Below are positions 1 to 46,439 of a DNA stretch of 46,439 nt, in pieces (the first letter of the stretch is position 1; every line of letters begins with the position of its first letter). Position numbers and translations under genes: made by a program. The stretch is from Roseobacter sp. (lineage in GTDB: Bacteria > Pseudomonadota > Alphaproteobacteria > Rhodobacterales > Rhodobacteraceae). The stretch lies in assembly GCA_011050655.1 (NCBI GenBank), contig DRFG01000277.1:1-46439 (forward strand), read 5' to 3'. Below the pieces are notes generated by a model, which saw only the letters and a program-made list of their open reading frames with translations, was not told the origin of the DNA and did not search any database.

Positions 1-16
1 ACAAATGGAAAATTAA

Positions 17-751
17 ATGACAAACAACCGTACCTTTGGGTCGGTGGTTGCGACGCATCGCATGCGCCAACCGCTGGTTCTATCGACGGTGATCGCGCTG
101 GTTTTGATAGCCTTCGCGTCATCCGCCTATGCTCATGCTGTCACCGCTGGTGACAAGGGATATATCATGGAGGTCAGCGGCATGAAGCTGATTCCATTCA
201 TGTATCTGGGGGCCAAACACATGGTCACCGGATATGATCACCTGCTGTTTCTATTCGGTGTGGTCTTCTTTCTGTACAAGATGAAGCACATTGGGATTTA
301 CGTCAGCCTTTTCGCGCTCGGTCATTCTACGACGATGCTCGCCGGCGTGTATTTTAACTGGAACTTCAACTCTTACCTGGTTGATACGATCATTGGCTTG
401 TCAGTGGTCTATAAAGCCTTGGATAACCTCGGCGCGTTCCAACGTTGGTTCGGCTTTCAACCGAACACGAAAATCGCCGTGCTTGTGTTCGGCTTTTTCC
501 ACGGGCTGGGGTTGGCTACAAAAATCCTAGACTACAACATCGCCAAAGATGGACTTCTACCCAACTTGTTGTCCTTCAACGTCGGGGTCGAACTTGGCCA
601 GCTCATTGCCTTGGGAATGATCCTAATCGTGATGGGCTATTGGCGCAAAAGCGCAAGCTTCTGGAAACACGCATACACCGCAAACGTCGTCATGATGTCG
701 GCTGGTTTTATTCTGATGGGCTATCAGATCACCGGCTATTTTGTTGCTTAA
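17..751 (+). CDS. HupE/UreJ-family membrane protein
   Basis: A 244-residue polytopic inner-membrane protein. Residues 1-39 form a signal-like segment ending SSAYA, followed by about six hydrophobic helices. The family pattern is visible: GYDHLLFLFG (72-81), GHSTT (102-106) and FFHGLGLA (160-167), with conserved His and Asp in membrane helices. HupE/UreJ proteins are linked to nickel or cobalt uptake, but this branch commonly sits in copper or other metal-resistance islands, as here, so the metal is unknown. A purine-rich GGAAAA precedes the ATG. The next gene starts 18 bases after the stop, so the two are probably one operon. The operon may begin left of the window. Confidence 0.8.
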   Translation: MTNNRTFGSVVATHRMRQPLVLSTVIALVLIAFASSAYAHAVTAGDKGYIMEVSGMKLIPFMYLGAKHMVTGYDHLLFLFGVVFFLYKMKHIGIYVSLFALGHSTTMLAGVYFNWNFNSYLVDTIIGLSVVYKALDNLGAFQRWFGFQPNTKIAVLVFGFFHGLGLATKILDYNIAKDGLLPNLLSFNVGVELGQLIALGMILIVMGYWRKSASFWKHAYTANVVMMSAGFILMGYQITGYFVA

Positions 752-769
752 CTCAAAGGGAAATTTAAA

Positions 770-1411
770 ATGCACAACGGAAACAAACCAAACCCCGAAG
801 ATCTGCCGACCTCTGCACAGCTACGCAAATCAACGCTTATCGCTGCGGTATCGGCACTGGCTATATTAACTTTGATCGTCCTACCGTCCGAATACGGTAT
901 CGACCCTACCGGCATAGGGCGGGCCATCGGACTAACTGAAATGGGTGATATTAAAGTCCAACTCGCGGAAGAAGCCGAGGCCGACAGCCAGATGCAGTTG
1001 ATACCTGCTCCCATCGTTGAAGAGCAGTCTAGTCTAGGCAGCGACATATTCAGCCTGTTCGTGGGTGCCGCCTATGCGCAATCCGTGACGCCGACGGATT
1101 GGAAAGAGCAGCACAGCTTTACGCTCACACCCGGTGAAGGGACCGAGATAAAACTGGGCATGACCGAAGGTGCCAACGCCGAATATATCTGGGTCGCGGA
1201 AGGCGGCGTGGTGAACTATGACCTTCATGGCGACGGTGGCGGGCAAAACATCAGCTATGAAAAAGGGCGAGCCGTCGCCATGGACGAGGGCGTTTTGACG
1301 GCAGCGTTTACCGGTAATCACGGCTGGTTCTGGCGCAACCGCGACGGGCAAGACGTGACCGTGACGCTCTACGTACGCGGCGACTACACGGACCTGAAAA
1401 TACCTAAGTAA
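770..1411 (+). CDS. membrane-anchored periplasmic protein, partner of the HupE-like protein
   Basis: A 213-residue protein with a short cytoplasmic N-terminus (1-20), one transmembrane helix (about 22-39) and a soluble periplasmic part. A linker of about 70 residues leads to a compact C-terminal domain (about 110-213). Proteins of this shape are annotated as transmembrane anchor proteins and travel with HupE/UreJ-like genes in metal-resistance clusters. That pairing is from recall of the family; no catalytic motif is seen. Start: ATG 8 bases after AAGGGAAA-type ribosome-binding sequence. Function unknown. Confidence 0.7.
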   Translation: MHNGNKPNPEDLPTSAQLRKSTLIAAVSALAILTLIVLPSEYGIDPTGIGRAIGLTEMGDIKVQLAEEAEADSQMQLIPAPIVEEQSSLGSDIFSLFVGAAYAQSVTPTDWKEQHSFTLTPGEGTEIKLGMTEGANAEYIWVAEGGVVNYDLHGDGGGQNISYEKGRAVAMDEGVLTAAFTGNHGWFWRNRDGQDVTVTLYVRGDYTDLKIPK

Positions 1412-1420
1412 CGCTCGAAC

Positions 1421-1453
1421 GACGGCCCCGGGCATCATACCCCTGGGGTCGTC
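1421..1453. terminator. hairpin between convergent genes
   Basis: A GC-rich stem of 12 pairs including two G-T wobbles: gacggccccggg (1421-1432) with cctggggtcgtc (1442-1453). It lies between the stop of the anchor protein at 1411 and the convergent stop of the YqaA-like gene at 1502, as expected for a shared terminator. No strong T-run follows. Confidence 0.5.
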
Positions 1454-1501
1454 ACCACCGCGACAGATGACACTGATGCAGCATAAAAACGTGATGCACC
1501 A

Positions 1502-1930
1502 TCAGTACCAAGCGAGCACAATTCCCGCCAAGATAAGGTAGCGTGCCCCTTTGGCAATCGTCACCAGTATCAGGAATGGCAACAGCGGTTCTTTCAACAC
1601 TCCTGCAACCACCGTCAGCGGATCACCGACCAAAGGCAACCAACTGCCCAGCAAAGACCACCGCCCATACCTGTGATACCAGCGTTGCGCTTTATCAAGC
1701 TGGCTTTGCGACGCAGGGAACCACCGTCTATCCCGAAACTGCATCAAAAAACGGCCTAAATACCAGTTAATCACTGACCCCAGCACGTTCCCGACAGTAG
1801 CGACACCGATCAGAACCATCGGGGAATATGCGGATGAAGCCAGCAGGCTCACTAAGACCGCCTCGGATTGCATAGGCAATATCGTTGCGGCAACCAACGC
1901 GGACATGAACAGGCCGACATATGCAATCAT
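1502..1930 (-). CDS. YqaA/DedA-type small membrane protein (VTT domain)
   Basis: A 142-residue inner-membrane protein with about four hydrophobic segments. The central part GNVLGSVINWYLGRF followed by an amphipathic stretch and GSWLPLVGDPLTVVAG matches the VTT (SNARE-associated/DedA) fold in its short YqaA form. DedA-type proteins act in lipid carrier movement and membrane homeostasis; for YqaA the exact role is not established. It is transcribed towards the HupE operon and away from copZ, and has no obvious operon partner. Confidence 0.75.
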   Translation of the reverse strand: MIAYVGLFMSALVAATILPMQSEAVLVSLLASSAYSPMVLIGVATVGNVLGSVINWYLGRFLMQFRDRRWFPASQSQLDKAQRWYHRYGRWSLLGSWLPLVGDPLTVVAGVLKEPLLPFLILVTIAKGARYLILAGIVLAWY

Positions 1931-2067
1931 GATATTTTACCGGGCTGCGCTCTCATCCAGATTGACTATATCGAAATCCGGTCAGAGACCATGGAAACCG
2001 CCAGGGCATTGCAACTTGTCAAACGGCACCTATCTCTTTTGGAAGAGCTGTAAATGCGAAATGTTTA

Positions 2068-2098
2068 TTGACCTTACCGGATGGTAAACAGGTAGGCA
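2068..2098 (+). promoter_or_regulatory. candidate MerR/CueR-type promoter of copZ
   Basis: A -35 TTGACC (2068-2073) is followed by the dyad TTACC-GGAT-GGTAA (2074-2087) and a weak -10 TAGGCA (2093-2098). The spacer is 19 bp, the long spacing typical of promoters activated by MerR-family regulators, and the dyad lies within it as in CueR targets. It ends 22 bases before the copper chaperone ATG. The -10 is poor, so this is a prediction. Confidence 0.5.
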
Positions 2099-2120
2099 GC
2101 CAGCAAAGGAAAGGAATCTC

Positions 2121-2321
2121 ATGACTAATTTTTCGGTACCAAAGATGAGCTGTGGACACTGCAAAGCATCCATTGGCAAAGCAATCGCGTCTGTCGATTC
2201 CGATGCACAAGTTGATTACGATCTGACGACGCGTCAGATTGCTGTGCAAAGTCATGCAGACGCCGACGCCTTGATCGCGGCAATGCAGTCGGCAGGCTAT
2301 GACGCCGAACGGGTCAACTGA
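2121..2321 (+). CDS. copZ: CopZ-like heavy-metal-associated (HMA) copper chaperone
   Basis: A 66-residue soluble protein that is one HMA domain. The metal motif MSCGHC has ligand Cys at 11 and 14, and the ferredoxin-like fold ends ALIAAMQSAGYDAERVN. It should bind Cu(I) in the cytosol and pass it to an exporter or regulator; no P-type ATPase is in the window. A strong GGAAAGGAA ribosome-binding site precedes the ATG. It stands alone behind a MerR-type promoter, and a hairpin follows the stop. Confidence 0.9.
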   Translation: MTNFSVPKMSCGHCKASIGKAIASVDSDAQVDYDLTTRQIAVQSHADADALIAAMQSAGYDAERVN

Positions 2322-2338
2322 AACCAGTTTGAAAATAA

Positions 2339-2368
2339 CCTAGCCGGAGACTGTTTAGCCCGGCTAGG
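2339..2368. terminator. hairpin terminator between copZ and cytochrome c
   Basis: Perfect 9-bp stem CCTAGCCGG (2339-2347) / CCGGCTAGG (2360-2368) with a 12-base loop, lying between convergent genes. On the minus strand it is followed by a short T-rich stretch (reverse of aaaataa at 2331-2337), so it suits the leftward gene best and may serve both. Confidence 0.65.
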
Positions 2369-2383
2369 CCAGATTTCGTAAAC

Positions 2384-2824
2384 CTAGTTAATACCGTTCT
2401 CGCGTTGCAGCGCTCGAATATACGCCACAATATTAAGAACGTCGGACCGCGTTACACCCTCTACGGGAGGCATGTTGCCGAACTTCCAGTGATGCGATCT
2501 AACCCCACTTTTCGCTGCAAGCTCAAAAGCCATATCTCCATGGTGGCTCGGTTCATAAATTTTATGTACGAGCGGCGGAGCAGTACCTTCCCTCCCCTGA
2601 GCGTTATCGCCGTGGCACTTGGAACACGTGACGTCGAACGCACGCTTGCCAAGTTGTTCTTTTGGGCTGAACGCAGCCGGTATCTTGACCGCAGCGATCG
2701 CCCCGTCAGCCAAAGCGGCACTGCTGGGCTTTGAGCCGTTTGCATCGCTCACTTTCGGCTGAGTTATGTACCAGACAGCCGCGACCAACGCGATTAAAGC
2801 AAAAATCATTGCTCCCCACTTCAT
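2384..2824 (-). CDS. membrane-anchored c-type cytochrome
   Basis: A 146-residue protein with an uncleaved or cleaved N-terminal hydrophobic segment (3-20) and one class I cytochrome c domain. Heme motif CSKCH is at 67-71 and the likely axial Met is in NMPP at 118. It would carry electrons in the periplasm. AAGGAGA lies 7 bases before the ATG. It is the last gene of a leftward group containing an ABC transmembrane domain and two cupredoxins, which suggests redox work linked to copper, but the partner is unknown. Confidence 0.85.
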   Translation of the reverse strand: MKWGAMIFALIALVAAVWYITQPKVSDANGSKPSSAALADGAIAAVKIPAAFSPKEQLGKRAFDVTCSKCHGDNAQGREGTAPPLVHKIYEPSHHGDMAFELAAKSGVRSHHWKFGNMPPVEGVTRSDVLNIVAYIRALQRENGIN

Positions 2825-2857
2825 ACTAAATCTCCTTATTGTTAATAAATTGCACTC

Positions 2858-4096
2858 TCATGCGTGTAATGCCCCGGGAAGGGTCGGGGAGCGCTGAGAT
2901 ACCGGTGTCGGCCCGCGGTGCCCCCTAAAGAATTGGACTATTTCTTGATATCTAATTCGCGTGTCTTCTAACGTTTGATAATATCTGAACAGCTCCTTCA
3001 GTGGTGCCGAAAAATCTTTGTGCGCGGCGAGAACCGCAACCAATGCCCCAAGGCTGATCCGATCTTCGATCACAAAATATCCCCCGAGTGAATAAAATAG
3101 GAACGGCGTGAGTGCGGTCAGGAAGTTGTTTAACGCCTTGATAAAAAACTTAAGGCGAAAGATGCGGCGTCGGACCTTCTCAAGTTCTCGGAAACTAGCG
3201 CTCGTTGGTTCAAGAAGCGCACCGTCGCCGGTTTCATTTCGCAACTGATCATTCAAGAGCCGCCCCATATGACGTACCTGCTGGATACGCTCACGTGATA
3301 ATGCATTCACCCGACGCTGGAGCTTTGGCAGCAATACCAGTTGGATCGGTAGCACCGTCAGCGCGGCAGCACCCAAAATGGGATCTTGAATGAACATGAA
3401 TAGCAAAATTGTCATGAGCGTGCCGCCCTGCAAAATAGGCAACGTCAATACATCTGCTGCGAACCCTCCGACAGGTTCTACCTCTTGCGCTAGAATAGGT
3501 ACGATCTCGCTTTGGCCCCTTAGATTTAAATCTGCACGCCATTGACGATAGACTGACAGACGGAACCGTCGCAAAAACCGTTCAGCAACGTAGCCTTTGA
3601 AAACATTCAGAGAGTATTTATTCAATCCGTACAACATGATGGTCAAAAGATAGAAGCCGCATAACAACAAAAGAAACGTCACCTGATCCACGCTCCAATC
3701 AAAGACAACGATAGGAAACCGGTCGGAGTGCAGGGCATTATTTACAATTTGCTTAGGCAGCTCCAATGTCAGATAGAGGATTGGCAGAGCCAGTAAACTA
3801 AGGCCGACCATCTGCACTTGTTGCCTGCGCGAATGGCGCAATATTGAGCTGAACAGGCTGTTATCCAGACCTCTGATCGCTTCGGTGCAAGGTTGTTTTA
3901 AGCGTGTTCGCCGCCAAAATTTCAACGACCCGCTGATAACGCCATACGTGCCGACGACAATCAAGAACGACGGCGCCAGCACCAAGATAACATGGATAAA
4001 AGGGTGCAGCCAATCGGGTGTGGCGTCACTATAGTCATAGCCGAACATCGCCGCGACGTCGTGTACAAACAAGTGATATCTATCCAGCAGCGCCAT
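2858..4096 (-). CDS. stand-alone ABC-transporter transmembrane domain, no ATPase
   Basis: A 412-residue membrane protein. About 80 N-terminal residues include one extra helix (33-55). The rest resembles the type I ABC exporter membrane domain of large alphaproteobacterial ABC proteins, for example LYLTLELPKQIVNNAL, FLFYSLGGYFVI and LGALVAVLAAHKDFSAPLKE. It stops soon after the last helix at RYQEIVQFF. No Walker A, signature motif or Walker B is present, and no nucleotide-binding domain is encoded nearby. It is either a truncated exporter kept as an open frame or a membrane protein that pairs with an ATPase elsewhere. It ends 33 bases before the cytochrome c start and begins 10 bases after the cupredoxin stop. 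Confidence 0.7.
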   Translation of the reverse strand: MALLDRYHLFVHDVAAMFGYDYSDATPDWLHPFIHVILVLAPSFLIVVGTYGVISGSLKFWRRTRLKQPCTEAIRGLDNSLFSSILRHSRRQQVQMVGLSLLALPILYLTLELPKQIVNNALHSDRFPIVVFDWSVDQVTFLLLLCGFYLLTIMLYGLNKYSLNVFKGYVAERFLRRFRLSVYRQWRADLNLRGQSEIVPILAQEVEPVGGFAADVLTLPILQGGTLMTILLFMFIQDPILGAAALTVLPIQLVLLPKLQRRVNALSRERIQQVRHMGRLLNDQLRNETGDGALLEPTSASFRELEKVRRRIFRLKFFIKALNNFLTALTPFLFYSLGGYFVIEDRISLGALVAVLAAHKDFSAPLKELFRYYQTLEDTRIRYQEIVQFFRGHRGPTPVSQRSPTLPGALHA

Positions 4097-4105
4097 TGTC
4101 CTTAA

Positions 4106-4630
4106 TCACCTCGCGGTGCTACCAGAAACGTGATCATGCACGATTATGACCCCCCACATTCCTGCTTCGCGGTGGCCATCAATCAGACAGACAAATTCCA
4201 GATTGGTCTCCACCGAAAACTTCCAGACCAATTCGGCGGTTTCACCGGCCGGGATGGCAACAGCATTTTGGTCGACATGAGACATGTCGGGATGACTGCG
4301 CATCCATTGTTCGTGCTGCTGAATTTCTTCGAATGATCCAAGGTAAAATTCGTGGTACATTGCGCCTGTGTTCGTGATGACGAACCGTACGGTGGACCCT
4401 TTTTTTATATAGATGACGTCAGGGACGAACAGCATATACCCTGCGGCGGTTTCCCTAATAGATATCTCTATTTCCTGAGTAACCAGTGAGTCATCGCTGG
4501 GACTCCCTATGAAGTTATGGCTCGATTTCTCGGATACGCCTGCATGCGGACTTACGCCTTCACCTGTATTTGCGAGCGCGGGCAAGAGCCCGATCAACAC
4601 GTACACAATAATGATCAATAGTGGTTTCAC
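4106..4630 (-). CDS. exported cupredoxin (type 1 copper protein)
   Basis: The C-terminal half is a plastocyanin/azurin-like domain. Counting from a possible ATG at 4684, the ligands are His111 (MYHEFYLG), Cys166 and His171 (VCLIDGHREAGM) and Met176: the full H-C-H-M set. I prefer the GTG at 4630 (175 residues) because it gives a normal signal peptide ending LLPALA and has GAGG 11 bases upstream; from 4684 the signal peptide would carry an acidic 18-residue extension and no spaced ribosome-binding site. Likely a periplasmic copper or electron carrier. It resembles the neighbouring cupredoxin at 4973-5479, so the pair may come from a duplication. Confidence 0.8.
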   Translation of the reverse strand: MKPLLIIIVYVLIGLLPALANTGEGVSPHAGVSEKSSHNFIGSPSDDSLVTQEIEISIRETAAGYMLFVPDVIYIKKGSTVRFVITNTGAMYHEFYLGSFEEIQQHEQWMRSHPDMSHVDQNAVAIPAGETAELVWKFSVETNLEFVCLIDGHREAGMWGVIIVHDHVSGSTAR

Positions 4631-4706
4631 GGCCAGCGTTGCCTCGCGGTAAATTTCGTTCCCGGTTTCGGAGAGGTAACCCATCCTGTCGGGTTTTTGG
4701 TCGATA

Positions 4707-4736
4707 GCGAGGCTGCAACCAAAATTGCAGCCTCGC
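4707..4736 (-). terminator. 12-bp hairpin after the CusF-like region
   Basis: Perfect stem GCGAGGCTGCAA (4707-4718) / TTGCAGCCTCGC (4725-4736) with a six-base loop. It starts 8 bases beyond the stop of the CusF-like frame and not directly behind the amber codon of the cupredoxin. That placement suggests that the transcription unit was built to include the CusF region. It lacks a T-run, so it may be an attenuator or RNA-stability element. Confidence 0.6.
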
Positions 4737-4744
4737 CTGGTGGC

Positions 4745-4972
4745 TTACTTCACATCTGTCAAAGTGAGTTCGCCGTCGACATCGCTAGCGATGAATTCAA
4801 TGGTGTCGCCTTCCGACATTTTGTCTATCATCGCTTCGTCGGCTTTAAACACCATGGTCATCCCCGGCATGTCTAGGTTGACGACCAGACCGTGGCTGAT
4901 AGTTACCTCACCTGTTTTTTTGTCGATTTTCTTGACTTTCCCGTGGGTGAATATCTCGGCTTCCGTAGTGAG
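4745..4972 (-). pseudogene. CusF-like copper-binding domain, in frame after an amber codon
   Basis: Reading on in the same frame past the TAG that ends the cupredoxin gives 75 residues forming a complete CusF-type OB-fold: KVKKIDKKTGEVTI, then HGLVVNLDMPGMTMVF, then SEGDTIEF and a TAA at 4745. CusF binds Cu(I) by one His, two Met and a Trp; here His and the MTM pair are kept and the Trp position is Met, as in many relatives. There is no ATG, GTG or TTG in this frame before the domain, so it can be made only by readthrough of TAG (which is followed by C, a leaky context) or not at all. Cupredoxin-CusF fusions exist in related bacteria from recall, so this is probably the second half of one gene. 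Confidence 0.75.
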
Positions 4973-5479
4973 CTACTTACCTACTGACACCTTGCGGTGC
5001 ATGCCGGATTCATAGTGGCCCGGGATCAAACATGCGGCTTCATATGCGCCATCATTCGAGAAGGTCCAGACGACTTCAGCCGAAGCACCGGCATCAAGAA
5101 TCATACGGTTTGGGTCGGCATGCTTCATATCCATTCCGGCCATTTCCATCATTTCTTCTTTATGCTCTGCATTACGTTCCACTGTATCCAGAACGAATTC
5201 ATGCTCAAGTTCACCTTTATTGGTAATCTTAAAGCGGATTGTTTCACCCTTTTTAAAGTTCAGATCCTCGCTCTCGATCAGCATTTGGCCTTCGTCGTTT
5301 TCAAGCAAAGTCACGTCAATTGTCCGGTCGACCTTAGAAGCATCGCCGGGCATACCGACCATCATTGCCGCATGTTCGTCCGATTTCATATCGCCATGGC
5401 TGGCTTCATGTTCACCTGCCGCAAACGCTGGGGCGGCCAGAGACATTGTCAGAGCGGTTGTCAAAAGAAAGTTTTTCAT
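4973..5479 (-). CDS. exported cupredoxin, N-terminal half of an interrupted cupredoxin-CusF fusion
   Basis: From the ATG at 5479 it has 168 residues: signal peptide 1-21 ending APAFAA, a His/Met-rich linker (HEASHGDMKSDEHAAMMVG) and a cupredoxin domain. Copper ligands are His93 (ELEHEFVLD), Cys150, His155 and Met160 (ACLIPGHYESGM). This start has AGGA 6 bases upstream and removes a poor 18-residue extension. The frame ends at TAG (4973-4975) and continues directly into a CusF domain. Likely a periplasmic copper-binding protein in resistance or delivery. Confidence 0.85.
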   Translation of the reverse strand: MKNFLLTTALTMSLAAPAFAAGEHEASHGDMKSDEHAAMMVGMPGDASKVDRTIDVTLLENDEGQMLIESEDLNFKKGETIRFKITNKGELEHEFVLDTVERNAEHKEEMMEMAGMDMKHADPNRMILDAGASAEVVWTFSNDGAYEAACLIPGHYESGMHRKVSVGK

Positions 5480-5545
5480 CAGTTTTTCCTGTAAGTTTGG
5501 TGTGAGGTTCCAAAAGGCGTTCCAGCCTTTCAAACTTGGTTAGAG

Positions 5546-5992
5546 CTAGTCAACAGCAGCGGGACCATTATCAGAGGCAAGGCTTGCAACTTCACCAGTC
5601 CATTCATCTGCCATCTTGCCCGATGGGTTCTTACCCCTATCGGAAACGGTGCAAATGTCCCTCTTAATATTACCGAGGTCTTTTACAACCGTGAACATGC
5701 TTCCCGGTATGACCGGACCGTATGATCCCAAATCCATGTTCAATGGTAGGATATCATCAGCATTAAGCATGAACTTCTTCGCGATGGTTCCAACAGCCGA
5801 CACGCCCGGGGGCATATATTCTGGTTGGAAACTGCGTGTTGTTTGAATGCTTTGCGGCTTGTCGGCCCGGTTACGATTTGCCAACGCGACGTTATGCGCG
5901 GCCTGACACCCGGCCATCAAAGGCAAGGATGAAAAGACGATGGCCATATGGAATGCAGGGTCAAAAGCCCCTGGATCAATAAAGTTTTTCAT
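5546..5992 (-). CDS. hypothetical lipoprotein-like exported protein
   Basis: Not recognised. From the ATG at 5992 it has 148 residues; ATG codons at 6043 and 5947 are also possible. A lipobox LMAGC follows the hydrophobic stretch MAIVFSSLPLMAG, so with the 5947 start it would be a typical outer-membrane lipoprotein of 133 residues. The rest is polar with no repeats or known motif. It lies 66 bases upstream of the cupredoxin-CusF gene on the same strand, so a copper-related role is possible by context only. Confidence 0.45.
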   Translation of the reverse strand: MKNFIDPGAFDPAFHMAIVFSSLPLMAGCQAAHNVALANRNRADKPQSIQTTRSFQPEYMPPGVSAVGTIAKKFMLNADDILPLNMDLGSYGPVIPGSMFTVVKDLGNIKRDICTVSDRGKNPSGKMADEWTGEVASLASDNGPAAVD

Positions 5993-6066
5993 GGACGCAA
6001 CCTGATCGACAAGCTTCAGTTTCACGCAATGCGCGTGTAACATACGGGCCCATTGTGGGCCCTGAG

Positions 6067-6462
6067 TCAGATCAAGAGCTGGGGAGGCCGCAGGAAGCCC
6101 GATGGATCAATCAAGGCAGTTTGCGCGTGAAGGGTCAAACGGTTCTCGCGGATGTTCTCGTTAACGACGGGATGCCCGGTTTCGTTTAACACGATCGATA
6201 GGCAAAGTGCGTTGCAACACGATGCGAAGGCGTCAAGCTTATCCTGCGATGAAGTTGCTGCGCTGCTGCTTCCGTCGGATTTGACGTTAGACAGCGATAC
6301 GGGTTGAATGGCGTTATCGGCTCCGCCCAATTTAACCACATGTTCCTCATGCCCAATGGTCGAAGCATGAGCTTCCGACGTAGGCGCAAGTGCCAATGCC
6401 ATAACAAGTGCCAAGCACGAAAGAGCTTTTACGCAAGCAGATATGGCATAGTTCAACTTCAT
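6067..6462 (-). CDS. hypothetical exported protein with a Cys pair
   Basis: Not recognised. From the internal ATG at 6462 it has 131 residues with a signal peptide (about 1-30, ending TSEAHA). The mature part holds ASCCNALCLS, three Cys in a short segment that could bind metal or form disulfides. A longer start at 6543 is open but gives an unlikely charged extension. It is the most upstream gene of the leftward cupredoxin group. Its ribosome-binding site is weak at either start. Confidence 0.5.
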   Translation of the reverse strand: MKLNYAISACVKALSCLALVMALALAPTSEAHASTIGHEEHVVKLGGADNAIQPVSLSNVKSDGSSSAATSSQDKLDAFASCCNALCLSIVLNETGHPVVNENIRENRLTLHAQTALIDPSGFLRPPQLLI

Positions 6463-6817
6463 TCCAAATACTTGGTCGAACAGAAAGCTTCTGTCAATCC
6501 TTCCTGCGTGGGAAAGATCCCCACTTTCTCGTGAGGATACCAATACATTAACCTCATCTAAATACGCTGCGTATCATTTGATAAAGTTCACCAACACTTC
6601 AGTGCAGAATTGACTATCGGGGTGTCCCTAAAGGTTTTTACCGCCGCTCAGCGGAATACTATCTGCCTAACTACTCAATAACCTTTGACCAGCAATTGCC
6701 GAATGTTGAATAAAGCCATGTTTATCTGGTGATATCCAAGTTATTCAGTAATTGTCAGGAAATGTGTCTCGGGTGCGCTAACTTTACCGCGACATAACAT
6801 TGAAAGGAATGGAAGAG
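6463..6817. other. divergent intergenic region
   Basis: About 355 bases between the divergent exported-protein and lipoprotein genes. AT-richer than its surroundings and presumably carries both promoters. A TTGACC at 6685-6690 could be a -35 for the rightward gene, but no convincing -10 follows at 16-18 bp. No repeat or RNA gene was seen. Confidence 0.4.
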
Positions 6818-7108
6818 ATGAAGATAAGTCTGTGGCTGATAGGGTCCACCGTAACGCTTTTGGGGGCCTGTGCCCAGCCCGTGGCCCCTCCTCCCGTAGT
6901 CGAAAACGGCTTCATGACGGAACTGCCAGCGAGCGTGCTTGCGATTGCAGCACCATATCAGAATCTTAATGCTGTCAAGCTTCAGCCGTCTGACGGGTGT
7001 TTCGTCTATCAGCACGTAGGACCTGTTGAAACGACGTTCCTGCCGCTTAGATCTAAAAGTGGCAACCCGATCTGCACAAGACAGCCGGGTGTGCCAGTAG
7101 CCGGATAA
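6818..7108 (+). CDS. small hypothetical lipoprotein
   Basis: A 96-residue protein from the ATG at 6818, which has GGAATGGAAGAG directly upstream; an in-frame ATG at 6800 is weaker. Signal peptide 1-17 with lipobox LLGAC (lipidated Cys18), then a Pro-rich linker and a short domain with two Cys (DGCFVYQ and NPICTRQPG). No known family was recognised. It is convergent with the L,D-transpeptidase gene, so no operon partner. Confidence 0.6.
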   Translation: MKISLWLIGSTVTLLGACAQPVAPPPVVENGFMTELPASVLAIAAPYQNLNAVKLQPSDGCFVYQHVGPVETTFLPLRSKSGNPICTRQPGVPVAG

Positions 7109-7166
7109 CCCGACCTTATCTTGCGAAAGCCTGACGACATTTATCGCCAGAGGCCCGGCTCAGCAT

Positions 7167-7832
7167 TCAGCTTTGCGCGGTGACCCGGTCTTCTGGCGGA
7201 TACAGAAACGCTGTCGAACCGGTTTCTACATGATCGTACAGACCATTGATGTGGGGCATGACCATCCGGACGCAGCCAGAGCTTGCACGCCCGCCAACTG
7301 ACTCAGGGTTCGGGGTCCCGTGGATACGCAAATACGTGTCGCGGTTACCTTCGAAAAGATAGAATGCGCGCGACCCAAGCGGATTCTTTGGGCCTGCGTC
7401 CATACCGTCGGCGAATTGCTCATACACCTCTGGCTCACGCTTGATCATCGAAGGCGTGGGCGTCCAAGTGGGCCAGTGCGTTTTTCGGCGAATGGTATAG
7501 GTACCCGGTTCATACAGGTTGCCGCGGGCAATCGCCACGCCATACCGCATCGCAGTACCGTTGTCTCTGATATGATACAGGTACCGGGCTACGGCGTCGA
7601 CGTGGATATCGCCGGGTGCCAGGCTGGGGTTCGCTTCAACGAGCTGCGGAAGAAATCGCGGGTGGAAACCCCAGGGATTAGAGGTTGCAGGATCGTAGTT
7701 GGCTGGCGTGACCTGTGCATCCCATGTTTCCCACATAGATTTGTTGGACTTAGCAGCAGCCCAGGAAGCTTGAGGTATCGGCGCGGAAAAGAGCGCGACG
7801 GATGAAAGAACGAAATGACGCCTAGTTAGCAT
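7167..7832 (-). CDS. L,D-transpeptidase (YkuD domain)
   Basis: A 221-residue exported enzyme with a TAT-like leader (TRRHFVLSS) ending SWAAA. The YkuD active site is clear: His171 in RIHGTPNPESVGG and Cys187 in SSGCVRM. Such enzymes form 3-3 cross-links in peptidoglycan or attach proteins to it, in the periplasm. The N-terminal region WETWDAQ...NPWGFHPRF is usual for the Roseobacter versions. Single gene between the small lipoprotein and a hairpin-terminated porin. Confidence 0.9.
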   Translation of the reverse strand: MLTRRHFVLSSVALFSAPIPQASWAAAKSNKSMWETWDAQVTPANYDPATSNPWGFHPRFLPQLVEANPSLAPGDIHVDAVARYLYHIRDNGTAMRYGVAIARGNLYEPGTYTIRRKTHWPTWTPTPSMIKREPEVYEQFADGMDAGPKNPLGSRAFYLFEGNRDTYLRIHGTPNPESVGGRASSGCVRMVMPHINGLYDHVETGSTAFLYPPEDRVTAQS

Positions 7833-8138
7833 GGCAACGTAAACTCCTGACTAGTGTAATAGTACCTATATGTTAGCGATCTTGTTCGAAACCAAGCACA
7901 ACCAATCACATGTTCGTGTAACGCTTTGACGAAATTGACTTTCTATTTCGTTAAACGCCGTGGTCCTAACCTTGGATCTCCAAGCCGGTCAGCTAAATTA
8001 TAACTACCAGATCTCTCCGGTTGCCAAAAATCTAGATATCCCGCTGCGACGACCGAAATGGCAATGCCGCACTCTCTATCATACTTACGCAACGCGCCCG
8101 AACAAATTCGGTTCCAATTACCCTGTTCACGCTAGGAG
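7833..8138. other. intergenic, nothing recognised
   Basis: About 306 bases upstream of the L,D-transpeptidase and downstream of the porin. It should contain the transpeptidase promoter. An open frame on the plus strand (7960-8232) runs into the porin gene in antisense, has no ribosome-binding site and shows no family resemblance, so it was not called. Confidence 0.4.
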
Positions 8139-8171
8139 TTCGGTACGCACTTCTTTGCCGTGCGTACCGAA
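8139..8171 (-). terminator. porin terminator hairpin
   Basis: Perfect 12-bp stem TTCGGTACGCAC (8139-8150) / GTGCGTACCGAA (8160-8171) with a 9-base loop, starting 12 bases past the porin stop. No T-run, so Rho-independent activity is uncertain. Confidence 0.6.
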
Positions 8172-8183
8172 TTGTAATGATTA

Positions 8184-9290
8184 TCAGAACTTCCAGCGTG
8201 TTCCCAAAAGTACCGAAGAAGCATTCAGATAGCTCGTAGCTGTCGTATCGGTGTATTCGTACTTGCGAACGATAAGATAAGTTTCCAGACGGGCGTCGTC
8301 GAACTTTTGAACGATGCCTGCGCCGACACTTTTCGAGGACGAGCCGTTTGTCACGAAATCGCTACCTTTGTAGTAGTCCACGGCAAGCGAAGTCTTACCC
8401 ACTGAAAACCAGTCGGCGGTATAGCCCAGCTTTATCAACCCATATTGCCCGTCGTTCTTACGGCTACCGGCGGCAAGGGTGACGTTTGCTCCGGACGGGT
8501 GCAGAGCGCTGATCGAACCGAACGTATCATCGCGGTCAGTTCCATTACGCGTTCTGCGCGAAAAACCTAACGACGCGGCAATTTTTGTCCCGCCGATTTC
8601 GTTCTTATAGCGTACGGCAGCGTCCGCATATGTGTCATTGTTGTTGGTGGACAGGATGTCTTTACCGTAGGCCGCCGAAAACGTGAAGTTATTGAAACTA
8701 GGCGTATCGTACCGGATACGGCCACGGCGCGAGGCATCAAAGCTCGTGAAGGTATGGTCGATCTCGATCCCCGAGAGAGCACCGGCGGAAGTCCGGAACT
8801 GGTAGTTCCCAGCCACGGTATCAAGCCCATTATACATCGCCATTTTGGTGCCTGACAGATCTGATTGCGCGACGCCGTCAGTTGCCATGCTGCCTTGACC
8901 AAATGTAAAGGTACCTGCGCTTTCGGTTTTCCAGCTGACTTCCAGCTTGCGAACGAAGGTCCGGCGCCAGTCCAGAAACTTTGGGTCGCCAGCCTGACCA
9001 TAGCTCGACGACTGCCCAAACCCCAATGCCGTCAGAAAATCAAATCGTAGAACCGAAGAACCGAAATCCTGCGTCACTGTCAAACCGGCGCGTGTGTTGG
9101 ATACTTCGTTGTCAACCAAATCGCCATAAGATGCGACACCATCATCAAATGAAAGGTAAGCGGGGCTAAGCTGACCATAGAGTTTCACGGAGCCGCCGGT
9201 GTCGTTGGAGTATTTCAATTCAGCCATGGCAGGCATTGCGCTCAGCGCGAGCAAAGCGGTGATGGAACTCAGTAGGTATTTAGGCAGCAT
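8184..9290 (-). CDS. outer-membrane porin
   Basis: A 368-residue protein with a signal peptide 1-23 (ending AMPAMA) and an all-beta, Gly/Ser/Tyr-rich body typical of Rhodobacter-type general porins (VKLYGQLSPAYLSFDDG near the start). It ends in WKF, the terminal aromatic residue needed for BAM-mediated assembly. It should form a passive diffusion channel. It lies between the L,D-transpeptidase and ccdA groups and has its own promoter region (9291-9511) and terminator. Confidence 0.88.
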   Translation of the reverse strand: MLPKYLLSSITALLALSAMPAMAELKYSNDTGGSVKLYGQLSPAYLSFDDGVASYGDLVDNEVSNTRAGLTVTQDFGSSVLRFDFLTALGFGQSSSYGQAGDPKFLDWRRTFVRKLEVSWKTESAGTFTFGQGSMATDGVAQSDLSGTKMAMYNGLDTVAGNYQFRTSAGALSGIEIDHTFTSFDASRRGRIRYDTPSFNNFTFSAAYGKDILSTNNNDTYADAAVRYKNEIGGTKIAASLGFSRRTRNGTDRDDTFGSISALHPSGANVTLAAGSRKNDGQYGLIKLGYTADWFSVGKTSLAVDYYKGSDFVTNGSSSKSVGAGIVQKFDDARLETYLIVRKYEYTDTTATSYLNASSVLLGTRWKF

Positions 9291-9511
9291 TAGTAATTTT
9301 CCTTTAGATTCGGTTTTCGGAATTTTTTCCTACCCGTCGCCTACCCTTGGTTTGCGACAGTTTTGTGAAACAACGGGCAGAAAAAAATATCGGCATACTA
9401 TCTGGAAAAAACGGGATTTATCGCCACAGGTTTGCGCGACCGTTTAGGTTTCGCAAGTAGCCGGCTTTAGCCTGACTTTCAGTCGATTCTCATTATTTTC
9501 CGCCGCGATGG

Positions 9512-10249
9512 TCAACCGATCGAGGCAAGAAAAGGGAAGGTCCCCAATAGCCAATAGGCAAGTCGTGACAATTGGCCTGTCATGATAGCCAGCCCCATCA
9601 GGACCATAGCTACCCCTGCCCCTTTATACAGCCAGCGCCCTGCCTTGCCGATTTCCCGTACACGCGATGCAATGGCGTCGGTAAACAGCGCTGCCAGTAG
9701 AAAAGGCACCCCCAGCCCGGCAGAATAGATCGCCAGCAACCAGATGCCGTTAGTCATTCCTCCCGAGGTTGAGCTCAGCGTCAAAATTGCGCCAAGGATA
9801 GGCCCGATACAGGGGGTCCATCCAAACGCAAAAGCCAGCCCCAGTACGTAAGCCCCCAAAGGGCGACCGCCGGGAATGTTCAGATCCGGCCGCGTGTCAC
9901 GCGTAAGTGCAGGGATACGGAAAACGCCCAGCATCACGAGCCCGAATAAGATAATGATCGCGCCGCCCAGATAGTTCAGTTCAGTCCGCCACGTCAACAA
10001 AAGCGACCCAAGCGCACTGGCACTGGCCCCCAACGCGATAAAGACTGTTGAAAACCCCAACACGAAACAGGTGCTTAAACCCAATGCTCCGGCACGGGCA
10101 CGCAAGCCGACGTTGCGTGTGGTACGCAGACCGGGTTGACCGGCAATATACGAGACATACCCAGGCACCAAGGGCAGCACGCAAGGTGAAAGAAAAGAAA
10201 TAGCGCCGGCCAGAAATGCCGCCAAAATACCTATGCCTGATAAATCCAT
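9512..10249 (-). CDS. ccdA: CcdA-type transmembrane thiol-disulfide reductant carrier
   Basis: A 245-residue membrane protein with six helices. The redox Cys pair is Cys23 in SFLSPCVLPLVPGYVSYI and Cys147 in GWTPCIGP, the CcdA signature. It moves electrons from cytosolic thioredoxin to periplasmic thioredoxin-like proteins, supporting cytochrome c maturation and copper-site assembly. The upstream membrane-protein gene ends 2 bases before its start, and SCO is next, so it is the third gene of a SCO-membrane protein-ccdA operon. Confidence 0.9.
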   Translation of the reverse strand: MDLSGIGILAAFLAGAISFLSPCVLPLVPGYVSYIAGQPGLRTTRNVGLRARAGALGLSTCFVLGFSTVFIALGASASALGSLLLTWRTELNYLGGAIIILFGLVMLGVFRIPALTRDTRPDLNIPGGRPLGAYVLGLAFAFGWTPCIGPILGAILTLSSTSGGMTNGIWLLAIYSAGLGVPFLLAALFTDAIASRVREIGKAGRWLYKGAGVAMVLMGLAIMTGQLSRLAYWLLGTFPFLASIG

Positions 10250-10251
10250 TG

Positions 10252-10740
10252 CTAGACCTCTTTTGTTTTATACGGAACTGCGGCCCACCAGAACGCGACC
10301 ACTGGAATAACTATCCATTGCAGCAGCGGCGACAGGCCGGCATCCACGATTGGAACGATAGGCATGAGGTCTGAATAAGCCCAAGCTTCACGGATCACAA
10401 TATTCAACCATTCACTGAAAATCGTGTACCCAAGACCGATACTGACCGCAAGTAACTGAACTTGTTGACGCGACTGCGCCATATAAGGCCACCCTTGGCC
10501 CGCAAGCATCAAAGCCAGCATCAATGCGCTCATCGCGATCAGGATATCACCACCGGTGCAGTGGAAAGCAGCGAAGATGATTTCGCCCCACGTGTCTTCT
10601 GCCCAGATCGTATAAAGAGGCATCTGGACAAATTCCCACACCAGATTGGCTGGAATGATAACGACGAAATAACGTCGCAACGCCCCCAGTGAAATCTGGG
10701 CATCGCTGCGCAGCAACATGCTAATTTTCGTAGCGCTCAT
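10252..10740 (-). CDS. conserved multi-pass membrane protein
   Basis: Not assigned to a named family. From the ATG at 10740 it has 162 residues and about four helices, with conserved-looking WEFVQMPLY, FHCTGGD and EWLNIVI. The ATG overlaps the SCO stop by ATGA (10737-10740), which decides the start over an ATG 30 bases upstream. Sandwiched between SCO and ccdA, it is probably part of copper or heme-protein assembly; that is inference from context. His and Cys in HCTGG could bind metal. Confidence 0.7.
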   Translation of the reverse strand: MSATKISMLLRSDAQISLGALRRYFVVIIPANLVWEFVQMPLYTIWAEDTWGEIIFAAFHCTGGDILIAMSALMLALMLAGQGWPYMAQSRQQVQLLAVSIGLGYTIFSEWLNIVIREAWAYSDLMPIVPIVDAGLSPLLQWIVIPVVAFWWAAVPYKTKEV

Positions 10741-11432
10741 CGAAAGGCACCGGTCAGCCAATCCAACCATCCGCGTTCGCGCTGACGGTGCTGCGTGTTG
10801 TTGATCAGCTCACTGACATACAAGATCAAATTGACGTTTTTAAAATTCATTCCGTGAAACTTACCGGCAAAACGTCCCCCGATATCAATCACATGGGTTA
10901 CCGCCGCATGCATCATCATGTCGGCATCTTCGGTCATCGTGAACTCTAGCCCATATTCACGAGCAAGAAGCCGTGTCGCATCTTCAGACTGTTCCGCTGT
11001 GGTCGTCAAAAACACCCAGTTCTCGGTATCAAGCCCATGTATTTCGGGGTAGGCTTGCAAAATTTCAGCCGTATCATTGGCCGGGTCCGTGGTGATCGCA
11101 ATGAACTGCACCACGTCCTTCATGGGGCCTTCGTTTATCGCGCTCTGAATCTGCGCAATCTTTTGTGTATGGAGCGGGCAGACGTCCGTACAACCAGCAT
11201 AGATGAAATATAAGACAACGATCTTGTCGTTAAAATCAGAGAGACGCACCAATTTACCCTGCGCGTCCTGCAACTCAAACGCAGGTGCTGATTGTTCGTC
11301 GATAAGCTGAAAGTAATCCTCCATTTCCATCATACGTGCGTCAAGGTTTTCGCCGGGATGATTAGCAAAAGCGGGTGTAGCAGCAAGTGCGGCAAGAGCC
11401 GCCAAGGCGGAACGCCGTGTCAGGTTAGTCAA
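10737..11432 (-). CDS. SCO1/SenC-type copper chaperone
   Basis: From a TTG at 11432 it has 231 residues; this start has AAGGAC upstream, lies beyond a terminator and yields a clean signal peptide (RRSALAALA...TPAFA). The thioredoxin-like SCO domain carries the copper site: Cys81 and Cys85 (GCTDVCPLH) and the likely His175 (MMHAAVTHVID). SCO proteins deliver copper to the CuA site of cytochrome oxidase or act as periplasmic thiol reductases. An ATG frame open to 11570 overlaps the Met-rich gene and is unlikely. First gene of an operon with the membrane protein and ccdA. Confidence 0.88.
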   Translation of the reverse strand: MTNLTRRSALAALAALAATPAFANHPGENLDARMMEMEDYFQLIDEQSAPAFELQDAQGKLVRLSDFNDKIVVLYFIYAGCTDVCPLHTQKIAQIQSAINEGPMKDVVQFIAITTDPANDTAEILQAYPEIHGLDTENWVFLTTTAEQSEDATRLLAREYGLEFTMTEDADMMMHAAVTHVIDIGGRFAGKFHGMNFKNVNLILYVSELINNTQHRQRERGWLDWLTGAFR

Positions 11433-11446
11433 TATACCGTGTCCTT

Positions 11447-11484
11447 CAAAAAGAGCCCCTGCCGATCTTGTAACCGACAGGGGC
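11447..11484 (-). terminator. intrinsic terminator of the Met-rich protein gene
   Basis: Stem GCCCCTG (11455-11461) / CAGGGGC (11478-11484), extended inward by wobble pairs. Read leftward it is followed by TCTTTTTG (complement of 11447-11454). It lies between the Met-rich gene and the SCO start, so SCO is probably read by leakage or by a further promoter. Confidence 0.75.
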
Positions 11485-11494
11485 AAGGTAGCGA

Positions 11495-11797
11495 TCAGCC
11501 GTCGGATTTTTCCGACTTCATATTTCCGCTTTCCATCATCTTGTTCATGTTCGCCATCATCTTGGTGCATTCTACCATCATCGGCTTCATTTCCGACATC
11601 ATCGACATCATGCCCATCATGTCGCCGTTCATGTTACCGTCTTTCATCATGCTACCATCCATCTTGCCGTCTTTCATGGTGCCGTCACTTTGGGTCATCT
11701 TGCTGTGATCCATCGCGGGCTTTTCTTCGGCATTTACGGCGAAACCCGCAGTCGCGAATGCGGTGGCGAATGCGATTAATCCAAGTGTCTTTTTCAT
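11495..11797 (-). CDS. exported Met-rich copper-binding-like protein
   Basis: A 100-residue protein: signal peptide 1-23 (ending VNA) and a mature part in which over a quarter of the residues are Met, arranged as MKDG, MDGSMM, GDMMGMMSMMSEM and CTKMMANMNKMM. Met-rich motifs bind Cu(I) in the oxidising periplasm, so a copper buffer or donor is likely. It has AGGAGTG before the ATG. Directly upstream of SCO, with a terminator between, as expected if it is made in excess over SCO. Confidence 0.75.
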   Translation of the reverse strand: MKKTLGLIAFATAFATAGFAVNAEEKPAMDHSKMTQSDGTMKDGKMDGSMMKDGNMNGDMMGMMSMMSEMKPMMVECTKMMANMNKMMESGNMKSEKSDG

Positions 11798-11836
11798 CGG
11801 GTCACTCCTTGAGTTGATATACGTGGGTTTGAAAGG

Positions 11837-12184
11837 TTATTCAGTTGATGGGGTGTCAGTCGATTTTCCACACCCTTTGCCTGTGCCACCCTTCATGCAC
11901 AGACCCAGTCCACACATCGCGGCACACGGCGCGAGCGATATGAGGATTGGAGTAAGGCCAACTGCTGTCAGCCACCCCCAATTTAGCGCCAGACCACCCC
12001 CGACAAGGGTCGCAGCACTGGCAAAAATCACGCGCCTTCGTGTCATCCATGTCGGCCAACTAAATCTAGCCGGTGCAGGTATGCTCTCATTCATCACCGA
12101 TCCTAAGATTGTGTGCCGACCATTATCGTTCAAAAACCCACGTGCCGATGCGCCCAAGGTCATCAGATTGCTCACGGCCTTCAT
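11837..12184 (-). CDS. small membrane protein with a Cys/Gly-rich tail
   Basis: A 115-residue protein with two hydrophobic segments and a tail LAPCAAMCGLGLCMKGG then GKGCGKS: four Cys in about 20 residues, a possible metal site. The ATG at 12184 overlaps the upstream thioredoxin stop by ATGA, with GGAAGGG upstream; an internal ATG at 12094 with AGGATCG is an alternative (85 residues). No known family recognised. Last gene of a cytochrome c - CcmG-like - TlpA-like operon. Confidence 0.6.
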   Translation of the reverse strand: MKAVSNLMTLGASARGFLNDNGRHTILGSVMNESIPAPARFSWPTWMTRRRVIFASAATLVGGGLALNWGWLTAVGLTPILISLAPCAAMCGLGLCMKGGTGKGCGKSTDTPSTE

Positions 12185-12693
12185 TCGATGAACCCTTCCA
12201 GAAACGACACCATCTCAGGGTCGTCCCATTCGGCGGGACCTACTAGCCGGCCCAGTTCTTCTCCCTTTGCGTTGATCAGCAAAGTGGTGGGCAGGCCCAC
12301 GGTACGCAGCGCTGTGGCCGACAGCATGGTTTTATCGACATACATGTTCAAATGCTCCACGCCGATCTCGTCATAGAACCGCCGCACAGCTGGGACGCCG
12401 GCGCGATCAATCGACAGGGCTACGACCTCGAATTTATCGCTCCCGAGTTTATCCTCAAGCGCGTCGAGCGTCGGCATCTCTTCGCGGCAAGGCACGCACC
12501 ACGTGGCCCAGATGTTTAGCAACAATACCTTGCCCTGAAACGATTCCATATCCAGCTTAGTGCCGTCTTCTGTAACGAAACGGACGTTGGCGATAGGCTG
12601 GGCGGCATCATGCAGCGCGAACCCTTGCGGGGCAGCCATCGTGGCGGTGGACCAACCCAACAGCAACGCGAACGCCAATTTGATATAATTCAT
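12181..12693 (-). CDS. TlpA-like periplasmic thioredoxin
   Basis: A 170-residue exported protein: signal peptide 1-20 (ending TMA) and a TlpA/ResA-type thioredoxin fold. Active site is Cys66-Val-Pro-Cys69 in NIWATWCVPCREEMP, and the cis-Pro loop is VGLPTTLLI. It would reduce disulfides or Cys copper ligands in the periplasm with electrons from CcdA. Both ends overlap neighbours by ATGA, so it is translationally coupled to the CcmG-like gene and the Cys-rich membrane protein. Confidence 0.88.
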   Translation of the reverse strand: MNYIKLAFALLLGWSTATMAAPQGFALHDAAQPIANVRFVTEDGTKLDMESFQGKVLLLNIWATWCVPCREEMPTLDALEDKLGSDKFEVVALSIDRAGVPAVRRFYDEIGVEHLNMYVDKTMLSATALRTVGLPTTLLINAKGEELGRLVGPAEWDDPEMVSFLEGFIE

Positions 12694-13289
12694 TGTGTCG
12701 CCTCCTTGGCGGTAGAAGATGATTTGAGTTCACGCACCACACGCATGAGCGTGTTTTGCAAGATATCGGCCGTTAACGGCCCGACATGTCGATAGGCGAT
12801 CGTACCGTCGGCAGCGATGACATAGGTTTCAGGCACGCCGTAGACGCCCCATTCGATCCCGGCGCGACCATCACGATCAGCCCCGATACGGGAATAGGGG
12901 TCGCCCAGTTCATCCAGCCATGCCCGTGCCTGTTCTGGCGGGTCCTTATAGTTGATGCCGTATATCGGCACCTCGCCTGTGGCACCCAGTTCGACGAACA
13001 GCGGGTGTTCGGCGCGACACGGAACACACCAAGATGCGAACACATTTACCAGTGATACATGTCCGGCCAGGTCCTGCGTCGACAGTCCCTCGGCCCGCCC
13101 AAGAACGGGAGGCAAGGAAAATTCCGGCACGGGTTTGTTAACCATAGTCGACGGCAATGTTTCGTCACTGTTGAACAGCCCCCAAGCGAAAAGCGCCAGC
13201 AACGCAAAAGCTACTGCGGGGACTATAGCCAGTCTGGTCAACCGAAAACCGGGCTTCCCGCGCCGCTCAGGGGGATCAAGATCCGTCAT
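12690..13289 (-). CDS. DsbE/CcmG-like membrane-anchored thioredoxin
   Basis: A 199-residue protein with one N-terminal transmembrane anchor (20-38) and a periplasmic thioredoxin domain. Active site Cys88-Val-Pro-Cys91 in NVFASWCVPCRAEHP and the CcmG-type YGVPETYVI (150-158) are clear. CcmG reduces apocytochrome c thiols before heme attachment. No other ccm gene is here, so this is probably an extra copy serving the cytochromes or copper proteins of this island. Coupled by ATGA overlaps to the cytochrome c upstream and TlpA-like gene downstream. Confidence 0.87.
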   Translation of the reverse strand: MTDLDPPERRGKPGFRLTRLAIVPAVAFALLALFAWGLFNSDETLPSTMVNKPVPEFSLPPVLGRAEGLSTQDLAGHVSLVNVFASWCVPCRAEHPLFVELGATGEVPIYGINYKDPPEQARAWLDELGDPYSRIGADRDGRAGIEWGVYGVPETYVIAADGTIAYRHVGPLTADILQNTLMRVVRELKSSSTAKEATQ

Positions 13290-13714
13290 TTACGCGCCTC
13301 TTCATCGCTTTGCGTTATCTTTGCTTGGGCTTTGCGGGCACGTTCAGGCCAAGTGCTTTTCATGTAATCCAGTATGGCGATGACTTCGTGGTCCGAAAGA
13401 ATGTCGCCAAAACCGGGCATGTCGCTTTCGTACCCGTCGCCTACGATTGCGGCAGTACCGCGGTTCACTATGTCAACCAGCATCCTGTCAGCGTGGTGCC
13501 AAGTGTGCCCGGATTCGTCATGCGGAGGTGCCGGCAATCTGCCATTCGGCAATCGTATTTTCCAATCGGGCTGGCCTTCCAAGTTGGTACCATGGCAGCT
13601 TGCACAGTTTTCCTGATAAAGCGCCTTGCCCTCGGCCAACTGCACATCCTGTGCCGAAGCCGTTCCAGCTAAACCTGTCAGCGTAAGGCCTAAGACACTT
13701 ATATATCTGATCAT
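13286..13714 (-). CDS. exported c-type cytochrome
   Basis: From the ATG at 13714 (AGGAAACGAA upstream) it has 142 residues with signal peptide 1-21 ending TASA. A longer frame to 13807 lacks a signal-peptide-like beginning. One class I heme domain: CASCH at 37-41 and axial Met99 in SDMPGFG. A His-rich loop (HDESGHTWHH) between them is unusual and could bind metal. First gene of a four-gene ATGA-coupled operon with two thioredoxin-like proteins. Confidence 0.87.
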   Translation of the reverse strand: MIRYISVLGLTLTGLAGTASAQDVQLAEGKALYQENCASCHGTNLEGQPDWKIRLPNGRLPAPPHDESGHTWHHADRMLVDIVNRGTAAIVGDGYESDMPGFGDILSDHEVIAILDYMKSTWPERARKAQAKITQSDEEARK

Positions 13715-13853
13715 TTCGTTTCCTAATTTTGCCAATCTCCGACGCGCAGCGTAACCAGTAAGACCATTCCAAAGCACGAACACTCTTTTGTACAGCCCCG
13801 CATTCACAAGCCTGTCGCCCGTTTAGTTCCGCAATTCGCCTCCGTCAGGAGTA

Positions 13854-13988
13854 CTATTTACTGTCGTCAGAACGTATGTACTTCAACAAGGCAATCACCC
13901 CAAGAACCAACACTGTGATGGTCAACAACCAGAACAATCCCATGCCAACCATCATTCCGCCACCCATCGTTCCATTTTCCAAAAACAT
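13854..13988 (-). CDS. 44-residue membrane protein
   Basis: A short frame with a clear layout: MFLENGTMGGGMMVGMG, one hydrophobic helix (LFWLLTITVLVLGVIALL) and a charged tail KYIRSDDSK. The ATG at 13988 has AGGATG 9 bases upstream; an ATG at 13997 gives three more residues (KCM) but sits on the ribosome-binding sequence. Small proteins of this shape occur beside copper genes in this clade, from recall. Third gene after the multicopper oxidase and DUF411 genes. Function unknown. Confidence 0.65.
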   Translation of the reverse strand: MFLENGTMGGGMMVGMGLFWLLTITVLVLGVIALLKYIRSDDSK

Positions 13989-14020
13989 ACACTTCATCCT
14001 TTATCCAACCTTAAGATAGT

Positions 14021-14042
14021 CCCGGCACGAGGTCGTGCCGGG
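14021..14042 (-). terminator. hairpin after the DUF411 gene
   Basis: Self-complementary arms CCCGGCACGA (14021-14030) and TCGTGCCGGG (14033-14042), giving about nine pairs and a small loop. It starts 12 bases beyond the DUF411 stop and 33 bases before the small membrane protein. No T-run, so perhaps an attenuator or RNA stabiliser. Confidence 0.6.
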
Positions 14043-14054
14043 AAGTTTATCGTG

Positions 14055-14510
14055 TCATTCCACAGCGTAAACTGTCGGCTCTGCCCCAGCTTTAACCGCA
14101 AGAATCTCGAACGGTTTCTGCTTTGCACCGCCCATACCTGGCGAACCCATTGGCATACCTGGCAACGTGATCCCGGCAATGTCTGGCTTTTCGGTCAGCA
14201 TCTTATTAACCACATCGATCGGCACGTGCCCGCTGACCACATAGTCGCCTAGAAAAGCAGTATGACATCCCTGAAACTTTTCCGAAATGCCCGCTTCTTC
14301 ACTGATCTGCGTCAAATCATGCGTCGGCTTGACCTCAACCGTGTACCCATTTTCGCGAAGGTAGTCTGCATAGTTCTCGCAGCACCCGCACTGTGGGTTT
14401 TTGTAAAGAGTGACTGTTTCGGCACTTACCGGGGCAGCATTCAGACTGATCGCAAGAACAGCAGCGGCACCGGCAGCAGCAAGGCTGGTAAATCCTAATA
14501 TCTTCTTCAT
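14055..14510 (-). CDS. DUF411 periplasmic metal-binding protein
   Basis: A 151-residue exported protein with signal peptide 1-30 (ending PVSA). The DUF411 features are present: TLYKNPQCGCCENYADYL with Cys41, Cys43 and Cys44, then GCHTAFLGDYVVSGHVP (81-97), and a Met/Gly segment LPGMPMGSPGMG. DUF411 proteins are regular members of copper-resistance clusters and are thought to bind metal in the periplasm. It follows the multicopper oxidase by 37 bases. Confidence 0.9.
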   Translation of the reverse strand: MKKILGFTSLAAAGAAAVLAISLNAAPVSAETVTLYKNPQCGCCENYADYLRENGYTVEVKPTHDLTQISEEAGISEKFQGCHTAFLGDYVVSGHVPIDVVNKMLTEKPDIAGITLPGMPMGSPGMGGAKQKPFEILAVKAGAEPTVYAVE

Positions 14511-14547
14511 TTTTTCATCCTTTTATCTATCGTGGGTTAATCAAGCT

Positions 14548-15978
14548 TCAAACGGCAGAGGAAACACGGACAACGCCCATCATTCCCGCCGCCTGATGTT
14601 CAAGAATATGGCAATGGAACATCCAATCGCCGGGGTTGTCGGCTACAAAGGCAATGTCGACCCGTTCTTCTGGGGCCATCATGACGGTATCTTGCCACTC
14701 ATTGTATTTTGTCGGCTGGCCATTTCGGGCAATCACGCGAAAGCTGTGCCCGTGAAAGTGGATTGGATGCGCCCATCTGGTTTTGTTTTCCATCTCGAAT
14801 ATGTGAGATGTGCCTAAAGGCAGCGTCAGCAGTGGTTCCTTGATCGGTGCCTTCTCCGCTTTACCGTTGATGAACCACATGTTGCCTTCGCGCATTTGCT
14901 CCATCATGTTGCCCATGCCCGCGCCCATCATCATTTGCCCCATCATACCGCCGTTGAATACAATCTGGTGACGCGTCGCGGCGGCTAGATCAGGTTCTGC
15001 TAACGGGTTTTGGGCAAGCTCTATCGGCCAATCAGGAACTGTGCTGCGCAAGGGCTCACTTCCGTAGGTGAGATCAACCAACCGGTACTCTAGGTCTTTA
15101 TAGAAAACATCGGCGACCGAAACGGTATCACCCGGTTTTCCCGTCATATCGATTACAAGATCGACGCGCATGGCGGGCCCCAAGACAATAACGCCGCTTT
15201 CCGGGGCGTGTGGCGTTACAGGTTGCCCATCCATAGCTATTACCACTGGCGACAGATCACCAAAATTCAGGCCGAATATACGTGCGTTCGCCGCATTAAC
15301 CAGACGCAGGCGGATTCTCTCTCCGGCGCGGATCTCTATACTTTCGGGAACCTTGCCGTTGATGGTCACGGCATTCCCCACCCGTCCGCCATGGACCGCA
15401 TCGTGACGACTATCAAAGTCGTCGGAAATCTGGCCATTTTTGGTCATGCGCCAATCGTCCAGCATCCAGGTCACGTCGCGATCTACCCGGATCGGGTCAA
15501 CTTCGTCGACAATCAACGGTCCGTATAGTCCACGCCCCACCTGTTCAGAGCTACGGTGATGCGGATGGTACCAGAAAGTTCCTGCATCAAGCACGTCGAA
15601 CTCGTAGAGGAACTCCTGGCCCGCAGATATCGGGTCTTGCGTCAAGAAAGGCACGCCATCCATCGCATTGGGTGTGCGTATCCCATGCCAATGAACTGTG
15701 GTGGGATCATCCAGTCCGTTTTGTGCGAGCACGCGCAGGCGATCACCTTGCCGTACGCGAATTTCGGCACCGGGGACCGTCCCATTATAGTTCCAGACCT
15801 GTGTCGGGCTATAGGGCACAGGGCGCAACATGGCGGTGCCTTTAGCCGCACGTAGGACGAAAGGGTCGGGCGTCGTGGCTGCCACAGCCAATCGCCCAGG
15901 CGATAGCAAGGCCAATCCACCCACGGCAGCGCTGGCACCCAGCACGCGCCGGCGTGTAAATCGTTGTTCAAATTTCAT
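14548..15978 (-). CDS. multicopper oxidase
   Basis: A 476-residue three-cupredoxin-domain oxidase with a TAT signal (TRRRVLGASAAVGG). All four copper-binding blocks are seen: TVHWHGI (94-100), WYHPHH (137-141), HPIHFHGHSF near 410 and HCHILEHQAAGM (455-466) with the T1 Cys, His and axial Met. A Met-rich loop MMGQMMMGAGMGNMMEQM in domain 3 resembles the Cu(I)-oxidation insert of CueO/PcoA-type enzymes. It should oxidise Cu(I) to Cu(II) in the periplasm with O2 as acceptor. First gene of the operon with DUF411 and the 44-residue protein. Confidence 0.92.
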   Translation of the reverse strand: MKFEQRFTRRRVLGASAAVGGLALLSPGRLAVAATTPDPFVLRAAKGTAMLRPVPYSPTQVWNYNGTVPGAEIRVRQGDRLRVLAQNGLDDPTTVHWHGIRTPNAMDGVPFLTQDPISAGQEFLYEFDVLDAGTFWYHPHHRSSEQVGRGLYGPLIVDEVDPIRVDRDVTWMLDDWRMTKNGQISDDFDSRHDAVHGGRVGNAVTINGKVPESIEIRAGERIRLRLVNAANARIFGLNFGDLSPVVIAMDGQPVTPHAPESGVIVLGPAMRVDLVIDMTGKPGDTVSVADVFYKDLEYRLVDLTYGSEPLRSTVPDWPIELAQNPLAEPDLAAATRHQIVFNGGMMGQMMMGAGMGNMMEQMREGNMWFINGKAEKAPIKEPLLTLPLGTSHIFEMENKTRWAHPIHFHGHSFRVIARNGQPTKYNEWQDTVMMAPEERVDIAFVADNPGDWMFHCHILEHQAAGMMGVVRVSSAV

Positions 15979-16068
15979 TGTTTGTTTGCCTCAATCTGAA
16001 AGGATCACCCGTCGCCCATATAAACGAAGACAACGGTCAAGACCTGCGCCAAGCAGGCCAGAAATTTT

Positions 16069-16422
16069 TCAGATAGATTTTCTAGGCGGAAACGGGTCAA
16101 GGGACGGGCTGGTGCCAGGCGGCACGGTCGGGTCAGCGACCATCAGAATTTTCTCGTATGTCCCGGCGATCATGCTAATAGAGATTTCGTTTAAAATCGC
16201 TGCGGTACTACCTGCACCACAAGGCACCGGCCCCCCGCCTTCGCAGCCCGTACCATTGACGATATCACGCGAAATGCACCCATCGCATTTATCTTGCACG
16301 CCCAATTCAGTGCCCATTTGTGACATGGATACGCCGAACGTATCGGCCAATGAAGCGTCTGGCGCGACGGTTGCCCCTAGGCTCAGGGTCAGAATCAGGA
16401 TCAGGCGGTATACAAAGTTCAT
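16069..16422 (-). CDS. hypothetical exported protein
   Basis: Not recognised. 117 residues with a signal peptide (about 1-26, ending ASLA). The mature part has four Cys (DKCDGCI, TGCEGG, VPCGAG), a possible metal or disulfide site, and a Pro-rich end. It lies upstream of the multicopper oxidase on the same strand with 90 bases between, so it may be the first gene of that unit or stand alone. The Cys spacing is its only clue. Confidence 0.5.
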   Translation of the reverse strand: MNFVYRLILILTLSLGATVAPDASLADTFGVSMSQMGTELGVQDKCDGCISRDIVNGTGCEGGGPVPCGAGSTAAILNEISISMIAGTYEKILMVADPTVPPGTSPSLDPFPPRKSI

Positions 16423-16599
16423 ACGCCCTAAATGGAACCTTCCAGCAGGGGGAGGTCAACAACCATTGTGTCACTTGCGCGTGATCATATGCAATTTCTT
16501 GTGTTTCCTTACAAAACAGGCCCGCGTTTCCAGTCAAACATCCGCTATGTATCGCCTGACTGCTTAGATTTGACATCTAGGGGGCCTATCCGTTGATTT

Positions 16600-17319
16600 C
16601 TAACGGAAAAGGCGTAGAAATCTTTCTATCTCCGCCTGGCCTTCACTAGCAAAACGCCGATCACCCGCCACGATGTTCGTACCGGCGTTCGGGACAACGG
16701 GGCGCGCCGGTTTTTCGCTGACGCTTAAGACTTGCTGCCACCTAACGGTAAGAAAATTAGGGCGCGGGCGAACCAGTGTTACAGCCACCCCAGAATTTTT
16801 ACCTTCTCGCGCGATAACGCTCACGGTACGAGCCAGCCCAAGTTTGGCCAAATTATACGCTGGCTTGAACGACGAATACCCTTGAACATGGGGCGGTTCC
16901 AGCACCACCACCCTGCCCCCCCCAGACGTATCCATGTAGGGTAGACAGGTTTTCAAAGCGAAACGAGCCGTCTTGAGGTACCGTGATAAATAGGGTTTCC
17001 AAGCATCAAACGGTGCATCCCCCAGCTCGCAGGCTACCTCAGTCTCGGAGGCAAGAACAAATACGTTGATCTTGCCCCAGTTGCCCGCCACCATTTTGAA
17101 TACGGCTTGCAAACTTTCCTTGTCCGCGATGTCCAGTTGTACTGGTAATAACCGGTCGGACAGGCCAGGTAACAGTTCAGCTGCAATTTTTTGGGCCCGC
17201 GCCAACAGCGGATCGGCGATCACGACATTCGCACCCTGGATGATATAATGCTGGGCGATGGCTCTCCCGACCTTGCTGGCGGCCCCTACTATAAAGCAGT
17301 TCTGTCGGGCATGATCCAT
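16600..17319 (-). CDS. SDR-fold protein, probably not a normal dehydrogenase
   Basis: From the ATG at 17319 (AGAGGAC upstream) it has 239 residues with the short-chain dehydrogenase fold: cofactor loop VGAASKVGRA (11-20), Asp36 after strand 2 (pointing to NAD), LDIADKESL, and the YxxxK pair Tyr155/Lys159. The catalytic Ser, 13 residues before Tyr, is Pro142, and the NNAG motif reads VLASE (88-92). The reaction is therefore doubtful. A longer frame to 17487 runs into cytochrome b561 and lacks support. Follows cytochrome b561 with a hairpin between. Confidence 0.75.
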   Translation of the reverse strand: MDHARQNCFIVGAASKVGRAIAQHYIIQGANVVIADPLLARAQKIAAELLPGLSDRLLPVQLDIADKESLQAVFKMVAGNWGKINVFVLASETEVACELGDAPFDAWKPYLSRYLKTARFALKTCLPYMDTSGGGRVVVLEPPHVQGYSSFKPAYNLAKLGLARTVSVIAREGKNSGVAVTLVRPRPNFLTVRWQQVLSVSEKPARPVVPNAGTNIVAGDRRFASEGQAEIERFLRLFR

Positions 17320-17347
17320 ATCATAGTCCTCTGGGTGGCATCGCAAT

Positions 17348-17376
17348 AGGCCGGGCGTGGGAATGCCGCCCGGCCT
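17348..17376 (-). terminator. hairpin between cytochrome b561 and the SDR gene
   Basis: Perfect 10-bp stem AGGCCGGGCG (17348-17357) / CGCCCGGCCT (17367-17376), 9-base loop, 12 bases past the b561 stop. It may lower expression of the SDR gene relative to b561. Confidence 0.6.
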
Positions 17377-17387
17377 GCGCGCGGGTT

Positions 17388-17987
17388 TCACCCCTGTTGT
17401 TTGAACGACCACATTTCGCGTAAGCTGAGATGGCTGGTAACATGGTGGATTATGGCAACCCCCGCATGTCCGATCAGATATGCCCACACAACATTCGCCA
17501 GCCCCATGTGGAAAAACATCACGACGCCGACCAATCCGCCGGCATCCGGATCACCGTTATTTATAAAGTAATATAGGGTTCCGGTTAGCGCCATTGTCAG
17601 GATCAGCAGCATCCCCAACCCATGAACGGCATGGGCAATCGCAGATGTTTCATCGATATGCGGCAGCTTCATCTGCTTTAGCGCGCCAAAGGTATCGCGA
17701 ATATCACCCCACAGCGTGGATAGACGGGTTTTGGAAAACCACGGGAACAGCTCTCCTATCTTGGTGCCGGATTTGCGTGACATCACAACCACCCAAAACA
17801 GCAAGGCAAAGCCAAAGCTGGTAAGGCCAGCATATTCATGAATTTCAAAATATATATTGGCGGTTTCGCCAGGCGCATCGGGCACGAACACAAGACTGGT
17901 TAACAATTGCACGATAACCCCAAGCGCGAGCCCCATATGAGCCAGCCGTGTCAGGCGTGTATGTCTGAGCGGGGGGGTGGTCTCCAT
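17388..17987 (-). CDS. cytochrome b561-type membrane protein
   Basis: A 199-residue protein with four transmembrane helices and His residues placed as heme ligands (LAHMGLALG, EIHEYAGLTSF, AIAHAVHGLGM, VVMFFHMGLANV and IGHAGVAIIHHV). It belongs to the bacterial cytochrome b561/NiFe-hydrogenase b-subunit-like group, which passes electrons between the quinone pool and periplasmic proteins. With cytochromes c and a multicopper oxidase nearby it may link quinol to one of them, which is inference. AGGAG lies 7 bases before the ATG. Confidence 0.85.
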   Translation of the reverse strand: METTPPLRHTRLTRLAHMGLALGVIVQLLTSLVFVPDAPGETANIYFEIHEYAGLTSFGFALLFWVVVMSRKSGTKIGELFPWFSKTRLSTLWGDIRDTFGALKQMKLPHIDETSAIAHAVHGLGMLLILTMALTGTLYYFINNGDPDAGGLVGVVMFFHMGLANVVWAYLIGHAGVAIIHHVTSHLSLREMWSFKQQG

Positions 17988-18181
17988 TTACTATCTCCTA
18001 ACTAAAATGCCCTCCCCATCTAAAGAGATTAAATTGCTTTGATTTTGCTTACACATTACAGATAATCAATCTTGACCCGCCTATTAAGAGCCGTCACGCG
18101 CAAGATTATGTAGCCGACTGCCATAATGCCGGAATCCTCGGCATGCAGTATACTCTGAACCAAAGCCAATTCTGGAAGGCC

Positions 18182-18369
18182 TTGTTGCACGGATCAACTC
18201 CCACACACGGCGTAAGCGAGACGGATTTCCAGGCTGTGCGTTGGAATATCTGCATTATGGCGATCACCAATGCCGGGGTTCTGGACAGCATCGACTTTGC
18301 ACGGCATCACTTGCAACCTAAAGCTTAAAAGCCGCATCAGTATCAGCGGTCGGTCGATCCGTGCAACAA
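18182..18369. repeat. 188-bp element with 14-bp terminal inverted repeats
   Basis: TTGTTGCACGGATC (18182-18195) and its exact complement GATCCGTGCAACAA (18356-18369) bound a 188-bp segment with no transposase. The end sequence resembles termini of some IS5-like elements from recall. No clear target-site duplication is visible. Probably a miniature element or internally deleted IS. Confidence 0.5.
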
Positions 18370-18784
18370 CGACGGTTTCTAGTGAATAGCACCAGAACCA
18401 CACATTTGCACGGGTTTGCAGACGGTCGTTTAGTGACGATAGATGAAACTGCAAATGACCTGTTTTGATGCCACTAATCGGGTATGAACGCGTGGCGACA
18501 GAAGAACAGACCTCCCTGCCCCAGACGGAGTCCGTAAAATCGTTCTGGCCATGGCGGACATCACGAAACGGATGACCACCGACCCGCTATCGACACTTGA
18601 ACGCGTTCAAGTCCATGGAATCATTTGTAATTAGGCTAGGAAATCGCGGGTATTCGAGCCGCGATCCAGATTAAAGCGACAGCGCCCTAGATTCACGGTG
18701 CACGGCAACCAGCGTAAAAACACTTCTTTATGATATATTATCAATACCTTAGGCTTATAAAATGTCCGCGGATTCCAATGGTGC

Positions 18785-18793
18785 TGTGGATAA
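18785..18793 (-). promoter_or_regulatory. DnaA-box match upstream of repA
   Basis: TGTGGATAA at 18785-18793 is the exact complement of the DnaA box TTATCCACA. A single box upstream of repA could help replication or control, though the origin of RepABC plasmids normally lies within repC. Confidence 0.45.
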
Positions 18794-18848
18794 CTTTTCC
18801 ACTACATATAGAATCTTCTTGCTGGAATTGTGCTTTCATGGCATTTCC

Positions 18849-18893
18849 ATTCTGACGACAAACCTCGTCAGGTAGGTATTTGATCGTCAGAAT
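18849..18893. promoter_or_regulatory. operator-like inverted repeats before repA
   Basis: Three copies of one word: ATTCTGACGA (18849-18858), TCGTCAG (18865-18871) and TCGTCAGAAT (18884-18893). The first pairs with the second as a 7-bp hairpin and with the third as a 10-bp inverted repeat. They lie 41-85 bases before the repA start, where RepA autorepression operators are found in RepABC plasmids. Confidence 0.55.
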
Positions 18894-18933
18894 GAGAAAG
18901 AGCCTTCGAAAAGGCCAAGAGAGGCGGCAGAAC

Positions 18934-20133
18934 ATGGACGATCGTAACGCTGAAATGATGCAAGGGATAGGCTCAGCAGACATCGGAGCCTTCGCCGACA
19001 ACTTAGCCGAGTCGCTTGATCGGCAGATGAAAATTGCCTTTGAGCCCGAAGAGCGCAAATCTCTTCGGCGCTTCAGTTCGACCGAGGTTGCAAGCGTACT
19101 CAGGGTCAGCACGTCGAACCTGCGTAATCGACACAAAGACGGGAGCTTCCCCGAGGTTCACACCGATAATCGTGGGCATAGGTTTTATAGCGCCGAGGAA
19201 GTAGATATTCTGCGCGATATCCTCGGTCGCACAGGAAAGAACGCGGACGCCTATCGCCCCGGGCGTCGCGGCGATGACCGTCTCCAAGTGATTTCGGTCG
19301 TTAATTTCAAGGGTGGGTCGTCCAAGACGACGGCGACGATACACCTAGCGCAGCGCTTTGCTTTGCGCGGGTATCGTGTGCTCGTGCTTGATCTAGATCC
19401 GCAGGCCAGCCTGACCACCTTCTTCGGCTTCCGCCCTGAGCTGGAGTTCGCGGACGGCGGCACTATTTACGATGCTTTACGATATGAAGATCAGATTCCG
19501 CTCTCAGAAGTCATCCAGAAAACCTATTTTCACAAGCTCGACATGGTCCCGGCCGGATTGATGCTGTCCGAGTACGAAACCGAGACAGCAAATGCGCTTG
19601 CACGTAGGGCGCAGCCTATTTTTGCCGAACGTCTGGCGTTGGCATTAGAAGAAGTCGACGCCGACTATGACATCGTACTGATCGACTGCCCCCCTCAATT
19701 GGGCTTTTTGACTTTGACGGCATTGTCTGCATCGACCGGCCTTCTGGTCACCGTCGTACCTGGCATGCTCGACATTGCTTCAATGAGCCAGTTCCTCAAA
19801 CTGGCCTCTGAAACAATAAAAGCTGTCGAAGAAGCCATTGGCAGGCGCGTCACATGGGACTTCGTCAAATTCTTGGTCACACGATATGAACCCTCTGACG
19901 GCCCCCAGACACAGATGGCCGGATACCTACGGTCAATTTTGGCTGGGCAGGTCATGACAGAACCCATGCTGAAATCGACCGCAATCTCAGATGCAGGCAT
20001 GACACAACAGACTATCTATGAGGTCGATCCAAATCAGCTCATCCGAAAGACGCTTGATCGGGCACTTACAAGCATAAACAGCGTCGCAGATGAGCTGGAG
20101 CAGACGATTCAGATGGCATGGGGGCGTCGCTGA
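18934..20133 (+). CDS. repA: RepA, ParA-type partition ATPase of a RepABC plasmid
   Basis: From the ATG at 18934 it has 399 residues. An N-terminal winged/helix-turn-helix region (FSSTEVASVLRVSTSNLRNR) precedes the ATPase with deviant Walker A KGGSSKTT (126-133), LDLDPQASLTTFFG and DYDIVLIDCPP. RepA drives segregation with RepB-parS and represses the operon. The frame is open to a TTG at 18880, but ATG with GAGGCGG upstream is preferred. Its stop overlaps the repB start by one base (TGATG). Confidence 0.93.
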   Translation: MDDRNAEMMQGIGSADIGAFADNLAESLDRQMKIAFEPEERKSLRRFSSTEVASVLRVSTSNLRNRHKDGSFPEVHTDNRGHRFYSAEEVDILRDILGRTGKNADAYRPGRRGDDRLQVISVVNFKGGSSKTTATIHLAQRFALRGYRVLVLDLDPQASLTTFFGFRPELEFADGGTIYDALRYEDQIPLSEVIQKTYFHKLDMVPAGLMLSEYETETANALARRAQPIFAERLALALEEVDADYDIVLIDCPPQLGFLTLTALSASTGLLVTVVPGMLDIASMSQFLKLASETIKAVEEAIGRRVTWDFVKFLVTRYEPSDGPQTQMAGYLRSILAGQVMTEPMLKSTAISDAGMTQQTIYEVDPNQLIRKTLDRALTSINSVADELEQTIQMAWGRR

Positions 20134-21101
20134 TGGCCCGCAACATCTTCAATCAGCCTCCAAAAGAGAACACCGAAGCTACGCCCCCCCCCCCTGCCCC
20201 GGCAAAGTCTTCTAAGCTTCCCGGGTCCGTCGGTGGGTTACGTGATTCTTTGCGCGAAATCACAGCCAATTCGATCCGAGACATTGATCCTGACCAGATT
20301 GACATGGACGGCCTGCGTGACCGTCTGGTTCTGGAAGACAACAGTATTGGTGAGCTTGCCGAAAGTATCCGAAAACACGGTCAGCAAGTGCCAATCATGG
20401 TCCGCCCTTCCGACCAGCCAGAGCGGTATCGTGTCGTTTATGGGCGCCGCCGCCTCGCAGCCATCCGAAAGGTTGGCGGGACAGTTAAGGCGATAGTGCG
20501 AACTCTGGACGACGATGCTTCGCTCATTGCACAAGGCCAAGAGAATAACCTGCGACTTGACCCCTCTTTCATCGAAAAAGCGATATTTATCAAGGAAATG
20601 CAGGAAGCGGGGTACAAACCGGGGGTGATACAGGATGCTTTGGGCCTTACACGGCAAGGCGTCTCAAATCATCGCGTGGTGATCGAACAACTGCCCGACG
20701 AACTCATCCGCCTCATTGGGCCTGCGCATGGCATAGGTCGGCGCCAATGGGGAGATTTGGCGGCTCTGTCTCAGAAAACAAGCTTAGTGGACACCGCGAG
20801 AGAAACGCTCTCATTAGTAAAAAACGATACGCCAAGCTTTGAGAGGTTTCAGTCCGTCTTTGATGCCGCATCCAGCAAGGTGCGTGGCGTCGCCAAGCGA
20901 AAGTCCCCAAGTCAGTCCAGAGTGGTTAAAGATGAAAGCGGTGCTCCACTTGCCACGTTTGCCATCGATGGTCGATCCGTAGCAATCAAAATCACGCGGA
21001 AGGACAACCCAGAATTCGGCCAATGGGTCGAAGAGAACGCCGAGGCAATGCTTCGCCAGATCTTTGACAAATGGCGGAATGAGAGAGGTTCGGGGTCCTG
21101 A
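20133..21101 (+). CDS. repB: RepB, ParB-type partition protein
   Basis: A 322-residue DNA-binding protein with the ParB/Spo0J N-terminal nuclease-like domain (SIGELAESIRKHGQQVPI, YRVVYGRRRLAAIR, ENNLRLDPSFIEKA), a helix-turn-helix (IQDALGLTRQGVSNH) and a C-terminal dimer part. It should bind the palindromes at 21951-21972 and 22403-22418. The start overlapping the repA stop is chosen over an ATG 15 bases upstream. The order repA-repB-repC and the gap before repC fit RepABC. Confidence 0.93.
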   Translation: MARNIFNQPPKENTEATPPPPAPAKSSKLPGSVGGLRDSLREITANSIRDIDPDQIDMDGLRDRLVLEDNSIGELAESIRKHGQQVPIMVRPSDQPERYRVVYGRRRLAAIRKVGGTVKAIVRTLDDDASLIAQGQENNLRLDPSFIEKAIFIKEMQEAGYKPGVIQDALGLTRQGVSNHRVVIEQLPDELIRLIGPAHGIGRRQWGDLAALSQKTSLVDTARETLSLVKNDTPSFERFQSVFDAASSKVRGVAKRKSPSQSRVVKDESGAPLATFAIDGRSVAIKITRKDNPEFGQWVEENAEAMLRQIFDKWRNERGSGS

Positions 21102-21342
21102 CTCCGGATTACAACTAGAAACACGAGCAGAGGAGAGAGACGAAGACCAATAAGAAAAGAGCCCCCCAAGGTTTCCCCCGGAGAGCCCTCATCATCAGCT
21201 TTGCACCTATGATGTAGCAATCTTCAATAAAGTGGTCAAGAGTCACCGATTCGGTGGACATCTTTTTATTGCCTTTTTCCGCGCGTACTTGCGGGAAGAG
21301 ACGGGAAAGTTATGGGCAAAGCGGTCTTCGTTCAGTAAAAAC
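21102..21342. other. repB-repC intergenic region (expected site of the antisense RNA)
   Basis: 241 bases. RepABC operons normally encode a small counter-transcribed RNA here, read leftward, that limits repC. I could not find a convincing terminator hairpin or promoter for it, so it is not called. A degenerate copy of the parS-like palindrome, with core ACCGATTCGGT, lies at 21242-21259. An open frame from 21232 into repC lacks a ribosome-binding site. Confidence 0.5.
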
Positions 21343-22401
21343 ATGACATTCACAAAATTGTCCATCAAACGAAAAAAATCTTACCCAGCCCCTGGCAAAG
21401 TAGCGCCGGCAACTGAAACTGATGTCTGGGCCATCTTCAGAGCCCTCAGAGACTCTCACAGTCACTTTGGTCTGCGGCCTGGTCACATGCAAACGCTCCA
21501 AGCGTTGCTCAGCTTTCTGAAAACAGGCCACGGCGAGACTGTGTTTGCCTCCAATTTTGAAATCTGCCGCCGTATCGGAGGTATTGATGAACGAACACTC
21601 CGTAGACACATTGATCGCTTTCTCGTATTGGGCTTCATAACACGCCATGACAGTCCAAACCGCAAGCGGTATCGTGTGCGGTCGTCAGACGGCCATTGCA
21701 TAAGCTATGGGCTCTCTCTCACACCATTGATTGAGCGTGCGGACGAACTCCTCGCGATAGCTCAAGAGGTAGAGAACAGACGCCGTGACTGCGTGTTTAT
21801 CCGCAAGCAAATCCTGACGATCCTTGCTCAACTAGAAGAATCCTGCCCTGAAAACACTTTTGTATCAGAGGTCAGGAAAACTCTTAGAAGGAAGTTGTCG
21901 GAGGTCGAATATCGCGCCTTGCTCGCAGAGACAGAGAACGAATATGAGCTCACGTCCACCGCGGTGGACGTGCCAAAAGCAACCCATTTGCCCGCCAACG
22001 ACGGACAAAATGACCGGCATCTATCTAAGTCAGAAAAAGAAGATAAAGATTTAGAAAGAAGAGAGAACGCCAAAAAACCAGAAGTCCGTACATTAACATT
22101 GGTTTGCAGGGAGGCCACTGCTTTCTCTCCGAAAAAGCTAACAACCTGGAACGAAGTGGAACACCATGCACAGACATTGGCTCCAATGATGGGAATCCAT
22201 ACCACGACATTCGAAAAAGCTAAGAAAGCCATAGGTACACAAAAGGCTTCCTGCGCAATCTTCATCATGCTTCAACTAGGTAATCGGATTCGCAATTTTG
22301 GAGCGTACTTTCACAGCATAACGCTTGGCAAACGCGTGAACCAATTCGACCCTATCCTATTACTCAAAAGACTGGCGAACGCAGAAGGTGCTTTAGCATG
22401 A
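21343..22401 (+). CDS. repC: RepC, plasmid replication initiator
   Basis: From the ATG at 21343 it has 352 residues. The N-terminal DNA-binding half has the RepC pattern (SFLKTGHGETVFASNFEICRR split around GGIDERTLRRHIDRFL and GFITRHDSPNRKRY), the middle is charged and variable, and the C-terminal part is helical (RNFGAYFHSITLG). RepC starts replication at an origin within its own gene. A 22-bp palindrome lies inside the variable middle (21951-21972) and a 16-bp copy follows the stop by one base. The start is the first ATG fitting the usual RepC length. Confidence 0.9.
   Translation: MTFTKLSIKRKKSYPAPGKVAPATETDVWAIFRALRDSHSHFGLRPGHMQTLQALLSFLKTGHGETVFASNFEICRRIGGIDERTLRRHIDRFLVLGFITRHDSPNRKRYRVRSSDGHCISYGLSLTPLIERADELLAIAQEVENRRRDCVFIRKQILTILAQLEESCPENTFVSEVRKTLRRKLSEVEYRALLAETENEYELTSTAVDVPKATHLPANDGQNDRHLSKSEKEDKDLERRENAKKPEVRTLTLVCREATAFSPKKLTTWNEVEHHAQTLAPMMGIHTTTFEKAKKAIGTQKASCAIFIMLQLGNRIRNFGAYFHSITLGKRVNQFDPILLLKRLANAEGALA
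21951..21972. promoter_or_regulatory. parS-like palindrome inside repC
   Basis: Perfect 22-bp palindrome with core GTCCACCGCGGTGGAC (21954-21969) flanked by CAC and GTG. It resembles the 16-bp parS of RepABC plasmids (GTTNNCNGCNGNNAAC) at most fixed positions, with C for T at position 3 and G for A at position 14. Likely the RepB-binding centromere; it sits in the variable middle of repC. Confidence 0.75.
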
Positions 22402-22402
22402 C

Positions 22403-22418
22403 GTCCACCGCGGTGGAC
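22403..22418. promoter_or_regulatory. parS-like palindrome after repC
   Basis: GTCCACCGCGGTGGAC, identical to the core of the copy inside repC, starting one base past the repC stop. Two identical 16-bp palindromes 434 bp apart in a rep operon strongly suggest RepB-binding sites that define the compatibility group. Confidence 0.8.
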
Positions 22419-23695
22419 ATTAAACAATCACCTAAAGGAAAATGGCGGTGAACATAGGATGGGAGCCCAACTTCCAATGCCCGTCATGGAGAATCCTGAT
22501 GATAAATGCAGTAAGAAAACCAACCTGTCCTCTGCTAGGGATAAGCTCGTGAGGAGCCGGTACAATGCACGACGGATCAAGGCTCACATATGCATAAACT
22601 ATTTATCGGAGGGGATCGTCCCCCACGGACTTCTCCAAAGCCTGAGCCTGCGACTGGTGATTTCTAAAGGTGCGCCCGTACGGGACGCGGGTTTTGACAT
22701 CAGCGCCAAGAACAGACCATTGATCGAAGCTGAAGCAATTGCTGCCGATGGATCGAAGTGTCACTTGACCGCCCCTATGGCTACAACCGCGGGCTGCGGT
22801 GTCGTTCGGGAGAACCGGCGTTGATTACAGATCACAAGACCGCGGCCCATGCCTAGCTGCTGGCCAAATATCGGGCGCTGAAAGAGCGGTATCCTACCCA
22901 TCATGATTCTTCGAAGAGAACGATACCCCATTGGATGAACCAGAGCAGGCTGTGCAGAAACTTAAGAGCCAACCGTTTGATCTTCGATAACTACGGGCAG
23001 GGGCTCTCGTCTCGCTCGGCCGTTACGGAAAACTCGCTGTCTGTCCGGGCTACGTGCTTGCGGAGGATGAAGATGACGGCCACCGGGCCTTGTGACAGCG
23101 AGAAGCCGTTAGGAGCGAACCGCAGCTGAAGGGCAGGGGGGGTGCTGATTGCGTGTCGATGCCGGTCAGGGCAGTGATATCGTTTCCCAAACGAATCGTA
23201 ATTCATTTATACCAATACCATGAGTCATAGTTCTCGCCTTCAGCTTGGGGAAACATGTCTACAACATCCGTCAGCAATAACGAACACCTTGGGCCGCTCA
23301 TTCGTTAGACTGACAGCAGTATCTCGAGGGACCTATACGGTTCTGGGCCAATATCAACGGCCATCTCATACCTCTTGCTTGCCCATAGGAAAGTTGCGAA
23401 TGTCGTCGATAACCCTCTGCGCGTCATAACGAAATTAGAAAGCCGTTTCCGTGTCGCTTGCCGTAGTTGGTCAGTAAAATATAGTTGTTGGCTAAGCAGT
23501 AATAGGGTCGTGTTCATATGTGTCGCATACGGCAGGAACGTCTTCCTGATCCGCGCCGCTAATCACCATCATACATACCGGTGTCCCATAATTGCCGCCA
23601 AATCAGCCTTACGCCCAAAAGCACGTGCACGGAATATCCTGCCCACAGGTGGACCGGGTTATCTTTACCACGAATACGCGCATTGCGATGGCTGT
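22419..23695. other. decayed region between repC and mntR
   Basis: About 1.28 kb with only broken or unsupported frames. A plus-strand frame at 22459-22824 (121 residues) has no recognisable family and a poor start. The stretch 22857-23095 holds frameshifted parB-like pieces, listed separately. From 23100 to 23695 I see nothing: codon pattern is poor and no repeats or RNA genes are visible. Confidence 0.5.
22857..23095 (+). pseudogene. broken remnant of a large ParB-like gene (tentative)
   Basis: Coding-like pieces in two frames: LLAKYRALKERYP (from 22857), then after a frameshift FFEENDTPLDEPEQAVQKLK (22907 on), a TAA at 22988, and LRAGALVSLGRYGKLAV followed by CPGYVLAEDEDD to a TGA at 23095. 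The order, a coiled region, then an AGAxVSLxxxGKLxVxxGYVxxEDE segment, resembles the middle of large ParB-like proteins of alphaproteobacterial plasmids, from recall. One frameshift and two stops show it is not functional. Confidence 0.4.
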
Positions 23696-24154
23696 CTAAG
23701 ATTGGGGCTGTGTCTCGCTCTTGGTCAGGAAAGCTTCAAAGGCCCGCAACGTCCGCTGCGACACGTGATGCTCGATCCCCTCGGCGTCGCGTTCGGCGTG
23801 CTCAGCCGGAACGCCGAGAGCGACGAGCAAATCCACCACTGTCCTGTGGCGGCTCCGCACGCTTTCCGCCAGTCTCGCACCTTCTTCAGTCAGAAAAACT
23901 CCGCGGTAGGGGCGCGACGTCGCCAACCCTTCGCGCTTTAAGCGAGCCACGGTTTTGGTTGCGGTCGGGTGGGCCACCCCCATCCGTTCTGCGATGTCAG
24001 CAACTCGTGCTTCACCATGCGCGGTGATGAGATCGCCTATCAGCTCGACGTAGTCTTCCAAAAGAGCGCGTGATTGAACCTCTCGCGCACGCGCGAATCT
24101 CCCGGCTTGCTCGGCGGGCGGGACCTGTATTGCAGATGCCTTAGGGTCGGTCAT
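23696..24154 (-). CDS. mntR: MntR, DtxR-family manganese regulator
   Basis: A 152-residue DtxR/MntR-type repressor. Winged helix: YVELIGDLITAHGEARVADIAERMGV with recognition helix AHPTATKTVARLKREGLA and wing YRGVFLTEEG. The dimer/metal part contains LGVPAEHAERDAEGIEHHVS, with Glu and His ligands typical of MntR. The ATG at 24154 has GGAGAGG upstream; a TTG sits directly before it. It is divergent from mntH, which it should repress when manganese is sufficient. Confidence 0.92.
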   Translation of the reverse strand: MTDPKASAIQVPPAEQAGRFARAREVQSRALLEDYVELIGDLITAHGEARVADIAERMGVAHPTATKTVARLKREGLATSRPYRGVFLTEEGARLAESVRSRHRTVVDLLVALGVPAEHAERDAEGIEHHVSQRTLRAFEAFLTKSETQPQS

Positions 24155-24219
24155 CAAGCCTCTCCGGATTTTGAAACGTGAATCGTTGCGGGTTAGTCAT
24201 CACAGTCACACTTTGAAGC

Positions 24220-24316
24220 CAAGGTTAATATCTCCTCCTAAAAAAACCAACCGCTCATTAACCCCCTTGATAACGGCAATTAACCCTCTTGCCATAAAAT
24301 TAGCCATGGCTATATC
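24220..24316 (+). promoter_or_regulatory. mntH promoter with repeated boxes
   Basis: A -35 TTGCCA (24289-24294) and -10 TATATC (24311-24316), spacer 16 bp, lie just before the mntH ATG at 24342. Two direct repeats ATTAACCCCCTTG (24257-24269) and ATTAACCCTCTTG (24279-24291) are exactly 22 bp apart, and an inverted shorter copy CAAGGTTAAT is at 24220-24229. These are candidate MntR or other metal-regulator sites; the downstream box overlaps the -35. Confidence 0.5.
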
Positions 24317-24341
24317 TTGCGGTGAAAGCATAGGGCCAGCG

Positions 24342-25628
24342 ATGACAAGTAGCGAACGTACCAAACAAAGCATGACCGATGTCCTCTCCGGAGAGCGTCG
24401 GAGTCTGTTCAGTCGATTCCTGTTTGTGGGCCCTGCGGTCATTGCGTCAATCGCGTATATGGACCCGGGCAACTATGCCACCAACATCCAAGCCGGGGCG
24501 GGATACGGATATCGGCTGCTTTGGGTCGTGCTGATGGCCAACCTCATCGCGATGCTCTTCCAGGCGCTGTCGGCGCGTTTGGGTATTGTGACCGGAAAGA
24601 ATTTGGCCGAACTGTCGCGCGACAAGTTCCCAAAGCCTGTGGTCTGGGGGATGTGGGCGGTCAGTGAGGTCGCGGCCATGGCCACGGATCTTGCCGAGTT
24701 CCTTGGCGGTGCCATCGGTCTTTCGCTGCTATTCGCCCTGCCTCTCATCTGGGGCATGGCGGTGACGGCGGTCGTCACCTACGGCATTTTGATTTTCGAG
24801 CGCTACGGGTTTCGCCCGATGGAGCTTATCATTGGCACGATGGTCGCCATCATCGGGCTTAGCTACCTTGTCGAGCTGCTGATTGCACCGGTAGATTGGG
24901 GCTCGGCCGCAAGGGGTCTCGTTACCCCAGTGTTGCCGGAAGGCTCCGCACTGGCCATCGCGGTCGGCATCATCGGCGCGACCGTGATGCCACACGCGAT
25001 TTTTCTGCATTCAGGGCTGACCCAGAACCGTGTCGCGATACGCCACGATGGCGACCGCCGCAGAGTGCTGCGATATTCCAACATTGAGGTCGTCGTAGCG
25101 CTCGCGGTCGCAGGCGGGGTGAACATGGCCATGGTAATCATGGCGGCGAGCGCATTCAATCAGGGCAACAGCGGCGTCGCTGAGATCGAGACCGCCTACG
25201 TCCTGCTCACGCCGCTACTTGGCACGGCGGCCGCGTCTGTCTTTCTGGTTTCGCTCATCACCTCCGGGATATCCAGCTCGGTTGTTGGCACCATGGCGGG
25301 GCAGATGATCATGCAGGGTTTCCTGCGTTTCCGCGTGCCAATTTGGGTGCGCAGGTTGCTCACGATGCTGCCCGCCTTTGGCGTGGTGGCCATGGGCTAC
25401 AACGCCACCGACGCCCTGGTAATGTCCCAGGTCGTTCTGTCGATCGCACTGCCGGTGCCAATGATCGCGCTGATCATCTTCACTTCCCGACGGGATGTCA
25501 TGGGATCATACGCAAACGGGCCGGTCGTCCGCCTGCTGTCGTTTGCCGGAGCAGCCGCCGTGCTCGGTCTGAACTTCGTGCTTCTCGCCACAACATTTGG
25601 TGTACCGATCCCGTTTCTGGAGGGTTAA
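24342..25628 (+). CDS. mntH: MntH, Nramp-family Mn(II) transporter
   Basis: From the ATG at 24342 it has 428 residues and 11 membrane helices. Nramp signatures: helix 1 YMDPGNYATN with the metal-binding Asp and Asn, and helix 6 VGIIGATVMPHAIFLHSG with the Met-Pro-His. It is a proton-coupled manganese importer. The frame is open 57 codons upstream, but those lie over the predicted promoter, so the later start is used. Beside mntR, as usual. Confidence 0.92.
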   Translation: MTSSERTKQSMTDVLSGERRSLFSRFLFVGPAVIASIAYMDPGNYATNIQAGAGYGYRLLWVVLMANLIAMLFQALSARLGIVTGKNLAELSRDKFPKPVVWGMWAVSEVAAMATDLAEFLGGAIGLSLLFALPLIWGMAVTAVVTYGILIFERYGFRPMELIIGTMVAIIGLSYLVELLIAPVDWGSAARGLVTPVLPEGSALAIAVGIIGATVMPHAIFLHSGLTQNRVAIRHDGDRRRVLRYSNIEVVVALAVAGGVNMAMVIMAASAFNQGNSGVAEIETAYVLLTPLLGTAAASVFLVSLITSGISSSVVGTMAGQMIMQGFLRFRVPIWVRRLLTMLPAFGVVAMGYNATDALVMSQVVLSIALPVPMIALIIFTSRRDVMGSYANGPVVRLLSFAGAAAVLGLNFVLLATTFGVPIPFLEG

Positions 25629-25836
25629 CAGCCAAAGCAACACGATACTCCGACCTGCCCATTCTGGCTTCGGACTGCCTGAACGAGATCTATATGCTGC
25701 GCGTGCGCCCATGGGTCGGATGCAATCCCGGCCTTGATCCGTCCTCAAGCGCTGCGGCGCAGCTTCTCAGAACTGACCATTTACGCACATATACTGTCAT
25801 CGCCACCGTGGCGGGGAATTGCTCCGCCGATTACAC

Positions 25837-27771
25837 TCAGTAAAGTCCGTCAATCTCAAGCGGCAGCTTCCTGACTTTTTCCTGCTTCAAGATGCTCCGG
25901 GGTTGAACTGCGGTTTCGGCGCTTTGGGCACGGCGGTAGCGCGTTTCGGCAGCTTTTTCCAGATCGGCACGGGTCAGCATGATCGTTGGGCGCAAAAAGA
26001 CAAACAGCGTACGTTTGTTGCGGCTGTCGCTGCGGCTTTTGAAAAGATGACCAACAACTGGAACGTCCCCCAGTAACGGTACTTTTTGATTACTTTGCAG
26101 CCGGTCATCGGTGATAAGGCCGCCAAGAACCACGGTACCGCCGTTTTCGGCCAGAACCGTGGTATTGATGACGCGCCGGTTGGTCACAAGGTCGGCTGCT
26201 CCCGTAACGGCCTGATTGGTAAGAGATGACACTTCCTGTTCGATCTCAAGCTGCACGACTCCACCAGCAGTTATGCGTGGCTTAACAACCATGGTGATAC
26301 CGACGTCTTCGCGTTTGATCACTTCGGTTACGTTCCCACCATCTGTTGTTACACGCCCCGTCCGGAAGGGTACATTTTGGCCAACGACGATCGTGGCGGA
26401 TTGGTTATCCATGGTCGTCACAGAAGGGGTCGAGAGTAGATTAGCGCTTGTTGACGTGTTTAGGGCCTGAATTAGTGCGCCGAAATTATCTGATGCCAGC
26501 CCGACGGAGAGGCCCGTTGAAAGTGCAGCAGCATTGCTTTGGCCCAACGCGACCAGAATGTTCTGGAGAGCGCCACCCCCATTGCCAAAAGACGTAGCGG
26601 CAATGCCCCCGGTTTGTGAATTTTCGCCGATGCCAAGCTGCACACCCAACCGTTCAGCGATGTCGCCAGATACTTCCACTATTGCTGCTTCGATCATCAC
26701 CTGGGGTCGCCGTACATCCAGTGCCTTGATCAACTGCGACACTTCGGAAAGCTGTCGTTGCGTGCCGCGCACAATTACCGAATTCGTCTCGATCGAGGCC
26801 TGTACAGACACAGGTGAGATTGGGGCGGCTTCGGGCCCAACTGCAAAAATTTTCGTATCTGGGTTGGCCGGGTCTTCGCCCACGCTGGCGGCAACCGGAT
26901 TTGTTAAATCTGTTGAACCTGTCAGGGTGTTTCGAACCAGATCGGCGACAATGGACGCTTCACCAAATTGGAGCCGATAGATTGAGGTGCTTACAGTCTC
27001 GCTTTGTGCGACCCGCGGTGATGTATCCATGGCTCGCGCCAAGCTTCTGATTTGCGATATGTCACGCTGGGTGCCGCGCACCAGCAGCACATTCGAACTG
27101 GCATCAACCGACAGTCTGGCCCCTGTACCAGCCGCCCCAAGCACTTCGGAAATTGCGGTCGCTACAGTGCCGGCTTCGGCGTAGGTGAAACGTATAACCT
27201 CTGCGTCCATTTCAGCCTCACCATCAAAAGTGGTAGCAATGGCCACGATGCGATCTACGTTCGCCAGCGTGTCGGTGATAACGATGGCGTTCGGGTCTTC
27301 AATCGCTTCGATGTAACCAGCCTCGTCGATCAACGGCCGCAAAACCCGCACAGCTTCGGCGGATGGCAAACGATTCAACCGCAACAAGCGGGTCACAACG
27401 TCCTGACTACCGGGGATGTCGAGCTTTTTAGGGCTGCCTTTGGTCCGTGCGTCAAGTTCGGGAACGATCTGCCAGACTGAACCTGTTTCAACGGCTGCAA
27501 ACCCACGAACCCGCAGAATTGACTGGAACAGGGCCCAGACCCCTTCGCTATCAAGCGGCTGTTTTGAAACAACGGTCACTTCGCCGGTCAAGTTCGGATC
27601 TAGAACAAGGGTGCGTCCGGTGATGTCTGATACCTGTTCAGCCAGCAGGCTGATTTCAGCCCCGCGCAGATTGATCACAAACGTCTCTTGCGCCAGTGCC
27701 ATTTGGGGGCGCCCCAAGCCGATTGCACCGATGACGAGAAGCACAAGCAGGGAAGGTAGACGGTTACTCAT
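25837..27771 (-). CDS. gspD: GspD, type II secretion secretin
   Basis: A 644-residue outer-membrane secretin: signal peptide 1-27 (ending MALA), N0 (FVINLRGAEISLLAEQVSDI), N1-N3 repeats (for example VIVRGTQRQLSEVSQLIKALD), and the secretin core with VVGQNVPFRTG, VKPRITAGGVVQLEIEQEVS and VPLLGDVPVVGHLFKS. It forms the outer-membrane channel. A stretch GGIAATSFGNGGGALQNI in the core matches the gate region. Last gene of the leftward G-H-I-C-D operon, with a 4-base ATGA overlap to gspC. No pilotin gene gspS is near. Confidence 0.95.
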   Translation of the reverse strand: MSNRLPSLLVLLVIGAIGLGRPQMALAQETFVINLRGAEISLLAEQVSDITGRTLVLDPNLTGEVTVVSKQPLDSEGVWALFQSILRVRGFAAVETGSVWQIVPELDARTKGSPKKLDIPGSQDVVTRLLRLNRLPSAEAVRVLRPLIDEAGYIEAIEDPNAIVITDTLANVDRIVAIATTFDGEAEMDAEVIRFTYAEAGTVATAISEVLGAAGTGARLSVDASSNVLLVRGTQRDISQIRSLARAMDTSPRVAQSETVSTSIYRLQFGEASIVADLVRNTLTGSTDLTNPVAASVGEDPANPDTKIFAVGPEAAPISPVSVQASIETNSVIVRGTQRQLSEVSQLIKALDVRRPQVMIEAAIVEVSGDIAERLGVQLGIGENSQTGGIAATSFGNGGGALQNILVALGQSNAAALSTGLSVGLASDNFGALIQALNTSTSANLLSTPSVTTMDNQSATIVVGQNVPFRTGRVTTDGGNVTEVIKREDVGITMVVKPRITAGGVVQLEIEQEVSSLTNQAVTGAADLVTNRRVINTTVLAENGGTVVLGGLITDDRLQSNQKVPLLGDVPVVGHLFKSRSDSRNKRTLFVFLRPTIMLTRADLEKAAETRYRRAQSAETAVQPRSILKQEKVRKLPLEIDGLY

Positions 27772-28646
27772 CGTAAAGGGAAAGACAAGACGAACGTCTT
27801 ATCATCTCTAACAACTTCCAGTCGGGCCACACCCGAGGCTGCGACTTCGTCAAAAAATTTGCGATCTTTTTCTATGTTTCCCACTGTCTGCCCATTTACT
27901 CTTGCAACACGGTCGCCTGCCTTGAGGCCGGCAAGTTTTACGCCTGGATCGTGAGTTTCGTCAACGATATAGCCTTTCTCGGTCGCCAGCAGACCAATTT
28001 CACCTAAAACCTGATTGGGATTGCGAATGATGCGTTCGCGCCACATGCTGATGTAGTCTTCTGTGGTCTGTGGCGGCGGTGGATCTTTAATTTCAATGGA
28101 ACCAGAGCCGACTGAAAGCGCTGCCTGCAAGCGATCTAGGTTGCTAAGGGCCGTAGGCTCCGCTGGAGTCTGAGCGACGGAAAGGTCAGCCATATCTGCA
28201 TTCGGAAAACCCAAAATTTGTCGCGTCCCGTTAACGTCCAAAACGACATGCCGGTCATCTATTTCTATCAGTACTGCCTTGCCAGCGATGCTGTCGCCAG
28301 TTCTATATCGCAATGTATTGCCGTCTGTCGATATCAGTGCAAAAGAAAGCGACGGGTCAGTTTGCAGCAAGATACCGCGCAACGCCAGGTCAAGCGTTGT
28401 CACCTCTGGGGTCTGAGGCGTTTGCTGTTTTTGTTCGGCGCTGCCAAAAGGAGCCAAAGCGACTGCTGATACCAGATCAACCGACGCAGGGGCGACAGAC
28501 GTCGATTTGACAGCAAAAGTAACTTCAGCGGTTTTGTCGGACGTTTGACCCATGACGTGCCAGAACACCGGCCCCGCCGCAATACCAAGCGATGCGGTGA
28601 CGCATAGCGCAAAAACGGGCGTCAAATAGCGGACCGGAGATTTCAT
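27768..28646 (-). CDS. gspC: GspC, type II secretion inner-membrane protein
   Basis: A 292-residue bitopic protein: N-terminal transmembrane helix (about 9-30), linker, HR domain (LDLALRGILLQTDPSLSFAL, GDSIAGKAVLIEIDDRHVVL) and a C-terminal PDZ domain (GVKLAGLKAGDRVARVNGQ). GspC bridges the inner-membrane platform and the secretin and takes part in substrate recognition. ATGA overlaps on both sides. The presence of a PDZ domain in place of a coiled coil matches the Klebsiella/Erwinia type. Confidence 0.92.
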   Translation of the reverse strand: MKSPVRYLTPVFALCVTASLGIAAGPVFWHVMGQTSDKTAEVTFAVKSTSVAPASVDLVSAVALAPFGSAEQKQQTPQTPEVTTLDLALRGILLQTDPSLSFALISTDGNTLRYRTGDSIAGKAVLIEIDDRHVVLDVNGTRQILGFPNADMADLSVAQTPAEPTALSNLDRLQAALSVGSGSIEIKDPPPPQTTEDYISMWRERIIRNPNQVLGEIGLLATEKGYIVDETHDPGVKLAGLKAGDRVARVNGQTVGNIEKDRKFFDEVAASGVARLEVVRDDKTFVLSFPLR

Positions 28647-29026
28647 TGTGGAACCTGCAAACCGTTGACAGCTTTGTCGATGAACCCTGTCAGCTTGAAT
28701 AGATCACGAGTATTGGATGACAAAGCCACCGCTATATCAACCCTTTGCAGATCGGGGTCTTCTGTTTCCGTGCGTGAGACAACGACGCCCCATCGTTGCC
28801 CCAGCATATCTACGACATCCGGCTGTTGCATATCGATACGCAACGCGACCAACCGATTGTCAGCTACCCATCTTGCCACAGTGCGGTTTTCAATATCCGA
28901 TATCCGACTGACATGAGTTTGGGTCGCGGTCAAAAGAGATACTGCTCCGACGGCAAGCACCGCCAACGCGACCAAGACCTCGAGTAGGGTAAATCCAGCG
29001 TCGTTACTGTTCGCTGCGGAGGTCAT
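28643..29026 (-). CDS. gspI: GspI, minor pseudopilin
   Basis: A 127-residue pseudopilin with leader MTSAANSNDAG cut before FTLLEVLVALAVLAVGAVSL; the required Glu5 is present. The C-terminal part is short, as in GspI, with RWVADNRLVALR typical of the family. It forms the pseudopilus tip with H, J and K. Coupled by ATGA overlap to gspH upstream and gspC downstream. Confidence 0.92.
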   Translation of the reverse strand: MTSAANSNDAGFTLLEVLVALAVLAVGAVSLLTATQTHVSRISDIENRTVARWVADNRLVALRIDMQQPDVVDMLGQRWGVVVSRTETEDPDLQRVDIAVALSSNTRDLFKLTGFIDKAVNGLQVPQ

Positions 29027-29562
29027 GGTTGGGGTCTATCCGGTTTTTGTTGTGCCCGGGCTGACACGCCATCGAAAACCACCTCCCAGGTGTCTTTCGA
29101 TCCGGCGATGGCAATCTGCAACGGGACAGGGCTGTTGGTGGCAGGGTTCGTCACCGACGGCAGCATATCTGACCGAATTAGATACTGGCCGCGCGGTTGC
29201 CCGAACACGGATAGCGCCGCAGCCCCGCCCAACAGATGTGGCGCAGCGAGGATGCCGTCGGGATGCGCTGCCCAAGCACCATCTTGCAAACTGACAAAGG
29301 AATAGCCTTTAGCGTCCCATGCAAACCCTGCCGGCGTTCCGTTCAGCGCGGCACTATCGGCAGCACGCTCCAGCCTGACGGATAACAGCGTTGCTTCCCG
29401 CTCGATAATGTCTGCATTGCGCGCACCGCCAGAAACGCTAAGCCCCAAGACAGAGGCCATAACGCCGATAATGGCCAGCACGACCAATATTTCAACAAGG
29501 GTCATCCCGGCGTCTTTGCGGCGCTTAGCCGACCCTCGTTTTACAGTGCCTATGTCGTTCAT
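29023..29562 (-). CDS. gspH: GspH, minor pseudopilin
   Basis: From the ATG at 29562 it has 179 residues: a basic leader (VKRGSAKRRKDAG), cleavage before MTLVEILVVLAIIGVMASV with Glu5, and a beta-rich head. The ATG overlaps the gspG stop by ATGA, which sets the start over a longer frame to 29697. Part of the pseudopilus tip complex. Overlaps gspI by four bases. Confidence 0.92.
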   Translation of the reverse strand: MNDIGTVKRGSAKRRKDAGMTLVEILVVLAIIGVMASVLGLSVSGGARNADIIEREATLLSVRLERAADSAALNGTPAGFAWDAKGYSFVSLQDGAWAAHPDGILAAPHLLGGAAALSVFGQPRGQYLIRSDMLPSVTNPATNSPVPLQIAIAGSKDTWEVVFDGVSARAQQKPDRPQP

Positions 29563-30047
29563 CCGTCTATCGGTGCGCTTGTGTTCGCAATATCGGCATC
29601 TACTCCGTCGCCGCCGATTGCCCCGTCGGCACCAAGCGATATCAGATCGAAATTCGATGTGGTGCCCGGGGACCGATAAAGATATGCGTTGCCCCACGGG
29701 TCAGTCGGATCTTCTGGCAAATAACCCCCCTGCACCCAATTGGAGGGTTCGGGCGGGGATGTTGGTCTTCGCACCAGTGCGCCAAGACCTTGCGATGTTG
29801 TGGGATAGGTCCGGTTGTCCAGACGGTAAAGCTCAAGCGCGCTTGAAATGGCCCGGATGTCGGTTTTCGCGACGGCAACACGCGCCTCGTTGGGGCGGCC
29901 AATAACATTGGGAACAATCATCGCGGCGACCAACGCAATAATAACCAACACCACCATCATTTCGATTAGTGTGACGCCAGATTCCGGGTGGCGCTTTGAA
30001 TGGCCCACAACCCGCTTTCTTAATACCGCAAGGTAAAGTTTCCTCAT
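29559..30047 (-). CDS. gspG: GspG, major pseudopilin
   Basis: From the ATG at 30047 it has 162 residues; an ATG at 30080 (173 residues) is also possible. Leader ending HPESG, then VTLIEMMVVLVIIALVAAMI with Glu5. The head has the full GspG signature: LDNRTYPTTSQGLGALV, YLPEDPTDPWGNAYLY and the calcium-binding loop SLGADGAIGGDGVDADI. It is the main pseudopilus subunit. First gene of the leftward operon; its promoter shares a short region with gspL. Confidence 0.94.
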   Translation of the reverse strand: MRKLYLAVLRKRVVGHSKRHPESGVTLIEMMVVLVIIALVAAMIVPNVIGRPNEARVAVAKTDIRAISSALELYRLDNRTYPTTSQGLGALVRRPTSPPEPSNWVQGGYLPEDPTDPWGNAYLYRSPGTTSNFDLISLGADGAIGGDGVDADIANTSAPIDG

Positions 30048-30124
30048 CGATATTGCACCCTTGCCGAAACTCTCTATCATTTTAAAACGTACCTATTTTA
30101 TTGGGTCACAATGAAGGAATTCTA

Positions 30125-31330
30125 TTGAAAAATCGACCCTCGCACAATGATGAAACCTTGCAAAAGGTGCACATAAACGAGCAGCAAACCGCTGAAATCG
30201 ACCCAGATCGGGTGGGTTCAAAAGACGTGTTTCAAAGCTCTCGATTTTCACCGGACCATCGATCAGATTTCGCGATTTCATTGTGCGATGCACTGGCCGA
30301 ATCCTTACAGGTCTCGCCGTTGATTTTACCCGGAGAGCAAGTCTCCCTGATGGCCACTGTTTTGCCGTTGCGCGGTATACGCGCCAAGCGTGCTGCGTTG
30401 CCGTTCGCGCTTGAGGATCGGATAAGCGCACCGCTTGAGGATATTCACATCGCGTTTTGCCGGGCACTGGATAAACCTGATCAGGTGCTCGCTGCGGTCG
30501 TGGATCGAAACGTCATGCAGGCCGCAGTGAATGCCGGCGATAGTCCTGTCCTACCTGAGATATTCGCGCTACCCACACCCGTCAGTGTCGATCAAACCCT
30601 CGTTTGGGCAATATGGCTCAGTGGGAGCCGCGCATTGGTGCGCGTATCGGACGGCACGGGGTTTGTCGTAGACGCGGCCATGTTGCCCCTTATTTGGCAA
30701 CAGGCAGTCAAACCGCAGATCAAAAGTTATGGCGATGCTTTGCCTGATATCATCGTTGCAAGTTCTTACGATCCGACCCCCCCTAAACCTGACGCCAAAG
30801 ACCTAAGCGTTGATCTGCGGCAAGGCGCGTTTGCCCACAAGGCCGCGGATTGGTCACGGTACTTAAAGCGCGCAGCGATAATCGTCGGCGTCGGGCTGAT
30901 CGGGCATCTTGGTATAATGATTGCAGATACAGTTGCGTTGACCCGGATTGCGGATCGTGAACACGCAGCGGCGCAGGCCGCAATTGATACATTGCTTCCT
31001 GGCCTGATTGTCACCCCGGATGTGCAACCTATCTTGCGCCGATTTTCCCCCGTCGCGTCCCCGCCGAAAGGCAGTGCATTCCTGCCGATACTTGGAGATA
31101 TGTCTGCGGCCTTGCTCGAGGCCGATAGCCAGATAACTTTTCGCCGTCTAACTTTTGCCGACAACCCCGCGCGGCTCACGATCTTGGTTGAAGTGCCGGG
31201 GCTGGACGATCTCCAACAGGCTGAACGTTTGCTACGCGCGGGCGGGTTTGGTGTGACCAGCGGAGCTGCTACGGCCTCAGCCGGGGGGGCGGAAGCTGAA
31301 TTTGTTGTGACGAAGGGGGGACCAGAATGA
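30125..31330 (+). CDS. gspL: GspL, type II secretion cytoplasmic-membrane linker
   Basis: From a TTG at 30125 it has 401 residues; AAGGA lies 8 bases upstream, while the TTG at 30101 has none. A cytoplasmic actin-like part (MATVLPLRGIRAKRAALPFA, EDRISAPLED) binds GspE, followed by one transmembrane helix (AAIIVGVGLIGHLGIMIA) and a periplasmic ferredoxin-like domain. It connects the ATPase to the platform. It overlaps gspM by ATGA. The rare start may tune expression. Confidence 0.88.
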   Translation: MKNRPSHNDETLQKVHINEQQTAEIDPDRVGSKDVFQSSRFSPDHRSDFAISLCDALAESLQVSPLILPGEQVSLMATVLPLRGIRAKRAALPFALEDRISAPLEDIHIAFCRALDKPDQVLAAVVDRNVMQAAVNAGDSPVLPEIFALPTPVSVDQTLVWAIWLSGSRALVRVSDGTGFVVDAAMLPLIWQQAVKPQIKSYGDALPDIIVASSYDPTPPKPDAKDLSVDLRQGAFAHKAADWSRYLKRAAIIVGVGLIGHLGIMIADTVALTRIADREHAAAQAAIDTLLPGLIVTPDVQPILRRFSPVASPPKGSAFLPILGDMSAALLEADSQITFRRLTFADNPARLTILVEVPGLDDLQQAERLLRAGGFGVTSGAATASAGGAEAEFVVTKGGPE

Positions 31331-31785
31331 ACGCGTTTCACGGTTTGTCGCGCCGAGAAAAAATGTTGGTGCTTGCCGCACTGCCGCTGGTGGTCCTGTT
31401 CGCGGGATATCGTTTTGTCTGGATGCCGCTGAATGAAGCACGAATGGCGGCACGCGCTGAAATTAGGGGATATCAGACCCTAATTGAAGCGGCGGAAAAT
31501 CAGGGAAACCAGCCCGCTGAAGTAGAATCCGTCGCGGTTGTCACCACGCCACTGGCCACCCGCATTACAGAAAGTGCTGAACTTGCCGGGGTGCTTGTGC
31601 GGCGACTTGAGCCAGAAGGCGCGGTTGTACGTGTCTCGCTGGATGATGCACCCTATGATGCAGTTATCAATTGGGTCGCCGCGATGGAAACCGACGCGGC
31701 TATCGCCCTTGTCGCGATTGAGTTGGACCGCAGAACCGCACCCGGCATCGTGGCCGCACGCCTAACCTTGGAGAATGCGAAATGA
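31327..31785 (+). CDS. gspM: GspM, type II secretion inner-membrane protein
   Basis: A 152-residue protein: LSRREKMLVLAALPLVVLF as a short N-terminus plus transmembrane helix (about 13-30), then a periplasmic ferredoxin-like domain ending LVAIELDRRTAPGIVAARLT, the usual GspM pattern. It pairs with GspL. ATGA overlaps with gspL and gspE show tight coupling. Confidence 0.88.
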   Translation: MNAFHGLSRREKMLVLAALPLVVLFAGYRFVWMPLNEARMAARAEIRGYQTLIEAAENQGNQPAEVESVAVVTTPLATRITESAELAGVLVRRLEPEGAVVRVSLDDAPYDAVINWVAAMETDAAIALVAIELDRRTAPGIVAARLTLENAK

Positions 31786-33284
31786 GCCTTGATGACGCGC
31801 CATCTTTTCCGCGCCTAGGCTATGGTTTTGCCAAGTCGAACGGCGTTATTTTGATGGCCGATACACCCGGTGGCCCGTTGGGCTGCCACTTTCGCCCCGG
31901 TGCCTCTGTCGACGTGCTGATGGAGGCGCAGCGCAGGGCTGACCAACCTATTGTCTTTGTACCGATCGAAGCCGAAGATTTTGAGGCCGCATTAGGCCGA
32001 ATTTACCGTGACAGCGCGTCCGAGGCCGCAGAAGCCGCCGCGGGGGATGACCTGAATGCGCTTGCCGACACAGCCGCAGCCGTTGATGATCTGCTGGACC
32101 AAAATGACGATGCCCCGGTCGTTCGGCTGATCAATGCGCTACTGCTTGAGGCCGTTAAGGAAGGCGCGTCAGACGTCCATATCGAAACGGAAGAACGCCG
32201 CTTGATCGTCCGTTTTCGCGTTGATGGTGTGCTGCGCGAGGTGATCGAACCCAAGCGCGCCTTGGCAGGGCTTCTGGTCAGCCGGATCAAAGTAATGGGC
32301 AAACTGGATATCGCGGAAAAGCGGCAACCCCAAGACGGGCGCGTCAGCCTGCGCGTCGGGGGGTATGACCTTGATGTACGGGTATCTACCATCCCGTCGC
32401 AGTTTGGTGAGCGGGTTGTGCTGCGGCTGTTGGACCGAAGCCAGACCCAACGCGGCATAAGCCATCTGGGGATGAGCATACGTGATCGCGAAACCTTTGA
32501 ACGCATCCTTGCCAGGCCGGATGGATTATTGCTGGTGACGGGGCCGACAGGGTCCGGCAAAACCACGTCGCTATATGCAGCACTTGGGCGGCTGAACGAC
32601 CGATCTCGGAATATTATGACTGTTGAAGATCCGATCGAATATTCGATGGATGGTGTGGGACAGATGCAAGTCAACACCAAAACCGGCCTGACATTCGCGC
32701 GCGGCCTACGGGCGATTTTGCGGCAAGATCCAGATGTCGTCATGGTTGGTGAAATCCGCGACCGCGAAACCGCACAAATCGCGGTTGAAAGCGCGATGAC
32801 CGGCCACCTTGTTCTTTCGACACTTCACACCAATACGGCTATCGGCGCGGTGTCAAGATTAGTAGAGATGGGGGTGGAACGCTTTTTGTTGGCCCCAATG
32901 CTGCGGGGGTTGGTTGCGCAACGCTTGGTGCGTCGCGTCTGCCCAGATTGCGCGGCACCGCACATCATCACTGAAAGCGAAAGCGCGCTATTGTCGGGGG
33001 CGATTGCGGCGGGCGAAAAAGTCCAGCGTGGAGTAGGATGCGACGCCTGCCAAAATCAGGGCTTCAAGGGCCGCTTGCCGATCTACGAAATCATCGAAAT
33101 TGATCGAGAGCTTGAAAAGTTGATCCACGAGGGCGCATCAGAGGCAAACTTGCAAGATCGTGCCCGCGCTAAGGGGCCCGGTATTCTGGCGGATGGTGTT
33201 GATAAGCTTCGTCAAGGCAAGACCACGGTCGAGGAAGTCGCCCGTGCTGTCCGCGATGACCTTGTGATACCGGATATGGCCTAA
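31782..33284 (+). CDS. gspE: GspE, type II secretion ATPase
   Basis: A 500-residue cytoplasmic ATPase. N-terminal GspL-binding part, N2 domain (EGASDVHIETEERRLIVRFR), Walker A GPTGSGKTT (254-262), Asp box VEDPIEY, Walker B DPDVVMVGEIRD, His box LSTLHTNTA, and a zinc site of paired Cys (CPDC near 396, CDAC near 430). It powers pseudopilus assembly. Length and motifs are complete. Three bases separate it from gspF. Confidence 0.96.
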   Translation: MSLDDAPSFPRLGYGFAKSNGVILMADTPGGPLGCHFRPGASVDVLMEAQRRADQPIVFVPIEAEDFEAALGRIYRDSASEAAEAAAGDDLNALADTAAAVDDLLDQNDDAPVVRLINALLLEAVKEGASDVHIETEERRLIVRFRVDGVLREVIEPKRALAGLLVSRIKVMGKLDIAEKRQPQDGRVSLRVGGYDLDVRVSTIPSQFGERVVLRLLDRSQTQRGISHLGMSIRDRETFERILARPDGLLLVTGPTGSGKTTSLYAALGRLNDRSRNIMTVEDPIEYSMDGVGQMQVNTKTGLTFARGLRAILRQDPDVVMVGEIRDRETAQIAVESAMTGHLVLSTLHTNTAIGAVSRLVEMGVERFLLAPMLRGLVAQRLVRRVCPDCAAPHIITESESALLSGAIAAGEKVQRGVGCDACQNQGFKGRLPIYEIIEIDRELEKLIHEGASEANLQDRARAKGPGILADGVDKLRQGKTTVEEVARAVRDDLVIPDMA

Positions 33285-33287
33285 GAT

Positions 33288-34505
33288 ATGGCAGCGTTTT
33301 CCTATAAGGCGGTTGATAAATCGGGGGCCGGTAGCAGCGGTCTGATCGAAGCATCAAGCGCAAGTGCTGCGCGGCAAGAATTGCGCGCACGCGCACTGTT
33401 GCCGATTTCCGTCGAACCGACGCGCAAGGGGCTTGCTGGCGCGTCGGTATTTGCCAGCGGGCGCAGCAAAAGCATCGGAGGCAGAGCGTTGACGGTGGTT
33501 ACGCGGCAGCTGGCGACGTTGATCGGGGCAGGGGTCCGCATTGAAGATGCGCTAAAGACCGTTGCGGATCAGGCCAGCAATGCAAAAGTTGCCGCATTGA
33601 TGTTGACGTTGCGGGCCGATGTGTTGGACGGGCAGGGGCTTGCTCCTGCACTTGATGCACATCCCCATATCTTTGGGGCGTTCTACCGCGCATCGGTCAA
33701 AGCCGGAGAAACGTCGGGCCGGTTGGGCGGCGTAATGGATCATCTGGCCGATTTTGTTGAGACCCGGTCAAAGAACCGCCAGACAGTGCAGCTTGCCTTG
33801 CTATATCCGGCGATCTTGGCGCTGGTGTCTTTGGGGGTGATCGTCGCGCTGCTGGTCTATGTGGTGCCCGACATCGTCAAAGTTTTTACCTCTCGCGGTG
33901 CCGAACTGCCGTTTTTGACCCGCAGCTTGATCGCGGTCAGTGACTTTGTCGCGAATTACGGTCTGATTGTGCTGGGTACCGTCCTTGGATTGATCGCGTT
34001 AGGGGCATGGCTGCTTAAACGCCCAAGTGCACGCATGCGGTTTGATCAATGGACAGCGCAAGCTTGGCCTATGCGACATTTCGTTTTGAAATCCAACGCG
34101 ACGCAGTTTGCCGGTACGTTGGCAACTTTAACGGTTAGCCGTGTGCCGCTTTCAGAAGCGTTGGAAGCCGCAGGAGACACAATTGGCAACCGCTATATCC
34201 GAGCCAAGGCGCAGGCCGTGGGCGCACGGGTTCGCGAAGGCACGGCGCTGTCAAAGGCGATGCATCAAGCGGCGGTTTTTCCGCCCTTGCTGGTCGCGAT
34301 GGTGGCCAGCGGCGAAGCGGGTGGCACCTTGGGCGCGAGCCTGACGCGTGCGGCTGCGGATCAGGCGCGCGATCTTGATGCCTTGGTGTCAGCCCTAGTG
34401 GCTTTGGTCGAACCCGCTGTGCTTTTATTGATGGGGGGGGTGGTGATGCTGTTGGTGCTGTCCATTCTGCTGCCCATCGTAAATCTGAACAATCTGGTGA
34501 TTTGA
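33288..34505 (+). CDS. gspF: GspF, type II secretion platform protein
   Basis: A 405-residue polytopic protein with two repeated GspF/PilC domains (for example LATLIGAGVRIEDALKTVAD and LATLTVSRVPLSEALEAAGD) each followed by hydrophobic helices, and the GEAGGTLGASL motif. It forms the inner-membrane base that couples GspE to the pseudopilus. It ends 14 bases from the stop of the convergent gspN. Confidence 0.95.
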   Translation: MAAFSYKAVDKSGAGSSGLIEASSASAARQELRARALLPISVEPTRKGLAGASVFASGRSKSIGGRALTVVTRQLATLIGAGVRIEDALKTVADQASNAKVAALMLTLRADVLDGQGLAPALDAHPHIFGAFYRASVKAGETSGRLGGVMDHLADFVETRSKNRQTVQLALLYPAILALVSLGVIVALLVYVVPDIVKVFTSRGAELPFLTRSLIAVSDFVANYGLIVLGTVLGLIALGAWLLKRPSARMRFDQWTAQAWPMRHFVLKSNATQFAGTLATLTVSRVPLSEALEAAGDTIGNRYIRAKAQAVGARVREGTALSKAMHQAAVFPPLLVAMVASGEAGGTLGASLTRAAADQARDLDALVSALVALVEPAVLLLMGGVVMLLVLSILLPIVNLNNLVI

Positions 34506-34519
34506 TGTGGTTGACGCAG

Positions 34520-35194
34520 TTAGTTCAACTGAAACTCGAGCAGTGTGGGCGCGCTGTCGGGCAGGCCGGGTATCATTTGCGCCGCAGCGGGCTCAATCCT
34601 CAGTTTGATCCATCCGTCAGGGCCAAGGCGCGCTTGGCCCATTTCCAATTTGGCGGCGTCATTCGTTGTCAAGGTTGCGACGCCCTCGATGCCCTCGCTG
34701 GTGAGAACCAGATCAAGTGGAGCGGTTTTAAGCGCCGTTCGTCCCGCAGCTTGGCAGATACTTTCGCTAATTTGTACCCGGCCCTGGCTGGTTACCTGGT
34801 GTCGCGACCATGTTATGCGTTTTATATCGACAACCGCCTGCCCGTCACAGGGCGACGCTCCCGGCACCAACGCCAGCAGGTCAGCACCGCCGCGCCCGGA
34901 CACATTGCTAAGGCCAATCCGCCAAGGGCTGGCGAAACCATGCGCCTGCAACAACGTATGCTGTCCGGCCAGATTCAAGTCGCCGCCGATCTGCCCGCGC
35001 AACAGGCTGCGCCATGTTCCTTGCCAGGTCAGCACCAAACCCCCGTCCAACAACGCGCGACCCGACCACAGGCTGCCCGACACCGTGCGCACCTGTGGTG
35101 GCATCCCCGCCATCCGTGCCATAGTGGCGGCGGGTACGTTCAACATCGCCGTCGCCCCAAAAAACAGGAGTGCCACCAATGACAACCCGATCAT
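34520..35194 (-). CDS. gspN: GspN, type II secretion accessory protein
   Basis: From an ATG at 35194 it has 224 residues with one N-terminal transmembrane helix (MIGLSLVALLFFGATAML) and a periplasmic beta-rich part with GspN-type RTVSGSLWSGRALLDG. In-frame starts at 35269 and 35371 would overlap the divergent lipoprotein gene more deeply; none has a strong ribosome-binding site. GspN is dispensable in some systems and its role is unclear. It is the only gene turned leftward within the right arm, and is antiparallel to both neighbours. Confidence 0.8.
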   Translation of the reverse strand: MIGLSLVALLFFGATAMLNVPAATMARMAGMPPQVRTVSGSLWSGRALLDGGLVLTWQGTWRSLLRGQIGGDLNLAGQHTLLQAHGFASPWRIGLSNVSGRGGADLLALVPGASPCDGQAVVDIKRITWSRHQVTSQGRVQISESICQAAGRTALKTAPLDLVLTSEGIEGVATLTTNDAAKLEMGQARLGPDGWIKLRIEPAAAQMIPGLPDSAPTLLEFQLN

Positions 35195-36312
35195 CCATAC
35201 AATCTGACGTCCCCGCTCGGGTCGCCGTGCGACGCGACCGACGGGTATTTCTCTCTGGGTTGGCAGCATCTGCTTCGTTTCTTTCTGCATGTTCTGCCAC
35301 AGGGTTGGGCAGCGTCCTTGAGGGTAAGCCGGCCAAAAGCGAGGGGCCGGGAAGGGCCGCCCTTTTGGCACCGGTGTCTGGCCGTTCGCCGCAACTAGGG
35401 CAGATCATGCGCAATGCTGCAACCCTTGGCGGCAACACTCTGAGCGATACTGGCGAGATGGCGTTTTTTGATTCAGGAGATACGCCCGAAACCGCCGCCA
35501 CTGCGGCCCGGCTAGCCGTTGCAGCGGGCGCGCGCATGATTGTCGGCCCGCTTTTCGGGGCGCAGGTTGCTGCGGTGGCCCAAGCGGTTGGTTCTAACGT
35601 GGCCGTCTTGACCCTGTCGAACGATGTCAACGTCGCGGGCGGTGGCGTGTTCGTGCTGGGCGTCACGCCGGAACAATCTGCGCGTGCGGTGCTGACGTTT
35701 GCCGCCAGACGCGGTTTGAATACTGTCGGCGTGGTTGTGCTCACCGGCGCATTTGGCGCACGCTCTGCCGAGGCCGCATTGCTTGTTGGCAAAGGGACAG
35801 GGCAAACCGTGTTGCCACCGATCACCGAAACCGATCCAGCAATCGCGCTTGCGAAGTTGACAAAGGCAAATGGGGGCACCCTGCCTAAGGCCGTGTATCT
35901 GCCCGGCGCAGGTGCGGAATTAGAAGCTTTGGCATCGGCGTTTCGGGGCAAAACCCAAGTTTTAGGCTCAACACAGTGGTCATCGCGCGACCCAGGTAAT
36001 TTGCCGGCTCTCCGAGACGCTTGGTACGCCGCCCCGGACCCGCTTGCCTTCGAACCCTTTGCCGTCGCTTATCAAGAGGCGCACGGGTCAAGCCCCGGCA
36101 TCCTCGCGGGGGTCGCCTTTGATGGCGTCGAGACAGCGCGGCTTTTGGGCCGGATTCAGGAACAGACCGCCAGCGGCTTGACCCGCGGCAAGGGCTTTTC
36201 CGGTGTGCTAGGACCATATAAGTTCAACAAATCGGGCCTGTGCAGCCGTGGTCTTGCGGTGCTGAATGTGGGAGCCGGCGCTATCACGATGATCGGGTCC
36301 GCCTCGGCATGA
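35179..36312 (+). CDS. LppC/LpoA-like lipoprotein (penicillin-binding protein activator fold)
   Basis: From the ATG at 35179 (AGGAG 8 bases upstream) it has 377 residues. Signal peptide with lipobox LSAC (SASFLSACSATG), then a periplasmic-binding-protein type I fold with LAPVSGRSPQLGQIMRNAA, ARMIVGPLFGAQVAAVAQ and VGVVVLTGAFG. This matches the penicillin-binding protein activator family related to LpoA, which stimulates peptidoglycan synthases from the outer membrane. Its stop overlaps gspJ by ATGA, so it is made with pseudopilins. A wall-remodelling or secretin-assembly role is inferred. Confidence 0.82.
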   Translation: MTTRSSIQSDVPARVAVRRDRRVFLSGLAASASFLSACSATGLGSVLEGKPAKSEGPGRAALLAPVSGRSPQLGQIMRNAATLGGNTLSDTGEMAFFDSGDTPETAATAARLAVAAGARMIVGPLFGAQVAAVAQAVGSNVAVLTLSNDVNVAGGGVFVLGVTPEQSARAVLTFAARRGLNTVGVVVLTGAFGARSAEAALLVGKGTGQTVLPPITETDPAIALAKLTKANGGTLPKAVYLPGAGAELEALASAFRGKTQVLGSTQWSSRDPGNLPALRDAWYAAPDPLAFEPFAVAYQEAHGSSPGILAGVAFDGVETARLLGRIQEQTASGLTRGKGFSGVLGPYKFNKSGLCSRGLAVLNVGAGAITMIGSASA

Positions 36313-36839
36313 CCCAGCAGGCGCACCGCGACACAGAGGCGGGCCTGACGCTTGTCGAGGTACTTGTCGCGCTTGCATTGTTTTCCCTGATCGGTCTGTC
36401 AGGCTTTACGATGCTTGATAACATTCTGCGGGTGCAGTCCGGCACGCAAGGGCGCTTGGAACGTTTGGGCCAAATTGATCGCGCGCTAGTGGTTTTCAGC
36501 CGGGATTTGCAGGAATCGGATTCTGGCAGCGTGAGGCAGGATGAGAACGGTGTAACTATGAATAGGGCGGGCACAGGTCTGTTATCCTATCAGGCACGGT
36601 CAAATGTTTTCCTGCGCAGCCTGTCACGCAGAAATTTTGCCCAGCAGATGATCGACGGGGTAAACTCCATCCGGCTGAGGTCGCTGGATTCTGCGGGCAC
36701 GTGGCATGAAAGCTGGCCGATCGAACAGACACAGTCGCTAGGTCTGATACCCACGCTAAAGGCCGTCGAACTGCAACTGGATCTACGCGAAGGCACGATT
36801 AGCCGACTTGTCGATGTGCCGGCAGGGGCGGCGGAATGA
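36309..36839 (+). CDS. gspJ: GspJ, minor pseudopilin
   Basis: A 176-residue pseudopilin: leader MTQQAHRDTEAG cut before LTLVEVLVALALFSLIGLSG with Glu5, and the GspJ-type DRALVVFSRDLQ and NSIRLRSLDSAGTWHESWP. It starts within the stop of the lipoprotein gene (ATGA) and overlaps gspK by ATGA. With I and K it caps the pseudopilus. Confidence 0.92.
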   Translation: MTQQAHRDTEAGLTLVEVLVALALFSLIGLSGFTMLDNILRVQSGTQGRLERLGQIDRALVVFSRDLQESDSGSVRQDENGVTMNRAGTGLLSYQARSNVFLRSLSRRNFAQQMIDGVNSIRLRSLDSAGTWHESWPIEQTQSLGLIPTLKAVELQLDLREGTISRLVDVPAGAAE

Positions 36840-37693
36840 AGCGCGACTGCGACGGAGGTGTCGTCTTAATAAACGTGTTGGTTATCCTGTCGATCGCGTC
36901 CATCGTGGTGTTCTTGATGCTGACCTCGCAAGACGTGTCGTTGCGGCGTGCGCAGTCGATGGCGGCGGCAACTGCCGCAGACGCATTGGCCAGAGGGGCC
37001 GAGGCGAGTGCAGTGACTGCGCTACGGCGTGACATGATAAACGCCCCCGATACAGATAACTACGCAGAGCCTTGGGCGCAGGTCGCCCAGCAAGAGGCCG
37101 GTCTTTCAACGGGACGATTTTCTGTCACAATCCGAGATGCGCAGGCCAAGCTGAACCTCACACGCCTTGCCGGTGGGGCGCAGGTCGAAGTTGAAGCGCT
37201 GTTGCGCGTGTTGGCCGAGCTTGAGATCAGCCGTGCAGATGGCGCACGGATCGCGACTGAAATTGCCGGGCGTCCGGGTCTAAAAAACTTGTCAGATCTG
37301 CGCAGCATTTCACCCGAAACAGTCAATGCGCTTTCGCCGTATGTGGATTTTTTGCCCGCAACGGCGACGATTAATCTGAATACTGCCGCGCCGTTGCTTT
37401 TGCGCGCGGTGCTCAATAACGGATCTGCTGCCCTGCGGCTTGAAAGCATGCGGAAAAGTGCCGGGCTTTTAACCCCCCAAGACCTTGACCGCGTAGGTGC
37501 TGTGCAGCCCGCCCTGGCCGGGTTCACCTCGCAGAATTTCGACATCGATATCTTTGCCGAAGTCGATGATATCACCGTTAACCTACACAGCAGAATAGCG
37601 CGTCTAGAAAGCTTTGCCGGCCGAAGTGTCGTTGTGACACGCCGGGCCTACGGCGTGCCGCTCAATACGGTACCGGCAATACCGCAGATGTAG
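36836..37693 (+). CDS. gspK: GspK, minor pseudopilin
   Basis: A 285-residue protein: leader MKRDCDGG, then VVLINVLVILSIASIVVFL, which lacks Glu5, the hallmark of GspK. The large head has the helical insert (LNLTRLAGGAQVEVEALLRV, GLKNLSDLRSIS) and INLNTAAPLLLRAVL of the family. It forms the distal tip of the pseudopilus. A strong hairpin follows the stop. Confidence 0.93.
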   Translation: MKRDCDGGVVLINVLVILSIASIVVFLMLTSQDVSLRRAQSMAAATAADALARGAEASAVTALRRDMINAPDTDNYAEPWAQVAQQEAGLSTGRFSVTIRDAQAKLNLTRLAGGAQVEVEALLRVLAELEISRADGARIATEIAGRPGLKNLSDLRSISPETVNALSPYVDFLPATATINLNTAAPLLLRAVLNNGSAALRLESMRKSAGLLTPQDLDRVGAVQPALAGFTSQNFDIDIFAEVDDITVNLHSRIARLESFAGRSVVVTRRAYGVPLNTVPAIPQM

Positions 37694-37696
37694 AAA

Positions 37697-37726
37697 GGGG
37701 TGCAAATGAATGAACATTTGCACCCC
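37697..37726. terminator. terminator shared by gspK and the lipoprotein gene
   Basis: Perfect 12-bp stem GGGGTGCAAATG (37697-37708) / CATTTGCACCCC (37715-37726) with a 6-base loop, lying between convergent stops at 37693 and 37761. The rightward side is followed by GTAGTTGTTTG, moderately T-rich. Confidence 0.75.
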
Positions 37727-37760
37727 CGTAGTTGTTTGCCTGAACGGTAATCGTTAACGT

Positions 37761-37991
37761 TTAAACGTTAAACGGATCGATATTCGGGTTTACGACCAAC
37801 CCTGCAGAAGCAGGATCAGCCAAAGCTGTACCATTGGCGTTGGTTTGGAACGCTTTCACGAAAGCCGCACCCAAGGTGTTGATCCCCGAAAGTCCGCTGC
37901 TGCCCCCACAAGCAGCCACAAACAATAGCAAGGACGTTCCTGCGATCAGCTTACCTTTACGCGTAAACATCTGTTTTATGGTGAGTGTCAT
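37761..37991 (-). CDS. small lipoprotein after the DUF4331 gene
   Basis: A 76-residue protein from the ATG at 37991, which has GGAGG 6 bases upstream; the frame open to 38003 starts inside that region. Signal peptide with lipobox LFVAACGGSSG. The short mature part (GINTLGAAFVKAFQTNANG, then NPNIDPFNV) has no known motif. It starts 12 bases past the DUF4331 stop, so they form one operon between gspK and the prepilin peptidase. Possible partner or anchor of the DUF4331 protein. Confidence 0.7.
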   Translation of the reverse strand: MTLTIKQMFTRKGKLIAGTSLLLFVAACGGSSGLSGINTLGAAFVKAFQTNANGTALADPASAGLVVNPNIDPFNV

Positions 37992-38003
37992 ACGATCCTC
38001 CAC

Positions 38004-39614
38004 TTAGTTTGGCGAGCCAGCGAGCGGCGTATTCAGGTAGGGGAACGTCGCGCGAAGATCTGTTGGTTTGATTGGAGCACCATCTGTGAATGCGGCTGTG
38101 CCGACGGGCGCATCTGCTGGGGCACAAAGCCCAAGATTGATGTTGTCAACGGCTTTCGGATCACCGCTCAGCTCTTGGCCCAGTGGTACTGGGTGACACA
38201 AACGGCCCATTACAACGCGCAAAGCTATGTCTACAGTATCGTCCGCCGGGCGACGTCCGTTCGGAAATCCGGCAAGATCTTCTGCAACCAATCCAAAGAC
38301 ATTCTGCTTAGCAAGAGGGGTTGCTGCAACGCCGGTATTGAGACGCATCATTTCAGACCCCGTTACCTTTGCCTGCTGGTTGAAGCCTGGGAAACCGGTC
38401 AAGAACGCTGCGACAAGGTCGTTACGTGGGAAGTTGTTTGGCGCAAGCTCTGCGGGTAGTCCAGCCACACCGCCGAACAGCAGCTCGACAAGTTCGGGCA
38501 GTGTTGGGTTGGTAACGTAAGGCGCAAGTGCACCATCTTGGGTCGGTTCGGCGGCGTTAAACAGATCTTTGTCAGGCAAGCCGATGACAACCTCGTTCAC
38601 CAACGGTGCAGACAAACGTGCAACCTGCACATAGGCACCGCCGTTGACATCAGTCCCTTCATAGGTGGGGCTCGGATCTAGCAGACGAGCCTGAGGCAGG
38701 CTTGCCGTAGTCCAAGCACCGATCACACCATTACCAGCCCCTGTCAGACAGGAAATCGGCACTTCGATGGCCAAGGATGTGACGTTGAATTTACCAATTA
38801 GATCATCGTTGGCACGGTCTTGGGTAATACCGCCCGAGAACGGCGATGATGCATTATACTGAGGGTAAGCTGGATTGTCGGCACCTTGAATTGGTACCAA
38901 GTTTACGAGGTCAAAGATCTCACCAAGGTTAACAGCAAACGCTTCTGCGCGTTGGCCGACAAAAACGCGACCTGGCGCTGCACAATCAGGGATCGTTGTC
39001 TCGCTGACAAAACCGTCAGCGTAGGTCGCATAATCAGCGATGGTCTTCTTACCAATGTTGTCGATTGGTTTGTTGAACGTCGTGCCACCACCACTTTTAT
39101 TTGTTAGCAGCGCACTCGCGGCATAGCCCGAACGGCGGTCGCCATTGATCTTACGTACTGTGTAGCTTTCAAATTCATTTTGGGCTGCGGTATTACCTGC
39201 ACCAATTGTACCGGCCTGACGCAGAGGGATCGCAACATCCACACCACCGACCTTCAGCGCTATGCCTTTGCCTGAATTAGCGAGAGTATTTTTAAATTGG
39301 AATTGAAACGTGATGTCTTCCATCGCATCGCCGTCATTGTCTACGTGAATTTCGTAAACAGCGTCGGAATCCATCGTGAAATAGTTGGGTCCACCGTAAG
39401 GGGCCTGCAACGGCTGATAGTTTGCAATGAAAGTTACTGTATCTTCTTTGCCTGTTTCATAGCTCCGAAACATATAAAAATCTGTGGCATCCACTTTTGG
39501 CATTGCTGTGATGCCGGGTGCTTCGCGGTGCGAAGACGCCCACGCTGTCGTGGCGCACACCGTGGCCAAAACGGCCCCCGCGCTGACAAGCGCCTTTTTC
39601 TTATTATTTAACAT
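38004..39614 (-). CDS. exported DUF4331 protein, candidate secretion substrate
   Basis: A 536-residue protein with signal peptide 1-26 (ending TTAWA) and the DUF4331 start SSHREAPGITAMPKVDATDF, then EIHVDNDGDAMEDITFQFQF and other family segments through the length. The function of the family is not established; the Asp-rich segments could bind calcium. Mature protein is large, soluble and follows a Sec signal, as type II substrates do. GGAGGAAG lies before the ATG. It sits inside the secretion locus, in an operon with a small lipoprotein. Secretion is inferred from context. Confidence 0.85.
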   Translation of the reverse strand: MLNNKKKALVSAGAVLATVCATTAWASSHREAPGITAMPKVDATDFYMFRSYETGKEDTVTFIANYQPLQAPYGGPNYFTMDSDAVYEIHVDNDGDAMEDITFQFQFKNTLANSGKGIALKVGGVDVAIPLRQAGTIGAGNTAAQNEFESYTVRKINGDRRSGYAASALLTNKSGGGTTFNKPIDNIGKKTIADYATYADGFVSETTIPDCAAPGRVFVGQRAEAFAVNLGEIFDLVNLVPIQGADNPAYPQYNASSPFSGGITQDRANDDLIGKFNVTSLAIEVPISCLTGAGNGVIGAWTTASLPQARLLDPSPTYEGTDVNGGAYVQVARLSAPLVNEVVIGLPDKDLFNAAEPTQDGALAPYVTNPTLPELVELLFGGVAGLPAELAPNNFPRNDLVAAFLTGFPGFNQQAKVTGSEMMRLNTGVAATPLAKQNVFGLVAEDLAGFPNGRRPADDTVDIALRVVMGRLCHPVPLGQELSGDPKAVDNINLGLCAPADAPVGTAAFTDGAPIKPTDLRATFPYLNTPLAGSPN

Positions 39615-39837
39615 AAAACTTCCTCCACATTGGGTCTTTGATTATGCAAAATGCTATCCGCCTTCACCAAATAAGCGGTGACGAGGTGGTGCCTTGCATA
39701 CGACATAGGAACGGTTGGGGTCGTCGATAAGTTTCAAAGAAATTGCCCAAACATTAAAGTTAATTTAAGTTAATCACTAAAGGGTGGTGTCAGGTGCAAA
39801 GGCTTGCGGTTCTGTGCTGTCTTCACGTGGCTTAACG
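39615..39837. other. divergent promoter region
   Basis: 223 bases between the DUF4331 operon and the peptidase gene, rich in short AT tracts near 39745-39780 (ttaaagttaatttaagttaa), likely promoters in both directions. No certain -35/-10 pair was settled on. Confidence 0.35.
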
Positions 39838-40341
39838 ATGGGCTTTGGTTTGGATCAAGTTTCGTTTCTTTTTACCCAATCGCACCCGACAAACCTTGAT
39901 GTCTTCGCTACACCAGCCCTGATCGCCGTACTGATCTGGCTAGGTGTTACAGACTGGCAGAGCTTTCGTTTACCCGATGTCGGAACGCTGCCGTTGATCG
40001 TATGGGGCTTAGTACTTGCGGGATGGAGGGACGGGGCGGTTCCAGTCGATCAGGTGATCGGCGCAATAGCGGGATTTGCATTTTTTTGGGCGATTGGGGA
40101 CGCTTATTTTAGGGTGCGCAAAATTGATGCCTTGGGGCTAGGTGACGCGAAACTGCTTGCGGCATCAGGTGCATGGTTGGGATGGCAAGCGCTGCCTACT
40201 ATCATTCTGTTCTCTTCCCTCGCGGGGATCGCCGTTGCCTTGATCAGACGCGGCGATTCAGGCGCGAACATTCCTTTTGGCCCTGCCCTTGCCGTGGCAT
40301 TCTTTTTGCACTGGGTTCTATTTTTGTCGGGGTGGGGGTAG
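39838..40341 (+). CDS. gspO: short type IV prepilin peptidase (A24), GspO-like
   Basis: From the ATG at 39838 it has 167 residues; a GTG at 39784 would add 18. It has about six helices and the two catalytic Asp motifs of A24 peptidases: VTDWQSFRLPD and LGLGDAKLLAASGAW (GxGD). The N-terminal methyltransferase domain with zinc Cys, found in full GspO/PilD, is absent. It should cut the pseudopilin leaders. Neither start has a good ribosome-binding site. Confidence 0.85.
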   Translation: MGFGLDQVSFLFTQSHPTNLDVFATPALIAVLIWLGVTDWQSFRLPDVGTLPLIVWGLVLAGWRDGAVPVDQVIGAIAGFAFFWAIGDAYFRVRKIDALGLGDAKLLAASGAWLGWQALPTIILFSSLAGIAVALIRRGDSGANIPFGPALAVAFFLHWVLFLSGWG

Positions 40342-41108
40342 ATATAGAGCCAACCTGCGCTGTTCTTACCACACGCATCGGCTCAACGATTAAAGCCTGT
40401 ATTTCACTACCCAAGACCGCGATTAAAAGCCCGAGGGCCGCCCGCTAAATCTGCGGGTAAATCGGTATCTAAGACATCCTTGCGATTGGGATTGTCTGAG
40501 GGAGAAATGCGGGTGACGGCGTTGGACGGGCGCATCGATATACAGTTCCCGCGGGATTTTTCGGCCCTTAGCAAGCAGCGCTTGCAGAGGGGAATCGAAG
40601 CCTTTCTGGAGGCGTTGGAGGAAAAATAATAATGCAAAAAGGGGCAGGGGGCTGAATTACCGTCAGCATAGGTCTTGAACACACGCCGACCTTCTAGGGA
40701 TGACATAACGTATGGTGGCGAAGGTACCGGATGTTATCTTGTAGCGCCACCAGATGGTGACGTCATGGAGATGGGGCCAGTTCAGCCGATTCGTGGGTTT
40801 TTCCGAGGAAAACCAAGATATGTGCGGAGTTGTCCACGCGGCTTTCCACGCCTGAAGTGACGCCACGGCACTTGAGACCGGTTTTGCAACGGCCTAGCTA
40901 TTAAATTCTGACTGCCAAAACCTCGATTCTGATGTTAAAAATAAGGCTAAGCTACTGAATTACTTGAGTGGATTGTGTCGGACACTAAGATTACAACGTT
41001 CGAGGTGCTTGCCAATCAGATCGAAATAGTTAGGATGCCACGTTAGATCGCCAGCACACTCCGGATTTGAGATAATATGCCCTAGCGATCACTCTGGGAG
41101 GAGAAAAT
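40342..41108. other. mostly non-coding region with a coding remnant
   Basis: About 770 bases between the peptidase and the TRAP operon. A possible parB-like 3' remnant occupies part of 40507-40629. From 40690 to 41000 short frames on both strands show no family resemblance. GTTGTCCACGCGG and GCTTTCCACGCCT at about 40829-40854 are near-repeats. The right end carries the TRAP promoter region, with a possible -10 TAATAT near 41072. Confidence 0.4.
40507..40629 (+). pseudogene. short coding-like frame, possible ParB C-terminal remnant
   Basis: The frame open from 40348 to a TAA at 40629 has one ATG at 40507 and ends MRVTALDGRIDIQFPRDF then SALSKQRLQRGIEAFLEALE. The pattern of two short strands followed by an amphipathic helix resembles the C-terminal dimer region of ParB/Spo0J proteins. 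It could be a small gene or the 3' end of a lost one. No ribosome-binding site is clear. Confidence 0.3.
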
Positions 41109-42239
41109 ATGAAAGATACGAAGAACCTGAACCGGCGTTCGTTTATGACGAAATCCGTTGTTGCAGGCGGTGCCGCCACCGGCGCTATGCTGGCAGCTCC
41201 GGCCGTTCTCGCGCAAGCGCCACTTGTGATCAAAATGCAGACATCTTGGAATGATGCCAACATCTGGCAGGATTTTGCTCGTGATTATGCAACCCGTGTC
41301 GAAGAGATGTCGGGTGGACGCGTAAAAGTTGATGTGCTGCCAGCTGGCGCAGTTGTTGCTGCGTTCCAAGTGCTTGACGCCGTGAATGATGGCCTGATTG
41401 ACGCTGCGCACTCTGTGCCAGTTTACTGGTACGGCAAGAACAAGGCCGCGTCGCTGTTCGGCACCGGCCCGGTTTTCGGCGGTTCTGCCACTACGATGCT
41501 GTCATGGTTCTATCAGGGCGGTGGCCAAGCGCTTTATAACGAACTGACCCAAGATATCATGGGTCTGGATGTCGTCGGGTACATGGGCTTCCCGATGTTC
41601 GCGCAACCTTTCGGTTGGTTCAAGCAAGAGGTAAACACTGTCGCCGATCTCCAGGGTTTCAAGTACCGCACAGTGGGCCTGGCCGCCGACTTGATGGCCA
41701 AGCTTGGTATGTCGGTTGCTCAGCTGCCCGGTGGTGAAATCGTGCCTGCGATGGAACGTGGCGTGATTGATGCGTTCGAATTTAACAACCCGTCATCGGA
41801 CAAGGACTTTGGTGCTCAGGACGTCGCAAAGAACTACTACCTGTCTTCGTATCACCAGGCGTCAGAAAGCTTTGAATTCCTGTTCTCGAAAGCATTCCTT
41901 GAGGATCTGGATCCAGACATTCAGGCGATCCTGAAGTATGGTGTCGAAGCTGCATCAACAGCGAACACGGCCAAGGCGATGGACCGTTATTCTGCGGATC
42001 TACAATTCTTGCAAAATGACGCTGGCGTTACAGTGCGTCGCACATCCAAAGAGATTCTGGATGCACAGCTAAAGGCATGGGACGAACTGATCCCTGAGCT
42101 GGAAGCGGATCCTTTCATGAAGAAATGTCTTGATAGTCAGCGCGACTGGGTAAGCCGCGTTTCGTACTACGAGTTGATGAACGCACCTGACTACGGCCTA
42201 GCGTACGAGCATTACTTCCCCGGCAAAATCAAACTCTGA
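41109..42239 (+). CDS. dctP: TRAP transporter substrate-binding protein (TakP/DctP type)
   Basis: A 376-residue periplasmic protein with a TAT signal (NRRSFMTKSVVAGGAATG, ending VLAQ). DctP fold: GGRVKVDVLPAGAVVAAFQV, and the carboxylate-binding Arg187 in GFKYRTVGLA, with EFNNPSSDKDFG as in the TakP (2-oxoacid) and mannitol/chloroaromatic branch. It binds an organic acid and hands it to DctQM. GGAGGAG lies 7 bases before the ATG. A hairpin separates it from dctQ. Confidence 0.92.
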   Translation: MKDTKNLNRRSFMTKSVVAGGAATGAMLAAPAVLAQAPLVIKMQTSWNDANIWQDFARDYATRVEEMSGGRVKVDVLPAGAVVAAFQVLDAVNDGLIDAAHSVPVYWYGKNKAASLFGTGPVFGGSATTMLSWFYQGGGQALYNELTQDIMGLDVVGYMGFPMFAQPFGWFKQEVNTVADLQGFKYRTVGLAADLMAKLGMSVAQLPGGEIVPAMERGVIDAFEFNNPSSDKDFGAQDVAKNYYLSSYHQASESFEFLFSKAFLEDLDPDIQAILKYGVEAASTANTAKAMDRYSADLQFLQNDAGVTVRRTSKEILDAQLKAWDELIPELEADPFMKKCLDSQRDWVSRVSYYELMNAPDYGLAYEHYFPGKIKL

Positions 42240-42264
42240 ACGTGTAGATCAGAGAATTAAACAG

Positions 42265-42289
42265 GCCCCGGCACCCAGCGTGCCGGGGC
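42265..42289 (+). terminator. hairpin between dctP and dctQ
   Basis: Perfect 10-bp stem GCCCCGGCAC (42265-42274) / GTGCCGGGGC (42280-42289), 5-base loop, followed by TTCTAT. Such hairpins behind a binding-protein gene allow excess of it over the membrane parts. Confidence 0.75.
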
Positions 42290-42313
42290 TTCTATGCGAG
42301 GCATGGGGTTAAT

Positions 42314-42898
42314 ATGGTATCATTTATACGGTTCGCGGATAATCTTTCCGCGTGGTTCGGCAAGTCATTTGCCTGGCTCATTTTGTTAATGTCGATCGGC
42401 ACAGGGTACGAGGTTTTCGTCCGATATGTGATGAACAACCCAACCGCATGGGCACTTGATGTTTCGTTTATCATGTACGGCACGTTGTTCATGATGGGCG
42501 GGGCTTATACGCTTTCTCGGGGGGGGCACGTGCGGGGCGATTTCATCTATCGTCTTTTGCAGCCCAAAACACAGGGTAAGATAGATATTGTCTTGTATCT
42601 GGTGTTCTTTTTTCCCGGCGTGACGGCCTTGATCGTTTCCGGCTGGAAGTATGCAGTCAGATCTTGGCAATACGGCGAAGTATCGGTCAACAGCCCAGCT
42701 GGAGTGCCAATTTACCAGTTCAAGGCGGTGATCGTCGCCGCAGGTATTTTGCTTTTCATTCAGGGCATCGCGCAGGTGTGCCGCTGCATAATTGCGATCA
42801 AACACAACTATTGGATTGAAGCTGACGAGGATGTCTTCGAAACCGAAGATCTTTTGATGCAAGAAGCAAACAAGGCCGAGAAAGACCATATCACATGA
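42314..42898 (+). CDS. dctQ: TRAP transporter small permease
   Basis: A 194-residue four-helix protein with family features: WLILLMSIGTGYEVFVRYVMN, ALDVSFIMYGTLFMMGGAYTL and GHVRGDFIYR. The charged C-terminus (DEDVFETEDLLMQEANKAEK) is cytoplasmic. DctQ pairs with DctM in sodium-driven uptake. It overlaps dctM by ATGA (42895-42898). Confidence 0.9.
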   Translation: MVSFIRFADNLSAWFGKSFAWLILLMSIGTGYEVFVRYVMNNPTAWALDVSFIMYGTLFMMGGAYTLSRGGHVRGDFIYRLLQPKTQGKIDIVLYLVFFFPGVTALIVSGWKYAVRSWQYGEVSVNSPAGVPIYQFKAVIVAAGILLFIQGIAQVCRCIIAIKHNYWIEADEDVFETEDLLMQEANKAEKDHIT

Positions 42899-44313
42899 CC
42901 GATCCGCAAATTGCCCTGATGATGTTGGGGCTGTTCATCATTTTCGTATTCCTCGGCTTTCCAATCGCATTCACGCTCATGGCTATGGGTATCGGCTTTG
43001 GTTATTATGCCTATTTCGACGCCAACCGGATGTGGCGTGCCTTTGACCGACTGGATGAAACAGCGGGGCAGTGGGACCAATGGTCCACCTGGTTCGAGGG
43101 GTTCTATAACAACCGAATATTCGATTTATTTGTGAACCAGACCTTTACGGTCATGTCGAACGAAGTGCTTACCGCCGTACCGTTGTTCTTGTTCATGGGC
43201 TACATCGTGGAGCGGTCCAATATTGTTGACCGCTTGTTTACGACCCTCAATGTAGCATCCAAGAACGTACCTGGGTCTATGGGTGTCGCGGCGCTGATCA
43301 CCTGCGCGTTATTTGCGACAGCCACGGGTATCGTTGGTGCGGTTGTGACGCTGATGGGGTTGCTTGCTTTGCCTGCAATGCTCAAGGCGCGGTATGACCC
43401 GTCTTTCGCGGCCGGGATCATCTGTGCCGGCGGTACCTTGGGGATCCTGATCCCGCCGTCGATCATGCTGATCGTCTATGCCGCAGCCACCAACGTGTCG
43501 ATCGTTCGGCTGTATGCAGCGGCCTTGTTGCCGGGTCTCACTCTGGTGGGCTTGTATCTTGTCTACATTATTGGCCGCTCTATTCTTCAACCGTCATCGG
43601 CACCGCGTCCTACTGCTGAAGAAGTGCCCGATATGCCGATGGGTAAACTGCTTTGGATGATCATCACTTCATTCGTGCCGTTGGCGTTCCTGATCTTTGC
43701 GGTACTCGGTTCAATCCTGTTTGGCCTCGCCACACCGACCGAGGCGGCTTCAATCGGCGCGTTGGGCGGAATCTTCCTTGCATTTATCTACAGGGCGATG
43801 ACGTGGCAGCGGATGCGCGAAAGCGTTTATCTGACGCTGCGGACGACGGCGATGGTATGCTGGCTGTTTGTGGGTTCTTACACGTTCTCGGCAGTGTTCT
43901 CGTACTTAGGCGGCGAACAAGTGATTTCCGAATTCGTGCAGTCCATGAATCTGACCCCGATCCAATTCCTGATCATGGCGCAGATTATCATCTTTTTACT
44001 GGGCTGGCCGCTGGAATGGTCTGAAATTATCATCATCTTCGTGCCGATCTTCCTTCCGCTTTTGGCAGTCTTTGACATTGATCCGCTGTTCTTTGGCATC
44101 CTGGTCGCCTTGAACCTGCAAACCAGTTTCTTGACCCCGCCTATGGCCATGTCAGCGTACTATCTCAAAGGAATTGCGCCCCCTGAACTACAGTTGACGC
44201 AGATATTCAAAGGTGTGATGCCGTTTTTGTTCTGCGTTATTCTGTCGATGGTGTTGATGTATGTCTTCCCGTCAATCGTGTTCTATTTGCCGGATCTGTT
44301 CTATGGGCGCTGA
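42895..44313 (+). CDS. dctM: TRAP transporter large permease
   Basis: A 472-residue protein with about 12-13 helices. DctM hallmarks: GFPIAFTLMAMGIGFGYYA, PLFLFMGYIVERS, GGTLGILIPPSIMLIVYAAAT and FGLATPTEAASIGALGG. It forms the substrate and Na+ path. The insert FDANRMWRAFDRLDETAGQWD after helix 2 is typical of the TakPQM-like branch. Coupled to dctQ by ATGA and overlapped by the amidase start. Confidence 0.93.
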   Translation: MTDPQIALMMLGLFIIFVFLGFPIAFTLMAMGIGFGYYAYFDANRMWRAFDRLDETAGQWDQWSTWFEGFYNNRIFDLFVNQTFTVMSNEVLTAVPLFLFMGYIVERSNIVDRLFTTLNVASKNVPGSMGVAALITCALFATATGIVGAVVTLMGLLALPAMLKARYDPSFAAGIICAGGTLGILIPPSIMLIVYAAATNVSIVRLYAAALLPGLTLVGLYLVYIIGRSILQPSSAPRPTAEEVPDMPMGKLLWMIITSFVPLAFLIFAVLGSILFGLATPTEAASIGALGGIFLAFIYRAMTWQRMRESVYLTLRTTAMVCWLFVGSYTFSAVFSYLGGEQVISEFVQSMNLTPIQFLIMAQIIIFLLGWPLEWSEIIIIFVPIFLPLLAVFDIDPLFFGILVALNLQTSFLTPPMAMSAYYLKGIAPPELQLTQIFKGVMPFLFCVILSMVLMYVFPSIVFYLPDLFYGR

Positions 44314-45664
44314 TGCCAAACAGTCCGATGCGTGGGTCGCGCAACCCAGTGTCACTTTGTTGCGCGACCGATTGGCGACCGGCGCTCTAGGTGCGCTGGA
44401 GCTGGTCGACAGCTATATAGCACGTATCGAGGCGCGCGAACCCGAAGTAGGGGCGTGGGCCTGGTTTGACCCGGAGTTTGCACGGGCGCAAGCTAGGACG
44501 CTGGATGGGTACCGGCGGGCAGGGCGGCCTTTGGGGCGTCTGCACGGACTGCCGGTTGGATTGAAGGACATCATCGACACTGCGCGCATACCGACCGAAA
44601 ATGGGTGTGCGCACGATAAAGGGCGGGTGCCGTTGCACGATGCCTATGTGGTCGAGCGTCTCAAAAAGGAAGGCGCGATCATCATGGGCAAGACGGTGAC
44701 CACCGAACTTGCTTATATGCATCCGGGTAAAACAGCAAATCCGCACAACCTTGCCCACACACCTGGCGGTTCATCGCAAGGTTCGGCCGCAGCGGTTGCC
44801 GATGGTATGGTGCCATTGGCGATTGGCACTCAGACCGGTGGATCGGTTATTCGACCTGCGTCTTTTTGCGGGGTCACAGGATATAAACCGACATTCGGGG
44901 CGATCCCGCGCCGCGGGGTGCTAACGCAGTCGCCGACATTGGACACGGTAGGTGTATTTGCCAGTGATCCGGCCGGTGCTGCACTGCTTGCCGAAGTGCT
45001 GTTTGGCCATGACGCGGATGACCCAGCTACTGCTTTGCAACCTGCGCCCGCGCTTCACGCGACGGCAGTATCCACTCCGCCGATAGCCCCCGTATTTGGC
45101 TTCGTACGTCCGCCCGGTTGGGAAAATGCTGACCCGCAAATGCGTGATGCATTTGACGAGCTGGTCGAGGCCCTGGGTGATCAGGCTTTCGAGATGCCTT
45201 TGCCAGCGATATTCGAACACGCGTCAGAGCAACGAAAACTGATTAACCTCGCGGAAATATCCTATCACTACTACCCCTATTGGCGCGATGCGACCGATCT
45301 GTTGGGACCAGTTACACGCGAAGCGATTGAACAGGGTAACAAGGTTCCCGCGCGGGATTATCTTTCGGCAAAGGATATGCCGAAACTTTTAAACGCTGCT
45401 TTGGAAGAACTGTTAACCCGCTGTGATGTGCTGTTGTGCCCCGCGACTTTAGGCCCTGCCCCCAAGGGGTTAGACACGACCGGGGACCCGATTTTTAACG
45501 GCATTTGGACATTCTGTGGGACACCTTGCGTCAGCGTACCGCTGCTGACGTCGCTTGAGGGGTTGCCAATGGGGGTCCAGCTTGTCGCTGCGCGTGACAA
45601 TGATGCGCGCCTAATGCGTACAGCACAGTGGCTTTTCAACTGGGCCGATGGTACGTCACAATGA
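44303..45664 (+). CDS. amidase-signature hydrolase
   Basis: From the ATG at 44303 it has 453 residues and overlaps dctM by 11 bases. The Ser-cisSer-Lys triad is visible: Lys88 in GLPVGLKDIID, Ser157 in TPGGSSQGSAAAVA and Ser181 in TQTGGSVIRPASFCG. Amidase-signature enzymes hydrolyse amides, often to ammonia and an acid. Overlap with the transporter suggests that the imported substrate, or its product, is processed by it. Substrate unknown. Confidence 0.88.
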   Translation: MGADAKQSDAWVAQPSVTLLRDRLATGALGALELVDSYIARIEAREPEVGAWAWFDPEFARAQARTLDGYRRAGRPLGRLHGLPVGLKDIIDTARIPTENGCAHDKGRVPLHDAYVVERLKKEGAIIMGKTVTTELAYMHPGKTANPHNLAHTPGGSSQGSAAAVADGMVPLAIGTQTGGSVIRPASFCGVTGYKPTFGAIPRRGVLTQSPTLDTVGVFASDPAGAALLAEVLFGHDADDPATALQPAPALHATAVSTPPIAPVFGFVRPPGWENADPQMRDAFDELVEALGDQAFEMPLPAIFEHASEQRKLINLAEISYHYYPYWRDATDLLGPVTREAIEQGNKVPARDYLSAKDMPKLLNAALEELLTRCDVLLCPATLGPAPKGLDTTGDPIFNGIWTFCGTPCVSVPLLTSLEGLPMGVQLVAARDNDARLMRTAQWLFNWADGTSQ

Positions 45665-45677
45665 GGAATAACAAATT

Positions 45678-45839
45678 ATGAACCGGCTGCTCGCGCTTCT
45701 TGCATTTATCACGATTGCAACTTTTCTGCTGATACTGGCGTTCAAGGTGCCAAGCCCTGACTTGGTTATCATGATTCTCGTCACGCTTGGCTTCGTCGCC
45801 TATGATCTAGCCACTTCCAGCGGGAAAAAGGGTGATTAA
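45678..45839 (+). CDS. 53-residue two-helix membrane protein
   Basis: A small frame starting ATG at 45678 with GAGGAATA upstream, 13 bases after the amidase stop. Two hydrophobic segments (LLALLAFITIATFLLILAF and LVIMILVTLGFVAYDLA) and a basic tail SGKKGD. Such small proteins follow TRAP-amidase operons in related genomes from recall. Function unknown. Confidence 0.7.
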   Translation: MNRLLALLAFITIATFLLILAFKVPSPDLVIMILVTLGFVAYDLATSSGKKGD

Positions 45840-45863
45840 GCCTTAAAACCAGGTAAGGGCCGT

Positions 45864-45898
45864 GGCGCGGGGGCGATGTATGAGAGTGCCTCCGCGCC
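45864..45898. terminator. terminator between the TRAP operon and the muramidase gene
   Basis: Stem GGCGCGGGGG (45864-45873) / CCTCCGCGCC (45889-45898), ten pairs with one G-T, 15-base loop. It lies between convergent stops at 45839 and 45901. The rightward side is followed by GGTCACCCTCGTTTTG, a short T-run. Confidence 0.65.
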
Positions 45899-45900
45899 GG

Positions 45901-46439
45901 TCACCCTCGTTTTGTGGGGAAAATCTTTTTCATGATGGCATCGAATCTATCCCAACTGATTACTGCCCGGTTGCCCGCATAGCCATGATAGTGGGAACGG
46001 CCAGTCGCTGTTGGAAACCCCGCCCATATTTTTGCCAGATTAGTCATGAAACGGTGGCGGCTGATTTTGCCCTGCATAAAACTACTGAAACCGGCGTCTT
46101 CCAACAGGATGTCTGCCAATGCATCTTGCACGCCTGTGGTGAATTTATGGCTCTCGCTTAGACCGGCCTGGATGACCAAACTTTGCAGCGTCGATGGAAT
46201 GAACTGATAACGGCCGATAGCATGAGGTTGATTGGGTGTTTGGTTTATCCACGCATAAATTTCTCCGATCGTCATTTGCGTGGGCTGTTTGTGAGGCAGC
46301 TTTTTCGCCCCGAGCTGGATCGCATCATAGCCTTTATGGCCGGCCTCTGCCCACGCGATCAAGTGCTTCAGGTGGGTAGTGGAACCCGTCCCTTCCTGTA
46401 TTTTGAATGACCGTTCCTTTACTTGTACAAGCTGGGTAT
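45901..46439 (-). CDS. muramidase-like glycoside hydrolase, 5' end outside the window
   Basis: The frame is open from the TCA-complement stop at 45901 to the window edge (at least 179 codons), so the gene starts beyond 46439; a TTG at 46362 is an internal codon. Lysozyme-like features: LIAWAEAGHKGYDAI with the likely catalytic Glu, and HAIGRYQFIPSTLQSLV as in phage-type muramidases. The C-terminal part (ISRHRFMTNLAKIWAG, GYAGNRAVISW) fits that family. It would cleave peptidoglycan; a signal peptide cannot be judged. Confidence 0.75.
   Translation of the reverse strand, partial: TQLVQVKERSFKIQEGTGSTTHLKHLIAWAEAGHKGYDAIQLGAKKLPHKQPTQMTIGEIYAWINQTPNQPHAIGRYQFIPSTLQSLVIQAGLSESHKFTTGVQDALADILLEDAGFSSFMQGKISRHRFMTNLAKIWAGFPTATGRSHYHGYAGNRAVISWDRFDAIMKKIFPTKRG

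Follow-up and report, generated by a model that had tools for sequence, protein, structure and literature searches.

Locus Organization and Domain Content

The stretch of DNA analyzed here (the window; 46,439 nucleotides) constitutes contig C277 of a draft genome (G000) of 4.1 Mb in 315 contigs. RepA/RepB/RepC-type genes are located at 18.8-22.3 kb, and the window represents a piece of a RepABC plasmid from a Sulfitobacter-like marine roseobacter. The host is taken to be Sulfitobacter in the GTDB sense because matches to Sulfitobacter records occur among the sequences of its genus-mates. On the minus strand, an ATG at 5479-5477 opens a frame encoding a CopI-like cupredoxin of 168 amino acids (4976-5479), with an N-terminal signal peptide recognized by eye. 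This frame reaches a TAG in the inter-domain linker (4973-4975) and continues in phase through a CusF domain of 75 codons (4748-4972) up to a TAA (4745-4747), the junction reading GTG TCA GTA GGT AAG TAG CTC ACT ACG GAA. The cupredoxin matches Pfam Copper-bind (PF00127, E = 1.6e-7) and falls below the cut-offs of the NCBIfam CopI models (NF047895, 80.1 against 200 bits; NF051440, 107.9 against 280 bits), while the part after the TAG lies well above the gathering cut-off of CusF_Ec (PF11604, E = 2e-21, 76 bits against 27). Direct reading and these two Pfam matches bear out the initial annotation, which placed a cupredoxin and a CusF in one frame with a single amber codon between them.

The annotation was equally right in stating that no ATG, GTG or TTG lies ahead of CusF, the first of these codons past the TAG being codon 35 of the 75, and the domain has no signal peptide of its own. 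The locus has the two domains, the single frame and the single signal peptide of a fusion, except that the frame is broken at 4975-4973, and it has neither the start codon nor the signal peptide of a separate CusF gene. A hairpin of 14 pairs without a U-run, which had been placed after CusF rather than after the TAG (at 4707-4736), does follow CusF at 4737-4706 on the minus strand (-26.2 kcal/mol). It is kept in the second plasmid described below (-26.0 kcal/mol). An antisense open reading frame over CusF (4725-5015, plus strand) was considered as a gene and rejected, given that a stop breaks it in the second plasmid; its omega of 0.19 is uninformative alone because its third positions are shared with those of the CusF frame.

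The CusF_Ec domain is common to this protein and to Escherichia coli CusF/SilF, although the latter is a stand-alone protein of Cus/Sil efflux and the match reaches only 19.9 bits. In the alignment the histidine and both methionine copper ligands coincide, whereas a methionine occupies the position of the tryptophan ligand. This replacement of the tryptophan is also seen in the fused relatives. The CusF after the TAG is the sole PF11604 match in each of the two genomes that carry this stop.

Further along the minus strand, the operon continues with a second cupredoxin gene (4106-4684), an ABC transporter transmembrane protein (2858-4096) and a cytochrome c gene (2384-2824). The same order past CusF is found on plasmid pSMR3-1 of Roseovarius mucosus, where the operon comprises TolC, a copper oxidase, the copper-binding protein, a second cupredoxin, an ABC membrane protein and cytochrome c. 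The copper-binding protein of that plasmid (WP_037275420.1) has the same two domains and is 69% identical over its whole length. Nonetheless, the R. mucosus fusion is uninterrupted and its oxidase and TolC are intact, whereas in the window a TAG separates the domains, the oxidase is reduced to a dead remnant with stops and TolC was not found beside the operon. The remnant (5525-5845, minus strand) is a broken C-terminal end of 107 residues, corresponding to residues 346-452 of 452 in the R. mucosus protein, and serves below as a neutral yardstick. Considering the state of the oxidase and the missing TolC, the oxidase-side end of the operon is degenerating.

Fused and Split Relatives

Apart from the four loci with the TAG, which are two copies each of two genomes, 64 related loci were compared. 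Uninterrupted cupredoxin-CusF fusions account for 50 of them and separate CusF genes with their own ATG and a signal peptide by eye for the other 14; the 64 loci do not stand for 64 independent genomes, as some genomes derive from two collections (L002/L011; L003 and L035 look alike). Eight further loci comprise five fusions, one stub (L159), one contig edge (L111) and one separate gene (L112). The stub (G748:C9) is a truncated CusF with unrelated DNA joined just before the domain.

The linker was compared in 50 sequences, with L001 and L011 removed as duplicates and loci lacking a pattern-recognized fused cupredoxin left out, among them L088 and L089, which are fused by eye. A linker of 19 residues occurs in 30 sequences including the two with TAG, and in the 28 uninterrupted ones the TAG column holds glutamine (22), lysine (5) or asparagine (1). 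In the alignment with full-length fusions that the initial annotation suggested, glutamine is the commonest residue at this place. Taking into account the shared linker length and the prevalence of glutamine in this column, the interrupted gene appears to derive from the fused type. The annotation also held that close relatives in which CusF stands as a gene of its own would count against its interpretation. Such relatives do exist, but they possess an ATG and a signal peptide, and the window retains a linker of fused-type length. In the split Rhodobacterales loci L080, L095 and L098 the same two products are encoded by adjacent genes, in the same frame in L095 and L098, with the start codon and by-eye signal peptide that the window CusF lacks.

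Among 62 genomes of the genus, 47 CusF places were detected in 40, and a 75-codon frame was present in G000 and G051 only, the others being 43 open frames of 242-323 and two single cases, one at the edge of a contig (G049, L111) and one forming a separate gene (G036, L112). In the remaining 22 genomes nothing was matched by this CusF query at 1e-8. Matches occurred in 37 of 394 genomes of a family sample and in 54 of 390 of an order sample. In both samples the open frames other than that of the window had at least 92 residues, and the short frames fetched from them proved to be separate genes, each starting at an ATG, apart from the stub L159. Plasmid records with a DNA match numbered 139 (40 listed), all in the 60-80% identity band, and viral contigs yielded no further TAG case, either by exact pattern or among relatives.

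A Second Plasmid With the Same Stop Codon

A TAG at the identical codon was found in the metagenome-assembled genome of Roseobacter sp. NP10 (PCCY01000030.1; L002, identical to L011 on G051:C27). The two sequences are collinear in five blocks of 83-89% identity, with 86% identity over 43,802 aligned bases, and their CusF parts are 85% identical. A recent nonsense mutation confined to the window, one of three readings initially offered, does not agree with the presence of the same TAG on the plasmid of a second species. As expected of a readthrough gene, the stop is shared at the same place by at least two species, here two only, and the downstream part is without a separate start as far as standard start codons are concerned. 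The nearest differences between the plasmids lie 4 bases before and 9 bases after the TAG, and several synonymous places differ in its vicinity, indicating that the site has not been copied recently as a long stretch.

The plasmids also offer a view of how common such extensions are. Of 57 listed plasmid open reading frames, 53 with an aligned counterpart, eight run on in frame for at least 50 codons past their stop on both plasmids alike. Omega is below 0.2 in five of the extensions, four of which enter a downstream frame with its own start (770-1411, 2858-4096, 33288-34505 and 37761-38003), so that the TAG at 4973 is alone in having a low-omega extension which a downstream gene does not explain. 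The remaining extensions, which are not downstream genes, have omega values of 0.97, 1.43 and 6.8.

Selection on CusF Past the Stop Codon

Comparison of CusF between the two plasmids gave dS of 0.40 and dN of 0.075, from 15.5 synonymous and 12.5 nonsynonymous differences. Omega amounts to 0.19 by NG86 and 0.21-0.22 by maximum likelihood (95% profile interval 0.10-0.45), and a value of 1 is rejected (P = 3.4e-4); for the cupredoxin part omega is 0.09-0.11. Simulated neutral evolution would have produced 18.9 +/- 2.2 residue changes, against the 11 observed (P = 3.5e-4). The absence of new stops in CusF is uninformative, having a neutral probability of 0.74. The six codons directly past the TAG contain three synonymous changes and no replacement, and only 3 of the 41 columns conserved in fusions differ between the two TAG copies. 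Past the TAG these copies score 76.0 and 73.7 bits in Pfam, a little less than four fused copies (77.9-81.8 bits).

The oxidase remnant, which lies some 550 bases upstream on these two plasmids, behaves as a neutral sequence, with omega of 0.98 by NG86 and 1.29 by maximum likelihood (against 1, P = 0.49). Its differences are distributed evenly over codon positions 1, 2 and 3 (16, 17 and 15), whereas those of CusF concentrate at the third (5, 6 and 17). Fisher tests separate CusF from the remnant by synonymous and nonsynonymous counts (P = 0.006), by codon position (P = 0.016) and by rate at nonsynonymous sites (P = 0.015), while the codon-position test shows no significant difference between CusF and the cupredoxin (P = 0.32). 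Purifying selection past the stop, beyond that of neutral controls, is therefore observed between the two TAG copies.

This selection is nonetheless weaker than in uninterrupted fusions. Among 136 fused pairs of similar divergence, drawn from 46 unique sequences of 50, the median CusF omega is 0.054 and only 5 pairs reach the 0.214 of the TAG pair. When fused-type constraint is mixed with neutrality, the best fit has a neutral share of 15% (5-45%), both 0 and 100% being rejected. A domain expressed at a low level would show such a lowered constraint, and so would one lost late. Synonymous divergence is higher in live genes (0.40-0.54) than in the dead oxidase remnant (0.17), an anomaly which counts against a readthrough reading.

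Decoding of the UAG Codon

It is known that UAG can be read by near-cognate glutamine, tyrosine or lysine tRNAs, and that C after a stop codon constitutes a weak termination context. The initial annotation drew on the latter in describing the TAG as leaky; the context is there and lends slight support, but the conserved gene at 10252-10770 on the same plasmid also ends in TAG-C. No stimulating RNA structure was detected at the TAG, four folds being without significance (z from -0.29 to -0.97). In one study, 0-frame readthrough has been demonstrated for E. coli nudL, with more of it in the absence of RF3, and the fourth base is said to affect termination (PMC5373646).

A tRNA with a CTA anticodon was absent from the 37 tRNAs listed for G000 and the 40 listed for G051, lists that are incomplete, as neither contains a tRNA-Tyr. 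A CTA-loop pattern had one match in G000, which is not tRNA-like by eye, and none in G051. Release factor RF1 scored over the cut-off in G051 and was matched on two contig ends in G000; in the latter draft the RF1 gene is split across the ends of C137 and C134. Three further genes (2384-2824, 10252-10770 and 36836-37693) likewise have TAG as their stop in both plasmids. With RF1 present and TAG in regular use as a terminator, UAG has in all likelihood not been reassigned, and any passage through it would be partial.

Interpretation of the Interrupted Gene

Given that CusF is under selection past the TAG, readthrough yielding two forms is the best supported of the three readings put forward at the outset. 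We consider it somewhat probable, on comparative grounds, that a conserved amber codon is read through at a low level, giving mainly the short cupredoxin and a little cupredoxin-CusF. The gene would go back to a cupredoxin-CusF fusion, uninterrupted and exported, of the kind found in roseobacter copper operons. A linker codon of this fusion may have changed to TAG once, in the common ancestor of the two related plasmids. The majority of ribosomes would stop there and release an exported cupredoxin, while in a minority a near-cognate tRNA would decode UAG and give a cupredoxin-CusF that the same signal peptide would export. The linker would presumably tolerate whichever residue was inserted, and the small amount of CusF may have conferred enough benefit for its sequence to be maintained by selection, under a constraint weaker than in uninterrupted fusions. 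Readthrough would account both for the missing start and for the kept sequence, considering that proteins of the CusF family are exported (judged by eye) and that this is the only PF11604 copy. Having neither a standard start nor a signal peptide, CusF would reach the periplasm only as part of the read-through product.

The main rival, ranked behind readthrough and given roughly one chance in a few, is that CusF is dead or dying. It would have been under constraint over most of the divergence, and the stop would have arisen late, separately on each plasmid or through the exchange of a very short stretch, the constraint that is left dating from before it. The relaxation relative to fused pairs and the fitted neutral fraction agree with such a loss, as do the remnant state of the neighboring oxidase gene and the stub at a rearrangement in another genome, and CusF seems dispensable in view of the 22 genus genomes without a match. 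Independent origin would however require the same stop at the same codon twice, when in CusF alone a single step would turn 17 of the 75 codons into a stop; the differences flanking the TAG leave little room for exchange, and neutrality of CusF since the plasmids split is rejected. If this explanation were nevertheless correct, the locus would show the shedding of a fused domain.

Alternatively, ribosomes halting at the TAG could reinitiate at a non-standard codon directly past it and so make CusF a separate polypeptide. Split CusF genes are common in relatives, an adjacent same-frame gene pair exists on the same plasmid (38004-39614 and 37761-38003) and an AGG lies a few bases ahead of the TAG in both plasmids. 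We regard a restart as improbable even so, as standard starts are lacking before codon 35, the candidate rare starts differ between the plasmids (ATA/GTA and ACG/ACT) and the product would be without the signal peptide seen by eye in split genes. The gaps in the tRNA lists leave some room for efficient decoding by a dedicated amber suppressor tRNA, the second reading of the initial annotation, or through a reassigned UAG. The anticodon survey did not bear this out and, together with the RF1 matches and the other genes ending in TAG, makes it highly improbable. An error of sequencing or assembly at 4973-4975, which the annotation had named as a possible source of the stop, might be suspected in so fragmented a draft, but a second assembly, named independently, shows this TAG too, and the probability of an error is thereby reduced to almost nothing. 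Overall, the observation made at the outset is confirmed and the interpretation attached to it is supported in part.

To our knowledge, bacterial readthrough selected for a cellular gene, outside of selenocysteine and pyrrolysine, is poorly documented. Jalajakumari in 1989 reportedly described an amber bypass as needed in the CS3 pili genes of E. coli (cited in PMC1914089 and PMC6681793). That case likewise involves an in-frame amber, although not in a periplasmic copper protein. A screen of prokaryotic genomes in 2007 reported almost no new readthrough candidates (PMC1914089). Its conserved interrupted reading frames rest on the same type of evidence as that used here, namely an identical stop shared at one place by two species, with dN/dS before and after it. 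The single TAG candidate of unknown kind given there had an extension that was short and little conserved, and it was classed as a false positive, whereas here a complete known domain follows the stop. No description of an amber-interrupted cupredoxin-CusF gene was found in the openly accessible literature searched. The locus combines a complete domain of known fold past the stop, uninterrupted and split relatives as natural controls and a culturable host group, and for these reasons the idea that leaky amber codons set isoform ratios in bacteria can be put to a direct test. More speculatively, the readthrough preferred here may set dose, with much free periplasmic cupredoxin and little cupredoxin-CusF, in a ratio open to release-factor supply or copper stress. 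If true, a dose-setting amber would constitute a third evolutionary answer within one bacterial family, beside full fusion and full splitting.

Other Observations on the Plasmid

Additional features have been recorded in the window, all on the minus strand. A DUF4331 gene (38004-39614) shares its frame with the small lipoprotein-like gene that comes after it (37761-38003), which has its own ribosome site and start, with a GTG directly after the TAA and an ATG four codons on, and shows omega of 0.15; it has no match in Pfam. A second copper-linked block (10737-15978) contains SCO1/SenC, DsbE/TlpA-type and cytochrome c-type genes together with a multicopper oxidase. The type II secretion secretin GspD is also plasmid-borne (25837-27771, 471 bits).
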